Shown: one piece after another, positions 1-64,000 of the stretch
Layout of the letters: each line of letters starts with the position of its first letter
How positions within the stretch are numbered: position 1 is the stretch's first letter
Assembly (NCBI RefSeq): GCF_018729255.1
Contig: NZ_CP076060.1
Span: 930,001-994,000, forward strand
Reading direction: 5' to 3'
Length of the DNA: 64,000 nucleotides
Source of the DNA: Cupriavidus sp. EM10
Lineage (GTDB): Bacteria > Pseudomonadota > Gammaproteobacteria > Burkholderiales > Burkholderiaceae
The notes under the pieces: model-generated
What the model was told of the DNA's origin: nothing
What the model saw: the letters and a program-made list of their open reading frames with translations, nothing else
The model's database searches: none
Made by a program: the position numbers and the translations under genes

Positions 1-1
1 G

Positions 2-799
2 CTACGGGCGCGTTTCGTTCTGATTGAAGTCAGTGGCCGCTTCGCCCGTCACGGGCGGCGACAGGGTCGGTGCCTGGGCAGGCGTGGCCGGTACTGCAGC
101 AGTCGGCGCGGCGGGCGCGGGTGCCGGTGCAACCGGCGCGGTCGCTGCCGAAGCTCCCGCCAGGGCCGGAGCCGGCGGCGCGGAAGCCGGGGCAGCTTCG
201 GGCGCGCTGGCCGGCTTGCCCTGATGATGGATCTGGCGGCCCGTATCGGCCGGCGGACGCTTGCCCGAAGGCAATGCGCTTACCGCACCGGGACGGCGCG
301 GCACCTTTTCGGCGGCGGCCAGCTTCTTCTTCTGCTCTTCAGGCAACTGCTGGTAGCGGTCCCACGCCTCGGCTTTCTTCTCCGCCGGCAGCTGGCGCGT
401 GATCTGGTAGTTCTCGCGTGCCAGGCGGCGCTGCTGCGGCGTCATCCTGACCCATTCGGCCATCCGTTGCTGCAGGCGCTGCTGCTCTTCGGGCTTGAGG
501 GTTGGGTACAGGTCGGCAATGCGCTGCCACTTGCGGCGATTCAGTTCGGGAATCGTCTCCCACAGCGGCTGCAGCGGCGCCAGGATCTGGCGATGCGTGG
601 CGGACAGTTCCTGCCAGGTCGGGTGGGCGTTGAGGATGGGACGCGCCGCCGGCTGACTGGCGGACTGCGCCTGCGCACCCTGGGCATGGGCGCCATCCAT
701 CACTACGTCGACGAAAAGTGCAGCCAGGGTCGCGCCGGCGGCGCAAAGTGCGGCGAGCCGGCGACGGAATGCGTCGGTACGGGAAGTCGTGCGGGCCAT
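2..799 (-). CDS. DUF3106 domain-containing secreted protein
   Basis: A 265-residue protein of unknown function. It has an N-terminal hydrophobic signal-like stretch (about residues 13-40, ending in AHAQ). A charged helical core follows (about 57-165) with repeated Trp/Arg/Gln/Glu-rich motifs such as WQRIADLYPTLKPEEQQRLQ and MTPQQRRLARENY, typical of the DUF3106 family. The C-terminal third (about 190-260) is a low-complexity Ala/Pro tail that looks disordered. It begins one base after the upstream DUF3619 gene ends and is the third gene of a sigma factor operon. A periplasmic role, perhaps sensing or stress-related, is only inferred from context. The stop codon lies at the very edge of the window, so the gene is complete. 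Confidence 0.8.
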   Translation of the reverse strand: MARTTSRTDAFRRRLAALCAAGATLAALFVDVVMDGAHAQGAQAQSASQPAARPILNAHPTWQELSATHRQILAPLQPLWETIPELNRRKWQRIADLYPTLKPEEQQRLQQRMAEWVRMTPQQRRLARENYQITRQLPAEKKAEAWDRYQQLPEEQKKKLAAAEKVPRRPGAVSALPSGKRPPADTGRQIHHQGKPASAPEAAPASAPPAPALAGASAATAPVAPAPAPAAPTAAVPATPAQAPTLSPPVTGEAATDFNQNETRP

Positions 800-1243
800 C
801 TATTGGTCGCGGTCCCGCTTCAGGAACACGTGGAAGCCCTGGTCGGCGTATGCCGTCGGGGGCAGGTCATCGAGCAGCATCGCCGCGTCGACATCGGCCA
901 GTTCCTCGACGCGCTTCTGCTGCTGCCAGTGGTAGATGCCCATCAGGCCGGCACCCAGCGCGACCAGCGTCCACACCAGCGCCAGCTTGCGCAGCCATGC
1001 ACCGGCACGGTGCAAAGGGGTGTCGTCCTCGTCGTCGAAGGCAAAGCCGTGCGGTGCGTTCGGCAGCGTGAGCTGCGGCACGTGAGCGCGTACTTCGGCC
1101 TTCTTCGCGGCCAGCGCCATGCGCCGCGCGGCGGTCAGCCGTTCGGAAATGTCCTGCGGCAGCGCCTCCGCGGAGGCATCGAGTGCCACCCGGATCTCAT
1201 GGGCGAAGCGCCGTTCCTGGATATCTCGTTCGTTTCTGCTCAT
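800..1243 (-). CDS. DUF3619 family membrane protein, candidate anti-sigma factor
   Basis: A 147-residue protein with a soluble N-terminal part rich in Arg/Ala (1-85), one predicted transmembrane helix (about 87-106, LALVWTLVALGAGLMGIYHW) and a short C-terminal part of about 40 residues. The topology, with a cytoplasmic N-terminus and one membrane span, is that of many anti-sigma factors, but no zinc anti-sigma motif is visible. Its start overlaps the end of the sigma factor gene by four bases, so translation is probably coupled. The family assignment to DUF3619 is from recognition; the anti-sigma role is inference from coupling and topology. Confidence 0.75.
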   Translation of the reverse strand: MSRNERDIQERRFAHEIRVALDASAEALPQDISERLTAARRMALAAKKAEVRAHVPQLTLPNAPHGFAFDDEDDTPLHRAGAWLRKLALVWTLVALGAGLMGIYHWQQQKRVEELADVDAAMLLDDLPPTAYADQGFHVFLKRDRDQ

Positions 1244-1806
1244 AGTCGGACTCCCCGCGCACGCAACGCTTGCGCCAGCGTATGCGTGGCGCGGGAACAG
1301 TGCGTCTTGACGCTGCCTTCCGAGCAGCCCATCACGGCTGCGGTTTCGGCTACGTCCATATCCTCCCAGTAACGCATCAGGAAAGCCTCGCGTTGACGCG
1401 TAGGCAACCGCTGGATTTCCTGTTCGATGATATGCATGACCTGTGCCCGCTCGACCTTGTCGGCGCTGCTTTCGGCCATTTCGGTGCCGCTTTCGGCCTC
1501 CAGCGTGTCGAGCAGGTCGCCGTCGTCGCCTTCGCGGTCGTCGCGCAGGTTCGAGAACAGCGTCACCCAGGTGTTCCGCACCTTCTGGCGCCGGAACCAG
1601 TCATGGATGGTGTTCTGCAGGATGCGCTGGAACAGGGGTGGCAACTCGTTGGCCCCCTTGTCGCCGTACTTTTCCGCCAGCTTGATCATGGCGTCCTGCA
1701 CGATGTCCAGCGCAGCTTCGTCGTCACGAACGGCGAACACGGCCTGCTTGAAGGCGCGGCGCTCGACGCTGGCGAGAAAGTCTGAGAGTTCCTTGTCGGT
1801 GGCCAT
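1240..1806 (-). CDS. RNA polymerase sigma factor, ECF (sigma-70 family)
   Basis: A 188-residue ECF sigma factor with only regions 2 and 4. Region 2 (about residues 10-85) contains the core-binding helix with the motif DIVQDAMIKLAEKY. Region 4 (about 125-185) has LPTRQREAFLMRYWEDMDV followed by the helix-turn-helix AVMGCSEGSVKTHCSRA. Between them is an acidic linker of about 35 residues. The length is normal for the family. It is the first gene of a three-gene minus-strand operon with DUF3619 and DUF3106. It would direct core RNA polymerase to a small regulon, probably including its own operon; I could not identify a matching promoter by eye. The ECF assignment is firm, the stimulus unknown. 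Confidence 0.9.
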   Translation of the reverse strand: MATDKELSDFLASVERRAFKQAVFAVRDDEAALDIVQDAMIKLAEKYGDKGANELPPLFQRILQNTIHDWFRRQKVRNTWVTLFSNLRDDREGDDGDLLDTLEAESGTEMAESSADKVERAQVMHIIEQEIQRLPTRQREAFLMRYWEDMDVAETAAVMGCSEGSVKTHCSRATHTLAQALRARGVRL

Positions 1807-2020
1807 GCAGGCAAAAACAGCAGTTGGGCACTCAGGCCAGGCCGATATGTGCCGGACTCGTCCTGTGGCACCCCGGAATTGTCTGCGATGCTAGCAAAAA
1901 ACAGCCGCATTCTGCCACTCCTGTATTCAAGTGCAGACATGCTGGCTTCCCAACGCAACCCGCGATTGTCGCGCGTTTGCCCTATGCCGGTGCGGCCGTG
2001 CAAAAAGTTCCGTCCACACA

Positions 2021-2049
2021 TTTACCGCGCTGGTGCGATGCAGTATCAT
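2021..2049 (+). promoter_or_regulatory. Candidate sigma-70 promoter for ilvB
   Basis: TTTACC (2021-2026) and TATCAT (2044-2049) are separated by 17 bases and resemble -35 and -10 elements. Transcription would start near 2056. The match is moderate, and this promoter is incompatible with translation of the possible valine-rich leader that starts at 2038. Confidence 0.3.
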
Positions 2050-2081
2050 CGTCGGTTCACGACATCAGTGGTTGTCTCATC

Positions 2082-2102
2082 AGACCGCTTATAAGGCGGT
2101 CT
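2082..2102 (+). promoter_or_regulatory. Hairpin in the ilvB leader
   Basis: AGACCGC (2082-2088) and GCGGTCT (2096-2102) form a perfect 7-bp stem around a 7-base loop, 90 bases before the ilvB start. It is not followed by a real T-run, so termination is not obvious. It overlaps the stop codon of the short valine-rich frame at 2038-2094. Confidence 0.35.
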
Positions 2103-2192
2103 CTTCATGCAGACGCGCACCGCTTGAACCCGAGCCACAAGCCCGGCAGAGAGCATCCAAACAATTTTTGCCGAAAATTGCAAAGGACAGAA

Positions 2193-3955
2193 ATGAACAT
2201 GCCCAGCGCGGAATTCTCCCACGCAGACAGCAATTCATCCTCCGCTCGCGAAATGATCGGAGCGGAAATCCTCGTCAACGCACTTGCCGAAGAAGGCGTC
2301 GAGTACGTCTGGGGCTACCCCGGCGGCGCAGTGCTCTATATCTACGACGAGCTCCACAAGCAAACGAAATTCGAACACATCCTGGTGCGCCACGAGCAGG
2401 CCGCCGTGCATGCCGCTGACGGCTATGCCCGCGCGACCGGCAAGGTGGGCGTGGCACTGGTGACTTCGGGCCCGGGCGTGACCAACGCCGTGACCGGCAT
2501 CGCCACCGCCTATCTGGATTCGATCCCGATGGTGGTGATCACCGGCAACGTGCCGACCCACGCCATTGGCCAGGATGCGTTCCAGGAATGCGACACCGTC
2601 GGCATCACGCGCCCGATCGTCAAGCACAACTTCCTCGTGAAGGACGTGCGCGACCTGGCCGCGACGATCAAGAAGGCGTTCTTCATTGCCGCCACCGGCC
2701 GTCCCGGCCCCGTGGTGGTCGATATCCCGAAGGACGTGTCGCGCAACGCCTGCAAGTTCGAATACCCGAAGGCCGTCGACATGCGGTCGTACAACCCGGT
2801 GAACAAGGGTCACTCGGGCCAGATCCGCAAGGCCGTGGCGCTGCTGCAAGGCGCGGAGCGTCCATACATCTATTCGGGCGGCGGCGTGGTGCTGGCGAAC
2901 GCCAGCGACGAGCTGCGCGAGCTGGCCGCGCTGACCGGCCATCCGGTGACCAACACGCTGATGGGCCTGGGCGCGTTCCCGGGCACGCACAAGCAGTTCG
3001 TCGGCATGCTCGGCATGCACGGCACGTATGAAGCCAACATGGCCATGCAGAACTGCGACGTGCTGATCGCCGTGGGCGCCCGCTTCGACGACCGCGTGAT
3101 CGGCAACCCTTCGCACTTCACGTCGCAGGCGCGCAAGATCATCCATATCGACATCGACCCGTCCTCGATCTCGAAGCGCGTCAAGGTGGATATCCCCATC
3201 GTCGGCAACGTCAAGGACGTGCTGCAGGAACTGATCGCCCAGATCAAGGCCAGCGACGTCAAGCCCAAGCGCGAGGCCCTGGCCAGGTGGTGGGACCAGA
3301 TCGAGCAATGGCGTTCGGTGGACTGCCTGAAGTACGACCGCAGCTCCGAGATCATCAAGCCGCAGTACGTGGTGGAAAAGATCTGGGAACTGACCAAGGG
3401 CGATGCGTTCATCTGCTCCGACGTCGGCCAGCACCAGATGTGGGCCGCGCAGTTCTACAAGTTCGACGAGCCGCGCCGCTGGATCAACTCCGGCGGCCTG
3501 GGCACGATGGGCGTGGGCCTGCCGTACGCCATGGGCATCAAGAAGGCGTTTCCGGACAAGGAAGTCGTCACCATCACCGGTGAAGGCTCGATCCAGATGT
3601 GCATCCAGGAACTGTCGACCTGCCTGCAGTACGACACCCCGGTGAAGATCTGCTCGCTGAACAACGGCTACCTGGGCATGGTGCGCCAGTGGCAGGAAAT
3701 CGAGTACGACAACCGCTACTCGCATTCCTACATGCAGGCACTGCCCGACTTCGTGAAGCTGGCCGAATCGTATGGCCACGTGGGCATGCGCATCGAGAAG
3801 TCGTCCGATGTCGAGCCGGCCCTGCGCGAAGCATTCCGCCTGAAGGACCGCACCGTGTTCCTGGACTTCCAGACCGACCCCACCGAAAACGTGTGGCCGA
3901 TGGTCCAGGCTGGCAAGGGTATCTCCGAAATGCTGCTCGGCGCGGAGGACCTGTA

Positions 3956-3956
<1 letters not shown>
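2193..3956 (+). CDS. ilvB: Acetolactate synthase, large catalytic subunit
   Basis: 587 residues. It condenses two pyruvates to 2-acetolactate, or pyruvate with 2-ketobutyrate, the first common step of Val/Leu/Ile synthesis, using thiamine diphosphate and FAD. The N-terminal TPP-binding domain (about 22-190) carries the catalytic Glu68 in HEQAAVHAADGYARA. The central FAD domain covers about 215-350. The C-terminal TPP domain holds the metal/diphosphate motif near 463 and ends in NNGYLGMVRQWQ. That motif reads GEG instead of the more usual GDG. I chose the ATG at 2193, just after AAAGGACAG; an upstream in-frame extension has no family match. The stop overlaps the ilvN start by one base, so the two subunits are translationally coupled. 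It is the Burkholderiales form, sometimes named ilvI. Confidence 0.95.
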
Positions 3957-5597
<1,641 letters not shown>

Positions 5598-5656
5598 GCA
5601 GTACGGGCAGGAGCGGGGCACCGGCCGATGCGGCCTGGTGACCCGCCAGCGCCGCC

Positions 5657-5724
5657 GCCGTCCAGTCGGCCGCCGGTCTTTTGCGTTTGCAGAAGACATT
5701 TCGGCGGTGACTGGGCGGCTTTTT
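5657..5724 (+). terminator. Intrinsic terminator after ilvC (first)
   Basis: GCCGTCCAGTC (5657-5667) pairs with GACTGGGCGGC (5709-5719), an 11-bp stem with one G-U pair, and is followed by TTTTT. The long loop contains inner stems, including GTCTT with AAGAC. Confidence 0.6.
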
Positions 5725-5743
5725 GTTATCCTTGTCGGACTTT

Positions 5744-5765
5744 TCAGGCGCTGGCCTGATTTTTT
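5744..5765 (+). terminator. Intrinsic terminator after ilvC (second)
   Basis: TCAGGC (5744-5749), loop GCTG, GCCTGA (5754-5759), followed by six T. It lies 25 bases after the first terminator. Together they should insulate psd-pssA from ilvBNC. Confidence 0.75.
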
Positions 5766-5871
5766 CTTATTTCTCGCGCCGACATATCCTGAATGCGTGG
5801 CACGCGGTACGCTGCGGGCTGGCATGCCGACAGGGTTGCAGACTCTGCGCGAACAACAGAACAACGCTTGC

Positions 5872-6525
5872 ATGAACTATCCTCATCCGCTTATCGCCCG
5901 TGAAGGCTGGCCGTTCCTGGCCGGCGCTTTCATCATCTCGCTGCTGGTGCATGTCAGCGCGGGCTTCTGGTGGGCGTTGCCGTTGTGGATCATCACGATC
6001 TTCGTGCTGCAGTTCTTCCGCGATCCGCCGCGGCCGATTCCGTCGGCGCCGAATGCGATCCTGGCCCCGGCCGATGGTCGCATCGTGGTGGTCGAGAAGA
6101 CGCTGGACCCCTATGCGGGCCGCGAGGCGCTGAAGATCAGCGTGTTCATGAACGTGTTCAACGTACATTCGAACCGTGCCTCGCTGGATGGCAAGGTCGA
6201 GAAACTCGAATATTTCCCGGGCAAGTTCGTCAACGCGGACCTGGACAAGGCATCGCTGGAAAACGAGCGCAACGCGGTGGTGATCCGCCGTGCGGCCGAT
6301 GGCCAGGTAGTGACGCTGGTGCAGGTGGCCGGCCTGGTGGCTCGCCGTATCCTGTGCTACACCAAGGTGGGCGATACGTTGTCGCGCGGCCAGCGCTACG
6401 GTTTCATCCGTTTCGGCTCGCGCGTCGACGTGTACCTGCCCGTGGATGCCCGTCCGCGCGTGACGATCGGCGAGAAGGTGTCGGCGTCGTCGACCGTGCT
6501 CGCCGAGCTGGACGTCCAGGCCTGA
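5872..6525 (+). CDS. psd: Phosphatidylserine decarboxylase proenzyme, short form
   Basis: 217 residues. It decarboxylates phosphatidylserine to phosphatidylethanolamine at the inner membrane. An N-terminal hydrophobic segment (about 14-45) anchors it. The proenzyme should cut itself at Gly182-Ser183 in RFGSR, where the serine becomes the pyruvoyl cofactor. This gives a beta chain of about 182 residues and an alpha chain of about 35. The length matches the short (about 214-residue) form. I chose the ATG at 5872 ([13 protein letters not shown]); the upstream in-frame extension crosses both ilvC terminators and has no family match. It is followed by pssA after 31 bases, so consecutive enzymes of the PE pathway are neighbours. 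Confidence 0.93.
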
Positions 6526-6556
6526 GGCCGGACCGGTCAGCGAGAGGAGACACGGC

Positions 6557-7453
6557 ATGGGTGCCTTCAACCGACGCAACAAGCGTGTGAGCAACGGGAA
6601 TGTGACGCACCTGCGTCCGTTCCGCCATAACCAGCTACGCAACGACGCCGCCTACGAGGCCGACGAGCACGACATCGAGTACGTGCGTCCGCGCCGGCGC
6701 GGCATCTACCTGCTGCCCAACGCGTTCACCACGGCGGCGCTGTTCGCGGGGTTCTTCGCCATCGTGCAGGCCATGAACATGCGTTTCGACGTGGCGGCCA
6801 TCGCCATCTTCGCGGCCATGGTGCTCGACGGCATGGACGGCCGCGTGGCGCGCATCACCAATACGCAGAGCGCGTTCGGCGAGCAGTACGATTCGCTGTC
6901 GGACATGACGTCGTTCGGCGTGGCGCCGGCGCTGGTGATGTACGAGTGGATCCTGCACGACCTGGGCAAGTGGGGCTGGATTGCGGCATTCGTCTATTGC
7001 ACCTGCGCGGCGCTGCGGCTGGCGCGCTTCAATGCCAATATCGGCGTGGTCGACAAGCGCTTCTTCCAGGGCCTGCCGAGCCCGGCCGCGGCCGCGCTGG
7101 TGGCCGGCTTTGTCTGGCTGGCCATCGACAACAAGCTGCCCGTGAAGGAGCTGTGGATGCCGTGGGTCGCCTTTGCGATCACGCTCTATGCGGGCCTGTC
7201 GATGGTATCGAACGCGCCGTTCTACAGTGGCAAGGCACTGGACGTTCGTTACCGCGTGCCGTTCGGCATGATGGTGCTGGTTTTGGTGCTGTTCGTGATC
7301 GTGTCGTCGGATCCGCCCGTCGCGCTGTTCGGTCTGTTCGTGGCCTACGCGATATCGGGATACCTGCTGTGGGGCTGGCGTGCGGTGCATGGCCAGCCGG
7401 CCGGGGTGGCCAAGGCGCGTGCCGGCGGCAACGGCGCGGGCAGCGGCAGCTGA
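6557..7453 (+). CDS. pssA: CDP-diacylglycerol-serine O-phosphatidyltransferase
   Basis: 298 residues. This integral membrane enzyme makes phosphatidylserine from CDP-diacylglycerol and serine and feeds the psd product just upstream. It shows the CDP-alcohol phosphatidyltransferase signature DGx2ARx8Gx3Dx3D, from Asp94 (DGRVARITNTQSAFGEQYD). Several membrane helices follow, for example near 128-150, 160-200 and 225-260. The N-terminal 45 residues are charged and soluble. A GAGAGGAGA ribosome binding site lies a few bases before the ATG. A terminator follows closely. Confidence 0.95.
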   Translation: MGAFNRRNKRVSNGNVTHLRPFRHNQLRNDAAYEADEHDIEYVRPRRRGIYLLPNAFTTAALFAGFFAIVQAMNMRFDVAAIAIFAAMVLDGMDGRVARITNTQSAFGEQYDSLSDMTSFGVAPALVMYEWILHDLGKWGWIAAFVYCTCAALRLARFNANIGVVDKRFFQGLPSPAAAALVAGFVWLAIDNKLPVKELWMPWVAFAITLYAGLSMVSNAPFYSGKALDVRYRVPFGMMVLVLVLFVIVSSDPPVALFGLFVAYAISGYLLWGWRAVHGQPAGVAKARAGGNGAGSGS

Positions 7454-7467
7454 CCAGTTCTTGAAAG

Positions 7468-7497
7468 AAGGGCGCTCATGGGGCGCCCTTTGTTTTT
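7468..7497 (+). terminator. Intrinsic terminator after pssA
   Basis: AAGGGCGC (7468-7475) pairs with GCGCCCTT (7483-7490), followed by TGTTTTTT. It sits between pssA and the BON-LysM gene. Confidence 0.8.
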
Positions 7498-7523
7498 TCG
7501 TTCCACAACCTCAGGAGAATGTC

Positions 7524-8027
7524 ATGGGCATGTTCGACTTCATCAAGGAAGCGGGAGAGAAACTGTTCGGCAAGGGCGAGGCGAAAGCGGCGCAGGAAGC
7601 CGCCGCTGCCGACCCGTCCGCGAATGACAAGGCCGAGGCGGCCAACCGCGCGGCTGGCGATGCCATCGAGGCCTATATCGCCCAGATGGGACTGTCCGCC
7701 ACCGGCCTGACCGTGACCGTGGACGGCTCGCAGGGCAAGGTCACCGTGTTCGGCGTGGCGCCCGACCAGGCCACGCGCGAGAAGATCATCCTTTGCTGCG
7801 GCAATGTGGAGGGCGTGGATTCGGTCGAGGACAAGATGTCGGTCAACGTGGAGACGGCCGAATCGCAGTGGCACACCGTGGTGAAGGGTGACACGCTCTG
7901 GGCGATTTCCCAGGCCGCGTACGGCAATGGCGCCGAGTACAACAAGATCTTCGAGGCCAACAAGCCGATGCTGACGCACCCGGACAAGATCTACCCGGGG
8001 CAAAAACTGCGCATTCCTCCGAAATAA
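7524..8027 (+). CDS. kbp: BON and LysM domain protein (Kbp/YgaU-like)
   Basis: 167 residues. The N-terminal part (about 1-45) is a helical Ala/Lys/Glu-rich segment starting MGMFDFIKEAGEKLFG. A BON domain follows (about 48-108, with GLTVTVDGSQGKVTVFGVAPD), then a C-terminal LysM domain (about 118-165, WHTVVKGDTLWAISQAAYGN through YPGQKLRIP). This order matches the E. coli potassium-binding protein Kbp (YgaU), which is cytoplasmic and binds K+; no signal peptide is visible here. The ATG at 7524 follows a good AGGAGAA site. It is slightly longer than the E. coli protein (149 residues). It sits between the pssA terminator and the leuA promoter, so it is probably transcribed on its own. Confidence 0.85.
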   Translation: MGMFDFIKEAGEKLFGKGEAKAAQEAAAADPSANDKAEAANRAAGDAIEAYIAQMGLSATGLTVTVDGSQGKVTVFGVAPDQATREKIILCCGNVEGVDSVEDKMSVNVETAESQWHTVVKGDTLWAISQAAYGNGAEYNKIFEANKPMLTHPDKIYPGQKLRIPPK

Positions 8028-8032
8028 CCCGG

Positions 8033-8061
8033 TTGCGCACCCGCAGCAAACCGGCTATAGT
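8033..8061 (+). promoter_or_regulatory. Candidate sigma-70 promoter for the leuA leader
   Basis: TTGCGC (8033-8038) and TATAGT (8056-8061) are separated by 17 bases. Transcription would start at about 8068-8069, which is the A of the leader peptide ATG. The leader mRNA may therefore have almost no 5' untranslated region. No Shine-Dalgarno sequence precedes the ATG, in agreement. Confidence 0.55.
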
Positions 8062-8068
8062 CGCCCAC

Positions 8069-8149
8069 ATGATTTCGCACCAGACCCTAATCGCCCGCAC
8101 CACCCTAGGTGGCCTACTAGGCCATCAGGTCGGGACGCGCGCGCGCTAA
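8069..8149 (+). CDS. leuL: leuA leader peptide (leucine attenuator)
   Basis: A 26-codon reading frame from ATG 8069 to TAA 8147-8149. It contains four leucines, all encoded by CTA (8087, 8105, 8114 and 8117), the last two adjacent. CTA is a very rare codon in this GC-rich genome: the neighbouring leu and ilv genes use CTG or CTC almost exclusively. It precedes an intrinsic terminator (8193-8232) and leuA, the layout of classical transcription attenuation. Stalling at CTA when charged leucyl-tRNA is scarce should prevent terminator formation. The CTA codons lie inside overlapping inverted repeats: CCACC-CTA-GGTGG (8100-8112) and GGCCTA-C-TAGGCC (8111-8123). The start has no ribosome binding site and may be leaderless. 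Confidence 0.65.
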   Translation: MISHQTLIARTTLGGLLGHQVGTRAR

Positions 8150-8192
8150 GGGACTCGGATTACCGCCCTGGCGCGGAAATCACCAGGATTTG

Positions 8193-8236
8193 AAAACGCC
8201 CCGGCCTGCATTCATGCACGCCGGGGCGTTTTGCAT
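8193..8236 (+). terminator. leuA attenuator terminator
   Basis: AAAACGCCCCGG (8193-8204) and CCGGGGCGTTTT (8221-8232) form a perfect 12-bp stem. The loop contains a further TGCAT/ATGCA pairing. The 3' arm itself supplies the T-run. It lies between the CTA-rich leader and leuA, 80 bases before the leuA start, and is the expected regulated terminator. Confidence 0.8.
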
Positions 8237-8312
8237 TCCGATCCGAATGCCCGGTGTCGTGATAGCGGGACGGCGGACAAGTACATAAGGCACAGCCCAG
8301 GAGCTCCACAAA

Positions 8313-9854
8313 ATGTCTGACAAACTCATCATTTTCGACACCACCTTGCGCGATGGCGAGCAGTCGCCCGGTGCGTCCATGACTCGCGAGGAGAAGATCC
8401 GCATTGCGCGTCAGCTGGAACGCCTGAAGGTCGATGTGATCGAGGCCGGCTTTGCCGCCAGCTCCAATGGCGATTTCGAAGCGATTCGCTCGATTGCCCA
8501 GGTGGTTAAGGATTCGACGATCTGCTCCCTGGCCCGGGCCAACGACAAGGACATCGCACGCGCGGCCGAGGCGCTGAAGCCCGCCAACTCGTTCCGTATT
8601 CACACGTTCATCGCCACGTCTGCGCTGCATATGGAGAAGAAGCTCCGCATGACGCCGGATCAGGTCTACGAACAGGCACGCCTGGCGGTACGCTTCGCGC
8701 GCCAGTTCACGGACGACATCGAGTTCTCGCCCGAAGACGGCAGCCGCTCGGACATGGACTTCCTGTGCCGCGTGCTCGAAGGCGTGATCGCCGAGGGCGC
8801 GACCACGATCAACCTGCCCGATACCGTGGGCTACGCCGTGCCGGAAGGCTATGCGGAGTTGATCCGGTCGGTGCGCGAGCGCATTCCGAACTCGGACAAG
8901 GCCGTCTGGTCGGTGCATTGCCATAACGACCTGGGCATGGCCGTGGCGAACTCGCTGGCCGCGGTGAAGCTGGGTGGCGCCCGCCAGATCGAATGCACGA
9001 TCAACGGCCTGGGCGAACGCGCCGGCAATACGAGCCTGGAAGAGGTGGTGATGGCCGTGAAGACGCGCCGCGACTACTTCAACATGGACGTGGGCATCGA
9101 TACCACGCAGATCGTGCCGGCATCGAAGCTCGTGTCGCAGGTCACCGGTTTCGTGGTGCAGCCGAACAAGGCCGTGGTGGGCGCCAACGCGTTTGCCCAC
9201 GCCTCGGGCATCCACCAGGATGGCGTGCTCAAGGCGCGCGATACCTACGAGATCATGCGCGCGGAAGATGTGGGCTGGACCGCCAACAAGATCGTGCTGG
9301 GCAAGCTCTCGGGCCGCAATGCATTCAAGCAGCGCCTGCAGGAACTGGGCATCGAGCTGGAAAGCGAAGCCGAGGTCAATGCCGCGTTTGCCCGCTTCAA
9401 GGAGCTGGCCGACCAGAAGGCCGAGATCTTCGACGAAGACATCCTGGCGATCGTTTCCGATGAAGAGCAGGAAAACGCCAACGAGCACTATCGCTTCGTG
9501 TCGCTGTCGCAGCGCTCGGAAACCGGCGAGCGTCCGCACGCCCGCGTGGTGTTCAATATCGATGGCGCCGAGCAGGCGGGCGAGGCCGAAGGCAATGGCC
9601 CGGTGGATGCCACGCTGCACGCCATCGAAGGCCGTGTGAACAGCGGCGCCGAGCTGGTGCTGTACTCGGTGAACGCCATCACGGCCGGTACGCAGGCCCA
9701 GGGCGAAGTGACCGTGCGCCTGTCCAAGGCTGGCCGCATCGTCAACGGCGTGGGTACCGATCCGGACATCGTCGCCGCCTCGGCCAAGGCCTATCTGGCC
9801 GCACTGAACAAGCTGCACGACAAGGCCGTGCAGAAGATCAATCCGCAGATCTGA
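8313..9854 (+). CDS. leuA: 2-isopropylmalate synthase
   Basis: 513 residues. It condenses acetyl-CoA with 2-ketoisovalerate, the committed step of leucine synthesis. The N-terminal TIM-barrel (about 5-270) starts with [16 protein letters not shown] and has the metal-binding [14 protein letters not shown] linker region contains [17 protein letters not shown]. The C-terminal domain (about 390-513) is the leucine-binding allosteric domain. The start follows CAGGAGCTCCAC. Two controls are visible or expected: the CTA attenuator upstream (seen) and feedback inhibition by leucine (known of the family). The substrate 2-ketoisovalerate comes from the IlvBNC products encoded just upstream. Confidence 0.96.
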
Positions 9855-9915
9855 CCCTTATCTGACCTGATTCCTGCGATGCGATGGCGGGGCCCACAAG
9901 GCCCCGGCTGTCATG

Positions 9916-9960
9916 AACCGCCCGGCCCGTTGCGTATCCCGCAGGGCCGGGCGGTTTGTC
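9916..9960 (+). terminator. Intrinsic terminator after leuA
   Basis: AACCGCCCGGCCC (9916-9928) pairs with GGGCCGGGCGGTT (9944-9956), a perfect 13-bp stem, followed by a short T-rich tail. It may also serve the convergent gene at 9981-10520. Confidence 0.75.
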
Positions 9961-9980
9961 GTTTGTGGGCTTGCGCCAGA

Positions 9981-10520
9981 TCAACGCGGATCGGGGCGCT
10001 CGCGCAGCGGGTCGGGCGTGATGAGCGTGCGGCGCAGCACGCCGGCGTCATCGAACATGAAGTTGAACATCGAGTACCACTGGTCTTCATGCAGGAAGCG
10101 GTAGCTCCACGCTTCCTGCTTCAGACGCGGGTAGTACTCGATGGGCTCGCGCGGCGCGCCGAAGTGCTCCAGCACGTCCTTCTTGGTCCACTCGTTTACC
10201 TTGGACTTGTACAGTTCGGTCGTGGTCAGCACCTGACGGAAATTGGTCAGCCGGCCATCCCGGTCGAAATCCGCCGCGTAGGAATATTCGCCCAGCGGCT
10301 GCTTCGAGTAGAACCAGCGCGTGGTGCCGTCGTCGAGCCGGTACACGTCGGTGGGCCGGCCGAACGTCGCTTCCACGGCGCTCTGTGGCTGACCGACGAG
10401 CTTGAGGCCGGTGTTGACGGGGGCCAGCGCCGGCCCGAGGCTGCTGCAGCCAGCCAGGGTGCCTGTGGCCAGCGCCAGGGCGGCGATCCAGTGCCGGCCC
10501 ACTTGCGGAAATTTCGTCAT
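9981..10520 (-). CDS. BamE/SmpA-like outer membrane lipoprotein
   Basis: 179 residues with a lipoprotein signal peptide: a hydrophobic stretch (about 11-22) and the lipobox LAGC with Cys25. The mature part has GLKLVGQPQSAVEATFGRPT near 40-55, which resembles the SmpA/OmlA (BamE) fold motif in which a short helix pair precedes a G-x-P loop. A second such segment (KKDVLEHFGAPREP) is near 120. It may belong to an extended BamE-like family, but whether it works in outer membrane protein assembly is not shown. The ATG at 10518-10520 fixes the signal peptide; longer upstream extensions are antisense to the divergent binding protein gene. Confidence 0.75.
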   Translation of the reverse strand: MTKFPQVGRHWIAALALATGTLAGCSSLGPALAPVNTGLKLVGQPQSAVEATFGRPTDVYRLDDGTTRWFYSKQPLGEYSYAADFDRDGRLTNFRQVLTTTELYKSKVNEWTKKDVLEHFGAPREPIEYYPRLKQEAWSYRFLHEDQWYSMFNFMFDDAGVLRRTLITPDPLRERPDPR

Positions 10521-10622
10521 GTTCGGTGATTTGCTGCAAAAAAGTGCATTAGTCGTAGTGTAGCGGGCGCGGGCGCAATGTGTGTACCATCGCGGCTTTG
10601 CATGGACGAAGGGAAGTCTCGA

Positions 10623-11918
10623 ATGGGCGGAATCCGAACAGGCGGGCGCGTGAAGCGGCTGCGGGCCTGGGTGGCGGCGGCCTTGTGCTGCGCGGCAACG
10701 GCCGCAATGGCCCAGCAGCCGGCCGGCGCCCCCATCCGGCTGGGCATGATCGACGGGCTGTCGGGCCCCTTCGCCAACGCCGGCGAGGCCGTGGTGCGCA
10801 ACCTGCGGATCGCCATCGAGCGCGTCAATGCGCGGGGCGGCGTGAAGCTGCCTGATGGCGCCCATCCGCTGGAGCTGGTGACGTTCGACAGCAAAGGTAA
10901 CGTGGACGAAAGCCTGATCCAGTTCCGTGGCCTGGTCGACAAGCGCATCCCGTTCGTCCTGCAGGGCAACAGTTCGGCGGTGGCCAGCGCCCTGGTGGCG
11001 GCGATCAATCGCCAGAACCAGCGCCAGCCCGATGCACGCGTGCTGTTCCTGAACTATTCGGCCGTCGATCCCACGCTGACCAACGAGAATTGCAGTTTCT
11101 GGCATTTCCGCTTCGATGCCAGCGCCGACATGCGCATGCAGGCGCTGACCGAGGCCATCCGCAGCGAGCACGCGGTGCGCAAGGTCTACCTGATCGACCA
11201 GGACTACAGCTTCGGCCACCAGGTAGCGCGGTCCGCGCGCGAAATGCTGGCGGCCAAGCGGCCCGATATCCAGATCGTGGGCGATGAATTCCATCCCATC
11301 GGCAAGATCAAGGACTTTGCGCCGTACATTGCCAAGATCAAGGCCAGCGGCGCCGACGCGGTGATCACCGGCAACTGGGGCAACGACCTGACGCTGATGG
11401 TCAAGGCGGCACGCGAGGGTGGCCTCAACGCGCGCTTCTATACGTTCTACGGCAATGGCCTGGGCGCGCCGGCCGCCATTGGCGACGCGGGCGTGGGCCG
11501 GGTGCTGGCGGTGGCCGAATGGCATCCGAACGTGGGCGGCACCGAGTCCGACGCGTTCTACCAGGCGTTTCGTACCCGCTATCCCGATCCGCGCGACGAC
11601 TACGTACACCTGCGCATGCAGATGATGGTGGAAATGCTGGCCCGCGCCATCGAGCAGGCCGGCGGCACCGATGCCGTGGCGGTGGCCTATGCCCTGGAAA
11701 ACATGCGGTTCACGAACGGCTTCCACGACGCCACGGTGCGCGCCGACGACCACCAGGTACTGCAGCCCCTGTATGTCTCGGTGATGGCGAAGCAGGGCGG
11801 CGAGGTACGGTTCGACAACGAGGGCTCCGGCTACGGGTTCCGGACAGTGAAGAAGCTCAAGACGGCCCAGACCACGCTGCCGACCACGTGCCGGATGGAG
11901 CGCCCGGCGCGGAATTGA
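10623..11918 (+). CDS. ABC transporter substrate-binding protein, Leu/Ile/Val-binding type
   Basis: 431 residues. A signal peptide (about 10-35, [21 protein letters not shown]) is followed by a type I periplasmic binding fold (Peripla_BP_6), with [36 protein letters not shown] at the mature N-terminus. Such proteins bind branched-chain amino acids, amides or aromatic acids for import; the ligand cannot be told from sequence here. No permease or ATPase genes are adjacent, so it is an orphan binding protein. The ATG at 10623 is preceded by AAGGGAAG. A GTG at 10650 and an ATG at 10578 are less likely alternative starts. It is divergent from the BamE-like gene, with about 100 bases between. Confidence 0.85.
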
Positions 11919-11961
11919 GCCATTGCCGGGCGGCGGACTTCGCCGCCGGGCGGAATTCGGC

Positions 11962-11967
11962 TATAAT
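11962..11967 (+). promoter_or_regulatory. Promoter -10 element for rpsO
   Basis: A perfect TATAAT at 11962-11967. The -35 at the right distance (TTCGCC, 11939-11944) is poor. Transcription would start near 11974 and give a leader of about 110 bases. Confidence 0.5.
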
Positions 11968-11979
11968 GCGCGGCTGTCG

Positions 11980-12002
11980 TCCACAAGCCACCTGGCTGTG
12001 GA
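11980..12002 (+). promoter_or_regulatory. Hairpin in the rpsO leader
   Basis: CCACAAGCC and GGCTGTGG flank the loop ACCT, giving a stem with one bulged A about 80 bases before the rpsO start. In E. coli, S15 represses its own mRNA by binding a leader structure. Whether this hairpin does the same is inference. Confidence 0.35.
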
Positions 12003-12082
12003 AGGCGGATGCCGAGTCAAAGCAAGGCACGACGCAAGCGGCGCATCCCGCGCTGCAGCGTTCGCAAGTGAAAGGAAACATC

Positions 12083-12346
12083 ATGGCAATTGCCAACAAG
12101 TCCGAAGTCATCCAGAAGTTCGCCCGCGGCGCCAACGACACGGGTAGCCCCGAAGTCCAGGTCGCTCTGCTGACCACCCGCATCAACGAACTGACCCCGC
12201 ACTTCAAGGCCAACATGAAGGATCACCACAGCCGCCGCGGTCTGCTGCGCATGGTGAGCCGTCGTCGTCGCCTGCTGGACTACCTCAAGGCCAGCGACGC
12301 TGACCGTTACCGCGCCCTGATCGAAGCCCTGGGCCTGCGCAAGTAA
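12083..12346 (+). CDS. rpsO: 30S ribosomal protein S15
   Basis: 87 residues, two fewer than the common 89. It is a primary 16S rRNA-binding protein of the small subunit platform. The conserved [20 protein letters not shown] (about 21-40) and the Arg-rich [19 protein letters not shown] (about 51-69) are typical. The ATG follows GAAAGGAAACATC, a strong ribosome binding site. It lies upstream of pnp in the order conserved across proteobacteria, with a terminator between them. Confidence 0.97.
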
Positions 12347-12410
12347 GGTCTGCGGATGGCAGCACGGATCCTGCAAGCGTTGTTCAAGCACGATTTCACG
12401 TGAGGCCACG

Positions 12411-12450
12411 ATGCCTGCGCCAGCACTGCTGGGGCAGGCATTTTGCTTTT
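12411..12450 (+). terminator. Intrinsic terminator after rpsO
   Basis: A 14-bp stem with one mismatch: 12411-12424 (ATGCCTGCGCCAGC) pairs with 12428-12441, followed by TTTTGCTTTT. It is likely partial, allowing some read-through into pnp as in other bacteria. Confidence 0.8.
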
Positions 12451-12789
12451 CTGCGCCGGTGATTATTAGCCGGTCAGCGGTAGATGTGATGTTAGTTTCA
12501 CACTAAATTCGGGCGATTTGCCCGTACGCCGTTGCGCCATGCCGTGCGACGGAGTAAGTTACCTCGCTCTTTCTGACACCGGAACCGGCCAAGGAAACGG
12601 GGTTTTGTGTCATTCCATCGCGTATCGCATCGTCCTCATGCAGGGCCGGACGGTGGCGCGATGGAATGGCATAGCACTTCCCTGAGACTGCGGACCGGGC
12701 AACTTCCGGCAGTCCGCCTGCCGCTGCGAGCGCAGGCGTCGGCCCGCCGTATCTGTTTACGGCAGGCAAGCATGATTCAAGGAACGCTC
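12451..12789 (+). other. pnp leader region
   Basis: A gap of about 340 bases between the rpsO terminator and pnp, with no supported gene. It contains the inverted repeat TTAGT-TTCAC-ACTAA near 12493-12507 and a long hairpin at 12606-12673. A smaller hairpin (GCGGAC 12690-12695 with GTCCGC 12712-12717) precedes the pnp ribosome binding site AAGGAA (12779-12784). Confidence 0.6.
12606..12673 (+). promoter_or_regulatory. Long hairpin in the pnp leader, candidate RNase III site
   Basis: CATTCCATCGCG (12611-12622) pairs perfectly with CGCGATGGAATG (12657-12668). The helix extends outward to about 17 bp with G-U pairs. In E. coli the pnp mRNA leader forms a long stem cut by RNase III, after which PNPase represses its own translation. 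The position about 120 bases before pnp fits the same scheme. Confidence 0.6.
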
Positions 12790-14958
12790 ATGACCATGTT
12801 CAACAAGATCGTCAAGGAATTCCAGTGGGGCCAGCATACGGTCCGCATGGAAACCGGCGAAGTCGCCCGTCAGGCATCGGGTGCCGTGATCGTCGACATC
12901 GAAGACACCGTGGTGCTGGCCACCGTGGTGGCAGCCAAGAGCCCGAAGGCAGGCCAGGACTTCTTCCCGCTGACCGTCGACTACATCGAGAAGACCTACG
13001 CCGCCGGCAAGATCCCGGGTGGCTTCTTCAAGCGTGAAGGTCGTCCGTCGGAAAACGAGACGCTGACGTCGCGCCTGATCGACCGTCCGCTGCGTCCGCT
13101 GTTCCCGGAAGGTTTCTACAACGACGTGCAGGTGGTCATCCACGTGCTGTCGATCAACCCGGAAGTGCCGGCCGACATCCCGGCGCTGATCGCGTCGTCG
13201 GCCGCGCTGGCCGTGTCGGGCATCCCGTTCAGCGGCCCGGTGGGCGCCGCCCGCGTGGGCTACAAGGACGGCCAGTACCTGCTGAACCCGACCCGTTCGC
13301 AGATCGCCGCGTCGGAACTGGATCTGGTCGTCGCCGGTACCGAGCGTGCCGTGCTGATGGTGGAATCGGAAGCCAACCAGCTGTCGGAGGACGTGATGCT
13401 GGGCGCCGTGGTGTATGGCCACGAGCAGATGCAGACCGCCATCAACGCGATCCACGAACTGGTCCGTGAAGGCGGCAAGCCGGAATGGGACTGGGCACCG
13501 GCAGCCAAGAACGAGACGCTGATCGCCAAGGTGAGCGAGATCGGCCTGCCGCTGCTGCAGGAAACGTATCAGCTGCGCCAGAAGTCGGCCCGCAGCGCCA
13601 AGCTCAAGGAAGTCTACGCAACCGTGCAGGCCAGGCTGGCCGAAGCCGGCGTGGAAGCCGACAAGGTGGAAGTGGGCAACGTCCTGTTCGACCTGGAAGC
13701 CAAGATCGTGCGTGGCCAGATCCTGGCCGGCGAGCCGCGTATCGACGGCCGCGACACGCGCACCGTGCGCCCGATCGAGATCCGTTCGTCGGTGCTGCCG
13801 CGCGCCCACGGTTCGTCGCTGTTCACGCGTGGTGAAACCCAGGCGCTGGCAGTGGCCACGCTGGGTACCAAGAGCGACGAGCAGATCATCGACGCGCTGG
13901 CTGGCGAATACCGCGACCGCTTCATGCTCCACTACAACATGCCTCCGTTCGCCACCGGCGAAACGGGCCGCGTGGGTAGCCCGAAGCGCCGTGAGATCGG
14001 CCATGGCCGCCTGGCCAAGCGCGCACTGATCCCGGTGCTGCCGAAGGAAGACGAATTCGCCTACACGATCCGCCTGGTTTCGGAAATCACCGAATCCAAC
14101 GGCTCGTCGTCGATGGCGTCGGTGTGCGGCGGCTGCCTGGCACTGATGGACGCCGGCGTTCCGGTGAAGGCGCACGTGGCCGGCGTGGCCATGGGCCTGA
14201 TCCTGGAAGGCAACAAGTTTGCCGTGCTGACCGACATCCTGGGCGACGAAGATCACCTGGGCGACATGGACTTCAAGGTGGCCGGTACCGACACGGGTAT
14301 CACGGCACTGCAGATGGACATCAAGGTGCAGGGCATCACCAAGGAAATCATGCAGGTGGCGCTGGCGCAAGCCCGTGAAGGCCGCATGCACATCCTGGGC
14401 AAGATGCAGGAAGCGATGGGCCACGCCCGCACCGAGCTGTCGGAGCACGCACCGCGCATGATCACGATGAAGATCCATCCGGACAAGATTCGTGAAGTGA
14501 TCGGCAAGGGCGGCTCGACCATCCAGGCGCTGACCAAGGAAACCGGCACGACCATCGACATCCAGGAAGACGGCACGATCACGATCGCGTCGACGTCGAC
14601 CGACGGCATGGCCGAAGCCAAGCGCCGCATCGAAGGCATCACCGCCGAAGCGGAAGTGGGCAAGATCTACGCCGGTACCGTGCTGAAGCTGCTGGACTTC
14701 GGTGCCATCGTGAACATCCTGCCGGGCAAGGACGGTCTGCTGCATATCTCCGAGATCGTCAACGAGCGCGTCAAGGACATCAAGGACTGGCTGAAGGAAG
14801 GCCAGCAGGTTCGCGTGAAGCTGATCCAGGCCGACGAGAAGGGTCGTCTGCGCCTGTCGCTGAAGGCCGCGCTGGCCGAAGAGGGTGGCAGCATCAGCCC
14901 GATCGCCCCGCAAGGCGATGCGCCGGCGGCACCGACCTCGCCGGAGCAGCAGCAGTAA
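12790..14958 (+). CDS. pnp: Polyribonucleotide nucleotidyltransferase (PNPase)
   Basis: 722 residues. It degrades RNA 3' to 5' with phosphate, releasing nucleoside diphosphates, and is part of RNA turnover complexes. Two RNase PH domains (about 10-145 and 320-470) flank a helical domain. A KH domain (about 555-615, with [20 protein letters not shown]) and an S1 domain (about 623-692) bind RNA. The tail after 700 is Pro/Ala-rich. The ATG at 12790 is five bases after AAGGAA; a second ATG two codons later is also possible. The leader hairpin suggests autoregulation. A strong terminator follows. Confidence 0.97.
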
Positions 14959-15000
14959 GCTGACGCGGTACGGGCACACGTACCGACAGGCAGTACCCGC

Positions 15001-15033
15001 AAAGCGGCTGGCGATGTCCAGCCGCTTTTTTGT
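15001..15033 (+). terminator. Intrinsic terminator after pnp
   Basis: AAAGCGGCTGG (15001-15011) pairs with CCAGCCGCTTT (15018-15028) around the loop CGATGT, followed by TTTTGTTT. Confidence 0.88.
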
Positions 15034-15121
15034 TTACACTGCCGGTCAGCCTTTTTACCTGCGATTCGCGTGCACTTGTTGCAGCGCGCGATGCGACACA
15101 CGACATTGATGAGGAGCGATC

Positions 15122-16126
15122 ATGAAAGCCATCGAAATCCGTGAATACGGCGGCCCTGAAGTCCTGCAGGAAGCGCAGCGTCCCGACCCGGAGCCGAAGG
15201 CCGGCGAGATCCTGATCCGCGTGGCCGCCGCAGGCATCAATCGTCCAGATGTGTTCCAGCGCACGGGCAACTATCCGGTGCCGCCGGGCGCGTCGGACCT
15301 GCCGGGCCTGGAAGTGGCTGGCGTGGTGGTGGGTGGCGACCTGTCGAATCCGGCCAACCGTTTCGGCCTGAAGGCTGGCGACCGGGTTTGCGCGCTGGTG
15401 CAGGGCGGCGGTTACGCCGAGCTTTGCACGGCGCCGATCGAGCAATGCCTGCCGGTGCCGGAAGGGCTCAGCGATATCGAGGCAGCCGCGTTGCCGGAAA
15501 CGTTCTTCACGGTGTGGAGCAACGTCTTCGACCGTGGCCAGCTGGGCAAGGGCCCGCGTGGCGCGGCGGAAACGCTGCTGATCCAGGGCGGTTCGAGCGG
15601 CATCGGCACCACGGCGATCCAGATCGCGAAGGCGATGGGCTTCAAGGTATTCGTGACCGCGGGCAGCGACGACAAGTGCAAGGCCTGCGAAGAACTGGGT
15701 GCCGATCGCGCGATCAACTACAAGACGCAGGACTTTGCGGCCGAGGTGAAGGCCCTGACCGAGGGCAAGGGCGTCGACGTGATTCTCGACATGGTGGCCG
15801 GCTCGTACCTGGCGCGCGAACTGTCTTGCATCGCCGACGATGGCCGCGTCGTCATCATCGCGCTGCTGGGCGGCGCCAAGGCAGAGATCCCGCTGGGCGA
15901 TATCCTGCGCCGCCGCATTACCGTCACCGGTTCGACGCTGCGTCCGCGTCCGGCATCGTTCAAGGGAGCGATTGCGCAGGCGCTGCATCAGAACGTCTGG
16001 CCGCTGCTGGCCTCAGGCAAGATCAAGCCTGTGATCTACAAGGTTTTCCCGGCCGCGCAGGCCGCCGATGCGCATCGCCTGATGGAATCGAGCGAGCATA
16101 CCGGCAAGATCGTGCTGACCTGGTAA
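15122..16126 (+). CDS. NAD(P)H quinone oxidoreductase, PIG3 family
   Basis: 334 residues, zinc-independent medium-chain dehydrogenase/reductase. The N-terminal GroES-like domain contains AAAGINRPDVFQRTGNYP and lacks the zinc-ligand cysteines. The Rossmann nucleotide-binding site is LLIQGGSSGIGTTAIQIAKA near 155-175. The C-terminal part has PRPASFKGAIAQAL, typical of the PIG3/p53-inducible quinone oxidoreductase subfamily. It probably reduces quinones with NAD(P)H as a one-electron or detoxifying activity in the cytosol; the physiological substrate is unknown. The ATG follows GAGGAGCGATC. It stands between the pnp terminator and tpiA and appears to have its own promoter. Confidence 0.88.
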   Translation: MKAIEIREYGGPEVLQEAQRPDPEPKAGEILIRVAAAGINRPDVFQRTGNYPVPPGASDLPGLEVAGVVVGGDLSNPANRFGLKAGDRVCALVQGGGYAELCTAPIEQCLPVPEGLSDIEAAALPETFFTVWSNVFDRGQLGKGPRGAAETLLIQGGSSGIGTTAIQIAKAMGFKVFVTAGSDDKCKACEELGADRAINYKTQDFAAEVKALTEGKGVDVILDMVAGSYLARELSCIADDGRVVIIALLGGAKAEIPLGDILRRRITVTGSTLRPRPASFKGAIAQALHQNVWPLLASGKIKPVIYKVFPAAQAADAHRLMESSEHTGKIVLTW

Positions 16127-16142
16127 TACGGTGGCTGGGCCT

Positions 16143-16200
16143 GCAATTGCATCGCTGCTGGTGCAATTGTGGGCCGGCGGCCACTGGGTGTCCGCAATTG
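16143..16200 (+). repeat. Three GCAATTG boxes upstream of tpiA
   Basis: GCAATTG occurs at 16143-16149, 16163-16169 and 16194-16200. The spacings are 20 and 31 bases, close to two and three DNA helical turns. Each contains the palindrome CAATTG. They lie 67-124 bases before the tpiA start, in a gap with no gene, and could be a binding site array. Confidence 0.45.
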
Positions 16201-16266
16201 TCCGCCACGCTGGCGGCACCCCTTGACCACGCTACAATAGCGGGTTTGATTTGAGAGGGGACGCTT

Positions 16267-17004
16267 GTGAGACAAAAGCTGGTCATCGGCAACTGGAAGA
16301 TGCACGGCAGCCTTGCCGCCAATGCGGCCCTGCTGGAAGGCATCAAGGCAGCGCCGGCCAAGGCAAAACTGGCCGTCTGCGCACCGTTCCCCTATCTTGC
16401 CCAGTGCCAGTCGCTGCTCACCGGTACCCAGGTGTCGTGGGGCGCCCAGGACACCTCAGCCGAGACGCGCGGCGCCTTCACGGGTGAAGTCGCGGCACCG
16501 ATGCTGGCCGAGTTTGGCTGCACCTACGTGCTGGTGGGGCACTCCGAACGGCGCACCTATCATGGCGAGACCGATGCAACGGTGGCTGCCAAGGCGCTGC
16601 GGGCGCTGGAGTCGGGCCTGATCCCCGTGGTTTGCGTCGGCGAAACGCTGGCCGAGCGCGAGGCCGGGCAAACCGAGGCGGTGGTGGGCCGCCAGCTCCA
16701 GGCAGTGCTGGAGACACTCTCTATCGAGCAACTGAATCGCATTGTCCTGGCCTATGAGCCCGTGTGGGCCATCGGTACGGGCAAGACGGCCACGAGCGAG
16801 CAGGCCCAGGCCGTGCACGCCGCCCTGCGCGCGCAGGTCGCCGCCAGGGATGCCGGCGTGGCCCAGGCCATCGCCATCCTGTACGGCGGCAGCGTCAAGC
16901 CTGACAATGCGGCCGAACTCTTTTCCATGTCCGACATCGACGGGGGGCTGATTGGCGGCGCCTCGCTGAAGGCGGATGATTTCCTCGCGATCGGCAACGC
17001 CTGA
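16267..17004 (+). CDS. tpiA: Triosephosphate isomerase
   Basis: 245 residues. It interconverts dihydroxyacetone phosphate and glyceraldehyde 3-phosphate in central carbon metabolism. The active-site residues are present: Lys11 in GNWKMHG, His92 in LVGHSERR and the catalytic Glu164 in [10 protein letters not shown]. The phosphate-gripping [10 protein letters not shown] is near 205-214. The start codon is GTG at 16267, preceded by GAGGGGAC; no ATG is available that gives the conserved N-terminus ([13 protein letters not shown]). Length is normal. It is followed by secG after 50 bases. Confidence 0.97.
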
Positions 17005-17054
17005 ATGCCGGATGCGACTGTCTGATCAGGCAAGTACGAAACGAATTTAACCAA

Positions 17055-17423
17055 ATGGCAATTTTCAAGACTCTGTTGGTCGTCGTGCAGGTTCTGTCCG
17101 CGCTGGGCGTGATCGGTCTGGTCCTGCTGCAGCACGGCAAAGGCGCCGACGTTGGCGCGGCGTTCGGTTCCGGCGCATCGGGCAGCCTGTTCGGTGCATC
17201 GGGCTCGGCAAACTTCCTGTCGCGTACCACGGCCGTCCTGGCGGCGCTGTTCTTCGCATGCACGCTGGGCCTGACGTTGCTTGGCAACTACAAGCCGCAG
17301 GCTTCGCTGGGCGTAATGGCTGGTGGCCAGCAGCCGCAAGCCACGCAGGCATCGGCTCCGTCCGCATCGGCTCCGGCAGCGGCTGCCGCGTCGGCACCGG
17401 CTGCTCCGGCGGTGCCGAAGTAA
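17055..17423 (+). CDS. secG: Preprotein translocase subunit SecG
   Basis: 122 residues. A small membrane protein of the SecYEG translocon that assists SecA-driven export. Two transmembrane helices are visible (about 3-22 and 55-77), joined by the conserved Gly-rich GKGADVGAAFGSGASGSLFGASGS loop (about 29-52, quoted in part as GKGADVGAAFGSGASG). The C-terminal 35 residues are a low-complexity Ala/Pro/Ser tail common in Burkholderiales. It lies between tpiA and tRNA-Leu, as in many proteobacteria. Confidence 0.95.
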   Translation: MAIFKTLLVVVQVLSALGVIGLVLLQHGKGADVGAAFGSGASGSLFGASGSANFLSRTTAVLAALFFACTLGLTLLGNYKPQASLGVMAGGQQPQATQASAPSASAPAAAAASAPAAPAVPK

Positions 17424-17462
17424 GCTTCGGCATTGGCGCAATAATCGAACAGTGTGTTCGCG

Positions 17463-17520
17463 GATTCCTGATTTAATTTGCAGTTGTGCATTGAACAAAT
17501 CAGGAATCATGAGTTAGAAT
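17463..17520 (+). promoter_or_regulatory. Candidate tRNA-Leu/nuo promoter with overlapping 12-bp inverted repeat
   Basis: TTGAAC (17491-17496) and TAGAAT (17515-17520), 18 bases apart, form a plausible promoter. A perfect inverted repeat surrounds the -35: GATTCCTGATTT (17463-17474) and AAATCAGGAATC (17497-17508). No T-run follows it, so it looks more like an operator than a terminator. Confidence 0.45.
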
Positions 17521-17632
17521 GCAAGGCTTGAAACGATTCCCCAGCGCGGGGCGAAACCCAGAGGACAGACTTCTCTGGCAACGCTTCGTAGGGTGTAAAA
17601 ACCCGGCGCAAGGCAATATTGTTTCTCCCCCA
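17521..17632 (+). other. Structured leader before tRNA-Leu
   Basis: These 112 bases contain several short hairpins: CCCC-AGCGC-GGGG, GGGC-GAAA-CCC, CCAGAGGACAGACTTCTCTGG and GGGT-GTAAAA-ACCC. The stretch may be a tRNA precursor leader or a small structured RNA. No coding sequence is supported. Confidence 0.35.
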
Positions 17633-17717
17633 GCCGACGTGGTGAAATTGGTAGACACGCTATCTTGAGGGGGTAGTGGCGAAAGCTGTGCGAGTTCGAG
17701 TCTCGCCGTCGGCACCA
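17633..17717 (+). tRNA. tRNA-Leu (anticodon GAG)
   Basis: An 85-base tRNA with the CCA end encoded. The acceptor arms GCCGACG and CGTCGGC pair, with discriminator A. The anticodon stem CTATC/GGTAG encloses TTGAGGG, giving anticodon GAG (17667-17669), which reads CUC and CUU. A long variable arm is typical of class II leucine tRNAs. The T arm has GTTCGAGTC. It lies between secG and nuoA in the nuo transcription direction. Confidence 0.97.
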
Positions 17718-17886
17718 AACAATTGATCGGAAGTCATTGTCGCATCCGTGTCATGCACGGATTGCACCATGATTCTCCGGCAGTCCGCAAGGCGGCGCCG
17801 TGCTAAGACGGGATGGCGCCTGGGTGGGCAACAGGTCGCCGCTAGCTGGTGCTGTTGACAACATTCCAGATAAGGCTGGCCGTACC

Positions 17887-18246
17887 TTGACACTCGAAGC
17901 CTACTTCCCCGTCCTCGTCTTCATCCTCTTTGGCATCGTGCTCGGTGTAGCGCTGATGTCCATTGGTCGGATTCTCGGTCCAAACAATCCTGACGCAGCG
18001 AAGCTGTCGCCGTACGAGTGCGGCTTCGAAGCATTTGAGGATGCGCGCATGAAGTTCGACGTGCGCTACTACCTCATCGCCATCCTCTTTATCCTGTTCG
18101 ATCTCGAAACTGCCTTCCTGTTTCCGTGGGGTGTCGCCCTCAAGGACATCGGTTGGCCGGGATTCATCGCCATGGGCGTGTTTCTGCTGGAATTCATCGT
18201 GGGCTTCGTCTACATCTGGAAAAAGGGCGCGCTCGATTGGGAGTGA
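17887..18246 (+). CDS. nuoA: NADH-quinone oxidoreductase subunit A
   Basis: 119 residues with a TTG start, which gives exactly the family length (an in-frame ATG at 17800 would add 29 non-conserved residues). It is a membrane subunit of complex I with three helices (about 7-27, 65-85 and 90-110). The conserved acidic loop [20 protein letters not shown] (about 38-58) is near the quinone site. First gene of a 14-gene operon. The start lies 169 bases after tRNA-Leu with no terminator between, so tRNA and nuo may be co-transcribed. Confidence 0.92.
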
Positions 18247-18252
18247 TGTGAA

Positions 18253-18735
18253 ATGGCAATCGAAGGCGTTCTCAACGAAGGCTTTGTCACGACGACCGCT
18301 GACAAGCTGATCAACTGGACCCGTACGGGTTCCCTGTGGCCCATGACGTTCGGTCTGGCCTGCTGTGCAGTGGAAATGATGCACGCCGGCGCCGCACGCT
18401 ACGACATGGACCGTTTCGGCGTGATTTTCCGCCCGTCGCCGCGTCAGTCCGACGTGATGATCGTGGCCGGCACGCTGTGCAACAAGATGGCCCCCGCGCT
18501 GCGCAAGGTCTATGACCAGATGGCGGAACCGCGCTGGGTGATCTCGATGGGCTCGTGCGCCAACGGTGGTGGTTACTACCACTACTCGTACTCGGTGGTG
18601 CGTGGCTGCGACCGCATCGTGCCGGTCGACATCTATGTTCCGGGCTGCCCGCCGACGGCGGAAGCGCTGATCTACGGCGTGATCCAGCTGCAGAACAAGA
18701 TCAAGCGTACCAACACCATTGCGCGCAAGGGCTGA
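18253..18735 (+). CDS. nuoB: NADH-quinone oxidoreductase subunit B
   Basis: 160 residues. It carries the terminal iron-sulfur cluster N2 that passes electrons to quinone. The ligands are the adjacent Cys37-Cys38 (ACCAVEMMH), Cys102 (GSCANGGG) and Cys132 ([11 protein letters not shown]). It starts six bases after nuoA and ends one base before nuoC. Length and motifs are typical. Confidence 0.97.
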
Positions 18736-18736
18736 C

Positions 18737-19336
18737 ATGGCGAACCTCGATACCCTCAAGGCCGCCCTCGAGAAAGTTCTGGGCAAGCGCGTGCAGAACC
18801 TGACCGAGGCCTTTGGCGAACTGACGCTGATCGTCAAGGCCGCCGACTACCTCGAAGCCGCGCTGCTGCTGCGCGACGACCCGTCGCTGCATTTCGAGCA
18901 GGCCGTCGATCTCTGCGGCGTCGACTATTCCGATTACGCCGAAGGCACGTGGGATGGCCCCCGCTTCGCGGCCGTCACCCACCTGCTTTCGGTCAAGCAC
19001 AACTGGCGCCTGCGCCTGCGCGTGTTCGCGCCGGACGACGACATGCCCGTGGTGCCGTCGCTGATCGATGTGTGGAACTCGCTGAACTGGTTCGAGCGCG
19101 AAGCGTTCGACTTCTACGGCATCGTGTTCGAAGGCCACCCCGACCTGCGCCGCCTGCTGACCGACTACGGTTTCGTGGGCCACCCGTTCCGCAAGGACTT
19201 CCCGGTGTCGGGCTACGTGGAAATGCGTTACGACCCCGAGCAGAAGCGGGTCATCTACCAGCCGGTGACGATCGAGCCGCGCGAAATCACGCCACGCGTG
19301 ATTCGCGAGGAAAACTACGGCGGCACGAAGCACTGA
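18737..19336 (+). CDS. nuoC: NADH-quinone oxidoreductase subunit C
   Basis: 199 residues, a hydrophilic subunit of the peripheral arm. It has the 30-kDa subunit signature ERE(A)[23 protein letters not shown] near 115-141 (core motif [10 protein letters not shown]) and [18 protein letters not shown] near 146-163. The ATG at 18737 is one base after the nuoB stop. Separate nuoC and nuoD genes, rather than the fused CD of E. coli, are the betaproteobacterial arrangement. Confidence 0.96.
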
Positions 19337-19346
19337 GAACGGCGTC

Positions 19347-20599
19347 ATGGCAGATATCAAGAACTACACCCTCAACTTCGGTCCCCAGCACCCTGCGGCA
19401 CACGGCGTGCTGCGCCTGGTGCTCGAGCTGGACGGCGAAGTCATCCAGCGTGCCGACCCCCATATCGGCCTGCTGCACCGTGCCACGGAAAAGCTGGCCG
19501 AGCAGAAGAGCTGGATCCAGAGCGTTCCCTACATGGACCGTCTCGACTACGTGTCGATGATGGTCAACGAACACGCCTACGTGATGGCGATCGAGCGGAT
19601 GCTCGGCATCGAGGTGCCGATCCGCGCGCAGTACATCCGCGTGATGTTCGACGAGATCACCCGCCTGCTGAACCACCTGATGTGGATCGGCGCCCACGCG
19701 CTGGACGTGGGGCGATGGCCGTGTTCCTGTACGCGTTCCGCGAGCGCGAGGACATGTTCGACATGTACGAGGCGGTGTCGGGCGCGCGCATGCACGCGGC
19801 CTACTATCGTCCGGGCGGCGTCTACCGCGACCTGCCGGACACGATGCCCCAGTACCGCGCGTCGAAGATCCACAACGAGAAGGCCATCAAGGTCATGAAC
19901 GACAACCGTTCGGGCTCGCTGCTGGACTTCATCGAAGACTTCACGAACCGTTTTCCGACGTACGTGGATGAATATGAGACGCTGCTGACCGATAACCGTA
20001 TCTGGAAGCAACGTCTTGTGGACATCGGCGTGGTCACGCCCGAACGCGCGCTGCAGATGGGTTTCACCGGTCCGATGCTGCGTGGCTCGGGCATCGAGTG
20101 GGACCTGCGCAAGAAGCAGCCGTACGAGGTGTACGACCAGATGGACTTCGACATCCCGGTGGGCACGGCGGGCGACTGCTACTCGCGCTACCTGGTGCGC
20201 GTGGAAGAAATGCGCCAGTCGAACCGCATCATCAAGCAGTGCATCGACTGGCTGCGCCGCAACCCGGGTCCGGTGATCTCCGACAACCACAAGGTGGCAC
20301 CGCCGTCGCGGGTGGACATGAAGTCGAACATGGAAGAGCTGATTCACCATTTCAAGCTCTTCACGGAAGGCATCCACGTACCGCCGGGCGAGGCCTACGC
20401 GGCAGTGGAACACCCGAAGGGCGAGTTCGGCATCTACGCGATCTCGGACGGGGCGAACAAGCCGTACCGCCTGAAGATCCGTGCCCCGGGCTTTGCTCAC
20501 CTGGCCGCGCTCGACGAAATGGCCAAGGGGCACATGATTGCGGATGCGGTCACGATCATCGGTACACAGGACATCGTGTTCGGCGAGATCGACCGCTAA
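19347..20599 (+). pseudogene. nuoD: NADH-quinone oxidoreductase subunit D, with a single-base frameshift
   Basis: The 49-kDa subunit that forms the quinone pocket with NuoB. The sequence begins normally ([20 protein letters not shown]) and reads correctly to IGAHALDVG at about residue 121. There the frame is lost: GTGGGGCGATG stands where GTGGGCGCGATG is expected, one C missing between 19711 and 19712. The rest ([14 protein letters not shown] to the end) continues uninterrupted in the next frame to 20599. With the base restored the protein would be 417 residues, the family length. Complex I needs this subunit, and every other nuo gene here is intact. A sequence error is therefore at least as likely as a real mutation. 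As written, translation would end early with about 60 aberrant residues. Confidence 0.85.
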
Positions 20600-20815
20600 G
20601 GGATACCGGCAGGAAGGTATCCCGTTACAGGCCGTTGCCCGGACGACGATCCAGGCGTGTTCGGCCGGCCCCGGCGGTAATGGTGGCGGCAGGCCCAGGC
20701 CTGCGACGGACCGGCAAGGAATGCGCTGGAGCGTTCCGGGCCGGCAGAACATGGCAGCGACGGCTGCAAACCAGTGAAGTCCGGCCAAAGGGTAGGGCTT
20801 CGCCGTATTACTGCA

Positions 20816-21322
20816 ATGACCATGCTATCAGCAGAAGCTCTCAAGGAAATCGATCGCGCGATCGCGAAGTATCCGACCGACCAGAAGCAGTCGGCCGTGA
20901 TGGCGGCACTCGCCGTGGCACAGGGCGAGGTGGGCTGGGTTTCCCCCGAAGTCATGCAGTTCGTCGCCAGCTACCTGGAAATGCCGCCCGTGTGGGTGGA
21001 AGAGGTGGCCACGTTCTACAACATGTATGACACCAAGCCGGTGGGCAAGTACAAGCTCACCGTCTGCACCAACCTGCCGTGCGCGCTGTCGGGCGGCGAC
21101 CGGGCTGGCGAATACCTGAAGCGCAAGCTCGGGATCGACTACAACGAAACCACCGCTGACGGCTGCTTCACGCTGAAGGAAGGCGAGTGCATGGGCGCTT
21201 GCGGCGACGCACCGGTGATGATCGTCAACAACACCCGCATGTGCAGCTTCATGAGCGACCAGAAGCTCGACGCCCTGGTCGACGAGCTCAAGGCCGAAGC
21301 CGCCGCCAAGGGGGACAAGTAA
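20816..21322 (+). CDS. nuoE: NADH-quinone oxidoreductase subunit E
   Basis: 168 residues, the 24-kDa subunit that binds the [2Fe-2S] cluster N1a. Its ligands are C-x4-C in CTNLPC and C-x3-C in CMGAC. The N-terminal helical region has [18 protein letters not shown] chose the ATG at 20816 (MTMLSAEAL); the ATG two codons later (20822) is equally possible. A 216-base gap separates it from nuoD, wide for this operon. The gap contains the small hairpin GGGATACC/GGTATCCC (near 20599-20623) but no recognisable gene. Confidence 0.94.
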
Positions 21323-21323
21323 C

Positions 21324-22619
21324 ATGACCTCTCTGCACGACCGTCACATCAAGCCGCTGATCCTGGCCGGCCTGGACGGCAAGAACTGGCACCTCGAGGA
21401 CTACGTCAAGCGCGGCGGCTATGCCCAGCTGCGCCGTATCCTCGAACAGAAGGTAACGCCCGAGCAGGTGATTGCGGACGTCAAGGCCTCGGGCCTGCGC
21501 GGCCGCGGCGGTGCGGGTTTCCCTACCGGCCTGAAGTGGAGCTTCATGCCGCGTTCGTTCCCGGGCCAGAAGTACCTGGTCTGCAATACCGACGAGGGCG
21601 AGCCGGGCACGTTCAAGGACCGTGACATCATCCGCTACAACCCCCATGCGCTGATCGAAGGCATGGCCATCGGGGCGTACGCAATGGGTATCACCGTGGG
21701 TTACAACTACATCCACGGCGAAATCTGGAACGAATACAAGATCTTCGAGGAAGCCCTCGAAGAAGCGCGCCGCGCCGGCTTCCTCGGCGACAACATCCTG
21801 GGTTCGGGCTTCAACTTCCAGTTGCATGCCCACCATGGCTACGGTGCGTACATCTGCGGCGAGGAAACCGCGCTGCTGGAATCGCTGGAAGGCAAGAAGG
21901 GCCAGCCGCGCTTCAAGCCGCCTTTCCCGGCCAGCTTCGGCCTGTACGGCAAGCCGACCACGATCAACAACACCGAGACGTTCGCCGCAGTGCCTTTCCT
22001 CCTGGCCGTGGGCCCCGAGGAATACCTGAAGATGGGCAAGCCGAACAACGGCGGCACCAAGATCTTCTCGATATCGGGCGACGTCGAGCGTCCGGGCAAC
22101 TACGAAATTCCGCTGGGCACCCCGTTCTCCGACCTGCTGGAGCTGGCGGGCGGCATGCGCGGCGGCAAGGCGCTCAAGGCAGTGATCCCTGGCGGTTCGT
22201 CGGCACCGGTGGTGCCGGCCGACCTGATGATGGCGTCGACCATGGACTACGACTCGATCGCCAAGGCCGGCTCGATGCTGGGCTCGGGCGCCGTGATCGT
22301 CATGGACGAGACGCGCTGCATGGTGCGGTCGCTGCTGCGCCTGTCGTATTTCTACTTTGAAGAATCGTGCGGCCAGTGCACGCCGTGCCGTGAAGGCACC
22401 GGCTGGCTCTACCGCATGGTGAATCGCATTGAACACGGAGAAGGCCGCCAGGAAGACCTGGACCTGCTCAATAACGTCGCGGAAAACATCATGGGTCGCA
22501 CGATTTGTGCACTCGGCGATGCAGCGGCGATGCCGGTACGCGGCATGCTCAAGCACTACTGGAAAGAGTTCGAATATCACGTCGAACACAAGCAGTGCAT
22601 GGTCCCGGCCCATTCCTGA
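21324..22619 (+). CDS. nuoF: NADH-quinone oxidoreductase subunit F
   Basis: 431 residues. It is the NADH-oxidising subunit with FMN and the [4Fe-4S] cluster N3. The NADH-binding [13 protein letters not shown] is near 57-70, the FMN-binding [14 protein letters not shown] near 89-102. [20 protein letters not shown] lies near 178-197. The N3 ligands are in [13 protein letters not shown] near 350, with a fourth Cys near 395 (TICALGDAA). It starts one base after nuoE and is followed by nuoG after 13 bases. Confidence 0.97.
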
Positions 22620-22632
22620 AGCGTGGCAGAAC

Positions 22633-25005
22633 ATGGTTGAACTCGAGATCGACGGCAAGAAGGTAGAGGTTGCGGAAGGCAGCCTCGTGATGGAAGCAGC
22701 CCGCAAGCTGGGCACCTACATCCCGCACTTCTGCTACCACCGCAAACTGTCCATCGCGGCGAACTGCCGCATGTGTCTGGTCGAAGTGGAAAAGGCGCCC
22801 AAGGCGCTGCCCGCCTGCGCCACCCCGGTGACGCCCGGCATGAAGGTCTTCACGAACTCCGAAAAGGCCGTCAAGGCCCAGAAGTCCGTGATGGAATTCC
22901 TGCTGATCAATCACCCGCTCGACTGCCCGATCTGCGATCAGGGCGGCGAATGCCAGCTGCAGGATCTGGCCGTGGGCTACGGTGCCTCGGAGTCGCGCTA
23001 CAAGGAAGAAAAGCGCGTGGTGTTCCACAAGAACGTGGGCCCGCTGATCTCCATGGAGGAGATGACCCGCTGCATCCACTGCACCCGCTGCGTGCGCTTT
23101 GGCCAGGAAGTGGCCGGCGTGATGGAGCTGGGCATGCTGAACCGCGGCGAGCACTCGGAAATCACGACGTTCGTCGGCCAGACCGTGGATTCGGAACTGT
23201 CCGGCAACATGATTGACCTGTGCCCGGTCGGCGCGCTGACCAGCAAGCCGTTCCGCTATTCGGCCCGTACGTGGGAACTGGCGCGCCGCAAGTCGGTGTC
23301 GCCGCACGACGGCGTGGGCGCCAACCTCGTGGTCCAGACCAAGAACCAGCGCGTGATGCGCGTGGTGCCGCTGGAAAACGAAGACGTCAACGAGTGCTGG
23401 ATCTCGGACAAGGACCGCTTCTCGTACGAGGGCGTCAACAGTGCCGACCGCCTGACCCGTCCGATGCTCAAGCAGGGCAACCAGTGGATGGAAACGGACT
23501 GGCAGACCGCGCTGGAATACGTGGCCAACGGCCTGGCCAGCATCAAGCGCGACCATGGCGCCGACCAGATCGCCGCCATCGCCAGCCCGCACAGCACGCT
23601 GGAAGAACTGTTCCTGCTGGGCAAGCTGGTACGCGGCCTGGGTAGCGACAACATCGACTTCCGCCTGCGTCAGACCGATTTCTCGGCCGCGCTGAAGGGC
23701 GCACCGTGGCTCGGCATGCCGATTGCCGACGTCACCACGCTGCAACGTGCGCTGGTGATTGGCGCTTCGCTGCGCAAGGACCAGCCGCTGCTGGCTTCGC
23801 GCCTGCGCCAGGCTGTGAAGAAGGGCGCCCGTGTGGCGCTGATCGGTACCGGCGGCGAAGACCTGCTGATGCCGCTGGCCGCACGTATCGACGTGGCGCC
23901 GTCGGGCTGGACCGCCGCGCTGGCGGGAGTTGCCCGTGCCGTTGCTGCCGCCAAGGGCGTGGCCGCTCCGGCCGGCACCGATGGTTTCGATGGTGGCGAT
24001 GCCGCAAAGACCGTGGCCGATGCGCTGCTGTCGGGCGAGCGCCGCGCCGTGTTCCTCGGCAACGAGGCCGTGCGTCACCCGCAATTCTCGGCGCTGCACG
24101 CGCTGGCTCAGTGGATTGCCACGGAAACGGGCGCCACGCTGGGCTTCCTGACCGAAGCGGCCAACACCGTCGGCGGCTATATCGCGGGCGCGCTGCCGCA
24201 ACGGGACGGTGCCAATGCCCAGGCAATGTTCGACGCGCCGCGCAAGGCCTACATCGTGCTGAACGCCGAAGTCGAATTCGATACCGCCGATGCGCGCAAG
24301 GCCATGGCCGCGCTGCAGCAGGCCGGTACCGTCGTGGTGCTGTCGCCGTTCCGCTCGGAAGCCGCCATGCAATACGCCGACGTGATCCTGCCGATCACGC
24401 CGTTCACCGAGACCGCCGGTACGTTCGTGAACGCCGAGGGCCGTGCCCAGAGCTTCAACGGCGTGGTGCGTGCGCTGGGTGAGTCGCGTCCGGGCTGGAA
24501 GGTGCTGCGCGTGCTGGGCAACCTGCTCAGCGTGCCGGGCTTCGACTTCGAGACCGCCGAAACCGTGCGCGATGCCGCGCTGGTAAAGCTGGCCCCGGAT
24601 CAGCTGAACAACGCCACCGACGCCGCGATCCGCGTGACGGCCGCCGCCGCCAACGGTCTCGAGCGTATTGCCGACGTGCCGATCTACCACGCCGATCCGA
24701 TCGTGCGTCGGGCCGACTCGCTGCAGTTGACCGCTGCCGCGCGCCGCGCGATGACGGTGGGCCTGTCGTCCGACCTGTTCGCCAGGCTGGGCGTGCAGGC
24801 TGGCGATCCGGTGCGCGTGACGCAGGATGGCGCCAGCGTGGTGCTGCCCGCGGCGCTGGAAAAGACGCTGCCGGCCAACGCCGTGCGCGTGCCGGCCGCC
24901 ACCGTGGCTGCTGCAACGCTGGGCGCGCTGTTCGGCACCGTCACCGTTGAGAAAGCCATCGACCTGTCGGCCGGCCAGGGTGCCGCCGCGACGGCCACCG
25001 TATAA
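22633..25005 (+). CDS. nuoG: NADH-quinone oxidoreductase subunit G
   Basis: 790 residues, the largest subunit of the peripheral arm. The N-terminal 2Fe-2S domain has CYHRKLSIAANCRMC (about 34-48) with a further Cys near 63. The N5 site is HPLDCPICDQGGEC (about 95-108) and N4 is CIHCTRC with a later CPVGAL (about 146-200). A molybdopterin-oxidoreductase-like domain of the NuoG type covers roughly 215-690. The ATG at 22633 gives the family N-terminus MVELEIDGKKVEVAEG; an upstream ORF extension overlaps nuoF in another frame. Confidence 0.96.
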   Translation: MVELEIDGKKVEVAEGSLVMEAARKLGTYIPHFCYHRKLSIAANCRMCLVEVEKAPKALPACATPVTPGMKVFTNSEKAVKAQKSVMEFLLINHPLDCPICDQGGECQLQDLAVGYGASESRYKEEKRVVFHKNVGPLISMEEMTRCIHCTRCVRFGQEVAGVMELGMLNRGEHSEITTFVGQTVDSELSGNMIDLCPVGALTSKPFRYSARTWELARRKSVSPHDGVGANLVVQTKNQRVMRVVPLENEDVNECWISDKDRFSYEGVNSADRLTRPMLKQGNQWMETDWQTALEYVANGLASIKRDHGADQIAAIASPHSTLEELFLLGKLVRGLGSDNIDFRLRQTDFSAALKGAPWLGMPIADVTTLQRALVIGASLRKDQPLLASRLRQAVKKGARVALIGTGGEDLLMPLAARIDVAPSGWTAALAGVARAVAAAKGVAAPAGTDGFDGGDAAKTVADALLSGERRAVFLGNEAVRHPQFSALHALAQWIATETGATLGFLTEAANTVGGYIAGALPQRDGANAQAMFDAPRKAYIVLNAEVEFDTADARKAMAALQQAGTVVVLSPFRSEAAMQYADVILPITPFTETAGTFVNAEGRAQSFNGVVRALGESRPGWKVLRVLGNLLSVPGFDFETAETVRDAALVKLAPDQLNNATDAAIRVTAAAANGLERIADVPIYHADPIVRRADSLQLTAAARRAMTVGLSSDLFARLGVQAGDPVRVTQDGASVVLPAALEKTLPANAVRVPAATVAAATLGALFGTVTVEKAIDLSAGQGAAATATV

Positions 25006-25023
25006 GAAGAGCGAGATAGCAAC

Positions 25024-26088
25024 ATGATCGATCTCATTACCTCGCAGGGCCAGGCCATCTTCGGCAGCGCTTGGACGCTGATCTGGATCCTGGTCCGTGC
25101 CGTGGTCATTGTGGTGCCGGTGCTGCTGTGCGTGGCCTACCTGATTCTGTGGGAGCGCAAGCTGATCGGCTGGATGCACGTCCGTATCGGCCCGAACCGC
25201 GTGGGTCCGCTGGGCCTGCTGCAGCCGATAGCCGACGTGCTGAAGCTGCTGCTCAAGGAAGTGATGTTCCCGTCGCAGATCAACCGGATGATGTATCTGG
25301 TTGCGCCGCTGATGGTGCTGGTTCCGGCCGTGGCCGTGTGGGCGGTGATTCCGTTCCAGGCCGAAGTGGTGATGGCCGACGTGAACGCCGGCCTGCTGTA
25401 CGTGATGGCCATCAGCTCGGTGGGCGTCTACGGCGTGATTCTGGCTGGATGGGCTTCGAACTCGAAGTATGCGTTCATCGGCGCCATGCGTGCCGCCGCG
25501 CAGATGGTGTCGTATGAAATCGCGATGGGCTTCGCGCTGGTGACCGTGCTGATGGTGGCCGGCAGCCTGAACCTGTCGGCGATCGTGAATGGCCAGAACG
25601 TCGGCTATTTCGCGGACATGGGCATCAATATCCTGTCGTGGAACTGGCTGCCGCTGCTGCCGATGTTCGCCGTGTACTTCATTTCGGGCGTGGCGGAAAC
25701 CAACCGCCATCCGTTCGACGTGGTGGAAGGCGAATCGGAAATCGTGGCCGGCCACATGATCGAATACTCGGGCATGACGTTCGCGCTGTTCTTCCTGGCC
25801 GAGTACATCAACATGATCATCATCTCGACGATGACCTCGCTGATGTTCCTGGGGGGCTGGGCACCGCCGTTCTCGAGCGCGATCACCAACGCCATCCCGG
25901 GCTTCTTCTGGCTGCTGATCAAGGTTTTCCTGCTGCTGTCGGTATTCATCTGGATCCGTGCGTCGTTCCCGCGTTACCGCTATGACCAGATCATGCGTCT
26001 GGGCTGGAAGATCTTCATTCCGCTGACCGTGGCGTGGCTGATCATTGTGGCGATCTGGATCAAGTCGCCGTGGAACATCTGGCACTAA
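25024..26088 (+). CDS. nuoH: NADH-quinone oxidoreductase subunit H
   Basis: 354 residues, a membrane subunit with about eight or nine helices at the junction of the two arms. It carries conserved loops facing quinone: [19 protein letters not shown] near 44-62 and [20 protein letters not shown] near 222-241. The start follows AGAGCGAGATAGCAAC and lies 18 bases after nuoG. Length is normal. Confidence 0.96.
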
Positions 26089-26159
26089 GCGGCCAGGCGA
26101 CGGTGCGCCGCCCGGACGGGCAGGGCGCACCGCGCGGAAATACTTAGGAAGCAATCGTC

Positions 26160-26651
26160 ATGCTGATCGCCATCAAGGACTTCTTTAACAGCCTGCTCCT
26201 GAAGGAACTCTTCAAGGGCATGGCGCTTACCGGCCGCTATCTCTTCGCCCGGAAGGTGACTGTCCAGTTCCCGGAAGAGAAGACGCCGATGTCGCCGCGT
26301 TTCCGCGGCCTGCACGCACTGCGCCGCTACCCGAACGGGGAAGAGCGCTGCATCGCATGCAAGCTGTGCGAAGCGGTGTGCCCGGCCCTGGCCATCACGA
26401 TCGAATCGGATGTGCGTAACGACGGCACCCGCCGCACCACGCGCTACGACATCGATCTGACCAAGTGCATTTTCTGCGGCTTCTGCGAGGAAGCGTGCCC
26501 GGTCGACGCGGTCGTCGAAACGCATATCTTCGAATACCACGGCGAGAAGCGCGGCGACCTGTACTTCACCAAGGACATGCTGCTGGCAGTGGGCGACCGC
26601 TACGAGCCGCAGATCGCCGCGGCCAAGGCGGCGGACGCGAAGTACCGCTAA
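26160..26651 (+). CDS. nuoI: NADH-quinone oxidoreductase subunit I
   Basis: 163 residues, a ferredoxin-like subunit with two [4Fe-4S] clusters, N6a and N6b. The two ligand sets are [12 protein letters not shown] (about 64-75) and [14 protein letters not shown] (about 103-116). The N-terminal amphipathic helix packs on the membrane. The ATG follows TTAGGAAGCAATCGTC. It lies 71 bases after nuoH; the gap is GC-rich with no gene. Confidence 0.96.
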
Positions 26652-26813
26652 GCCGGACGGCCGGACGGGGCAGGGCACACGGTGTGCGGCTCCCGGCAAC
26701 GAATTTGAAGTGGCCCCGCAAGGGGCGCAACCAAGAGAAGCAAGTCGCGCAAGGCGCGGACGGCCCAGGGGCGGTCCGGACCGGCGCGGCCCAAAGAGGA
26801 TCCGATAGGGACC

Positions 26814-27455
26814 ATGGAACTCACGACAGCCATCTTCTACGCCTTCGCCCTGGTGCTGGTGCTCTCCGCACTGAAAGTCATCACGGCAAAGAACCCGGTG
26901 CACTCCGCACTGTTCCTCGTACTGGCGTTCTTCACCGCCGCGGCGATCTGGATGATCCTGAAGGCCGAGTTCCTCGCCATCCTGCTCGTGCTGGTCTACG
27001 TGGGCGCGGTGATGGTGCTGTTCCTGTTCGTGGTGATGATGATCGATATCGATATCGAGCACCTGCGCCGCGACTTCTGGACATACGTGCCGATGGCGTC
27101 GATTGTTGGCGCGCTGATCATCGCGGAAATGGCCATCGTGCTGGTGCGCAACTTCATCGGCACCACCAACGCCGTGCTGCCACCGGGCGCGCAGGACCCG
27201 AACTACTCGAACACCGCCGCGCTGGGCAAGCTGATCTACACCGACTACGTGTACGCCTTCGAAGTGGCCGGCATCATCCTGCTGGTGGCGATCGTCGCCG
27301 CCGTGGCCCTGACGCTGCGCCGCCGCAAGGACGTCAAGGCGCAGGACGTGGGTGCCCAGCTGCGCGTGCGCCGCGACGAGCGCGTGCGCATGGTGAAGAT
27401 GCCGGCCGAGGGCCGGGCCGAAGCGGATGCTGCTGCGTCCGCCAACAAGAACTAA
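26814..27455 (+). CDS. nuoJ: NADH-quinone oxidoreductase subunit J
   Basis: 213 residues, with five membrane helices (about 1-20, 28-48, 52-73, 93-113 and 142-165). The helix with the pi-bulge, [16 protein letters not shown], is near 61-76. The C-terminal 45 residues are charged and soluble. It follows nuoI after 162 bases, a gap that holds only GC-rich sequence and the ribosome binding site AAAGAGGA. Confidence 0.94.
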
Positions 27456-27471
27456 GCCCGGAGAACCCGCT

Positions 27472-27777
27472 GTGCTGTCTCTCGCTCACTTTCTCGTCCT
27501 CGGTGCCATCCTGTTCGCGATCAGCATCGTTGGCATCTTCCTGAACCGCAAGAACGTCATCGTGCTGCTGATGGCGCTCGAACTGATGCTGCTTGCGGTC
27601 AACATGAATTTCGTCGCCTTCTCGCACTATATGGGCGACCTGGCCGGACAGGTTTTCGTTTTCTTCATCCTTACGGTGGCCGCCGCCGAGTCGGCGATCG
27701 GTCTGGCAATCCTGGTCGTGCTGTTCCGTAACCTGGACACGATCAATGTGGACGACATGGATACCCTCAAGGGCTGA
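27472..27777 (+). CDS. nuoK: NADH-quinone oxidoreductase subunit K
   Basis: 101 residues from a GTG start at 27472, the family length. Three membrane helices carry the conserved Glu residues of the proton path: [18 protein letters not shown] near 35-52 and [17 protein letters not shown] near 69-85. A GGAGAA site precedes the GTG; an in-frame ATG further upstream lies within nuoJ and is not used by the family. It lies 16 bases after nuoJ. Confidence 0.94.
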
Positions 27778-27836
27778 CATGAACGCTCACGACATGAACC
27801 AAGACTGCATCCCGACCGCACACCAATAAGCGTCCT

Positions 27837-29933
27837 ATGGCAACCACGCTCAACCCCAACCTGCTGCTGGCGATCGCGCTGGCACCGCTCGCCGGTGCCG
27901 CGATAGCCGGCCTGTTCGGTACCAAGTTCTTCGGCACGTTTTCCTCGGAATCGCGCGGCGGCCGCATCGTGGCCCACACGGCAACGATCCTCGGCGTCGC
28001 CATCTCGTTCGTCCTGTCGGTGATGGTGCTGCTCGACGTCATGAACGGCGCCGGCTACAACGCCACCGTGTACGAGTGGATGACGATCGGCTCGCTGAAG
28101 ATGGAAGTCGGCTTCCTGGTCGATTCCCTGACCGCGATGATGATGGTCGTGGTGACCTTCGTGTCGCTGATGGTGCACATCTACACCGTCGGCTACATGG
28201 ACGGAGACCCCGGCTACAACCGCTTCTTCGCCTACATCTCGCTCTTCACCTTCTCGATGCTGATGCTGGTGATGAGCAACAACTTCCTGCAGCTGTTCTT
28301 CGGCTGGGAAGCGGTGGGCCTGGTGTCGTACCTGCTGATCGGTTTCTGGTACACGCGTCCGACGGCGATCTTCGCCAACCTGAAGGCGTTCCTGGTCAAC
28401 CGCGTGGGTGACTTCGGCTTCATCCTCGGCATCGGCCTGCTGCTGGCCTACAGCGGCAGCATGAACTACACGGACGTGTTCGCGCAGCGCGAACAGCTGG
28501 CAACCGTGATCTTCCCCGGCACCGACTGGATGATGATCACCGTCGCCTGCATCTGCCTGTTCATCGGCGCGATGGGCAAGTCGGCACAGTTTCCGCTGCA
28601 CGTGTGGCTGCCCGATTCGATGGAAGGCCCGACCCCGATCTCGGCACTGATCCACGCGGCAACCATGGTGACGGCCGGCATCTTCATGGTGTCGCGCATG
28701 TCGCCGCTGTTCGAGCTGTCGGACACTGCGCTGTCGTTCGTGATGATCATCGGCGGCATTACCGCGCTGTTCATGGGTTTCCTGGGCATTATCCAGAACG
28801 ACATCAAGCGGGTGGTGGCTTACTCCACGCTGTCGCAGCTGGGCTACATGACCGTGGCGCTGGGCGCTTCGGCCTACTCGGTGGCCGTGTTCCACCTGAT
28901 GACCCACGCCTTCTTCAAGGCGCTGCTGTTCCTGGCTGCCGGTTCGGTCATCATCGGCATGCACCACGACCAGGACATCCGCAACATGGGCGGCCTGCGC
29001 AAGTACATGCCGATCACGTGGATCACGTCGCTCGTGGGTTCGCTGGCGCTGATCGGCACGCCGTTCTTCTCGGGCTTCTACTCGAAGGACTCGATCATCG
29101 AGGCCGTGGCCGAGTCGCACCTGGCGGGTTCGGGCTTCGCGTACTTCGCGGTGCTGGCTGGCGTGTTCGTGACCGCCTTCTACTCGTTCCGCATGTATTT
29201 CCTGGTGTTCCATGGGGAAGAGCGTTTCGGCAAGGCCCATGCGCACGATCACGGCCATGAAACGCACCACGAGGAAGAAGAGGAATCGCATGGCGACGAC
29301 CACCATCACGGTCTGGCCCCGGGCGAGAAGCCGCACGAGACGCCGTGGGTGGTGACGCTGCCGCTGGTGCTGCTGGCCATCCCTTCGGTGATCATTGGCG
29401 CCATTGCCATCGAGCCGATGCTGTTCGGCGACTTCTTCAAGCATGGCCTGGCATTCAAGGACGTGATCTTCGTTGGCGAGAACCACCACGCCATGGAAGA
29501 GCTGAAGGAAGCGTTCCACGGCTGGGTGCCGATGGCGATCCATTCGCTGACGACCCCGGTGCTGTGGCTGGCGATTGCGGGCGTGGTGCTGTCGTGGTTC
29601 TTCTACATGAAGCGCCCCGACATTCCTGCCGCGATCAAGCAACGCTGCTCGGGTCTCTACAACCTGCTCGAGAACAAGTACTACATGGACGCCATCAACG
29701 AGGCGGTGTTTGCCCGCGGTGCGCGCCTGCTGGGTACCGGCCTGTGGAAGGGCGGTGACCAGAGCTTCATCGACGGCCTGTTCGTCAACGGTTCGGCCCG
29801 CGTGGTGGCGTCCTTCGCCGCGGCCAGCCGTTACCTGCAGTCCGGCTACATCTACCATTACGCTTTCGCGATGATCATCGGCATGCTGGTGCTTTTGACG
29901 CTGACGATCACTGGCGTGATAGGCACCAAGTGA
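27837..29933 (+). CDS. nuoL: NADH-quinone oxidoreductase subunit L
   Basis: 698 residues, the distal antiporter-like proton-pumping subunit with 16 predicted helices and a long C-terminal lateral helix. Key residues are in the conserved FFGWEAVGLVSYLLIGFW (Glu near 158), GKSAQFPLHVWLPDSMEGPTP (Lys near 247) and the HAATMVTAG helix. A loop near residues 463-490 is unusually rich in His, Asp and Glu (HAHDHGHE, HHEEEEESHGDDHHHG); such a loop may bind metal or may simply be a flexible linker. It lies 59 bases after nuoK. Confidence 0.96.
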   Translation: MATTLNPNLLLAIALAPLAGAAIAGLFGTKFFGTFSSESRGGRIVAHTATILGVAISFVLSVMVLLDVMNGAGYNATVYEWMTIGSLKMEVGFLVDSLTAMMMVVVTFVSLMVHIYTVGYMDGDPGYNRFFAYISLFTFSMLMLVMSNNFLQLFFGWEAVGLVSYLLIGFWYTRPTAIFANLKAFLVNRVGDFGFILGIGLLLAYSGSMNYTDVFAQREQLATVIFPGTDWMMITVACICLFIGAMGKSAQFPLHVWLPDSMEGPTPISALIHAATMVTAGIFMVSRMSPLFELSDTALSFVMIIGGITALFMGFLGIIQNDIKRVVAYSTLSQLGYMTVALGASAYSVAVFHLMTHAFFKALLFLAAGSVIIGMHHDQDIRNMGGLRKYMPITWITSLVGSLALIGTPFFSGFYSKDSIIEAVAESHLAGSGFAYFAVLAGVFVTAFYSFRMYFLVFHGEERFGKAHAHDHGHETHHEEEEESHGDDHHHGLAPGEKPHETPWVVTLPLVLLAIPSVIIGAIAIEPMLFGDFFKHGLAFKDVIFVGENHHAMEELKEAFHGWVPMAIHSLTTPVLWLAIAGVVLSWFFYMKRPDIPAAIKQRCSGLYNLLENKYYMDAINEAVFARGARLLGTGLWKGGDQSFIDGLFVNGSARVVASFAAASRYLQSGYIYHYAFAMIIGMLVLLTLTITGVIGTK

Positions 29934-29960
29934 TAGGCACCGAGTAAGGAAAACAAACAA

Positions 29961-31427
29961 ATGGTTCTGTCTCTCGCAATCTGGCTGCCTATCTTCTTCG
30001 GCCTGCTGGTATTGATGTTCGGCTCCGACAACAGCAAGTGCTTCGTGCGCTGGATGGCGCTGTTCGGCGCCATCGCCAGCTTCGTCGTCACGCTGCCGCT
30101 GGTCTTCCACTTCGACACCTCCACGGCTGCCATGCAGTTCGTCGAGCAGGCGAACTGGATCGAGCGCTTCAACATCGCCTATCACCTGGGCGTCGACGGC
30201 ATCTCGATGTGGTTCGTGGTGCTGACCTCGTTCATCACCGTGATCGTCGTGATCTCGGCCTGGGAGGTGATCACCGAGCGCGTGGCCGAGTACATGGCCG
30301 CGTTCCTGATCCTGTCGGGCCTGATGGTCGGCGTGTTCTGCGCGCTGGACGGCATGCTGTTCTACGTGTTCTTCGAAGCCACGCTGATCCCGATGTACAT
30401 CATCATCGGCGTCTGGGGCGGCCCGAACCGCGTGTACGCTGCGTTCAAGTTCTTCCTCTACACGCTGCTGGGCTCGCTGCTGACGCTGGTTGCCCTGCTG
30501 TACCTGTACAACAAGACCGGTACCTTCGACATCCTGACCTGGCACCAGGCCAAGCTGTCGTTCGAAGAGCAGATCGCGATCTTCGTGGCGTTTTTCATGG
30601 CCTTCGCCGTGAAGGTACCGATGTGGCCGGTGCACACCTGGCTGCCGGATGCCCACGTGGAAGCGCCGACCGGTGGTTCCGTGGTGCTGGCCGCGATCAT
30701 GCTGAAGCTGGGTGCCTATGGTTTCCTGCGGTTCTCGCTGCCGATCGCGCCGGACGCCAGCCACTACATGGCACCGTTCATCATCACGATCTCGCTGGTT
30801 GCGGTGATCTACATCGGCCTGGTGGCGCTGGTGCAGGCCGACATGAAGAAGCTGGTGGCTTATTCGTCGATCGCCCACATGGGCTTCGTGACGCTGGGCT
30901 TTTTCATCTTCAACGACCTGGGCGTCGAGGGCGGCATCATCCAGATGATCTCGCACGGCTTCGTGTCGGGCGCCATGTTCCTTGGCATCGGCGTGCTGTA
31001 CGACCGCGTGCATTCGCGCCAGATCGCCGACTACGGCGGTGTGGTGAACGTGATGCCGAAGTTCGCCGCGTTCTCGGTGTTCTTTGCGATGGCCAACTGC
31101 GGCCTGCCGGCTACCTCGGGTTTCGTCGGCGAGTTCATGGTCATCCTGGCATCGGTCAAGTTCAACTTCTGGATCGGCCTGCTGGCTGCCACGGCCCTGA
31201 TCCTGGGCGCGGCGTACTCGCTGTGGATGGTCAAGCGCGTTATCTTTGGTGACATCGTGCATCAGCACGTGCGCGAGCTGGTTGACCTGAACAAGCGCGA
31301 ATTCCTGATGTTCGGCCTGCTGGCCATCCTGACGCTGTACATGGGCCTGTACCCGAAACCCTTCACCGATGTGATGCACGCGTCGGTGGTGAACCTGCTG
31401 TCCCACGTGGCACAGTCCAAGCTGTAA
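29961..31427 (+). CDS. nuoM: NADH-quinone oxidoreductase subunit M
   Basis: 488 residues, a proton-pumping antiporter-like subunit with about 14 helices. Conserved proton-path segments are FYVFFEATLIPMYIIIGVWG (Glu near 141), AFAVKVPMWPVHTWLPDAHV (Lys near 218) and APTGGSVVLAAIMLKLGAYG (Lys near 249). The ATG follows AAGGAAAACAAACAA. It lies between nuoL and nuoN with short spacings. Confidence 0.96.
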   Translation: MVLSLAIWLPIFFGLLVLMFGSDNSKCFVRWMALFGAIASFVVTLPLVFHFDTSTAAMQFVEQANWIERFNIAYHLGVDGISMWFVVLTSFITVIVVISAWEVITERVAEYMAAFLILSGLMVGVFCALDGMLFYVFFEATLIPMYIIIGVWGGPNRVYAAFKFFLYTLLGSLLTLVALLYLYNKTGTFDILTWHQAKLSFEEQIAIFVAFFMAFAVKVPMWPVHTWLPDAHVEAPTGGSVVLAAIMLKLGAYGFLRFSLPIAPDASHYMAPFIITISLVAVIYIGLVALVQADMKKLVAYSSIAHMGFVTLGFFIFNDLGVEGGIIQMISHGFVSGAMFLGIGVLYDRVHSRQIADYGGVVNVMPKFAAFSVFFAMANCGLPATSGFVGEFMVILASVKFNFWIGLLAATALILGAAYSLWMVKRVIFGDIVHQHVRELVDLNKREFLMFGLLAILTLYMGLYPKPFTDVMHASVVNLLSHVAQSKL

Positions 31428-31446
31428 GCGGGGGAGAGAAATCAAC

Positions 31447-32922
31447 ATGCAATCGTCCTCTAGCCTGGCCCCGGTGGCGCCAATCATTTTCCTGGCGGTC
31501 GCCATCGCGGCGATCAACTGGATCGACCTAGCGCGCGGCAAAGGCCGCACCAGCGTGGCATACCCGCTGGCACTGCTGACGACGCTGGTGCTGACCTTCT
31601 GGTTTGCGCTGGACGCAGCCAACGGCGACACGCACTACGTGTTCGCCAACCTGGTGGTGGTGGATCCGATGGCCAACGTGCTGTCGGCCTTCTGCTCGCT
31701 GGGCATGTTCCTGACGCTGGTCTACACGCGCACCTACCTGAGCAATCGCGACATGTTCGCGGGCGAGTTCTACATGCTCGCGCTGTTCACGCTTGGCGGC
31801 CAGCTCGTGATGATCACCGGCAACAACTTCCTGACCCTGTACCTTGGCCTGGAACTGCTGTCGCTGTCGTCGTACGCGCTGGTGGCACTGCGCCGCGACG
31901 CGCGCGTGACGTCGGAATCGGCCATCAAGTACTTCGTGCTGGGTGCGCTGGCCTCGGGCTTCCTGCTCTACGGCATGTCGATGATGTACGGCGCCACGGG
32001 TTCGCTGAACCTGGGCGAAGTCTTCCGCGTGGTGGAGTCGGGTCGCGTCAACACGACGATGCTGGCCTTCGGCGTGGTGTTCATCGTCGCCGGCGTGTCG
32101 TTCAAGCTTGGCGCCGCTCCGTTCCACATGTGGATTCCGGACATCTACCAGGGCTCGCCGACCGCGGTGACGCTGCTGATTGCTGCTGGCCCGAAGGTTG
32201 CCGCGTTCGCGCTGATCATGCGCCTGCTGGTGGAAGGCCTGCTGCCGCTGGCCGGTGACTGGCAGATGATGCTGGTGGTGCTGTCGGTGGTCTCGCTGCT
32301 GATCGGCAACCTGACCGCGATCGTGCAGACGAACCTGAAGCGGATGCTGGCGTACTCGACCATCTCGCACATGGGCTTCATCCTGCTGGGCATGCTGTCG
32401 GGCGTGGTGGCGAACAAGGCGGATGGCGCGGCCAATGCGTACAGCTCGTCGATGTTCTACTCGATCACGTACATGCTGACCACGCTCGGCACGTTCGGCC
32501 TGATCCTGATCCGCACGCGCAAGGGTTTCGAAGCCGAGACGCTGGAAGACCTGAAGGGCATGTCGCGCCGCCATCCGTGGTTCGCGTTCCTGATGCTGGT
32601 GATGATGTTCTCGATGGCTGGCATTCCGCCGACCGTGGGCTTCTACGCCAAGCTGGCCGTGCTCTCGGCGGTGGTCAAGGCCGGCATGAGCTGGCTGGCC
32701 ATTGTGGCCGTGGTGTTCTCGCTGATCGGCGCGTTCTACTACCTGCGCATCGTCAAGCTGATGTACTTCGATGCCCCGGCAGGCGAAGAGCCGCTGGAAG
32801 CGTCGGTGGGCGTGCGCTCGGTGCTGAGCCTGAACGGCCTGGCCGTGATCCTGCTGGGTATCTTCCCGGCAGCGCTGATGAACCTGTGCTACCAGGCCAT
32901 CCGCGCCACGCTGGCGTCGTAA
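31447..32922 (+). CDS. nuoN: NADH-quinone oxidoreductase subunit N
   Basis: 491 residues, the third antiporter-like subunit, about 14 helices. Conserved motifs include LYLGLELLSLSSYALVALRR (about 134-153) and FKLGAAPFHMWIPDIYQGSP (about 219-238). The ATG follows GGGGGAGAGAAATCAAC. It is the last core complex I gene of the operon and is followed by DUF2818 after 17 bases. Confidence 0.96.
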   Translation: MQSSSSLAPVAPIIFLAVAIAAINWIDLARGKGRTSVAYPLALLTTLVLTFWFALDAANGDTHYVFANLVVVDPMANVLSAFCSLGMFLTLVYTRTYLSNRDMFAGEFYMLALFTLGGQLVMITGNNFLTLYLGLELLSLSSYALVALRRDARVTSESAIKYFVLGALASGFLLYGMSMMYGATGSLNLGEVFRVVESGRVNTTMLAFGVVFIVAGVSFKLGAAPFHMWIPDIYQGSPTAVTLLIAAGPKVAAFALIMRLLVEGLLPLAGDWQMMLVVLSVVSLLIGNLTAIVQTNLKRMLAYSTISHMGFILLGMLSGVVANKADGAANAYSSSMFYSITYMLTTLGTFGLILIRTRKGFEAETLEDLKGMSRRHPWFAFLMLVMMFSMAGIPPTVGFYAKLAVLSAVVKAGMSWLAIVAVVFSLIGAFYYLRIVKLMYFDAPAGEEPLEASVGVRSVLSLNGLAVILLGIFPAALMNLCYQAIRATLAS

Positions 32923-32939
32923 CGTAACAAGGTGACGAA

Positions 32940-33248
32940 ATGAGTTCCTCGGCGGGCGGTTGGTTTGTCATCCTGCTGGCACTGGTTTGTGCCAACCTGC
33001 CGTTCGTCAACCAGCGCCTGTTTGGCGCAGTGGGCCTGAAGTGGGCCCGCAAGCCCCTCTGGCTGCGGGCCGTGGAACTGTTCGTCTGGTACGTGGTGGC
33101 CGGTGTTGCCGGCTTTGCGGTGGAAGCGGGCCTTGGCAACGCATTCCCGCAGGGCTGGCAGTTCTATGCCATTACGGCCTGCATGATGCTGGTGTTTGCC
33201 TTCCCGGGCTTCACCTGGCAATACCTGGTCAAACATCGCACGGCCTGA
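32940..33248 (+). CDS. DUF2818 family membrane protein
   Basis: 102 residues with three hydrophobic helices (about 7-27, 43-65 and 73-95). It is recognised as DUF2818, a small membrane family typically placed directly after nuoN in betaproteobacteria. Spacing (17 bases) indicates it is the last gene of the nuo operon. It may be an accessory or assembly factor of complex I; that role rests only on position. No catalytic motif is visible. Confidence 0.85.
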   Translation: MSSSAGGWFVILLALVCANLPFVNQRLFGAVGLKWARKPLWLRAVELFVWYVVAGVAGFAVEAGLGNAFPQGWQFYAITACMMLVFAFPGFTWQYLVKHRTA

Positions 33249-33288
33249 GGGCTTGGCTGCTCCGGTCCGTGCCATCTCCGGAGCGCGC

Positions 33289-33933
33289 ATGACCGACAAG
33301 ACTCACCCCGCTTCCTCCTCGTCCTCCGAAGTCTCGGACGACCATCTCCGCGAAACGCCGGTTGCATCGGCCACCATTCACCGCGGTAAATTCCTCACGC
33401 TCAAGCAAGACATCGTGCGACTGCCCGACGGCAAGCAGACCGGGCGCGAGTACGTGTTGCATCCCGGTGCGGTGATGATGATCCCGCTGTTCGACGATGG
33501 CACTGTGCTGATGGAGCGCCAGTTCCGGTACCCGGTGGGCGAAGTCATGCTCGAATTCCCGGCGGGCAAGCTTGATCCGGAGGAGGGCGCGCTCGTATGC
33601 GGGCAACGCGAGCTGCTGGAGGAAACGGGCTATACGGCCACGCGCTGGGACTACCTGACGCGCATCCATCCGGTGATTTCCTATTCGACCGAGTTCCTCG
33701 ACCTGTTCCTGGCACGCGACCTGACGGCCGGCGAGTCGAAACTCGATGACGGCGAGTTCCTGGAAACCTTCATCACGCCCGTGGGCCAGGTGATCGACTG
33801 GGTCCGGCAGGGCAAGATCACCGACGTGAAGACGATCATCGGCGCATTCTGGCTGGAGAAGATCGTCTCGGGCGCCTGGCAGCCGGGCGAGCAGACCGAG
33901 CCGCCGTTCCCGAGCATGCGGGCCACCGGCTGA
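33289..33933 (+). CDS. Nudix hydrolase, ADP-ribose pyrophosphatase type
   Basis: 214 residues. The Nudix box Gx5Ex7REUxEExGU is present as GKLDPEEGALVCGQRELLEETGY (core REllEETGY, near 97-118). Segments such as REYVLHPGAVMMIPL and MERQFRYPVGEVMLEFPAGK match the ADP-ribose pyrophosphatase (NudF) group, so it probably hydrolyses ADP-ribose or related nucleoside diphosphate sugars with Mg2+. The N-terminal 25 residues are Ser-rich and poorly conserved. The ATG at 33289 is 40 bases after DUF2818; it may be read through from the nuo operon. Confidence 0.9.
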   Translation: MTDKTHPASSSSSEVSDDHLRETPVASATIHRGKFLTLKQDIVRLPDGKQTGREYVLHPGAVMMIPLFDDGTVLMERQFRYPVGEVMLEFPAGKLDPEEGALVCGQRELLEETGYTATRWDYLTRIHPVISYSTEFLDLFLARDLTAGESKLDDGEFLETFITPVGQVIDWVRQGKITDVKTIIGAFWLEKIVSGAWQPGEQTEPPFPSMRATG

Positions 33934-33979
33934 CGGTGGCTGGTTCAGCCGTGGCAGTTGCTGCCCTTGCAGTGTCACG

Positions 33980-34007
33980 TTGAAACAAGGATTTTTCTTC
34001 ATAGCAT
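33980..34007 (+). promoter_or_regulatory. Candidate promoter for the lipase operon
   Basis: TTGAAA (33980-33985) and TAGCAT (34002-34007), 16 bases apart. The leader would contain a 7-bp hairpin, GTCAGGC (34010-34016) with GCCTGAC (34032-34038). Confidence 0.4.
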
Positions 34008-34090
34008 GGGTCAGGCCCCGGGCTTCGCAATGCCTGACGGCAGATTGCAGGCGCGCACTGGTTGCGCGCCGCGAATCCAGGGAGGCTCTC

Positions 34091-35053
34091 ATGCTATTCA
34101 GGTTAATTTCCGGACTTGTTTCGTCTGCCACCGCTGCGCTGACCTTGCTGCTGCCGGCGCCGGCACTCGCATCGGCGTCAGATTATGCGAGTACCCAGAA
34201 TCCCATCATCCTAGTCCATGGGGGACTGGGTACCTCGCAATATCTCAGTCTTGCCGATTACTTCTACGGCATTCCGGACGATCTCAGGAACAATGGCGCC
34301 GAGGTCTACGTGGTGCAGCTCAGCGCCGTGAACGGCGAGGGGCCTGACAGGCGCGGCGGCCAGCTAGTGCAGTGGATGCAGGACTTCATGGTGGTAAATG
34401 GTCCGACCCGGTTCAACCTGATCGGGCACAGCATGGGCGGCCTGAGTTCGCGTTATGCGGCCACGGTGCTGCCCAACAACGTGGTGTCCGTGACGACGAT
34501 CGGTACGCCGCACAAGGGCATGGAGCTGTTCGATTTTTCGGGCGAGCAGCCACTGGCAGTCCAGGTGACGCTCAGCCTGGTATTCAACCTGATCGGATAT
34601 GCAATCGACCTGACCTCCGGCCAGCCCTTGCCGCAGGACGCACTGGCCGCGCAGGAGCAGCTCTCGACCGCGGGGTCGGCGGCCTATAACGCGATGTACC
34701 CCAGTGCAGGGCTTCCCGCGAATTGCAGTGCGCCCACCGGCGAAGCGGATGTCCGAAATGGCCAGACGCAGTTGCTGTATTCATGGATGGGCAATGCGGC
34801 GGGCACGAACGTCCTCGATCCATCGGATCTGGTCTTTATCCCGGTCGGCGCGCTCATCGAGTCGCGCGGTGGCGGCAGCCACGACGGCTTCGTGTCGGTG
34901 TGCAGCGCCCGATTCGGCAAGGAGCTTGGCATATACCCGTGGAACCATTTCGATGAGGTGAACCAGATTCTCGGCCTGCGCGGCCTGTGGTCTGCCGACC
35001 CGGTCGCGGTCATTCGGCAGCATGCCAATCGCCTGAAACTCGCCGGCCTGTGA
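34091..35053 (+). CDS. Secreted triacylglycerol lipase, foldase-dependent (family I.2-like)
   Basis: 320 residues. The signal peptide (about 1-29, ending APALASA) directs Sec export; mature folding then needs the foldase encoded next. The alpha/beta hydrolase has GHSMGG with nucleophile Ser114, Asp265 in HDGFVS and His286 in WNHFDEVNQ, matching the catalytic triad of Burkholderia lipases. Two cysteines (in NCSAPT and VCSARFG) should form the stabilising disulfide. The C-terminus (ADPVAVIRQHANRLKLAGL) closely follows the Burkholderia cepacia/glumae type. The ATG at 34091 follows CAGGGAGGCTCTC. It hydrolyses triglycerides outside the cell, after type II secretion by analogy. Confidence 0.92.
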   Translation: MLFRLISGLVSSATAALTLLLPAPALASASDYASTQNPIILVHGGLGTSQYLSLADYFYGIPDDLRNNGAEVYVVQLSAVNGEGPDRRGGQLVQWMQDFMVVNGPTRFNLIGHSMGGLSSRYAATVLPNNVVSVTTIGTPHKGMELFDFSGEQPLAVQVTLSLVFNLIGYAIDLTSGQPLPQDALAAQEQLSTAGSAAYNAMYPSAGLPANCSAPTGEADVRNGQTQLLYSWMGNAAGTNVLDPSDLVFIPVGALIESRGGGSHDGFVSVCSARFGKELGIYPWNHFDEVNQILGLRGLWSADPVAVIRQHANRLKLAGL

Positions 35054-35064
35054 AACGGGGCGGG

Positions 35065-36036
35065 ATGAAATGGATGGCGGTGGTGTCGGCTCTCGTCGTC
35101 ACCGCCATCCTGGCCTTCCGGCAAGCCGACGAGGCGACGCCCGGCAATCCCCTGCGGCCCGGCCATCGCGATGTTGGCGTTCCGGCACGGATAGAAGCGG
35201 GAGGCGTTGCAGGCGGTGACGATGAAACGGCTCACCGGGATACCGATGTGCCGGACGGCCTGGAAGCCGATTCGAAAGGACGTCTGATCGTCACGCGGCA
35301 AACGCGGAACCTGTTCGAGTATTTTCTTGCCAGCCTCCCCAAGGCGGATCGCCAGCGACAGATTGCTCGCCTGAACGATCACATCATCAGGACATTGACG
35401 CCCGCCGCGCCGCTGGCGCGCGACGAGGCGTTGGACCTGGCAAGGCGATTCGTGTCCTATATGGATGCTCACGACGCCATGCTGAAGTCGTACGGCTTCA
35501 CTTCCCATCCCGCCATGGTGACGACCGCCGACCTGCCGCGTATTGCCGGGTTCTTGCGCAAGCGGTCCGACATGCGGCGGGAGTATCTGAGGTACGAGGT
35601 CGCCCGCATCTGGTATGGAGACGAGGAGGACCGCGAGCAGCGGACCCTGGCCGCGCTTCAGACCGGCGAAAGTGCACAGGCGGAAGCGACTTCGGTACCA
35701 CGCGCGCAGGCGCTGACGCAGCAGTTCCAGGCCCTGCGTGCGCAGGGGGCCAGCCCCGACGCCTTGCGCGAGTTCCTGCGCGCCAACGTCGGGGAAGAGG
35801 CCGTGCGGCGGTTCGACCTGCAACGAAGCGCCGATGCGCTCTGGGCAGGCAAGTACGACAGCTACCGGGCCGATGCGGCCGCTGTCACCGGTCATGGCGG
35901 CCTGGATGCGGCCGAGGTCCGGCGGCAACTGGAAGCCATCCGCAAGCAGCACTTTCCGAGCGCAGCCGATGCGGCACGCGCCGCGATGCAGGACGCCAAT
36001 CCTGCCGCCCCATCCCTGGCAGCACAAGGCAGATAG
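35065..36036 (+). CDS. lifO: Lipase-specific foldase (lipase chaperone)
   Basis: 323 residues. One N-terminal transmembrane anchor (about 4-20) is followed by a variable Ala/Pro/Gly/Asp linker (about 21-70). The helical foldase domain carries the family motif RxxFEYFLASL (near 80-92). Long charged helices follow, e.g. REYLRYEVARIWYGDEEDRE and LRAQGASPDALREFLRANVG. It is membrane-bound in the periplasm and folds the lipase encoded just upstream. I chose the ATG at 35065; a GTG at 35050 that overlaps the lipase stop is a possible alternative. The last 50 residues are Ala-rich. Confidence 0.88.
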   Translation: MKWMAVVSALVVTAILAFRQADEATPGNPLRPGHRDVGVPARIEAGGVAGGDDETAHRDTDVPDGLEADSKGRLIVTRQTRNLFEYFLASLPKADRQRQIARLNDHIIRTLTPAAPLARDEALDLARRFVSYMDAHDAMLKSYGFTSHPAMVTTADLPRIAGFLRKRSDMRREYLRYEVARIWYGDEEDREQRTLAALQTGESAQAEATSVPRAQALTQQFQALRAQGASPDALREFLRANVGEEAVRRFDLQRSADALWAGKYDSYRADAAAVTGHGGLDAAEVRRQLEAIRKQHFPSAADAARAAMQDANPAAPSLAAQGR

Positions 36037-36229
36037 CCCTCGAATCCTGTAAGCTAGCAGCCGCCCCGAGGCCGGGTTTTCCCTCGGTCAAGCGGGGCTT
36101 GGCGGCGCCGGCATGGGAATTGTGTTTTGCAATCATCCTGCCAGGCGAAAACGGTCAGAAATAAATTAGCACGACCGTTCACAAAATTTCGATTCACGGC
36201 TAACATTGCCCCGACGGGCTGGAAAGATC

Positions 36230-36697
36230 ATGAAGGTGCTCGACCTGCGCTGTGCGCATGACCATCGTTTCGAGGGCTGGTTTGCCTCGGCGGAAGATGC
36301 GCAATCGCAGATTTCACGCGACCTCGTCCAATGCCCGGTCTGTGGCGACCACGCGGTCAGCCGCCTGCCCAGCGCACCGCGCCTGAATCTTTCGGGTGCG
36401 ACCGCGAAGCCGGCGCCGACCCCGGCCCGCGACGGCGAACCGGGTGGTGCACCAGCGCAGCAGATGATGCAGGCGCTGCAGGCGCACTACCTGAAGGCCG
36501 TGCGGCAGGTGCTGGCGCAGACCGAGGACGTGGGAGACCGCTTCGTGGAGGAAGCGCGGCGCATGCATTACGAGGAGGCGCCCGAACGCGGCATTCGCGG
36601 TTCGGCCACCGCCGAGGACGTGCAGGCGCTGGCTGAAGAGGGCATCGACACCTTTCCGCTCATCGTGCCGGACGCATTGAAGCAGACGGCCCACTGA
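36230..36697 (+). CDS. DUF1178 family protein
   Basis: 155 residues, function unknown. The N-terminus MKVLDLRCAHDHRFEGWFAS and a C-x2-C pair (LVQCPVCGDHAVSRLPSAP, near 35-50) are characteristic of DUF1178 and may form a zinc ribbon with Cys8 and His residues. The central region is Ala/Pro-rich and variable. The C-terminal half is acidic and helical (EEARRMHYEEAPERGIRG and ALAEEGIDTFPL). The ATG at 36230 follows GGAAAGATC. It lies between the lipase operon and the acyl-CoA dehydrogenases without clear linkage to either. Confidence 0.85.
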   Translation: MKVLDLRCAHDHRFEGWFASAEDAQSQISRDLVQCPVCGDHAVSRLPSAPRLNLSGATAKPAPTPARDGEPGGAPAQQMMQALQAHYLKAVRQVLAQTEDVGDRFVEEARRMHYEEAPERGIRGSATAEDVQALAEEGIDTFPLIVPDALKQTAH

Positions 36698-36787
36698 ACA
36701 AGCATCCTGTGCCCGGTTTTGCCAGCGCAGCGATGCGCAGGTAAAACAATCGGCCGGCGCCCGCCGGCACCACCTATGGAGACGGGC

Positions 36788-37990
<1,203 letters not shown>

Positions 37991-38003
37991 GGAGACACGC
38001 GAC

Positions 38004-39122
38004 ATGAACTTCAATCTCAGCGACGAACAGAAGCAACTGGCTGACGCGATCCGCCGTTTTGTCGAGAAGAGCTACGACTTCGAATCGCGCAAGAAGAACA
38101 TCAAGACCGACGCCGGCTACGGCGAGCAGGCCTGGGGCGCCCTGGTCGAACTGGGCCTGACCGCGCTGCCGGTGCCGGAAGCGCAGGGCGGTTTCTCGGG
38201 CACGGCCGTCGACATGATGGTGGTTCAGGAGCAACTGGGCCGTGGCCTGGTGGTCGAGCCGTACTTCGCCACCGTGGTGGCCGCGCACGCGCTGAAGCTG
38301 GCTGGCGGCCAGGAAGCGCTGCTGGAACAGGTGGCTGGCGGCGAAGTGAAGCTGGCCACGGCATTCAACGAGCCGCAGGCGCGTTACGAGCTGAACGACG
38401 TCACGGTCACGGCCAAGGGCGGCAAGCTGAACGGCCGCAAGGTCGTGACGATTCACGGCGCCCAGGCCGACAAGCTGGTGGTGTCGGCCCGCACGGGCGG
38501 TGCCCAGTCGGATCGCGACGGCATCTCGCTGTTCCTGGTGGACACGAAGGGTGCTGGCGTCAGCGTCAAGGACTACCGCACGATCGACAACCTGCGCGCC
38601 GCCGACGTGACGTTTGCCGATGCGCCGGCCACGCTGCTGGGCGCCGAAGGCAAGGGCTGGGACGTGATCGAATCCACGGCCGACTACGCCGCCGTGCTGC
38701 TGTGCGCCGAGGCCGTGGGCGTGATGGACACGCTGAACGCCGCCACGCTCGAGTACGCCAAGACGCGCCAGCAGTTTGGCGTGCCCATCGCCCGTTTCCA
38801 GGCGCTGCAGCACCGCATGGTGGAGATGTTCATCCACGCCGAGCAGTCGCGCTCGATCACGCTGCTGGCCGCTGCCCGCTTCGAGGAAGCCACGCCGGAA
38901 GAGCGCCGCCGCTATGTGTCCGCCGCCAAGGCGCGCGTGGGCCAGGCCGCCCGCTCGGTTGGCCAGGAGGCCGTGCAGATCCACGGCGGCATGGGCGTGA
39001 CCGACGAATTGCCGGCCGCGCACATGTTCAAGCGGCTGACACTGATCAATACGACGTTTGGCGACGTGGACCATCACCTGGGACGCTTTGCCAGCCAGGC
39101 AAGCTTCCAGGAAGCCGCCTGA
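38004..39122 (+). CDS. Acyl-CoA dehydrogenase, PimD-like small subunit
   Basis: 372 residues. The family fold is clear (MNFNLSDEQKQLADAIRRFV, VVQEQLGRGLVVEPYFATVV, YAKTRQQFGVPIARFQALQH, IHGGMGVTDELPAAHMFKRL), and it resembles PimD, the small subunit that pairs with PimC. The usual catalytic-end YGG-EIQ segment is replaced by TFGDVDHHLGRFA, so only one active site per heterodimer is likely, as proposed for other two-subunit acyl-CoA dehydrogenases. It starts 13 bases after the large-subunit gene with GAGGAGACACGCGAC before the ATG. The pair would act in degradation of CoA esters. Confidence 0.88.
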   Translation: MNFNLSDEQKQLADAIRRFVEKSYDFESRKKNIKTDAGYGEQAWGALVELGLTALPVPEAQGGFSGTAVDMMVVQEQLGRGLVVEPYFATVVAAHALKLAGGQEALLEQVAGGEVKLATAFNEPQARYELNDVTVTAKGGKLNGRKVVTIHGAQADKLVVSARTGGAQSDRDGISLFLVDTKGAGVSVKDYRTIDNLRAADVTFADAPATLLGAEGKGWDVIESTADYAAVLLCAEAVGVMDTLNAATLEYAKTRQQFGVPIARFQALQHRMVEMFIHAEQSRSITLLAAARFEEATPEERRRYVSAAKARVGQAARSVGQEAVQIHGGMGVTDELPAAHMFKRLTLINTTFGDVDHHLGRFASQASFQEAA

Positions 39123-39139
39123 TCGTAGCGTTTGACCTG

Positions 39140-39171
39140 AACCGCGCCGGTGACCCCGAGCGCGGTTTTTT
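39140..39171 (+). terminator. Intrinsic terminator after the acyl-CoA dehydrogenase pair
   Basis: AACCGCG (39140-39146) pairs with CGCGGTT (39161-39167), followed by TTTT. The short stem suggests partial termination before the MaoC gene. Confidence 0.65.
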
Positions 39172-39187
39172 GCTTTGGAGCCCCCTG

Positions 39188-39640
39188 ATGTCGGACATGA
39201 TGTATTTCGAAGACTATGTCGTCGGCAGCGAGATCCCGCTCGGCAGCTACCACGTGACCGAGGAAGAGATCCTGGCGTTCGCGCGTCAGTACGACCCCCA
39301 GCCGTTCCACATCGACAAGACTGCCGCCGAAAGCAGCATCTACGGCGGCCTGATTTCAAGCGGCTGGATGACCTGCGGCATCATGATGCGGCTGCTGGTA
39401 CAGTCGATGGGTGACCGCTCGACCAGCATGGGATCGCCGGGCGTGGACGAGGTGCGCTGGATCAAGCCGGTTTATGCCGGCGACACCCTGACGGCCGTGC
39501 TGAAGATCGTGGAAAAGCGTCCGTCGAGCTCCAAGCCCGATCGCGGCGTGGTCATGACCCAGTGGGTCGGCTCGAACCAGAAGGGCGAGGTGGTCTGCAC
39601 GGTCAAGGGCATGGGCATGTACAAGCGCCGCCCGGCCTGA
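39188..39640 (+). CDS. MaoC family dehydratase (hot-dog fold)
   Basis: 150 residues. A MaoC-like hydratase: YHVTEEEILAFARQYDPQPFHID (near 22-42) contains the hydratase-2 motif with catalytic Asp and His, followed by YGGLISSGWMTCGIMMRLL. It should hydrate trans-2-enoyl-CoA to (R)-3-hydroxyacyl-CoA, which suits the preceding acyl-CoA dehydrogenase. The ATG at 39188 follows GGAGCCCCCTG. A second MaoC gene follows after 47 bases; two adjacent MaoC proteins may work separately or as a pair. Confidence 0.87.
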   Translation: MSDMMYFEDYVVGSEIPLGSYHVTEEEILAFARQYDPQPFHIDKTAAESSIYGGLISSGWMTCGIMMRLLVQSMGDRSTSMGSPGVDEVRWIKPVYAGDTLTAVLKIVEKRPSSSKPDRGVVMTQWVGSNQKGEVVCTVKGMGMYKRRPA

Positions 39641-39687
39641 GGCTGAGTCCGGGCAACAAGACGATAAGACAATAGGAGACAAGGCAT

Positions 39688-40161
39688 ATGCGCACCATTG
39701 CATCGCTGGAAGAGCTGGAGTCCCTCCAGGGCCAGGAAGTGGCCGTCAGCGACTGGTCCGAGATCACGCAGCAGCAGGTGAACCTGTTTGCCGAGGCCAC
39801 GGGCGACCACCAGTGGATCCACGTCGACGTCGAGCGCGCCAAACGCGAGTCGCCGTTCGGTGCCCCGGTGGCCCATGGTTTCCTGACGTTGTCGTTGCTG
39901 CCCCAGTTCATGCATAACGCGATCCATATGGAAGGTGTGAAGATGGGCGTCAACTACGGGCTGAACCGCGTGCGGTTTACCTCGCCGGTGCCGGTCGGCA
40001 GCAAGCTGCGCGCGCGCGTGAAGCTGCTCAAGGTCGAGCGGCTTGACCCGATGCCGAACGGCCTGATCGGCGCGCAGTCGACGTGGGAAGTCACCGTCGA
40101 GCGCGAGGGCAGCGATCGTCCGGTCTGCGTGGCAGAATCGATCAGCCGGCGCTACTCGTAA
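39688..40161 (+). CDS. MaoC family dehydratase, (R)-enoyl-CoA hydratase type
   Basis: 157 residues, a NodN/PhaJ-type MaoC hydratase. The motif FAEATGDHQWIHVDVERAKRESPFG (core ATGDHQWIHVD, near 31-46) carries the catalytic Asp and His. PVAHGFLTLSLLPQF follows. It starts with a good AGGAGACAAGGCAT site. It belongs to the same gene run as the dehydrogenase pair and the first MaoC gene; the cluster points to beta-oxidation of an unidentified acyl-CoA. A strong terminator follows. Confidence 0.88.
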   Translation: MRTIASLEELESLQGQEVAVSDWSEITQQQVNLFAEATGDHQWIHVDVERAKRESPFGAPVAHGFLTLSLLPQFMHNAIHMEGVKMGVNYGLNRVRFTSPVPVGSKLRARVKLLKVERLDPMPNGLIGAQSTWEVTVEREGSDRPVCVAESISRRYS

Positions 40162-40183
40162 CGCCTGCGGGCTGGCAGAAAAG

Positions 40184-40214
40184 AGGGGCCGCTAGAACGC
40201 GGCCCCTTTCTTTT
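40184..40214 (+). terminator. Intrinsic terminator after the MaoC genes
   Basis: AGGGGCCGC (40184-40192), loop TAGAAC, GCGGCCCCT (40199-40207), followed by TTCTTTT. Confidence 0.88.
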
Positions 40215-40752
40215 GTCCAGCACAATTGCATGACAAAGATGTTCACGCCGTGATCTGTTTCCTTTGTGCGACATCGAAAACATTGTCCGGTTAAAAGAAC
40301 AGTGTTTCCGTTGTGTTTGGGTTTACCCGCAATGTTGCGTTGCGGTACATTCCGGGCCAACGATGTTTTAAGTAATGCGATATCCGCTCGGAGACCGTGC
40401 TCGCTGCGCTGGCGGGCTGGTCAAAAGCAGGCGGAAATCGCGTGGGCATCGTGACACAACGCTTGTCCCGGTGGCTGCTCCGAACCGGGAACGATCGCAG
40501 TTCAGGCAGTCGGTTACCTCAGCGCACGCTTCCGCCCCCGGCGTTTCGCGCACGCAGTCGTCAGTTGCTGTCCAGCCGCGCTCACGGCGTTGCCCGGCCG
40601 CATGGTCCGCCGGCGCCAGCTCGCCCCATCAATGCTTGCGCCAGCTTTGGACACGTCCCCGGTTTTTCCCAGCCCAGCCAGCCCGTTGCCGCGTGCAGCA
40701 GGCGGCAGTGCCTCGCTTGTGCACAGGCGTGGCGCAACCAGACCGTCGTGAC
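40215..40752 (+). other. Long gap upstream of cyoA
   Basis: About 540 bases without a supported gene. A possible promoter is TTTACC (40322-40327), an 18-base spacer and TACATT (40346-40351), which would give a leader of about 390 bases. The first 150 bases are less GC-rich than the rest, as expected for a promoter region. Small ORFs crossing it have no recognisable family or ribosome binding site. Confidence 0.4.
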
Positions 40753-41721
40753 ATGAACACATCAACAATGCCGCGCCTGATGCGGTACCTGCCTTGCCTT
40801 GGCCTGCTCCTGCTGGCTGGCTGCGACTTCGCGCTGATGAACCCGAAAGGGCAAGTCGGCGTGGATATCAAGGGCATCATCCTGATTGCCACCTGGCTGA
40901 TGCTGCTGGTGGTGGTGCCCGTGATCGTCCTGATCGTCGTGTTCGCGTGGAAGTATCGCGCCAGCAACACGTCGGCCACCTATGACCCCGACTGGTCGCA
41001 CTCGACCAAGATCGAAGTGGTGGTCTGGCTGATTCCCTGCCTGATCATCATCGCGCTGGGCATCATCACCTGGAAGTCGTCGCACGACCTCGATCCCTAC
41101 AAGCCGCTTGAATCGAACGTCAAGCCGGTGCAGGTCGAGGCCGTGGCAATGAACTGGAAATGGCTGTTCATCTATCCGGAACTGAAGATCGCCACGGTCA
41201 ACCAGCTGGCGCTGCCGGTGAACACGCCGGTGAACTTCAAGATCACGTCGGATTCGATCATGAATTCGTTCTTCATCCCCCAACTGGGCAGCCAGGTGTA
41301 CGCCATGGCCGGGATGGAGACCAAGCTGCACCTCATCGCCAATGAAGCCGGCACGTACGACGGCATGTCCGCCAACTACAGCGGCGGCGGCTTCTCGGGC
41401 ATGAAGTTCAAGACCATCGCCATGTCGAACTTCGAGTTCGACAAGTGGGTGGAACAGGTGCGCGCGTCCAGCAAGCAGCTCGCCGCCGAGGACTACAAGG
41501 TCCTGGCCAAGCCGAGCGAAGCAGATCCGGTGACGTACTTCGGCAAGGTCGAAGACGGCCTGTTCACCGGCATCCTGCATCAATACATGGGGCACGACGG
41601 CCGTGCCATGGCCCGCGAAGGTTTCGATGGCGGTCCGGTCTGCACGTCGCGTAACACGCTTGGCGAAGAGCGTGTATCCATGACCACGCCGGCCAAGCCG
41701 GCCGTGGGCGCGCAAATCTAG
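40753..41721 (+). CDS. cyoA: Cytochrome bo3 ubiquinol oxidase subunit II
   Basis: 322 residues. A lipoprotein signal with lipobox LLAGC (Cys24) and two transmembrane helices (about 38-62 and 85-105) precede the periplasmic cupredoxin domain. The CuA ligand cysteines of cytochrome c oxidases are absent, which together with gene order identifies a quinol oxidase. Conserved segments are [16 protein letters not shown] and [27 protein letters not shown]-like C-terminal region follows. The ATG at 40753 gives the lipoprotein signal; upstream in-frame extension has none. First gene of cyoABCD. Confidence 0.95.
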
Positions 41722-41726
41722 GAGCA

Positions 41727-43703
41727 ATGATGTTTGGCAAATTGAGTTTGTCGGCGATTCCGTTTCATGAGCCGATCATCATGATCACGCTGAGCTGCGT
41801 GGCCCTTGGCGGGCTGGGGCTGCTCGGTGCGATAACGTATTTCAAGAAGTGGAACTACCTGTGGGTCGAGTGGATTACCTCGGTCGACCACAAACGCATC
41901 GGCGTGATGTACTCGCTGGTGGCGCTGATCATGCTGCTGCGCGGCTTTGCCGACGCCATCATGATGCGTACCCAGCTGGCGGTTGCCACCAATGGCGCCA
42001 CCGGCTTCCTGCCGCCCGAGCACTATGACCAGGTGTTCACGGCGCACGGCGTGATCATGATCTTCTTCGTGGCCATGCCGCTGATGACGGGCCTGATGAA
42101 CCTCGTGGTGCCGCTGCAGATCGGCGCACGCGACGTGGCATTCCCGTTCCTGAACACGCTGAGCTTCTGGCTGTTCGTGGCCGGCGCGCTGCTGGTCAAC
42201 ATCTCGCTGGGGGTCGGCGAATTCGCGCGTACCGGCTGGCTGGCCTATCCGCCGCTGTCGGGCCTGGACTACAGCCCGGGCGTGGGGGTGGACTACTACC
42301 TCTGGTCCTTGCAGATATCAGGGTTGGGCACGCTGCTGACCGGCGTGAACTTCCTGGTGACGATCCTGAAGATGCGCGCCCCGGGCATGACCCTGATGCG
42401 CATGCCCGTGTTCACGTGGACGGTCTTCTGCACCAACGTGCTGATCGTCGCCGCCTTCCCCGTGCTGACGGTGTCGCTGGCCCTGCTGGGTCTGGACCGC
42501 TACTTCGACATGCACTTCTTCACGAACGACGGTGGCGGCAACGCCATGATGTACGTGAACCTGATCTGGATCTGGGGCCACCCCGAGGTCTACATCCTGG
42601 TGCTGCCGGCATTCGGCATCTTCTCGGAAATCATCGCCACGTTCTCGGGCAAGAAGCTGTTCGGCTACAAGTCGATGGTCTATGCGACGAGCGCGATCAT
42701 GGTGCTGTCGTTCCTCGTGTGGCTGCACCACTTCTTCACGATGGGCTCCGGCGCCAACGTGAACGCGTTCTTCGGCATCACGACGATGATCATCTCGATC
42801 CCGACGGGCGTGAAGATCTTCAACTGGCTGTTCACGATGTACCGTGGCCGCGTGCAGTTCACGTCGCCGGTGCTGTGGACGCTGGGCTTCATGATCACGT
42901 TCGTGATCGGCGGCATGACCGGCGTGCTGATGGCCGTGCCGGCAGCCGACTTCGTGCTGCATAACAGCCTGTTCCTGATCGCCCACTTCCACAACGTGAT
43001 CATCGGCGGCGTGCTGTTCGGCTACCTGGCCGGCATCACCTACTGGTGGCCGAAGGCGTTCGGCTTCAAGCTGAACGAGCGTCTGGGCAAGTGCGCCTTC
43101 TGGTGCTGGATCCTGGGTTTCTACTTCGCCTTCATGCCGCTGTACGTGCTGGGCCTGATGGGCATGACCCGTCGCCTGAACCACACGAACAACCCGGAAT
43201 GGACGCCGTGGCTGCATCTGGCCGTGGTGGGCGTGGTGTTCGTGGCGCTGGGCATCTTCTTCCAGGTGCTGCAGATCGTCGTCTCGATCCGCGACCGCAA
43301 GAAGCTGGCCGACGTGACGGGCGACCCGTGGGGTGGCCGCACGCTGGAATGGGCCACGTCGTCGCCGCCGCCGTTCTACAACTTCGCCCACACCCCGGTG
43401 GTGCGTGACCTGGACGCGTTTGCCGACATGAAGGCCCGTGGCGAGAAGCTGCCGACCAGCGGCTTCGAGCAGATCCACATGCCGAAGAACACGGCTGCCG
43501 GCTTCTACATGGGTGCCTGGAGCCTGGCGCTGGGCTTCGCGCTGGTCTGGCACATCTGGTGGCTTGCCGCCGTGGGCCTGGTCGGCATGGTGGTGGCGTT
43601 CATCCGCCGCGCCAACGATGACCACATCGACTACTACGTGCCGGCCGCCGAGGTCGAGCAGATCGAAACCCGCTACCAGCAGCGTGTGGCTGCACAGGGC
43701 TGA
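41727..43703 (+). CDS. cyoB: Cytochrome bo3 ubiquinol oxidase subunit I
   Basis: 658 residues, the heme-copper catalytic subunit that reduces O2 to water and pumps protons. Ligands are visible: [10 protein letters not shown] (low-spin heme His), [17 protein letters not shown] (CuB His and cross-linked Tyr), HHFFTMG (two CuB His) and [13 protein letters not shown] (heme His pair). About 15 helices. [11 protein letters not shown] near the N-terminus is typical. The start has two consecutive ATG codons (41727 and 41730) after AGGAGC. It lies five bases after cyoA. Confidence 0.97.
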
Positions 43704-43708
43704 TAACG

Positions 43709-44353
43709 ATGTCGACAGAAGTTCTTGACCGCTTTGGGGCGCAAGCCCCCGCGCATGCGCACTCGCACGACGACGCGCATGACCATGCCCATCACGACAC
43801 CAGCGAGAACACCGTCTTCGGTTTCTGGCTGTACCTGATGAGCGACTGCATCCTGTTCGCGTGCCTGTTCGCCGCCTTCGCCGTCCTGCGCGGCGAAGTG
43901 GCGGGTGGCCCGTCGGGCAAGGAGCTGTTCGAGCTGAACTACGTGCTCGTGGAAACGGCAATCCTGCTGTTCTCGTCGATCACCTATGGCTTTGCCATGG
44001 TGTCGATGCAGAACCAGCAGCGTGGCCGCGTGATGTTCTGGCTGGCCGTGACGTTCCTGCTTGGCGCAGGCTTCATGGCGATGGAGATCAACGAGTTCGC
44101 GCACCTGATCCATGAAGGTGCCGGCCCCAGCCGCAGCGCATTCCTGTCGTCGTTCTTCACGCTGGTGGGCACTCACGGCCTGCACGTGGCAAGCGGCATG
44201 GTGTGGATGCTCGTGCTGATGTACCAGCTGTCGAAGAAGGGCCTGACCCCGGCCGTGTCCAAGCGCCTGAACTGCCTCAGCCTGTTCTGGCACTTCCTGG
44301 ACGTGGTCTGGATCGGTGTGTTCACCGTGGTCTACCTGATGGGAGCAATGTAA
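43709..44353 (+). CDS. cyoC: Cytochrome bo3 ubiquinol oxidase subunit III
   Basis: 214 residues with five membrane helices. The N-terminal 30 residues are His/Asp-rich ([15 protein letters not shown] near 14-28), preceding [17 protein letters not shown]. The conserved [14 protein letters not shown] (near 152-165) and [13 protein letters not shown] (near 193-205) mark the COX3 family. It stabilises the catalytic subunit. Six bases follow cyoB; cyoD starts on the next base after its stop. Confidence 0.95.
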
Positions 44354-44704
44354 ATGGCACAGCAACACGCAAGCGCCGCCCATGGCGCGTCGCACGGCCA
44401 CAGCAGCGTCAAGTCGTATGTGATCGGCTTCGTGCTGGCGGTGATCCTGACGGTCATCCCGTTCAAGATCGTGATGGACGGCTCGATCGACCGTGCCACC
44501 ACGCTCTGGATCATCCTGGGCATGGCCGTGGTACAGATCATCGTGCACCTGAAGTACTTCCTGCACCTGGACGGTTCGGATGGCCAGAAGTGGAACGTGA
44601 TGGCGCTGCTGTTCACGGCCCTGATCCTGTTCATTGTGCTGGCCGGCTCGCTCTGGATCATGCACAACATGAACGCCAACATGATGCCGTGGATGAGCAA
44701 GTGA
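44354..44704 (+). CDS. cyoD: Cytochrome bo3 ubiquinol oxidase subunit IV
   Basis: 116 residues, three membrane helices (about 22-42, 50-70 and 80-105). VKSYVIGFVLAVILTVIPF and MAVVQIIVHLKYFLHLD are the family segments. An assembly subunit of the bo3 oxidase. It begins directly after cyoC. No cyoE (heme O synthase) follows in this window. Confidence 0.94.
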   Translation: MAQQHASAAHGASHGHSSVKSYVIGFVLAVILTVIPFKIVMDGSIDRATTLWIILGMAVVQIIVHLKYFLHLDGSDGQKWNVMALLFTALILFIVLAGSLWIMHNMNANMMPWMSK

Positions 44705-44727
44705 CCATCGTCACCGGTATCTGAAGA

Positions 44728-44756
44728 AACGGGGCCCCAGCGGCCCCGTTTTTGTT
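44728..44756 (+). terminator. Intrinsic terminator after cyoD
   Basis: AACGGGGCC (44728-44736), GGCCCCGTT (44742-44750), followed by TTTGTT. It separates the cyo and urt operons. Confidence 0.88.
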
Positions 44757-44881
44757 GGGCGTTTCCCCGAGGGCCTCCCGACCGCCTCCTGGCGGCAGCA
44801 GGGCACGTGCCCCCCCGCCTAAGTCATGCCTCTGGTGCGCCACGCACCGATCCCTTCCTGCCATGCACCGCATCGGGCCGA

Positions 44882-44898
44882 TGCACGACGCCGGTGCA
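44882..44898 (+). promoter_or_regulatory. Candidate NtrC binding site 1 upstream of urtA
   Basis: TGCACGACGCCGGTGCA keeps the TGCAC-N7-GTGCA dyad of NtrC sites. Its centre is about 151 bases before the predicted sigma-54 start. NtrC enhancers at similar distances are known for glnA in enterics. Confidence 0.55.
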
Positions 44899-44927
44899 CG
44901 TGCCTGTTCCGGGCGCTCGGCAAGCCC

Positions 44928-44944
44928 GGCACCTTACTGGTGCG
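44928..44944 (+). promoter_or_regulatory. Candidate NtrC binding site 2 upstream of urtA
   Basis: GGCACCTTACTGGTGCG matches the NtrC dyad TGCACC-N5-GGTGCA at all but the outermost bases. Its centre is about 105 bases before the predicted start. Confidence 0.5.
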
Positions 44945-45014
44945 GGGCCGTTCCTTCTTCGCCGATTTGTCTCGCAGCCGTTGCCTGGCAACGGTTTGCG
45001 GGTGTTCCCATGGT

Positions 45015-45030
45015 TGGCACGCTAGTTGCA
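45015..45030 (+). promoter_or_regulatory. Sigma-54 promoter of the urt-ure cluster
   Basis: TGGCACGCTAGTTGCA matches the RpoN consensus TGGCACG-N4-TTGCA exactly, with GG (45016-45017) and GC (45028-45029) at the required spacing. Transcription should start near 45041, 46 bases before urtA. Confidence 0.85.
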
Positions 45031-45086
45031 GAAGTCTGGCGGGGTGCGTAGTCCCTGCCAACCACACGACAAAACTGGGAGCTGCA

Positions 45087-46343
45087 ATGAAACGACGTGA
45101 CATGCTGAAGCTGACGGCGGTGGCCGCCGCCGCAATGATCGGTACGAGCCCGCTGATGGCGCAGACGAAGGAACCGATCAAGATCGGCATCCTGCATTCG
45201 CTGTCGGGCACGATGGCCATTTCCGAGACCTCGCTCAAGGACGTGGCGCTGATGACGATCGACGAGATCAACAAGAGCGGCGGCGTGCTGGGGCGCAAGC
45301 TGGAACCCGTGGTGGTGGACCCCGCTTCGAACTGGCCGCTGTTCGCCGAGAAGGCCCGCCAGCTGATCACCAAGGACAAGGTTGCCGTCACGTTCGGCTG
45401 CTGGACGTCGGTGTCGCGCAAGTCGGTGCTGCCGGTCTATGAAGAGACCAACGCGCTGCTGTTCTACCCGGTGCAGTACGAAGGCGAGGAAATGTCGAAG
45501 AACGTGTTCTACACGGGCGCCGCGCCGAACCAGCAGGCGATCCCGGCCGTGGAATACCTGATGAGCAAGGAAGGCGGCGGCGCCAAGCGCTTCTTCCTGC
45601 TGGGCACCGACTACGTCTACCCGCGTACCACCAACAAGATCCTGCGCGCATTCCTGAAGAGCAAGGGCGTGGCCGACAAGGACATCGAGGAGGTCTACAC
45701 CCCGTTTGGCCATAGCGACTACCAGACCATTGTCGCCAACATCAAGAAGTTCTCGCAGGGCGGCAAGACGGCCGTGATCTCGACGATCAACGGCGATTCC
45801 AACGTGCCGTTCTACAAGGAACTGGGCAACGCCGGCCTGAAGGCCAAGGACGTGCCGGTGGTGGCGTTCTCGGTGGGCGAGGAAGAACTGCGCGGCATCG
45901 ACACCAAGCCGCTGGTGGGCCACCTGGCCGCGTGGAACTACTTCATGTCAGTCAAGAACGGCGAGAACGACGCGTTCAAGAAGCAGTGGGCGGCATGGGT
46001 CAAGGCCAACAACCTGCCCGGCGGCGACAAGCGCGTGACCAACGACCCGATGGAAGCCACCTACGTCGGCATCCACATGTGGGCCCAGGCCGTGAAGAAG
46101 GCCGGCACCACCGACGTGGACAAGGTGCGCGCCGCCATGTACGGCCAGACCTTCAAGGCCCCGGACGGCTTCACGCTGACCATGGGCGACAACCATCACC
46201 TGTACAAGCCGGTGATGATCGGCGAAGTGAAGGGCGATGGCCAGTTCAACGTGGTCTGGAAGACGCCGAAGCCGATCCGCGCCCAGCCGTGGAGCCCGTT
46301 CATCGCGGGCAACGAGGGCAAGGCCGACAAGGTTAGCAACTAA
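45087..46343 (+). CDS. urtA: Urea ABC transporter, substrate-binding protein
   Basis: 418 residues, a periplasmic binding protein of the Peripla_BP family that captures urea at low concentration. The signal peptide (about 1-25) has a twin-arginine-like start, KRRDMLKLTAVAAA, and ends at LMAQ, so export may be by Tat. UrtA markers include PIKIGILHSLSGTMAISE, FGCWTSVSRKSVLPV (about 101-115), LLFYPVQYEGEE and NDPMEATYVGIHMWAQAV. It is expressed from the sigma-54 promoter just upstream. Two palindromic repeats follow it, which may limit read-through or stabilise its mRNA relative to the membrane genes. Confidence 0.96.
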   Translation: MKRRDMLKLTAVAAAAMIGTSPLMAQTKEPIKIGILHSLSGTMAISETSLKDVALMTIDEINKSGGVLGRKLEPVVVDPASNWPLFAEKARQLITKDKVAVTFGCWTSVSRKSVLPVYEETNALLFYPVQYEGEEMSKNVFYTGAAPNQQAIPAVEYLMSKEGGGAKRFFLLGTDYVYPRTTNKILRAFLKSKGVADKDIEEVYTPFGHSDYQTIVANIKKFSQGGKTAVISTINGDSNVPFYKELGNAGLKAKDVPVVAFSVGEEELRGIDTKPLVGHLAAWNYFMSVKNGENDAFKKQWAAWVKANNLPGGDKRVTNDPMEATYVGIHMWAQAVKKAGTTDVDKVRAAMYGQTFKAPDGFTLTMGDNHHLYKPVMIGEVKGDGQFNVVWKTPKPIRAQPWSPFIAGNEGKADKVSN

Positions 46344-46364
46344 GCCTGCCGACCGTTGTTATGC

Positions 46365-46406
46365 GCTCCCCTCTCCCGCCCAGCGGGAGAGGGGTGGGGG
46401 TGAGGG
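46365..46406 (+). repeat. GC-rich palindromic repeat, copy A
   Basis: Arms CCCCTCTCCCGC (46368-46379) and GCGGGAGAGGGG (46383-46394), followed by TGGGGGTGAGGG. It lies just after urtA. It is one of six copies of this family in the window. Confidence 0.9.
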
Positions 46407-46449
46407 TAAAACCTCTCAAGCTGCGAGTGCGGCGATTTGACCGGCCGTG

Positions 46450-46490
46450 CCCTCACCCCGGCCCCTCTCCCGCAGGCGGGAGAGGGGAGC
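46450..46490 (-). repeat. GC-rich palindromic repeat, copy B (inverted to A)
   Basis: CCCTCACCCC followed by arms CCCCTCTCCCGC (46462-46473) and GCGGGAGAGGGG (46476-46487). It is in opposite orientation to copy A, 43 bases away, so A and B together can form a hairpin of about 40 bp. Confidence 0.9.
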
Positions 46491-46542
46491 AAGGACAAGA
46501 ACAATACTAGACGCGAACCATCGCGCCATACCAGACTCCTGA

Positions 46543-48177
46543 ATGCACCGACCCATTCGATCATGGCTATGTGCCATGCTGGCCATGCTGCTTTTGGCCA
46601 TCGCCCCTGCATGGGCCGCCACGCCGCTCACTCAGGCCGACCTGAAGCCGCTGGCCGAAGACGATTTCGATGCCAAGACCGCCGCGCTCACCAAGGTCAC
46701 GCAGGCGCCGGCGGAGCAGGCCGGGCCGATCCTGAAGGCGCTGCAGGACGACGCGCTGCAGTACGAGCCGTCGGTCGGCATGGTGCGCCAGGATGGTGAC
46801 AAGTATCTCGATGCGATCAGCGGCCAGCCCGTGGCCGTGAAGAGCGACGCGCTGGAAGGCCTGACGCTGAACAACAGCCTGCGCACCATCGTCGACAGCG
46901 CCGCGAGCAGCCTGCTGCTGCAGTCGCCCGATATCGCGGTGCGCACGCAAGCCATCAACACGCTGTTCGACCAGCCCGAGAACGCGTCGCGCGAAGCGGT
47001 GGAAGCTGCGCGCAAGGCCGAGGCCGATGCCGGCCTGCGCGCCCGCCTGGACGTGATCTGGGCCAATACGGTGCTGGCGCAAGGTACCGACGCCACGCGC
47101 GACGCCCGGCTCGATGCGATTCGCATCCTGGGCAGCGACAGCAACCCGCAGTCGCGCCAGAAGCTGGTGCCGCTGCTGGAGAAAGACGACGCCGGCAAGT
47201 ACAAGGAAGCCGACGAGGACGTGCGCGTGGCCGCCCAGAAGGCCATCGACCAGTTGCGCGGCGAACAGCGCCGCGCCGAGCTGCTGGGCAACCTGTTCGC
47301 GGGCCTGAGCCTGGGCAGCGTGCTGCTGCTGGCCGCGCTGGGCCTGGCCATCACGTACGGCCTGATCGGCGTGATCAACATGGCGCACGGTGAATTCCTG
47401 ATGATTGGCGCCTATGCCACGTACGTGGTGCAGACGCTGTTCCGCGCCTATGCGCCGAATGCGTTCGACTGGTACCTGGTGGCCGCGCTGCCGGCGTCGT
47501 TCCTGGCGGCCGGCGTGGTCGGCTTTGCGCTGGAGCGGATCGTGCTGCGGCACCTGTACGGCCGCCCGCTGGAGACGCTGCTGGCCACGTTCGGTATCAG
47601 CCTGCTGCTGATGCAGGCCGTGCGCACAGTCTTTGGCGCGCAAAACGTGGAGGTGGCCAATCCGGTGTGGATGAGCGGCGGCTTCGACGCCATGGCCGGC
47701 CTGGTGATCCCGTACAACCGCGTGGTCATCATCCTGTTCGCGCTGGCCGTGGTGGCCGTGGCGTGGGCCGTGCTGAACCGCACGCGGCTGGGCCTGTTCG
47801 TGCGGGCCACGACGCAGAACCGCACCATGGCGGCCTGCGTGGGCGTGCGCACCTGGAAGGTGGACAGCTATGCGTTTGCGTTCGGCGCCGGCATCGCCGG
47901 GCTGGGCGGTTGCGCGCTTTCCCAGATCGGCAATGTCGGCCCGGACCTCGGGCAGGCGTACATCATCGATTCCTTCATGGTGGTGGTGCTGGGCGGGGTG
48001 GGGCAGCTGGCCGGCACCATCGTCGGCGCGTTCGGCCTGGGCATCATCAACAAGTTCATCGAGCCGTTCTACGGCGCGGTGCTGGCCAAGATCTTCGTCC
48101 TCGTGCTGATCGTGCTGTTTATCCAGAAGCGGCCGCAGGGACTTTTCGCGCTCAAGGGGCGCAGCGCGGAGGCCTGA
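46543..48177 (+). CDS. urtB: Urea ABC transporter, permease subunit UrtB
   Basis: 544 residues. UrtB differs from other LivH-type permeases by a long N-terminal periplasmic region. A signal peptide (about 1-27) precedes a helical, HEAT-like periplasmic domain (about 28-250). Then come about eight membrane helices from residue 255, with the LivH-type signature LGLAITYGLIGVINMAHGEFLMIG near 265-288 (core GLIGVINMAHGE). The segment GVRTWKVDSYAFAFGAGIAGLGG (near 433) is the family's loop facing the ATPase. It follows the palindromic repeats, 199 bases after urtA. Confidence 0.95.
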   Translation: MHRPIRSWLCAMLAMLLLAIAPAWAATPLTQADLKPLAEDDFDAKTAALTKVTQAPAEQAGPILKALQDDALQYEPSVGMVRQDGDKYLDAISGQPVAVKSDALEGLTLNNSLRTIVDSAASSLLLQSPDIAVRTQAINTLFDQPENASREAVEAARKAEADAGLRARLDVIWANTVLAQGTDATRDARLDAIRILGSDSNPQSRQKLVPLLEKDDAGKYKEADEDVRVAAQKAIDQLRGEQRRAELLGNLFAGLSLGSVLLLAALGLAITYGLIGVINMAHGEFLMIGAYATYVVQTLFRAYAPNAFDWYLVAALPASFLAAGVVGFALERIVLRHLYGRPLETLLATFGISLLLMQAVRTVFGAQNVEVANPVWMSGGFDAMAGLVIPYNRVVIILFALAVVAVAWAVLNRTRLGLFVRATTQNRTMAACVGVRTWKVDSYAFAFGAGIAGLGGCALSQIGNVGPDLGQAYIIDSFMVVVLGGVGQLAGTIVGAFGLGIINKFIEPFYGAVLAKIFVLVLIVLFIQKRPQGLFALKGRSAEA

Positions 48178-48178
48178 C

Positions 48179-49378
48179 ATGAGCAGCTTTTCCTCTTCAT
48201 CCCGCAAGGCGTTCCGCCTTTCCGTGCCCGAGCGGCAGCCGCTGTTCTCGGGCCGCGTATGGACGCTGCTGGTGGCGCTGACCGTGGTGGTAAGCATCGG
48301 CGTGCCGATCTGCGCGCTGGCGTTGCCCGAATCGCATCCGCTGCACCTGTCGGCCTACGCGCTGACGCTGTTCGGCAAGATCATGTGCTTTGCGCTGGCC
48401 GCCATCGCGCTGGACCTGGTGTGGGGCTACTGCGGCATCCTGAGCCTGGGGCACGGCCTGTTCTTCGCGCTGGGCGGGTACGCGATGGGCATGTACCTGA
48501 TGCGCTCGATTGGCCGCGAAGGCGTCTACAAGAGCGACCTGCCCGATTTCATGGTGTTCCTGGACTGGAAGGAACTGCCGTGGTTCTGGCATGGCACCGA
48601 GCACCTGCCATGGGCGCTGCTGCTGGTGGTGCTGGTGCCCGGCGTGCTGGCGTGGCTGTTCGGCTTCTTCGCGTTCCGCTCGCGCATCAAGGGCGTGTAC
48701 CTGTCGATCATCACCCAGGCCATGACCTATGCCGCGATGCTGCTGTTCTTCCGCAACGAGACGGGCTTCGGCGGCAACAACGGCTTTACCGACTTCAAGC
48801 GCATCGCCGGCTTTGCCGTGGCCGCCCCGCAGACCCGCGCGGCGCTGTTCGTGCTGACGTTCCTGGCGCTGGTCGGCGGGTTCGTCGCGTGCCGCTACAT
48901 CGTCACGTCGAAGCTGGGCCGCGTGGTCACCGCCGTGCGCGACGCCGAAACGCGCGTGATGTTCTCGGGCTACAGCCCGCTGGGCTACAAGCTGTTCGTG
49001 TGGACGTTCTCGGCCGTGTTGTGCGGTATCGCCGGCGCGTTGTACGTGCCGCAGGTGGGCATCATCAACCCGGGCGAGATGTCGCCCGCCAACTCCATCG
49101 AGATGGCCGTGTGGGTGGCCGTGGGCGGCCGCGGCACGCTGATCGGGCCCATCGTCGGCGCGTTCCTGGTCAACGGCGCCAAGACCATGTTCACGGCCTA
49201 CTTTGCCGAATACTGGCTGTTTCTGCTCGGCGCGATGTTCGTGCTGGTGACGCTGTACCTGCCCGATGGCGTGGTCGGCCTGGTGCGCCGCCTGCTCGGC
49301 AAGCGCACCGTGGCGGAAAAGATCGAGGCCGCTACCGATGAGCCGGTGGCCGCCCCGCAACAAGGGAGCAACGCATGA
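48179..49378 (+). CDS. urtC: Urea ABC transporter, permease subunit UrtC
   Basis: 399 residues, LivM-type permease with about ten membrane helices. WGYCGILSLGHGLFFALGGYAMGMYLM (core LSLGHGLFFALGGY, near 89-102) and the ATPase-contact loop AVRDAETRVMFSGYSPLGYKL are visible. The C-terminal 30 residues are soluble. It starts one base after urtB and overlaps urtD by four bases, so it is translationally coupled. It heterodimerises with UrtB to form the urea channel. Confidence 0.95.
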   Translation: MSSFSSSSRKAFRLSVPERQPLFSGRVWTLLVALTVVVSIGVPICALALPESHPLHLSAYALTLFGKIMCFALAAIALDLVWGYCGILSLGHGLFFALGGYAMGMYLMRSIGREGVYKSDLPDFMVFLDWKELPWFWHGTEHLPWALLLVVLVPGVLAWLFGFFAFRSRIKGVYLSIITQAMTYAAMLLFFRNETGFGGNNGFTDFKRIAGFAVAAPQTRAALFVLTFLALVGGFVACRYIVTSKLGRVVTAVRDAETRVMFSGYSPLGYKLFVWTFSAVLCGIAGALYVPQVGIINPGEMSPANSIEMAVWVAVGGRGTLIGPIVGAFLVNGAKTMFTAYFAEYWLFLLGAMFVLVTLYLPDGVVGLVRRLLGKRTVAEKIEAATDEPVAAPQQGSNA

Positions 49379-50223
49379 ACGCCGCGCTGGGAGTAGAGCA
49401 GGCCGAAAGCGGCGACGCCACCGGCCTGGGCCGCATCGTCGAGCCCGGTGTCATCGACACCTCGCACGGCCCCATCCTCTATATCGAGGACCTGACCGTG
49501 CAGTTCGACGGCTTCCGCGCGTTGAACAAGCTGTCGCTGTCGATCGACCACGGCGAGCTGCGCTGCGTGATCGGCCCGAACGGCGCCGGCAAGACCACGA
49601 TGATGGACGTCATCACGGGCAAGACCGGCCCGCGCAACGCCAATGTCACCGGGCGCGTGTTCCTGGGCCAGACCATCGACCTGATGCGCATGACCGAGCC
49701 CAGGATCGCCCAGACCGGCATCGGCCGCAAGTTCCAGAAGCCCACCGTCTTCGAGCAGCATGCCGTATGGGAAAACCTGGAGCTGGCGATGAAGGCCGAC
49801 AAGCGCTGGTGGTCGTCGCTGCGTGCGCGGCTGACCGGCGAAGGCCATCGCCGCATCGAGGAAACGCTGGCGCTGACCGGGCTGGAGGACGAGGCCTACC
49901 GGCCCGCCGGCCTGCTGTCGCACGGCCAGAAGCAGCGCCTGGAAATCGGCATGCTGCTGATGCAGCAACCGCAACTGCTGCTGCTGGATGAGCCGGTGGC
50001 CGGCATGACCGACGAGGAAACCATGCAGCTGGCGGCGCTGCTCAACAGCCTGCGCGGCAGCTGCTCGATGATGGTCGTGGAGCACGACATGGAGTTCGTG
50101 GCCGCCCTGGCGGGCGATGCCGGCCGTGTCACGGTGCTGGCCGAAGGCAGCCTGCTTGCCGAAGGCACGCTCGACGCCGTCAAGCGCGACGATCGCGTGA
50201 TCGAATCCTACCTGGGAAGATAA
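49375..50223 (+). CDS. urtD: Urea ABC transporter, ATP-binding protein UrtD
   Basis: 282 residues, LivG-type ATPase. Walker A is GPNGAGKTTMMDVITG (near 67-82), the signature LLSHGQKQRLEIGMLL (near 181-196) and Walker B LLLLDEPVAGMTDEE (near 201-215). An N-terminal extension of about 35 residues precedes ILYIEDLTVQFDGFRALN. The start overlaps the end of urtC. It pairs with UrtE to drive import. Confidence 0.95.
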   Translation: MNAALGVEQAESGDATGLGRIVEPGVIDTSHGPILYIEDLTVQFDGFRALNKLSLSIDHGELRCVIGPNGAGKTTMMDVITGKTGPRNANVTGRVFLGQTIDLMRMTEPRIAQTGIGRKFQKPTVFEQHAVWENLELAMKADKRWWSSLRARLTGEGHRRIEETLALTGLEDEAYRPAGLLSHGQKQRLEIGMLLMQQPQLLLLDEPVAGMTDEETMQLAALLNSLRGSCSMMVVEHDMEFVAALAGDAGRVTVLAEGSLLAEGTLDAVKRDDRVIESYLGR

Positions 50224-50225
50224 CC

Positions 50226-50918
50226 ATGCTGCAGGTCAATGCACTGAACCAGTTCTACGGCGGCAGCCATATCCTGCGCAACGTGTCGTTCGAGGTGCCG
50301 CATGGCAAGCTGACCACGCTGCTGGGCCGCAACGGCGTGGGCAAGAGCACGCTGCTCAAATGCCTGATGGGCGTGGTCCCTACGCGCAGCGGCAGCGTCA
50401 GCTGGGACGGCAAGGCGCTGGAGAAGAAGGCGCCCTATGAACGCGTGTCGGCCGGCCTGGCGTATGTGCCGCAGGGCCGCGAGATCTTCCCGCGCCTGAC
50501 CGTCGAGGAAAACCTGCTGATCGGCGCCGCCAGCCGGGGCAAGCCCGCCGGCGTGCCTGACCGCATCTACGAGCTGTTTCCCGTGCTGCGCACCATGCGC
50601 CAGCGGCGGGGCGGCGACTTGTCGGGTGGCCAGCAGCAACAGCTGGCCATCGGCCGCGCGCTGATGAGCGAGCCGCAACTGCTGATCCTGGACGAACCCA
50701 CCGAGGGCATCCAGCCGTCGATCATCCAGGACATCGGCCGTGCGCTGCGCCTGCTGGTGGACGAATTCGGCATGACGGTGCTGCTGGTGGAGCAGTACTA
50801 CGAGTTCGCGCGCCATCTGGCCGATCACTATGTGGTGATGAGCCGCGGCGAGGTGGTGGCCAAGGGGCCGGGCGCGACCATGGAACAGGACGGCGTGCGC
50901 GAACTGATCGCGGTGTAA
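50226..50918 (+). CDS. urtE: Urea ABC transporter, ATP-binding protein UrtE
   Basis: 230 residues, LivF-type ATPase. Walker A is GRNGVGKSTLLKCLMG (near 35-50), the signature DLSGGQQQQLAIGRAL and Walker B LLILDEPTEGIQPSII. It starts two bases after urtD. The urea transporter is then complete, and the urease genes follow after about 100 bases without a terminator. Confidence 0.96.
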   Translation: MLQVNALNQFYGGSHILRNVSFEVPHGKLTTLLGRNGVGKSTLLKCLMGVVPTRSGSVSWDGKALEKKAPYERVSAGLAYVPQGREIFPRLTVEENLLIGAASRGKPAGVPDRIYELFPVLRTMRQRRGGDLSGGQQQQLAIGRALMSEPQLLILDEPTEGIQPSIIQDIGRALRLLVDEFGMTVLLVEQYYEFARHLADHYVVMSRGEVVAKGPGATMEQDGVRELIAV

Positions 50919-50938
50919 GTTCGGTCAATGGCGTGCGT

Positions 50939-50978
50939 GCAGCTTCACCTTTCGGTGACGGCTGCCGCGCGCTATGAT
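50939..50978 (+). promoter_or_regulatory. Hairpin and possible -10 element before ureD
   Basis: An imperfect hairpin (GCAGC..TCACC / GGTGA..GCTGC, 50939-50965) is followed by TATGAT (50973-50978). No good -35 is visible. It could be a secondary promoter for ureD within the urt-ure run; evidence is weak. Confidence 0.25.
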
Positions 50979-51022
50979 TTGTGGGATACCTCCCGCGCGC
51001 CCCCGCGCCTGCCTTTTTCGTC

Positions 51023-51919
51023 ATGCGTCATCCGGATTTTCCTTCGTCGCTCGCCATGCCCGTTGCATGGCACGCCAGCCTGCGCCTGCGCTTTGCCGAA
51101 CGCGCGGGCCGCACCGCCATGGTCGAGCGCCGGCACGAGGGACCGCTGCGCGTGCAGAAGCCGCTGTACCCGGAAGGCACGATCTGCCACGGCGTGGTGC
51201 TGCATCCGCCAGCGGGCGTGGCGGGGGGCGATCTGCTCGACATCGACATCGCCGTGGAAGCCGGCGCGCATGCCGTGCTGGCCACGCCCGGCGCCACCAA
51301 GTGGTACAAGTCGCAGGGCCGCGACGCGGCACAGCACGTGCGTATCGCGGTGGCAGAGGGGGCGAAGCTGGACTGGCTGCCGCAGGAAAACATCGTGTTC
51401 GATGATGCCCGCGCACGTATTGCGACCGACGTCGTGGTGGCGCCCGGCGGCAGCGCCATCGGCTGGGATGCCGTGGTGCTGGGCCGCCTGGCATCGGGCG
51501 AACGTTGGGCCAGCGGATTGCTATGGCTCGACACGCGCATCGCCGGCCCGCAGCAGCCGCTGTGGATCGAACAGTCGCACCTGGACGCCGCGTCGCCGTT
51601 GCGTGGCGCGCTGGCCGGCATGGATGGTCTGCCCATCCTCGGCACGCTGTGGGCCGTGGGGCAGGGCGCCACGCAGGAACTGGCCGAATCGCTGGCAGAG
51701 CGGCTGCCTTACCGACCTGACCTGCGCGCTGGCGTGACCTGCCTGGCGGGGCGCGGGTCTCATCTGGCATCCCAATCGGCAGGCCAGCAGATGCTGCTGC
51801 TGCGCGTGCTGGGCCGCGACATGGAGGCGGTGCGCCACCTGATGATCGATTGCTGGAACACCTTGCGCATGCCGATCCACGGCGTGCCGGCCCGGCCGCT
51901 GCGGCTCTGGGCCACCTGA
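51023..51919 (+). CDS. ureD: Urease accessory protein UreD
   Basis: 298 residues. UreD binds the urease apoenzyme and forms a tunnel for nickel delivery from UreG with UreF. Conserved blocks are [68 protein letters not shown] and [14 protein letters not shown]. The start is uncertain: ATG 51023 is chosen, but ATG 51056 (MPVAWHASL) would also give a full domain of 287 residues. First gene of ureDA-hupE-ureBCEFG. Confidence 0.93.
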
Positions 51920-51945
51920 ACCACAAGAAAACCTGGAAAGCCGAC

Positions 51946-52248
51946 ATGGAACTGACTCCGCGCGAGAAAGACAAGCTGCTGATCTTCACCGCTGCCCTGC
52001 TGGCCGAGCGCCGCCGCGCTCGCGGGCTCAAGCTCAACTATCCCGAATCGGTGGCGCTGATCACGGCCGCCATCATGGAAGGCGCGCGCGATGGCCGCAC
52101 CGTGGCCGAGCTGATGCACGAAGGCACCACGGTGCTGCGGCGCGAGGACGTCATGGACGGCGTGGCGGAGATGATTCCGGAAATCCAGGTGGAAGCCACC
52201 TTCCCGGACGGCACCAAGCTTGTCACCGTGCATCACCCGATCGTCTGA
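51946..52248 (+). CDS. ureA: Urease gamma subunit
   Basis: 100 residues, the normal length. It is one of three structural subunits of urease (UreABC), which splits urea into ammonia and carbamate. [20 protein letters not shown] and [20 protein letters not shown] are the family signatures. It starts 26 bases after ureD, preceded by TGGAAAGCCGAC. Confidence 0.97.
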
Positions 52249-52285
52249 CCCGAACCGAACGCTCAACAAGAAGAGGACCAACCCT

Positions 52286-52924
52286 ATGCACCGCCCGACC
52301 CTTGCACGCCTGATCACCGGCGCCACGCTTTCGCTGGCCGCCGCCTCGGCCTTTGCCCACCCCGGCCACGATGGCGCCACGGTCGGCGCCAGCCTGTTCG
52401 CCGGCCTCGTGCACCCGTTCACGGGCGCCGACCACCTGCTGGCCATGGCCGCAGTGGGCGTCTGGAGCGCGTTGATCGCCGCGCCGCAGGGCGCCTTCGG
52501 CCAGGGTGCGTCGAAGCTGGACATGCTGCGCCTGCCGCTTGCCTTCGTCGCCATGATGCTGGTGGGTGCGGCGCTGGGCCTGGCCGGCGTGACGCTGCCG
52601 GCCGTGGAGCCGATGATCGCGGTGTCGCTGCTGGTGATCGGCCTGCTGGTGGCGGTGCGCGCGAAGCTTTCCACCCTGTCGGGCATGGCCATCGTCGGCG
52701 GCTTCGCGCTGTTCCACGGCTACGCGCACGGCGCCGAACTGCCGGCCACGGCGGCCGCGCTGCCCGGCGTGCTGGCCTATGTCGGCGGCTTTGCCGTGAG
52801 CACGATGACGCTGCATGTGATGGGCATAGGCGTGGGCGCGTTCCTGCGCCGCCATGCGGCCTGGATGGCGCGCGTGGCGGGTGCGGGCGTGGCGCTGTAT
52901 GGCGTCGGCCTGCTGGTGGCCTGA
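52286..52924 (+). CDS. ureJ: HupE/UreJ family nickel permease
   Basis: 212 residues. Signal peptide (about 1-24, ASAFAHPGHDG), then six or seven membrane helices. The first helix has the nickel motif HPFTGADHLLAM (near 43-54), and a later one LFHGYAHGAELP (near 148-159), the diagnostic HupE/UreJ signatures. It probably imports Ni2+ (or Co2+) for urease. It is inserted between ureA and ureB, a common arrangement in Burkholderiales but different from the enteric operon. Confidence 0.9.
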   Translation: MHRPTLARLITGATLSLAAASAFAHPGHDGATVGASLFAGLVHPFTGADHLLAMAAVGVWSALIAAPQGAFGQGASKLDMLRLPLAFVAMMLVGAALGLAGVTLPAVEPMIAVSLLVIGLLVAVRAKLSTLSGMAIVGGFALFHGYAHGAELPATAAALPGVLAYVGGFAVSTMTLHVMGIGVGAFLRRHAAWMARVAGAGVALYGVGLLVA

Positions 52925-52945
52925 AGTCGGCAAAGGAGCCTGGCG

Positions 52946-53251
52946 ATGATTCCCGGTGAACTGATGCCGCTCGACGGCGAGATCGAACTGAACGTGGGCC
53001 GCGTCACGGTCAGCGTGACCGTGGCCAATACCGGCGACCGCCCGGTGCAGGTCGGGTCGCATTTCCACTTCTACGAGACCAATGCTGCGCTGTCGTTCGA
53101 CCGCGAGGCCGCACGCGGCTTCCGGCTCGATATCGCGGCCGGCACGGCGGTGCGCTTCGAACCGGGCCAGTCGCGCACGGTGCAGCTGGTGGCGCTGGAC
53201 GGCGACCGCATCGTCTACGGGTTCAACGGCAAGATCATGGGAGCGCTGTGA
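52946..53251 (+). CDS. ureB: Urease beta subunit
   Basis: 101 residues. [18 protein letters not shown] and [20 protein letters not shown] are family signatures. The stop TGA overlaps the ureC start by one base, so it is translationally coupled. Length is typical. It assembles with UreA and UreC. Confidence 0.97.
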
Positions 53252-54969
53252 TGAGCGTGAAGATTTCGCGGCAGGCCTATGCCGAGATGTTCGGCCCCAC
53301 TACGGGCGACCGCCTGCGGCTGGCCGATACCGGCCTGGTCATCGAGGTGGAAAAGGACTTCACGATCTACGGCGAGGAGGTCAAGTTCGGCGGCGGCAAG
53401 GTGATTCGAGATGGCATGGGCCAGAGCCAGCGCATGTCGAAGGACTGCGTCGACACGGTCATCACGAACGCGCTGATCGTTGACCACTGGGGCATCGTCA
53501 AGGCCGACATCGGCCTGAAGCACGGCCGCGTCGCGGGCATCGGCAAGGCCGGCAACCCCGACATCCAGCCCGGCGTGACCATCGTGGTGGGCCCCGGCAC
53601 CGAAGTGATCGCGGGCGAGGGCATGATTGTCACGGCCGGCGGCATCGACACGCACATCCACTTCATCTGCCCGCAGCAGATCGACGAGGCGCTGATGAGC
53701 GGCGTGACCACGATGATCGGCGGCGGCACTGGCCCGGCCACCGGCACCTACGCCACCACGGTCACGCCCGGCCCCTGGTACATGGAGCGCATGCTGCAGG
53801 CCGCCGATGCCTACCCGATGAACATCGGCTTCCTGGGCAAGGGCAACGCCAGCCAGCCGGCGCCGCTGGCCGAGCAGGTGGAGGCCGGCGCCATCGGCCT
53901 GAAGCTGCACGAGGACTGGGGCACCACGCCGCAGGCCATCGACACCTGCCTGTCGGTGGCGGACGACACCGATACCCAGGTGGCCATCCACACCGATACG
54001 CTCAACGAAGGCGGGTTCGTCGAGGCGACGATTGCCGCGTTCAAGGGCCGCACGATCCACACGTACCACACCGAAGGCGCGGGCGGCGGCCATGCGCCGG
54101 ACATCATCAAGGTGTGCGGGGAATCGAACGTGCTGCCGTCGTCGACCAACCCGACGCGGCCCTACACGGTGAACACGCTCGACGAGCACCTGGACATGCT
54201 GATGGTCTGCCATCACCTGGACCCGGCCATCGCCGAGGACATCGCCTTTGCCGAGTCGCGCATCCGGCGCGAGACCATCGCCGCCGAGGACATCCTGCAC
54301 GACCTGGGCGCGTTCTCGATGATCTCGAGCGATTCGCAGGCCATGGGCCGCGTGGGCGAGGTCATCATCCGCACCTGGCAGACCGCACACAAGATGGCCG
54401 CCCAGCGCGGCAAGCTGCCCGGCGATCCGCACGATGCACGCGGCGGACACGACAACTTCCGCGTGAAGCGCTATATCGCCAAGTACACGATCAATCCCGC
54501 GCTGACGCATGGCATTGCGCATGAGGTGGGTTCGATCGAGGTGGGAAAGTGGGCCGACCTGGTGCTGTGGAAGCCGGCGTTCTTCGGCGTGAAGCCGAGC
54601 CTGATCCTGAAGGGCGGCATGATCGCCGCGGCGGCCATGGGCGACCCCAATGCGTCGATCCCGACGCCGCAGCCGGTGCACTACCGGCACATGTTCGCAT
54701 CGGCCGGCGGCGCGCTGCCGAAGTCGTCGCTGACCTTTGTCTCGCAGGCGGCGCTGGCGGCCGACGTGGGCGGGCGCTACGGGCTGGCCAAGACGCTGGC
54801 CGCGGTGCGCGGATGCCGCACCGTCAGCAAGCGCGACATGGTGCACAATGACTGGCAGCCGCATGTCACGGTGGACCCCGAGACCTACCAGGTGGTGGCC
54901 GACGGCCAGTTGCTGATGTGCGAGCCCGCCACCGTGCTGCCGATGGCGCAGCGCTACTTCCTGTTCTGA
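53251..54969 (+). CDS. ureC: Urease alpha subunit (catalytic)
   Basis: 572 residues. It binds two Ni2+ via carbamylated Lys218 (GLKLHEDWG), His135 and His137 (DTHIHF), further His residues in the [13 protein letters not shown] region, and Asp near 361. The flap has Cys320 and catalytic His321 (MVCHHLD). The start ATG at 53251 overlaps the ureB TGA; a GTG three bases earlier is a weaker alternative. Length and motifs match the family. It is the enzyme that the whole urt-ure cluster serves. Confidence 0.98.
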
Positions 54970-54977
54970 GCCGAGCC

Positions 54978-55568
54978 GTGATCAAGATCGACAAAGTCCT
55001 GCCCGCACCGCACGGTATCGCACCGGTGCTGGTGCGGCGCGCCCCCAAGCTGGTGCTGCCCTTCGGCGACCGCAGCAAGAGCCGCCTGCGCGCGGCGCTG
55101 GACACCGGCACCGAAGCGGCGCTGTTCCTGCCACGCGGCACCGTGCTGCGCGGCGGCGACCTGCTGGTGGCCGAGGACGGCACGTTCGTCGAAGTGCTGG
55201 CCGCCCCGGAATCGGTGCTGCAGGTAACGGCCACCGATCCGCTGGCCCTGATGCGCGCGGCGTACCACCTCGGCAATCGCCACACCCCGGTGGAAGTGGG
55301 GCGCGACTACCTGCGGCTGGAATACGACCCGGTGCTGGCCGACATGCTGACCCGCCTGGGCGTGCAGATCGAACGCGCCGAGCAGCCGTTCGAACCCGAA
55401 GCGGGCGCCTACGGCGGCGGCCACAAGCACGGGCACGACGCGACCTTCGCCGAGGACTACGCGGCGGCGCAGGCGGTGTTTCATGAGCATCACGGGCATG
55501 GGCATTCGCATGACCATGATCATGGGCATGGCCATGTGCATGATGAACACTGTGGGCATGAGCACTGA
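54978..55568 (+). CDS. ureE: Urease accessory protein UreE, nickel metallochaperone
   Basis: 196 residues from a GTG start at 54978 ([13 protein letters not shown]). The N-terminal peptide-binding domain and the central metal-binding domain are present ([20 protein letters not shown]). The C-terminal tail (about 150-196) is rich in histidine, in particular the last 40 residues ([18 protein letters not shown]). Such a tail stores nickel in UreE of Klebsiella. It starts eight bases after ureC. The next urease gene, ureF, is 644 bases away because of an insertion. Confidence 0.95.
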
Positions 55569-55583
55569 TTGGAGTTTGTGGTG

Positions 55584-56216
55584 ATGCAACGCCCGGCCCT
55601 CACCCCCAACCCCTCTCCCGCAAGCGGGAGAGGGGAGACAACAGGCAGCATTTCAAACACCGCTGGTTCGCTCCCCTCTCCTGCCAGCGGGAGAGGGGAG
55701 ACCACCGACAGCATTTCAAATATCGTCGGTTTGCTCCCCTCTCCCGCTAGCGGGAGAGGGGCTGGGGGTGAGGGCAGGCGTTTGACCAGCCGCGATTTCG
55801 CGCGCGCGCTACGCGCCAGCCAGACGCCGGCCGAACAGCGGCTGTGGTACTTCCTCCGTGATCGCCGCCTCCTCAACCTCAAATTCAAACGCCAACACCC
55901 CCTCGGCCCCTACGTCGCCGATTTCCTCTGCATGGAATACAAACTGATCGTCGAAGCCGACGGCGGCCAGCACGGCACGTTCGGCGATGTCGACCGCGAT
56001 ATCTGGCTGAGGGAGCACGGTTATACGGTGCTGCGTTTCTGGAACAACCAGATTCACAAAGAAATCGAAGGCGTGCTGGAGGCGATCCGGCAGGCTGTTC
56101 TGGCACTGGGGTTTGCCGACAGCAATTCGAATACCGCCGGTTCGCTCCCCTCTCCCGCAAGCGGGAGAGGGGCCGGGGGTGAGGGCAGGCCTATCGAGTC
56201 GCCCAAGATCCCATGA
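55584..56216 (+). CDS. DUF559 nuclease-like protein with translated repeats, inserted in the urease operon
   Basis: About 210 residues. The core (about residues 67-180) is a DUF559/Vsr-like PD-(D/E)xK fold: [30 protein letters not shown] and [15 protein letters not shown], with the acidic residues of ADF and VEADG as likely catalytic ligands. The N-terminus is translation of three palindromic repeats, giving 21-residue units ([12 protein letters not shown]). A fourth copy forms the C-terminus. I place the start at ATG 55584; a TTG at 55782, just before the core, may be the real start. It lies between ureE and ureF in the same direction and overlaps ureF by four bases. Base composition of the core is lower in GC than its neighbours. 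Function is unknown; other family members are proposed nucleases. Confidence 0.7.
55597..55637 (-). repeat. GC-rich palindromic repeat, copy C
   Basis: CCCTCACCCCC, then arms CCCCTCTCCCGC (55610-55621) and GCGGGAGAGGGG (55624-55635). Same orientation as copy B. First of three palindromes at an exact 63-bp period. Confidence 0.9.
55670..55700 (+). repeat. GC-rich palindromic repeat, copy D
   Basis: Arms CCCCTCTCCTGC (55673-55684) and GCGGGAGAGGGG (55687-55698), with one mismatch. It lacks the GGGTGAGGG tail of other copies. Confidence 0.88.
55707..55779 (+). repeat. 73-bp direct repeat containing palindrome copy E (left of DUF559 core)
   Basis: Palindrome E (arms 55736-55747 and 55750-55761) with its upstream GACAGCATTTCAAAT spacer and downstream GGGTGAGGGCAGGC. 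It is 66/73 identical by eye to the copy at 56118-56190, with no gaps. The two bracket the DUF559 core. Confidence 0.85.
56118..56190 (+). repeat. 73-bp direct repeat containing palindrome copy F (right of DUF559 core)
   Basis: Palindrome F (arms 56147-56158 and 56161-56172) with the same spacer and tail as the left copy. It ends 22 bases before ureF. Confidence 0.85.
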
Positions 56217-56905
56217 CCGCACTCCCCCAACTGATCTCCCTGCTGCACCTGGCCTCTCCGGCGCTGCCGATCGGCGGGTTCAGCTATTCGCAGGGGCTTG
56301 AAGCCGCCATCGATTGCGGCATGGTAAAGGACGCCGCCACGGCCGAGCACTGGATCCGTGACAACCTCGTCCACGTGCAGGCCCAGTGCGAGGCGCCGGT
56401 CTGGCTGTTGCTGCATCGGGCGTGGAGCCAGCAGGATCATGCGGCGGTCAGCCGCTGGAACGACTGGTTCCACGTCACGCGCGAAACTTCCGAGTTGCGG
56501 CTCGAAACCGAGCAGATGGGCTGGTCGCTGGCCAGGCTGATCGCCCAGATGGAGTGGGGCGACGCATCGCTGCGCGACACCTTGCGTGGCCTGTCGCCGC
56601 TGTGCCTGCCCACGGCCTTTACCGCGGCGTGCGCGGCGCTCGATATCGATGCGCGCGACGGCCTGGCTGCCTACGCCTTCAACTGGGCCGAAAACCAGGT
56701 GGCTGCCGCGCTCAAGGCGGTGCCGCTGGGCCAGGTGGCCGGCCAGCAGATCCTGCGCGGGCTGCATCGCCATGTGCTCGACACCGTGGATGAGGCGGCC
56801 CGTCGCGCCGACGCCGCCCCGCCGCGGCTTTCCACGTTTTCTCCGATGCTGGGGCTGCTGTCCGCGCGGCACGAGACGCAGTATTCCCGGCTTTTCCGCT
56901 CCTAA
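56213..56905 (+). CDS. ureF: Urease accessory protein UreF
   Basis: 230 residues, a helical protein that links UreD and UreG in the urease activation complex and acts on UreG GTPase fidelity. [19 protein letters not shown] near 15-33 is the family signature; [22 protein letters not shown] is also typical. Its start overlaps the end of the DUF559 gene by four bases. Length is normal and no disruption is visible, so urease maturation is probably intact despite the insertion. Confidence 0.95.
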
Positions 56906-56923
56906 GGCTCCTGGATCCGAATC

Positions 56924-57547
56924 ATGACCCGTACCAAGAAGAATCCTCCCCTGCGCGTTGGCGTGGGCGGCCCCGTGGGCTCCGGCAAGACCACCTTGCT
57001 CGAGATGCTCTGCAAGGCCATGCGCGACCGCTATGACCTGGTGGCCATCACCAACGATATCTACACGAAGGAAGACCAGCGCCTGCTGACGATATCGGGC
57101 GCCTTGCCGGCCGAGCGCATCATGGGCGTGGAAACGGGCGGCTGCCCGCATACGGCGATCCGCGAGGATGCGTCGATCAACCTGGAGGCGGTGGATCGCA
57201 TGCTGGCCAGGTTCCCGGATGCCGACGTGGTGTTCATCGAATCGGGCGGCGACAACCTGGCCGCGACGTTCAGCCCTGAACTGTCAGATCTGACGATCTA
57301 CGTGATCGATGTGGCGGGGGGTGAGAAGATTCCGCGCAAGGGCGGACCGGGGATTACCAAGTCCGACCTGCTGGTGGTCAACAAGACCGACCTGGCGCCC
57401 TATGTGGGGGCGTCGCTCGACATCATGGAGAGCGATACGCGCAAGATGCGCGGCGATCGTCCGTTCGTGATGGGCAGTGTCAAGTCGGGGCAGGGGCTGG
57501 ACCAGGTGATTGCCTTTATCGAGCAGCAGGGCATGCTGAACGTCTGA
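56924..57547 (+). CDS. ureG: Urease accessory protein UreG, GTPase
   Basis: 207 residues, the SIMIBI-class GTPase that delivers nickel to urease. P-loop [17 protein letters not shown] (near 13-29), nickel-binding Cys-Pro-His in [30 protein letters not shown], and the guanine motif [10 protein letters not shown] are present. Last gene of the urease cluster, 18 bases after ureF. A hairpin follows. Confidence 0.97.
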
Positions 57548-57555
57548 GCCTGCAT

Positions 57556-57583
57556 GCGCCCTGCCCGGAGCAGGGCGCCTTTC
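57556..57583 (+). terminator. Possible terminator after ureG
   Basis: GCGCCCTGC (57556-57564), loop CCGGA, GCAGGGCGC (57570-57578), followed by CTTTC. The T-run is weak. It lies between convergent genes ureG and the XRE regulator and could serve both. Confidence 0.5.
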
Positions 57584-57959
57584 AGCGAGCGTGCCGGCGC
57601 GCCAGTGCCCGTGCCACGCCGGCCACGACATCGCGGTCGACGTCGTTCAGGTCGGCCATATACCGCAGCGTGGCCTGTACCGAAGGCGACTGCTCCGCGT
57701 CGAACGGCGAACGTGCCGCTTCCTGCGTCTCTTCCGGCCGATGCTTGGAAAAGTCAAGCATCTCGGTCGGCGCAACACCAAGCGTGTCAGCAAGGGTACA
57801 GATGTTATAGAGCGCGACATTGCGCGTGCCGCGCTCGATGCCGCTGAGGTAGGATCGGGCCAGGCCGCTTTCCAGCGACAGCGCTTCCTGAGACCAGCCG
57901 CGCTGCTTGCGCAACCAGGTCAGGTGCCGCCCGAACAGCTTGAGTGGGTCTGCTGTCAT
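57582..57959 (-). CDS. XRE family transcriptional regulator
   Basis: 125 residues. An N-terminal Cro/CI helix-turn-helix (about 9-66) has FGRHLTWLRKQRGWSQEALSLESGLARSYLSGIERG, here quoted by its core SQEALSLESGLARSYLSGIE. The C-terminal 60 residues are acidic, with no recognised domain. The target is unknown; dyads and direct repeats just upstream (57978-58045) suggest autoregulation. It faces ureG, with 34 bases between. Confidence 0.88.
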   Translation of the reverse strand: MTADPLKLFGRHLTWLRKQRGWSQEALSLESGLARSYLSGIERGTRNVALYNICTLADTLGVAPTEMLDFSKHRPEETQEAARSPFDAEQSPSVQATLRYMADLNDVDRDVVAGVARALARRHAR

Positions 57960-58408
57960 ATGCTGCAGTGTGGATATTAAGTCGCTAAGTCGATCGAGCC
58001 TAAGGGTTCGACCTATGCGGAACGACAACTTATAGTTGGTCGTTCTATCGGTACCGGATCCTCATCGTAAGCGATACATCTGTCACCGATACGGCACTGT
58101 TGTCGTGCCGTCCAGTCATCACAGCGCACTCACTAACGTGATGGACGCGCCCCGCCCGAACGTCGGAAAACCGCGTCACGCGGCCCATTGCGCATGCCGG
58201 GGCCGCACGTCTGCGCGGCCTCGTTTCATCGAATTGCCATGTGAAGGGTCAGGTGTCTACCGCCGGGGCAGGCTTTGTCACGCCACGCTGAAAATCGACG
58301 CCGTGACTGGCATCGATTCTCATTTCTGTGTCATTCCGGCAACGGCCGAAAGCAGTCGCCGGTCCGCAATCGTGACGATTCCGACACCCGTCCGGGTGAT
58401 GCGGTGGC
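57960..58408 (-). other. Gap between the XRE and GST genes
   Basis: 449 bases without a supported gene. Next to the XRE gene are two direct TAAGTCG repeats (57978-57984 and 57986-57992) and a near-perfect dyad GAACGACAAC-TTATA-GTTGGTCGTTC (58020-58045, one bulged G), both possible operators. The remainder shows nothing that I can identify. Confidence 0.5.
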
Positions 58409-59101
58409 CTAGCGCCGCTGGTACTGCGTGGCGCCGAACAGGATCTCGCGTTCCTTGTCCGAATGCAGCGGCTTGCGCTCCTTGGCCAGGACCTCGACGC
58501 CGCGCTTGACGGCCGGGCGCTCGGCAATCTCGTTGAACCAGCGCTTCAGGTGCGGGTAGTCGTCCAGCTCCACGCCCTGGTTCTGCCAGCTGCGCAGCCA
58601 CGGGAACGTGGCGATATCCGCGATCGAATAGCTGTCGCCGGCCAGCCAGGCGTGCTGCGACAGCTGCTTGTCGATCACGCCGTACAGACGCTTGGCCTCG
58701 TTGGTATAGCGGTTCACCGCATACTCGATCTTCTCGGGCGCATAGATGCGGAAATGGTGCGCCTGGCCCAGCATCGGGCCAACGCCGCCCATCTGGAACA
58801 TCAGCCATTGCAGCGCATCGTACTTGCCACGCACGTCGTCCGGCAGGAACTTGCCGGTCTTGCTGGCCAGGTACAGCAGGATCGCGCCCGATTCGAACAG
58901 CGAGATCGGCTGGCCATCGGGACCATCGCTGTCCACGATGGCCGGAATCTTGTTGTTGGGGCTGATCTTGAGGAAGTCGGCGCCGAACTGGTCGCCGGCA
59001 CCGATGTTGATCGGATGGACCCGGTACTCCAGGCCGCATTCCTCGAGCATGATGTGGACCTTGTGGCCGTTAGGGGTGGCCCAGGTGTAGACGTCGATCA
59101 T
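58409..59101 (-). CDS. Glutathione S-transferase family protein, YfcG-like
   Basis: 230 residues. The N-terminal thioredoxin-like domain (about 1-85) starts MIDVYTWATPNGHKVHIMLEECGL, with the TPNGHKV signature of the YfcG/Nu-class, and has cis-Pro in KIPAIVD and FESGAILLYLA. The C-terminal helical domain has the usual SIADIATFPW. Nu-class members act as disulfide-bond oxidoreductases with glutathione. The ATG (59099-59101) gives the family N-terminus. Confidence 0.9.
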   Translation of the reverse strand: MIDVYTWATPNGHKVHIMLEECGLEYRVHPINIGAGDQFGADFLKISPNNKIPAIVDSDGPDGQPISLFESGAILLYLASKTGKFLPDDVRGKYDALQWLMFQMGGVGPMLGQAHHFRIYAPEKIEYAVNRYTNEAKRLYGVIDKQLSQHAWLAGDSYSIADIATFPWLRSWQNQGVELDDYPHLKRWFNEIAERPAVKRGVEVLAKERKPLHSDKEREILFGATQYQRR

Positions 59102-59173
59102 GTGCAACGCTCTCCGTGGAAGATTGGCCGGGGCATTTAAGCACAGAGTGAATAACCCTGCTGACGGCACATG

Positions 59174-59199
59174 AAAAAGCCCGGCACGCGGCCGGGCTT
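59174..59199 (-). terminator. Intrinsic terminator for the acyl-CoA dehydrogenase at 59225-60487
   Basis: AAGCCCGGC (59177-59185) pairs with GCCGGGCTT (59191-59199). Read on the minus strand it ends in a run of T (complement of 59174-59178). Confidence 0.75.
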
Positions 59200-59224
59200 C
59201 TGGTCTGGCAGGCAGCGTGGCCGC

Positions 59225-60487
59225 TCAGGAACCGCGCGTCACCGGCATCTGGACGCTGTCGGCGCTGAGGTTCATGTGCTTGGCCAGTTCCAGCTTGGCG
59301 ATGGCGTTGCGGTGTACCTCGTCCGGCCCATCGGCCAGGCGCAGCGTGCGCTGGTGCGCCCACCAGTTGGCCAGCGGGAAGTCGCTGGAAACGCCTGCGG
59401 CACCGTGCACCTGGATGGCCCAGTCGATCACGCGCAGCGCCACGTTCGGCGCCACCACCTTGATCATCGCGATCTCGGCCTTGGCCACCTTGTTGCCCAC
59501 GGTGTCCATCATGTAGGCGGCCTTCAGCGTCAGCAGGCGTGCCATCTCGATATCGCAGCGGGCTTCGGCGATACGCTCCTGCGTCACGCCCTGGCGGGCC
59601 ACTTCCTTGCCGAACGCCACGCGTTGCAGGCTGCGCTTGCACATCAGTTCCAGCGCGCGCTCGGCCACCCCGACGCTGCGCATGCAGTGGTGGATGCGGC
59701 CCGGGCCCAGGCGGCCTTGCGCGATCTCGAAGCCGCGGCCTTCGCCCAGCAGGATGTTGCTGGCCGGCACGCGCACGTTCTTCAGTTCGATTTCCATGTG
59801 GCCGTGCGGTGCATCGTCGTAGCCGAACACGGGCAGGAAGCGCTTGATGGTGATGCCCGGCGTGTCGGCCGGCACCACGATCATCGACTGCTGCTCGTGG
59901 CGGCCTGCCTCGGGGTCCGTCTTGCCCATCACGATGTAGACCTTGCAGCGCGGATCGCCGGCACCCGACGACCACCACTTGGTGCCGTTGATGACGTAGT
60001 GGTCGCCATCGCGCTCGATGCGGCATTCGATATTGGTGGCGTCCGACGAGGCCACGGCCGGCTCTGTCATCAGGAACGCCGAACGGATCTCGCAGCGCAG
60101 CAGCGGCTCCAGCCACTGGTCCTTCAGTTCTTCCGAGGCGTAGCGCTCCAGCGTTTCCATGTTGCCGGTGTCGGGCGCGGCGCAGTTGAACACCTCGGCC
60201 GACCAGGGTACCCGGCCCATGATCTCGCACATCGGCGCGTATTCCAGGTTCGACAGGCCTTCCGGGGCCCGCTTCGAACGCGGCAGGAACAGGTTCCACA
60301 GGCCGGCTTCGCGGGCCAGCGGCTTCAGTTCTTCCACGACCTTGGTCGGTACCCATGCATTGCCGGCCTCGCGGTTGGCCTGCACCTCGGCGTAGAACCG
60401 CTTTTCGTTCGGGTAGATGTGCTTGTCGAAGAAGGCCAGCAGCCTGGCCTGCATCTCCTTGACCTTGGGCGAGTATTCGAATTGCAT
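59225..60487 (-). CDS. Acyl-CoA dehydrogenase
   Basis: 420 residues, FAD-dependent. The N-terminus [36 protein letters not shown] near 140-155, [20 protein letters not shown] and the C-terminal [30 protein letters not shown] are typical of the long-type ACAD10/11-like group rather than short-chain enzymes. Its substrate is unknown. The start is fixed by GGAGACCTCATG. It is divergent from a LysR-type gene that probably controls it. Confidence 0.88.
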
Positions 60488-60574
60488 GAGGTCTCCTCGG
60501 GGTTTGATGGGCACGCCGTGCCGACTGTGGCTACTCTAGCGGAACGTGACTAATAAGAAAAATGAATTTTCTGG

Positions 60575-60590
60575 ATTGGTCAGTATCAAT
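60575..60590 (+). promoter_or_regulatory. Candidate LysR-type regulator box between the dehydrogenase and LysR genes
   Basis: ATTG-N8-CAAT (60575-60590) is a dyad containing the LysR T-N11-A motif. It lies in the 170-base divergent gap, 68 bases before the LysR start. Confidence 0.45.
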
Positions 60591-60657
60591 ATGCTGCATT
60601 CCATGACAGAATGCGCGACATTGATGCCTCAGTTAAGCACGCGTGCAGGAAGGTGCC

Positions 60658-61607
60658 ATGCAACTCAGCCGGATCGACCTCAATCTCTTCGTCGTGTTCG
60701 ACGCCATCTACAGCGAGGGCAGCATCACGGCCGCGGCGCGACAGCTCAACCTGACCCAGCCGGCCGTCAGCCACGCGCTGGGCCGGCTGCGCACGCTGTT
60801 CGACGATCCGCTGTTCGAGCGGCGCGGGCAGGGCATGGCGCCCACGCCACTGGCGCGGTCGCTGGCGGGCGAGGTGCGCGGCGCGCTGCAGTCGTTCGCG
60901 CGGACGCTGCAGGACACTCCCCACTTCGATCCGGCCAATACCACGCGGCGCTTCACCATCGGCATGCGCGACGCGCTGGAAAGCACGCTGCTGCCGCCGC
61001 TGATGGCACGCGTGACCGCCATGGCGCCGCACGTGGAAATCGCGGCCATCCGCTTCGACCGCCGCGAGATGGAATCGGAACTGCTGGCCGGCACGCTGGA
61101 CACGGCCATCGACATCCTGCTGCCGGTGTCGCCGGCCATCCATCACAGCGCCTTCATGTCCGACCCGATGGTGGTGCTGGCGCGGCGCGATCATCCGCTG
61201 GTGAAGAAGGAACTGACGCTGGAACGCTACCTGTCGGCCGAGCACGTGCACGTATCGTCGCGGCGGCGCGGGCAGGGCTGGAGGACCAGGCGCTGCATCG
61301 CATGGGCCTGACGCGCCGGGTACGGCTGCGCTGCCAGCACTATGCGGCCGCCTGCCGGGTGGTCAGCTGCACCGATCTGCTGGCCACGCTGCCGCTGCGC
61401 TATGCGCGCATCGCCAACGAGCCCTACGCCAACCGGCTGCTGTCGCTGCCATTCAAGGTGCCGTCGCTGGAACTGCACCTGTACTGGCACGCGGGCGGCG
61501 AGAACGATGGCGCCAACCGCTGGCTGCGCGAACAGCTGATGGCGGTGATGACATCGCTCGGCAGCGGCATGGCCGATATCGCGGGCGGCCCGGCGCCGGC
61601 GGCCTGA
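60658..61607 (+). pseudogene. LysR family transcriptional regulator, frameshifted
   Basis: The N-terminal helix-turn-helix is intact (RIDLNLFVVFDAIYSEGSIT, ARQLNLTQPAVSHALGRLR), followed by much of the effector domain. Near 61275-61277 one G is missing: CAGGGCTGGAGGAC stands where CAGGGGCTGGAGGAC is expected. As written the frame ends about 12 codons later, while the rest (LEDQALHRMGLTRRVRL to GGPAPAA) continues in another frame to 61607. Restored length is 316 residues, normal for the family. The ATG at 60658 is preceded by AGGAAGG. The missing base lies in a G-run, so an error in the sequence is plausible. It is divergent from the acyl-CoA dehydrogenase gene. Confidence 0.8.
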
Positions 61608-61823
61608 TCTGGCGAGGCTGGGCCGGTACGTGCAGCGCGCTCGGATCACAGCGTAAGAAAATGTTCGGAAGGTGGACGATGGTGGTGTGCGTCCCTACCA
61701 TCACTGCGTTCCATCTGTCCCGGACGCCTCTTTCATGGCGCAGCAGCGCCCAGGCGTCGTCCCGGTCGCACCGGGATGCGGGCAGTTTCCCCAATCCACA
61801 CCTGTTACATCGAGGCACTTCAC

Positions 61824-62999
61824 ATGCCAGGGAAACTCTTGCGCACTGTTTTCATCAACCGACGTCCGGTTGCACTCGGCGCCATCGCCGCCTGCACGGC
61901 GCTGACGCTGGCCGCATGCGGCGGCGGTGACGGCGGCGGTTCCGCAACGGCGTCCAGCGGCAGCGCGCCGCAATCCCAATCGCAATCGCAAGCAAATACC
62001 GCGGCCCAGTCCGCTGCCAGCGGCCAGGCCGCAGCCGCGCCCACCGCCGGCGGCACGGACCGCGCGTGCTACACGGTATCCGGCAACGCGCCGGCACCCG
62101 TCACCGGCTCGGTGGCCCTGCTGCCCGCGCGTGGCACGGGCGTGTCCGGCTACCAGGTACTCGGCGATGCGCGCAGCGCGGGCCTGTGCTATGCCAACTA
62201 CCGCCGCGAGCAGGTGGGCCTGGCCCCGCTGACCGCGCGCGACGCCCTGAACACGGTGGCGCAGAACCACACGGCCTACATGCTGGCCAACAACACGCTG
62301 ACGCACGACGAGCAATCGGGCAAGCCCGGCTATACCGGCGCCGCGCCGAACGACCGCATCCAGGCCGCGTATGCAAGCAATGCCACGGCGGAAGTGGTGG
62401 CCGGTGCCAACCGCTGGACGTCGCAGGCGGGCGCAAACCTGTCGATGGCGCCGAAGGACCAGTTGGTGGTCGACCTGGTCGATGCGCCGTTCCACCGCGC
62501 GGCCCTGCTGGGCAGCTACGGATCGGCCGGCAGCGGGTTTGCCGAAAGCGTCGGCGCGGGCAGCAGCGGCGGCACGCAGGCTTACTACTTCCAGACCATC
62601 GACCTGGCCGACCGCAGCCAGGGCGGCGCCGACAACCAGATGGTGGCGTACCCGTACAACGGCCAGGCCGACGTGCCGGTCAGCTGGATCAACAACGAGA
62701 GCCCCAACCCGGCGCCCGCGTACTCGGGCAAGACCATGGGCTATCCGGTCACGGTGCAGGCAATGAACGCGTCGCTGACGTTCAATGCCGACACGTTCTC
62801 GATCACCGATGCATCGGGCAACAGCGTGCCGTGCGAGAAGGTGGACGCGCGCACGTCGGGCATGACCAGCGCGGCCCGTGGCCTGGCAATCTGCACGCCG
62901 ACCGCGCCGCTGGCCGGCAAGACGCGCTACAACGTGACCGTGAGCGGCACGCTGAACGGGCAGGGCGTGAACCTGAACTGGTCGTTCACCACACTGTAG
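61824..62999 (+). CDS. CAP-domain (SCP/PR1) lipoprotein
   Basis: 391 residues. A lipoprotein signal peptide with lipobox LAAC (Cys32 region, LTLAACGGG) is followed by a Gly/Ser/Gln/Ala linker (about 33-75). A CAP domain follows (about 115-275; LCYANYRREQVGLAPLTARD, NHTAYMLANNTLTHDEQ, GFAESVGAG). A C-terminal beta domain of about 100 residues (residues 290-391) resembles an immunoglobulin-like fold. CAP proteins are secreted, and their role in bacteria is mostly unknown. The ATG at 61824 gives the signal peptide. Confidence 0.82.
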   Translation: MPGKLLRTVFINRRPVALGAIAACTALTLAACGGGDGGGSATASSGSAPQSQSQSQANTAAQSAASGQAAAAPTAGGTDRACYTVSGNAPAPVTGSVALLPARGTGVSGYQVLGDARSAGLCYANYRREQVGLAPLTARDALNTVAQNHTAYMLANNTLTHDEQSGKPGYTGAAPNDRIQAAYASNATAEVVAGANRWTSQAGANLSMAPKDQLVVDLVDAPFHRAALLGSYGSAGSGFAESVGAGSSGGTQAYYFQTIDLADRSQGGADNQMVAYPYNGQADVPVSWINNESPNPAPAYSGKTMGYPVTVQAMNASLTFNADTFSITDASGNSVPCEKVDARTSGMTSAARGLAICTPTAPLAGKTRYNVTVSGTLNGQGVNLNWSFTTL

Positions 63000-63194
63000 T
63001 GGTGCGAGTCATCGCGTCTCAGACGAGGCCCGGCGGAACAAAGAATCGCTGCCATGCTGCTGCGCCGCATGCGGCCAGCGTGGCCGCATAGGCAAAAACG
63101 CCCCGAAAGGCAAGGCCGGCTTTCAGACGATTCGCACATCCACGGGCATCGTTCGCCGCTACAATCGCCGGAGATTTCCACCAGGAGACACGGC

Positions 63195-64000
63195 ATGACT
63201 GAAGCAGTGGCACCCCGTCACGCGGACACGACTGCGCATCATTCCGATTCACTGCGCTGGCGTGGCGCACTGGCCGTGGGGCTGACCGCGCTGCTGGCGG
63301 CATGCGGCACGGCGGACAAGGGGGCTGGCTCCCCGATGGCCACGGCACCTGCCGGGCCGGCCTCCGCGCCCGCCGCGCAGGCGGCCATGCCGCCGGCCCC
63401 GGAAGTGTCGTCGGGCTATCGGCCGGACATGACCACCACCTATGCGCAGAAGCACATGGCGGCGGCGGCCAATCCGCTGGCTACCGAGGCCGGTCGCGAG
63501 ATCCTGCGGGCAGGCGGCTCGGCCATCGACGCCGCCGTGGCGATGCAGGCCGTGCTGACGCTGGTGGAGCCGCAGGCCACCGGCATCGGCGGCGGGCCTT
63601 CATCATGTACTGGGACGGCAAGCGGGTGCAGGCCTACGACGGCCGCGAGACCGCGCCGGCCGGGGCCACCGAGAACCTGTTCATGCGTGCCGACGGCAAG
63701 CCGATGGAATTCTCCGAAGGGCAGATCGGCGGGCGGTCGGTGGGCGTGCCAGGCGTGCTGCGCGCGCTGGAGATGGCGCATCGCGAGCACGGGCGCCTGC
63801 CGTGGGCACGGCTCTTCCAGCCGGCCATCCGCCTGGCGGACAAGGGCTTCCCGATGTCGCAGCGGCTCTACACGCAGGTGGCGGCGGACAAGTTCATGGG
63901 CGGCTCGCCCGAGATGACCGCGTACTTCCTCGACGGGCAGGGCAAGGCCAAGCCGGTCGGCACGATGATCAAGAACCCGCAACTGGCGCAGACGCTGCGC
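63195..64000 (+). pseudogene. ggt: Gamma-glutamyltransferase, 5' part, frameshifted and cut by the window end
   Basis: The lipoprotein-like signal (LLAACGTADKG) is followed by the gamma-glutamyltransferase N-terminus: KHMAAAANPLATEAGREILRAGGSAIDAAVAMQAVLTLVEPQATGIGGG, here quoted by its core GREILRAGGSAIDAAVAMQA. At 63594-63596 one G is missing: GGCGGCGGGCCTTC stands where GGCGGCGGGGCCTTC is expected. After restoring it the frame continues AFIMYWDGKRVQAYDGRETA to the window edge. The enzyme transfers the gamma-glutamyl group of glutathione in the periplasm and needs self-cleavage at a Thr downstream of the window. The start ATG follows CAGGAGACACGGC. Confidence 0.82.

Follow-up and report, generated by a model that had tools for sequence, protein, structure and literature searches.

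A probable leucine attenuator with a predicted leaderless leader peptide upstream of leuA in Cupriavidus and other Burkholderiales

The gene leuA of Cupriavidus sp. EM10 is very probably preceded by a ribosome-mediated leucine transcription attenuator, the leader peptide of which would be translated from a leaderless message. The reading frame, its codon bias, the alternative RNA pairings, the promoter spacing and their conservation were obtained by computation, and from these we infer the end of the transcript, ribosome stalling, termination and the response to leucine. The window, i.e. the whole stretch of DNA analysed here, comprises 64,000 nt (NZ_CP076060.1, positions 930,001–994,000) of the 6.66-Mb genome. 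A preliminary description of the same DNA had proposed a leucine attenuator before leuA with a leader, CTA control codons and alternative 2:3 and 3:4 pairings, and at the level of computation this proposal holds.

The protein encoded by leuA is the sole high-identity match in its own genome, with three further sequences being only 28–33% identical. Among the best 80 of 583 confirmed loci the closest LeuA (99% identical) is that of Cupriavidus sp. U2, very near records being perhaps excluded. Upstream of leuA a LysM-type gene ends at 8027 and farther upstream ilvB and ilvC are located, all these names having been read from translations. The features of the proposed attenuator are collected in Table 1.

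Table 1. Features of the leuA upstream region (positions refer to the window)
Feature	Positions	Strand	Basis
−35 element TTGCGC	8033..8038	+	sequence; TTGC at −36 to −33 from ATG is the consensus of 39 dereplicated gap-7 leaders
−10 element TATAGT, 7 nt before leader ATG	8056..8061	+	sequence, comparison
Predicted transcription start, C/A of ATG	8068..8069	+	spacing from −10; pyrimidine before ATG in relatives
Leader peptide ORF, 26 codons, without Shine–Dalgarno sequence	8069..8149	+	sequence, alignments
CTA codon 7	8087..8089	+	CTA in 5/10 aligned leaders
CTA codon 13	8105..8107	+	invariant, 10/10 aligned Cupriavidus leaders
Hairpin over tandem CTA codons, 1:2-type or pause hairpin	8109..8125	+	folding
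Tandem CTA codons 16–17, likely stall site	8114..8119	+	invariant, 11/11 Cupriavidus/Ralstonia sequences
Segment 2, antiterminator 5' strand: CAGGTCGGG (8126–8134) and CGC (8137–8139)	8126..8139	+	folding; codons 21 and 22 invariant
Intrinsic terminator-like hairpin, 13-bp stem, foot UUUU	8193..8232	+	folding; core arms invariant in 11 sequences
Segment 3, terminator 5' arm CGCCCCGGCCTG, common to terminator and antiterminator	8197..8208	+	folding, alignment
Shine–Dalgarno sequence AGGAG of leuA	8299..8303	+	sequence
leuA, 2-isopropylmalate synthase	8313..9854	+	name read from translation; gene proposed as regulated

Leader frame and alternative RNA folds in the window

The leader frame is translated as MISHQTLIARTTLGGLLGHQVGTRAR, with the stop codon starting at 8147. 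All four of its leucine codons (positions 7, 13, 16 and 17) are CTA; the preliminary description had reported this 26-codon frame with two adjacent leucine codons, and both its coordinates and codons were verified in the sequence. Its further statement that CTA is nearly unused in the surrounding genes proved correct, with 11 of 1609 leucine codons (0.68%) in the 47 long open reading frames of the window and none among the 35 that leuA contains. At such a frequency, four CTA out of four leucine codons would arise by chance with a probability of about 2e-9. A lack of conservation of these codons in relatives had been named as an argument against the proposal. In ten aligned 26-codon leaders from Cupriavidus/Ralstonia codons 13, 16 and 17 are CTA throughout, codon 7 is CTA in half of them, and the tandem pair extends unchanged to all eleven sequences. 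As in attenuators of the leu type, a short leader frame with tandem codons for the product thus stands before a biosynthetic gene.

In the leaders of other clades the preference varies. CTA is the commonest leucine codon in Cupriavidus/Ralstonia (38 of 51), in Burkholderia sensu lato (67 of 135) and in the Comamonadaceae-like group (34 of 72), and CTG is the commonest in Oxalobacteraceae (28 of 52) and in the distant set (79 of 139). For Escherichia coli and Salmonella CTA has been discussed as the most suitable leu control codon (PMC1183508), and in Salmonella leu the change of CTA to CTG lowers the sensitivity (Carter et al. as cited in PMC1183508).

Between leader and leuA the hairpin at 8193–8232 has a perfect stem and an additional small inner stem (−30.1 kcal/mol). 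The terminator that had been described here is therefore present as a hairpin, its stem comprising 13 bp and not the 12 bp given before. It has the position of an intrinsic terminator with a short U-tract (UUUU only) and falls below the threshold of the mechanical terminator scan, which did not list it. The region 8068–8240 folds far better than shuffled sequences (z −6.2), with the terminator hairpin alone accounting for about −30 of −85 kcal/mol. Codons 16 and 17 are enclosed in a 7-bp hairpin at 8109–8125 (−9.3 kcal/mol), which is overlapped by the inverted repeat CCTAG/CTAGG at 8104–8121; these are the two overlapping inverted repeats in which the CTA codons had been said to lie.

The leader sequence CAGGTCGGG (8126–8134) is able to pair with the 5' arm of the terminator and, like a textbook antiterminator, is suitably spaced from the tandem CTA codons: counted from the first base of codon 17, segment 2 begins 9 nt downstream, and its end lies 8 nt upstream of the first base of the stop codon. 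Folding of the stalled state, in which the RNA extends from the edge of a ribosome halted at codon 16 or 17 to 8217 (i.e. to a point before the 3' arm of the terminator), yields a helix between CAGGUCGGG (8126–8134) and CCCGGCCUG (8200–8208) together with the pairing of CGC and GCG. This 2:3 helix is shortened with the ribosome edge at 8130 and gone at 8133, and a fold that begins at the edge of a ribosome on the stop codon contains the terminator. In the lowest-energy structure of the ribosome-free RNA an extended CTA-codon hairpin occupies part of segment 2 and there is no 2:3 helix. The suspected alternative pairings were both recovered, 2:3 in the stalled state and the terminator at full length. 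Since at full length the terminator is always part of the lowest-energy structure, antitermination must be kinetic, a race as in the classical attenuator model. The antiterminator overlaps the 5' arm of the terminator and would be exposed by a stall and masked at the stop codon; the energy of its duplex is not significant, as 16.7% of shuffles are equally good.

Codons 21 (GTC) and 22 (GGG) are invariant in the ten aligned Cupriavidus leaders. In the eleven Cupriavidus/Ralstonia sequences GGTCGGG and the terminator core with UUUU are invariant, though the spacer and the post-terminator region diverge. Rfam release 15 at gathering score left the leader region unmatched, and gave no match in the 20 scanned of 60 fetched stretches of the order; at E values up to 10 only weak, chance-level matches to the leader region appeared, most of them over the terminator hairpin.

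These elements suggest the following course of events. Transcription would begin with the A of the leader ATG, so that a 70S ribosome would load on the 5'-AUG as soon as it emerges, a mode of loading which is established for leaderless mRNAs elsewhere. With ample leucine the ribosome would reach the stop codon at 8147 and cover most of segment 2 (8126–8139), the terminator (8193–8232) would form and leuA would be off. If charged tRNA-Leu for CTA is scarce, the ribosome would stall at codons 16/17, and the free segment 2 could pair with the 5' arm of the terminator before its 3' arm is made, which would allow transcription of leuA. In the absence of any ribosome the extended CTA-codon hairpin would hold part of segment 2, and termination would occur by default.

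Promoter spacing and the predicted leaderless layout across Burkholderiales

The promoter TTGCGC-17-TATAGT of the window, for which a start at or within one base of the ATG had been postulated, was verified in the sequence; as the −10 element ends at 8061, +1 is predicted at about 8068/8069. By manual count it has 8 of 12 consensus positions and was not listed by the mechanical promoter scan with its threshold of 9/12. The layout TTGC-17-TATANT-6/7-ATG is found at only 4 sites in the complete 6.66-Mb genome, the reversed pattern at none. The other three sites are L243, L244 and L245; the open reading frames at L244 were examined and no clear leaderless gene was assigned.

A comparison was made with 141 leuA upstream regions, namely the window, the best 80 of the 583 confirmed loci and 60 regions chosen for family variety from 242 genomes with a match (300 searched). 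Leaders were called without regard to the promoter, by an ATG, leucine content, an adjacent leucine pair and room for a terminator, and a leucine-rich leader was called in 105 of the 141 regions. A −10 box (hexamer with at least 4/6 consensus positions including A2 and T6, 5–8 nt before the ATG) is found in 84 of these 105 leaders as compared with 4.2% of 425 other ATGs from the same regions; the gap is 7 nt in 50 hexamers and 6 nt in 30. A Shine–Dalgarno 4-mer precedes a single one of the 105 leaders versus 134 of 141 leuA starts. Dereplication at 85% leaves the −10 box in 69 of 89 leaders and the Shine–Dalgarno 4-mer in none. The absence of a Shine–Dalgarno sequence from the leader ATG, which the preliminary description had noted, hence applies to the window and to nearly all leaders of the order.

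Within 36 nt of the ATG, conservation among the 39 dereplicated gap-7 leaders exceeds 70% at TTGC (−36 to −33), at C −17, at all but one of the six −10 positions (−13 to −8) and at C −1, the latter in 36 of 39; no column between −7 and −2 reaches this level. TTG at a spacer of 16–18 occurs in 65 of 84 leaders versus 36 of 416 control ATGs. Only 12 of the 84 have a −35 hexamer reaching 4/6 to TTGACA (controls 7.7%). The base just before the ATG is a pyrimidine in 49 of 50 leaders with gap 7 and in 20 of 30 with gap 6, compared with 52% of the 416 controls. Conserved spacing together with a pyrimidine at −1 is the pattern of a promoter predicted to start at the A of the ATG. Of the two properties of a leaderless mRNA, the missing Shine–Dalgarno sequence is directly visible and the 5' AUG is predicted from the conserved distance between promoter and ATG. 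The leader peptide is predicted to be leaderless, and this reading, already put forward in the preliminary description, is strongly supported by the comparison, i.e. by the order-wide −10 box 6–7 nt before the ATG, the lack of a Shine–Dalgarno sequence and the pyrimidine before the A in gap-7 leaders.

The main competing view is a leadered attenuator, in which transcription starts farther upstream, for instance by read-through out of the gene that stops at 8027 or at a different promoter, and some unrecognised mechanism accounts for translation of the leader. Read-through is conceivable since between 8027 and the leader no terminator was seen by eye or listed by the mechanical scan; moreover the frame is open upstream, with an in-frame ATG, GTG or TTG within 150 nt in 62 of the 84 leaders. 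But a Shine–Dalgarno sequence accompanies an upstream in-frame ATG or GTG in only 2 of the 84, the leader ATG itself is without one in 104 of 105, and the conserved block in front of it is a promoter and not a ribosome binding site of the Shine–Dalgarno type. We therefore regard a leadered start as unlikely.

With respect to its distribution, at least one leader of the leaderless layout is present in 18 of the 30 coded families sampled. No leader was called in 36 of the 141 regions, among them three Collimonas, Duganella, Rugamonas, Mycetohabitans and an endosymbiont; nine further regions resemble by eye leaderless leucine leaders missed by the promoter-blind caller and are kept outside the statistics. 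In one Pandoraea and two Paraburkholderia regions (L012, L021 and L032) the spacing of promoter and ATG is retained and the reading frame is poor in leucine or very short; these are perhaps decaying attenuators. Leaderless transcripts make up 4.67% of the primary starts in Cupriavidus metallidurans (PMC7563307), and in Burkholderia cenocepacia 72 genes, tRNAs apparently included, have a start exactly at the annotated start (PMC4603805); leuA is absent from the main texts of both papers.

Downstream readout in other clades and occurrence beyond the order

The clade groups used here are our own and were formed by record title and likeness, with L065, titled Polynucleobacter, being placed with Oxalobacteraceae for its leader. 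Strong intrinsic terminators were found in three clades only, namely Cupriavidus/Ralstonia, the Comamonadaceae-like group and Polynucleobacter, the terminator script finding hairpins in 16 leaders of the second and 4 of the third. In most leaders of these latter two clades a possible segment 2 sits in the last leader codons. It is ACGGGC in His/Asn-Gly-Arg (or Gln, Pro) codons against GCCCGT in all Comamonadaceae-like leaders except L056, and CTTGGGGC against GCCCCAG in three Polynucleobacter leaders, a similar pair being found in L054. In the shuffle test the duplex of segment 2 and terminator arm reaches 5% or less in only 3 of 31 leaders, and the cross-clade energy matrix (29 of the 31; L054 and L056 omitted) is mixed and not diagonal: Cupriavidus segments prefer their own arms, and Comamonadaceae-like and Polynucleobacter segments pair with Cupriavidus arms about as well as with their own. 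A switch across clades is therefore based on position and conservation and not on energy. Covariation is not claimed from duplex energies.

The terminator script was also applied to Burkholderia (18 leaders), Oxalobacteraceae (7 leaders) and the distant set (18 leaders); it listed a hairpin for 15 of these 43, of which only one reaches −15 kcal/mol or lower. The stretch after the leader stop codon has at least twice as much C as G in 6 of 7 Oxalobacteraceae, 9 of 18 distant, 4 of 18 Burkholderia, 5 of 16 Comamonadaceae-like, 2 of 4 Polynucleobacter and 0 of 11 Cupriavidus/Ralstonia leaders. Any involvement of Rho is only a guess, since C-richness is also seen in the terminator-bearing Comamonadaceae-like and Polynucleobacter leaders.

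These data bear on a second alternative, according to which the leader controls leuA by Rho or at the level of translation and the hairpin in the window is merely a weak stop. The tail of only four U, the single stable hairpin among the 43 leaders and the C-rich stretches in Oxalobacteraceae and the distant set would suit such a mechanism. As a marker, C-richness is nevertheless unclean, being less frequent in Burkholderia than in the two clades with terminators just mentioned, and the Cupriavidus/Ralstonia sequences keep hairpin and UUUU unchanged in spite of diverging flanks and have no C-rich post-stop stretch. For the window we thus consider this alternative improbable in comparison with intrinsic attenuation. 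That a chance frame precedes an unrelated hairpin, its CTA codons being due to palindromes and not to leucine sensing, is hardly credible: codons 16/17 do lie within a palindrome and codon 13 within the overlapping CCTAG/CTAGG, and the leucine enrichment of the caller is not significant for the window frame alone (p 0.29), but leucine-rich leaders of quite different sequence occur at the same place before leuA across the order and at a fixed distance from the promoter.

Two further patterns were seen. In Burkholderia sensu lato (L014, L016, L017, L043, L086 and relatives) a common hairpin GCGTCGCC-AGC-GGTGGCGC without a U-tract lies between the leader end and leuA. As judged by eye, its 3' strand may alternatively pair with the final leader codons, which might represent a switch with a different readout. 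Among 17 leaders of other families (L097 to L141) many end in the common CTGCTGCGCC..CGCGCGC (LLR.AR) and continue into a stretch rich in pyrimidines, where Rho might enter.

The search was extended to the class, where 68 of 78 matching genomes were used and the 10 weakest omitted. Among 58 leaders called in other Gammaproteobacteria a −10 box at gap 5–8 is present in 24, as compared with 9.8% of 256 controls, and a Shine–Dalgarno sequence in 3. Several leaders there have a −10-like hexamer farther upstream, so that the promoter–ATG layout is not universal outside the order. In other classes the strict −10 rule, which requires A at position 2, was satisfied by 3 of 18 leaders (controls 8.1%), i.e. 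without a clear signal. In ten of those 18, TTGACC and T..AAT occur at matching positions, which is not a rate because these ten were chosen by eye and the start of L221 was moved to an internal ATG. We propose tentatively, and with slightly less than even confidence, that the leaderless sensor is the old and general design of leu attenuators throughout Betaproteobacteria and in much of the phylum, perhaps even beyond it with Streptomyces; the enteric leuL led by a Shine–Dalgarno sequence would then be derived, the leaderless start would have been kept for its tie between ribosome and polymerase, and the downstream readout would have been swapped several times.

Relation to known attenuators and further observations in the window

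In the textbook attenuator the ribosome loads at a Shine–Dalgarno site as the polymerase is held at a pause hairpin. Should the leader be leaderless throughout the order, ribosomes would have to load from the bare 5' end, which would make attenuation dependent on the initiation of 70S ribosomes on leaderless mRNA; these loci would then form a large natural set for testing the timing of leaderless initiation versus transcription. The leuL of E. coli and Salmonella operates by a terminator and an antiterminator, and resembles the window in having a leucine leader with CTA control codons before leuA. E. coli leuL, however, has a Shine–Dalgarno sequence and, by the rule used here, no −10 box within 30 nt of its ATG, whereas the leader of the window has no Shine–Dalgarno sequence and a −10 element 7 nt before the ATG. 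Comparative work by Vitreschak (2004) and Lopatovskaya (2010) reportedly may already predict leucine leaders in Betaproteobacteria. Among the papers listed in full-text searches of the literature, none was recognised as a description of a leaderless leu leader in Proteobacteria. As leaderless attenuator leaders are known from Corynebacterium ilvL, Sinorhizobium trpL and, closest, Streptomyces lividans leuA, the system described here is a conserved proteobacterial variant and not a new mechanism. For gene finders it is a warning that such leaders are easily missed, because they have no Shine–Dalgarno sequence.

The leuL1 of S. lividans TK24 is likewise a leucine leader before leuA and is leaderless there by mapped starts. 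It differs by its actinobacterial host and by the lack of a typical Rho-independent terminator (PMC8079986), the window having both terminator and antiterminator. For most Actinobacteria a pseudoknot LEU element has been reported before leuA (PMC1262725). In Corynebacterium glutamicum the leader of ilvL is one nucleotide away from the transcription start, has no ribosome binding site and is followed by a terminator and antiterminator, which was tested there by mutation (PMC11857589; Morbach 2000 as cited there); in contrast with the window it serves the branched-chain control of ilvBNC in an actinobacterium. This species also has a leuA leader with four leucine codons (PMC4046766), and a leaderless attenuator leader was described for ilvB of C. 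diphtheriae (PMC5784534). The attenuated transcript of Sinorhizobium meliloti (peTrpL/rnTrpL) begins with the ATG of the leader frame as predicted for the window (PMC7298713), but the control is by tryptophan and the organism is an alphaproteobacterium. Mycobacterial leaderless polycysteine attenuators (Canestrari 2020, title as cited in PMC9031893) are similar as short leaderless frames sensing an amino acid; they differ in belonging to cysteine operons, where candidate cys leaders lack obvious terminators (PMC1262725). LeuL of Campylobacter jejuni is a leucine leader before leuA with rare CUA/CUC/CUG codons, but, as it was found by a search for reading frames with a ribosome binding site, it is leadered, unlike that of the window (PMC3847290).

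Two other observations were made in the window. Upstream of ilvB (2038–2094 and 2083–2108) there are a short open reading frame with three consecutive valine codons (GTG GTT GTC) and a palindrome AGACCGC..GCGGTCT. This frame may not be a leader since a TATCAT box lies inside it; a scan for branched-chain leaders before ilvB in relatives gave no match and says little, as the anchor motif failed in 17 of 30 loci. On the minus strand at 53406–53687 a strong Rfam match (136 bits) to 5_ureB_sRNA is located, an RNA family antisense to ureB in Helicobacter; the match may simply reflect the conserved coding sequence of ureB.
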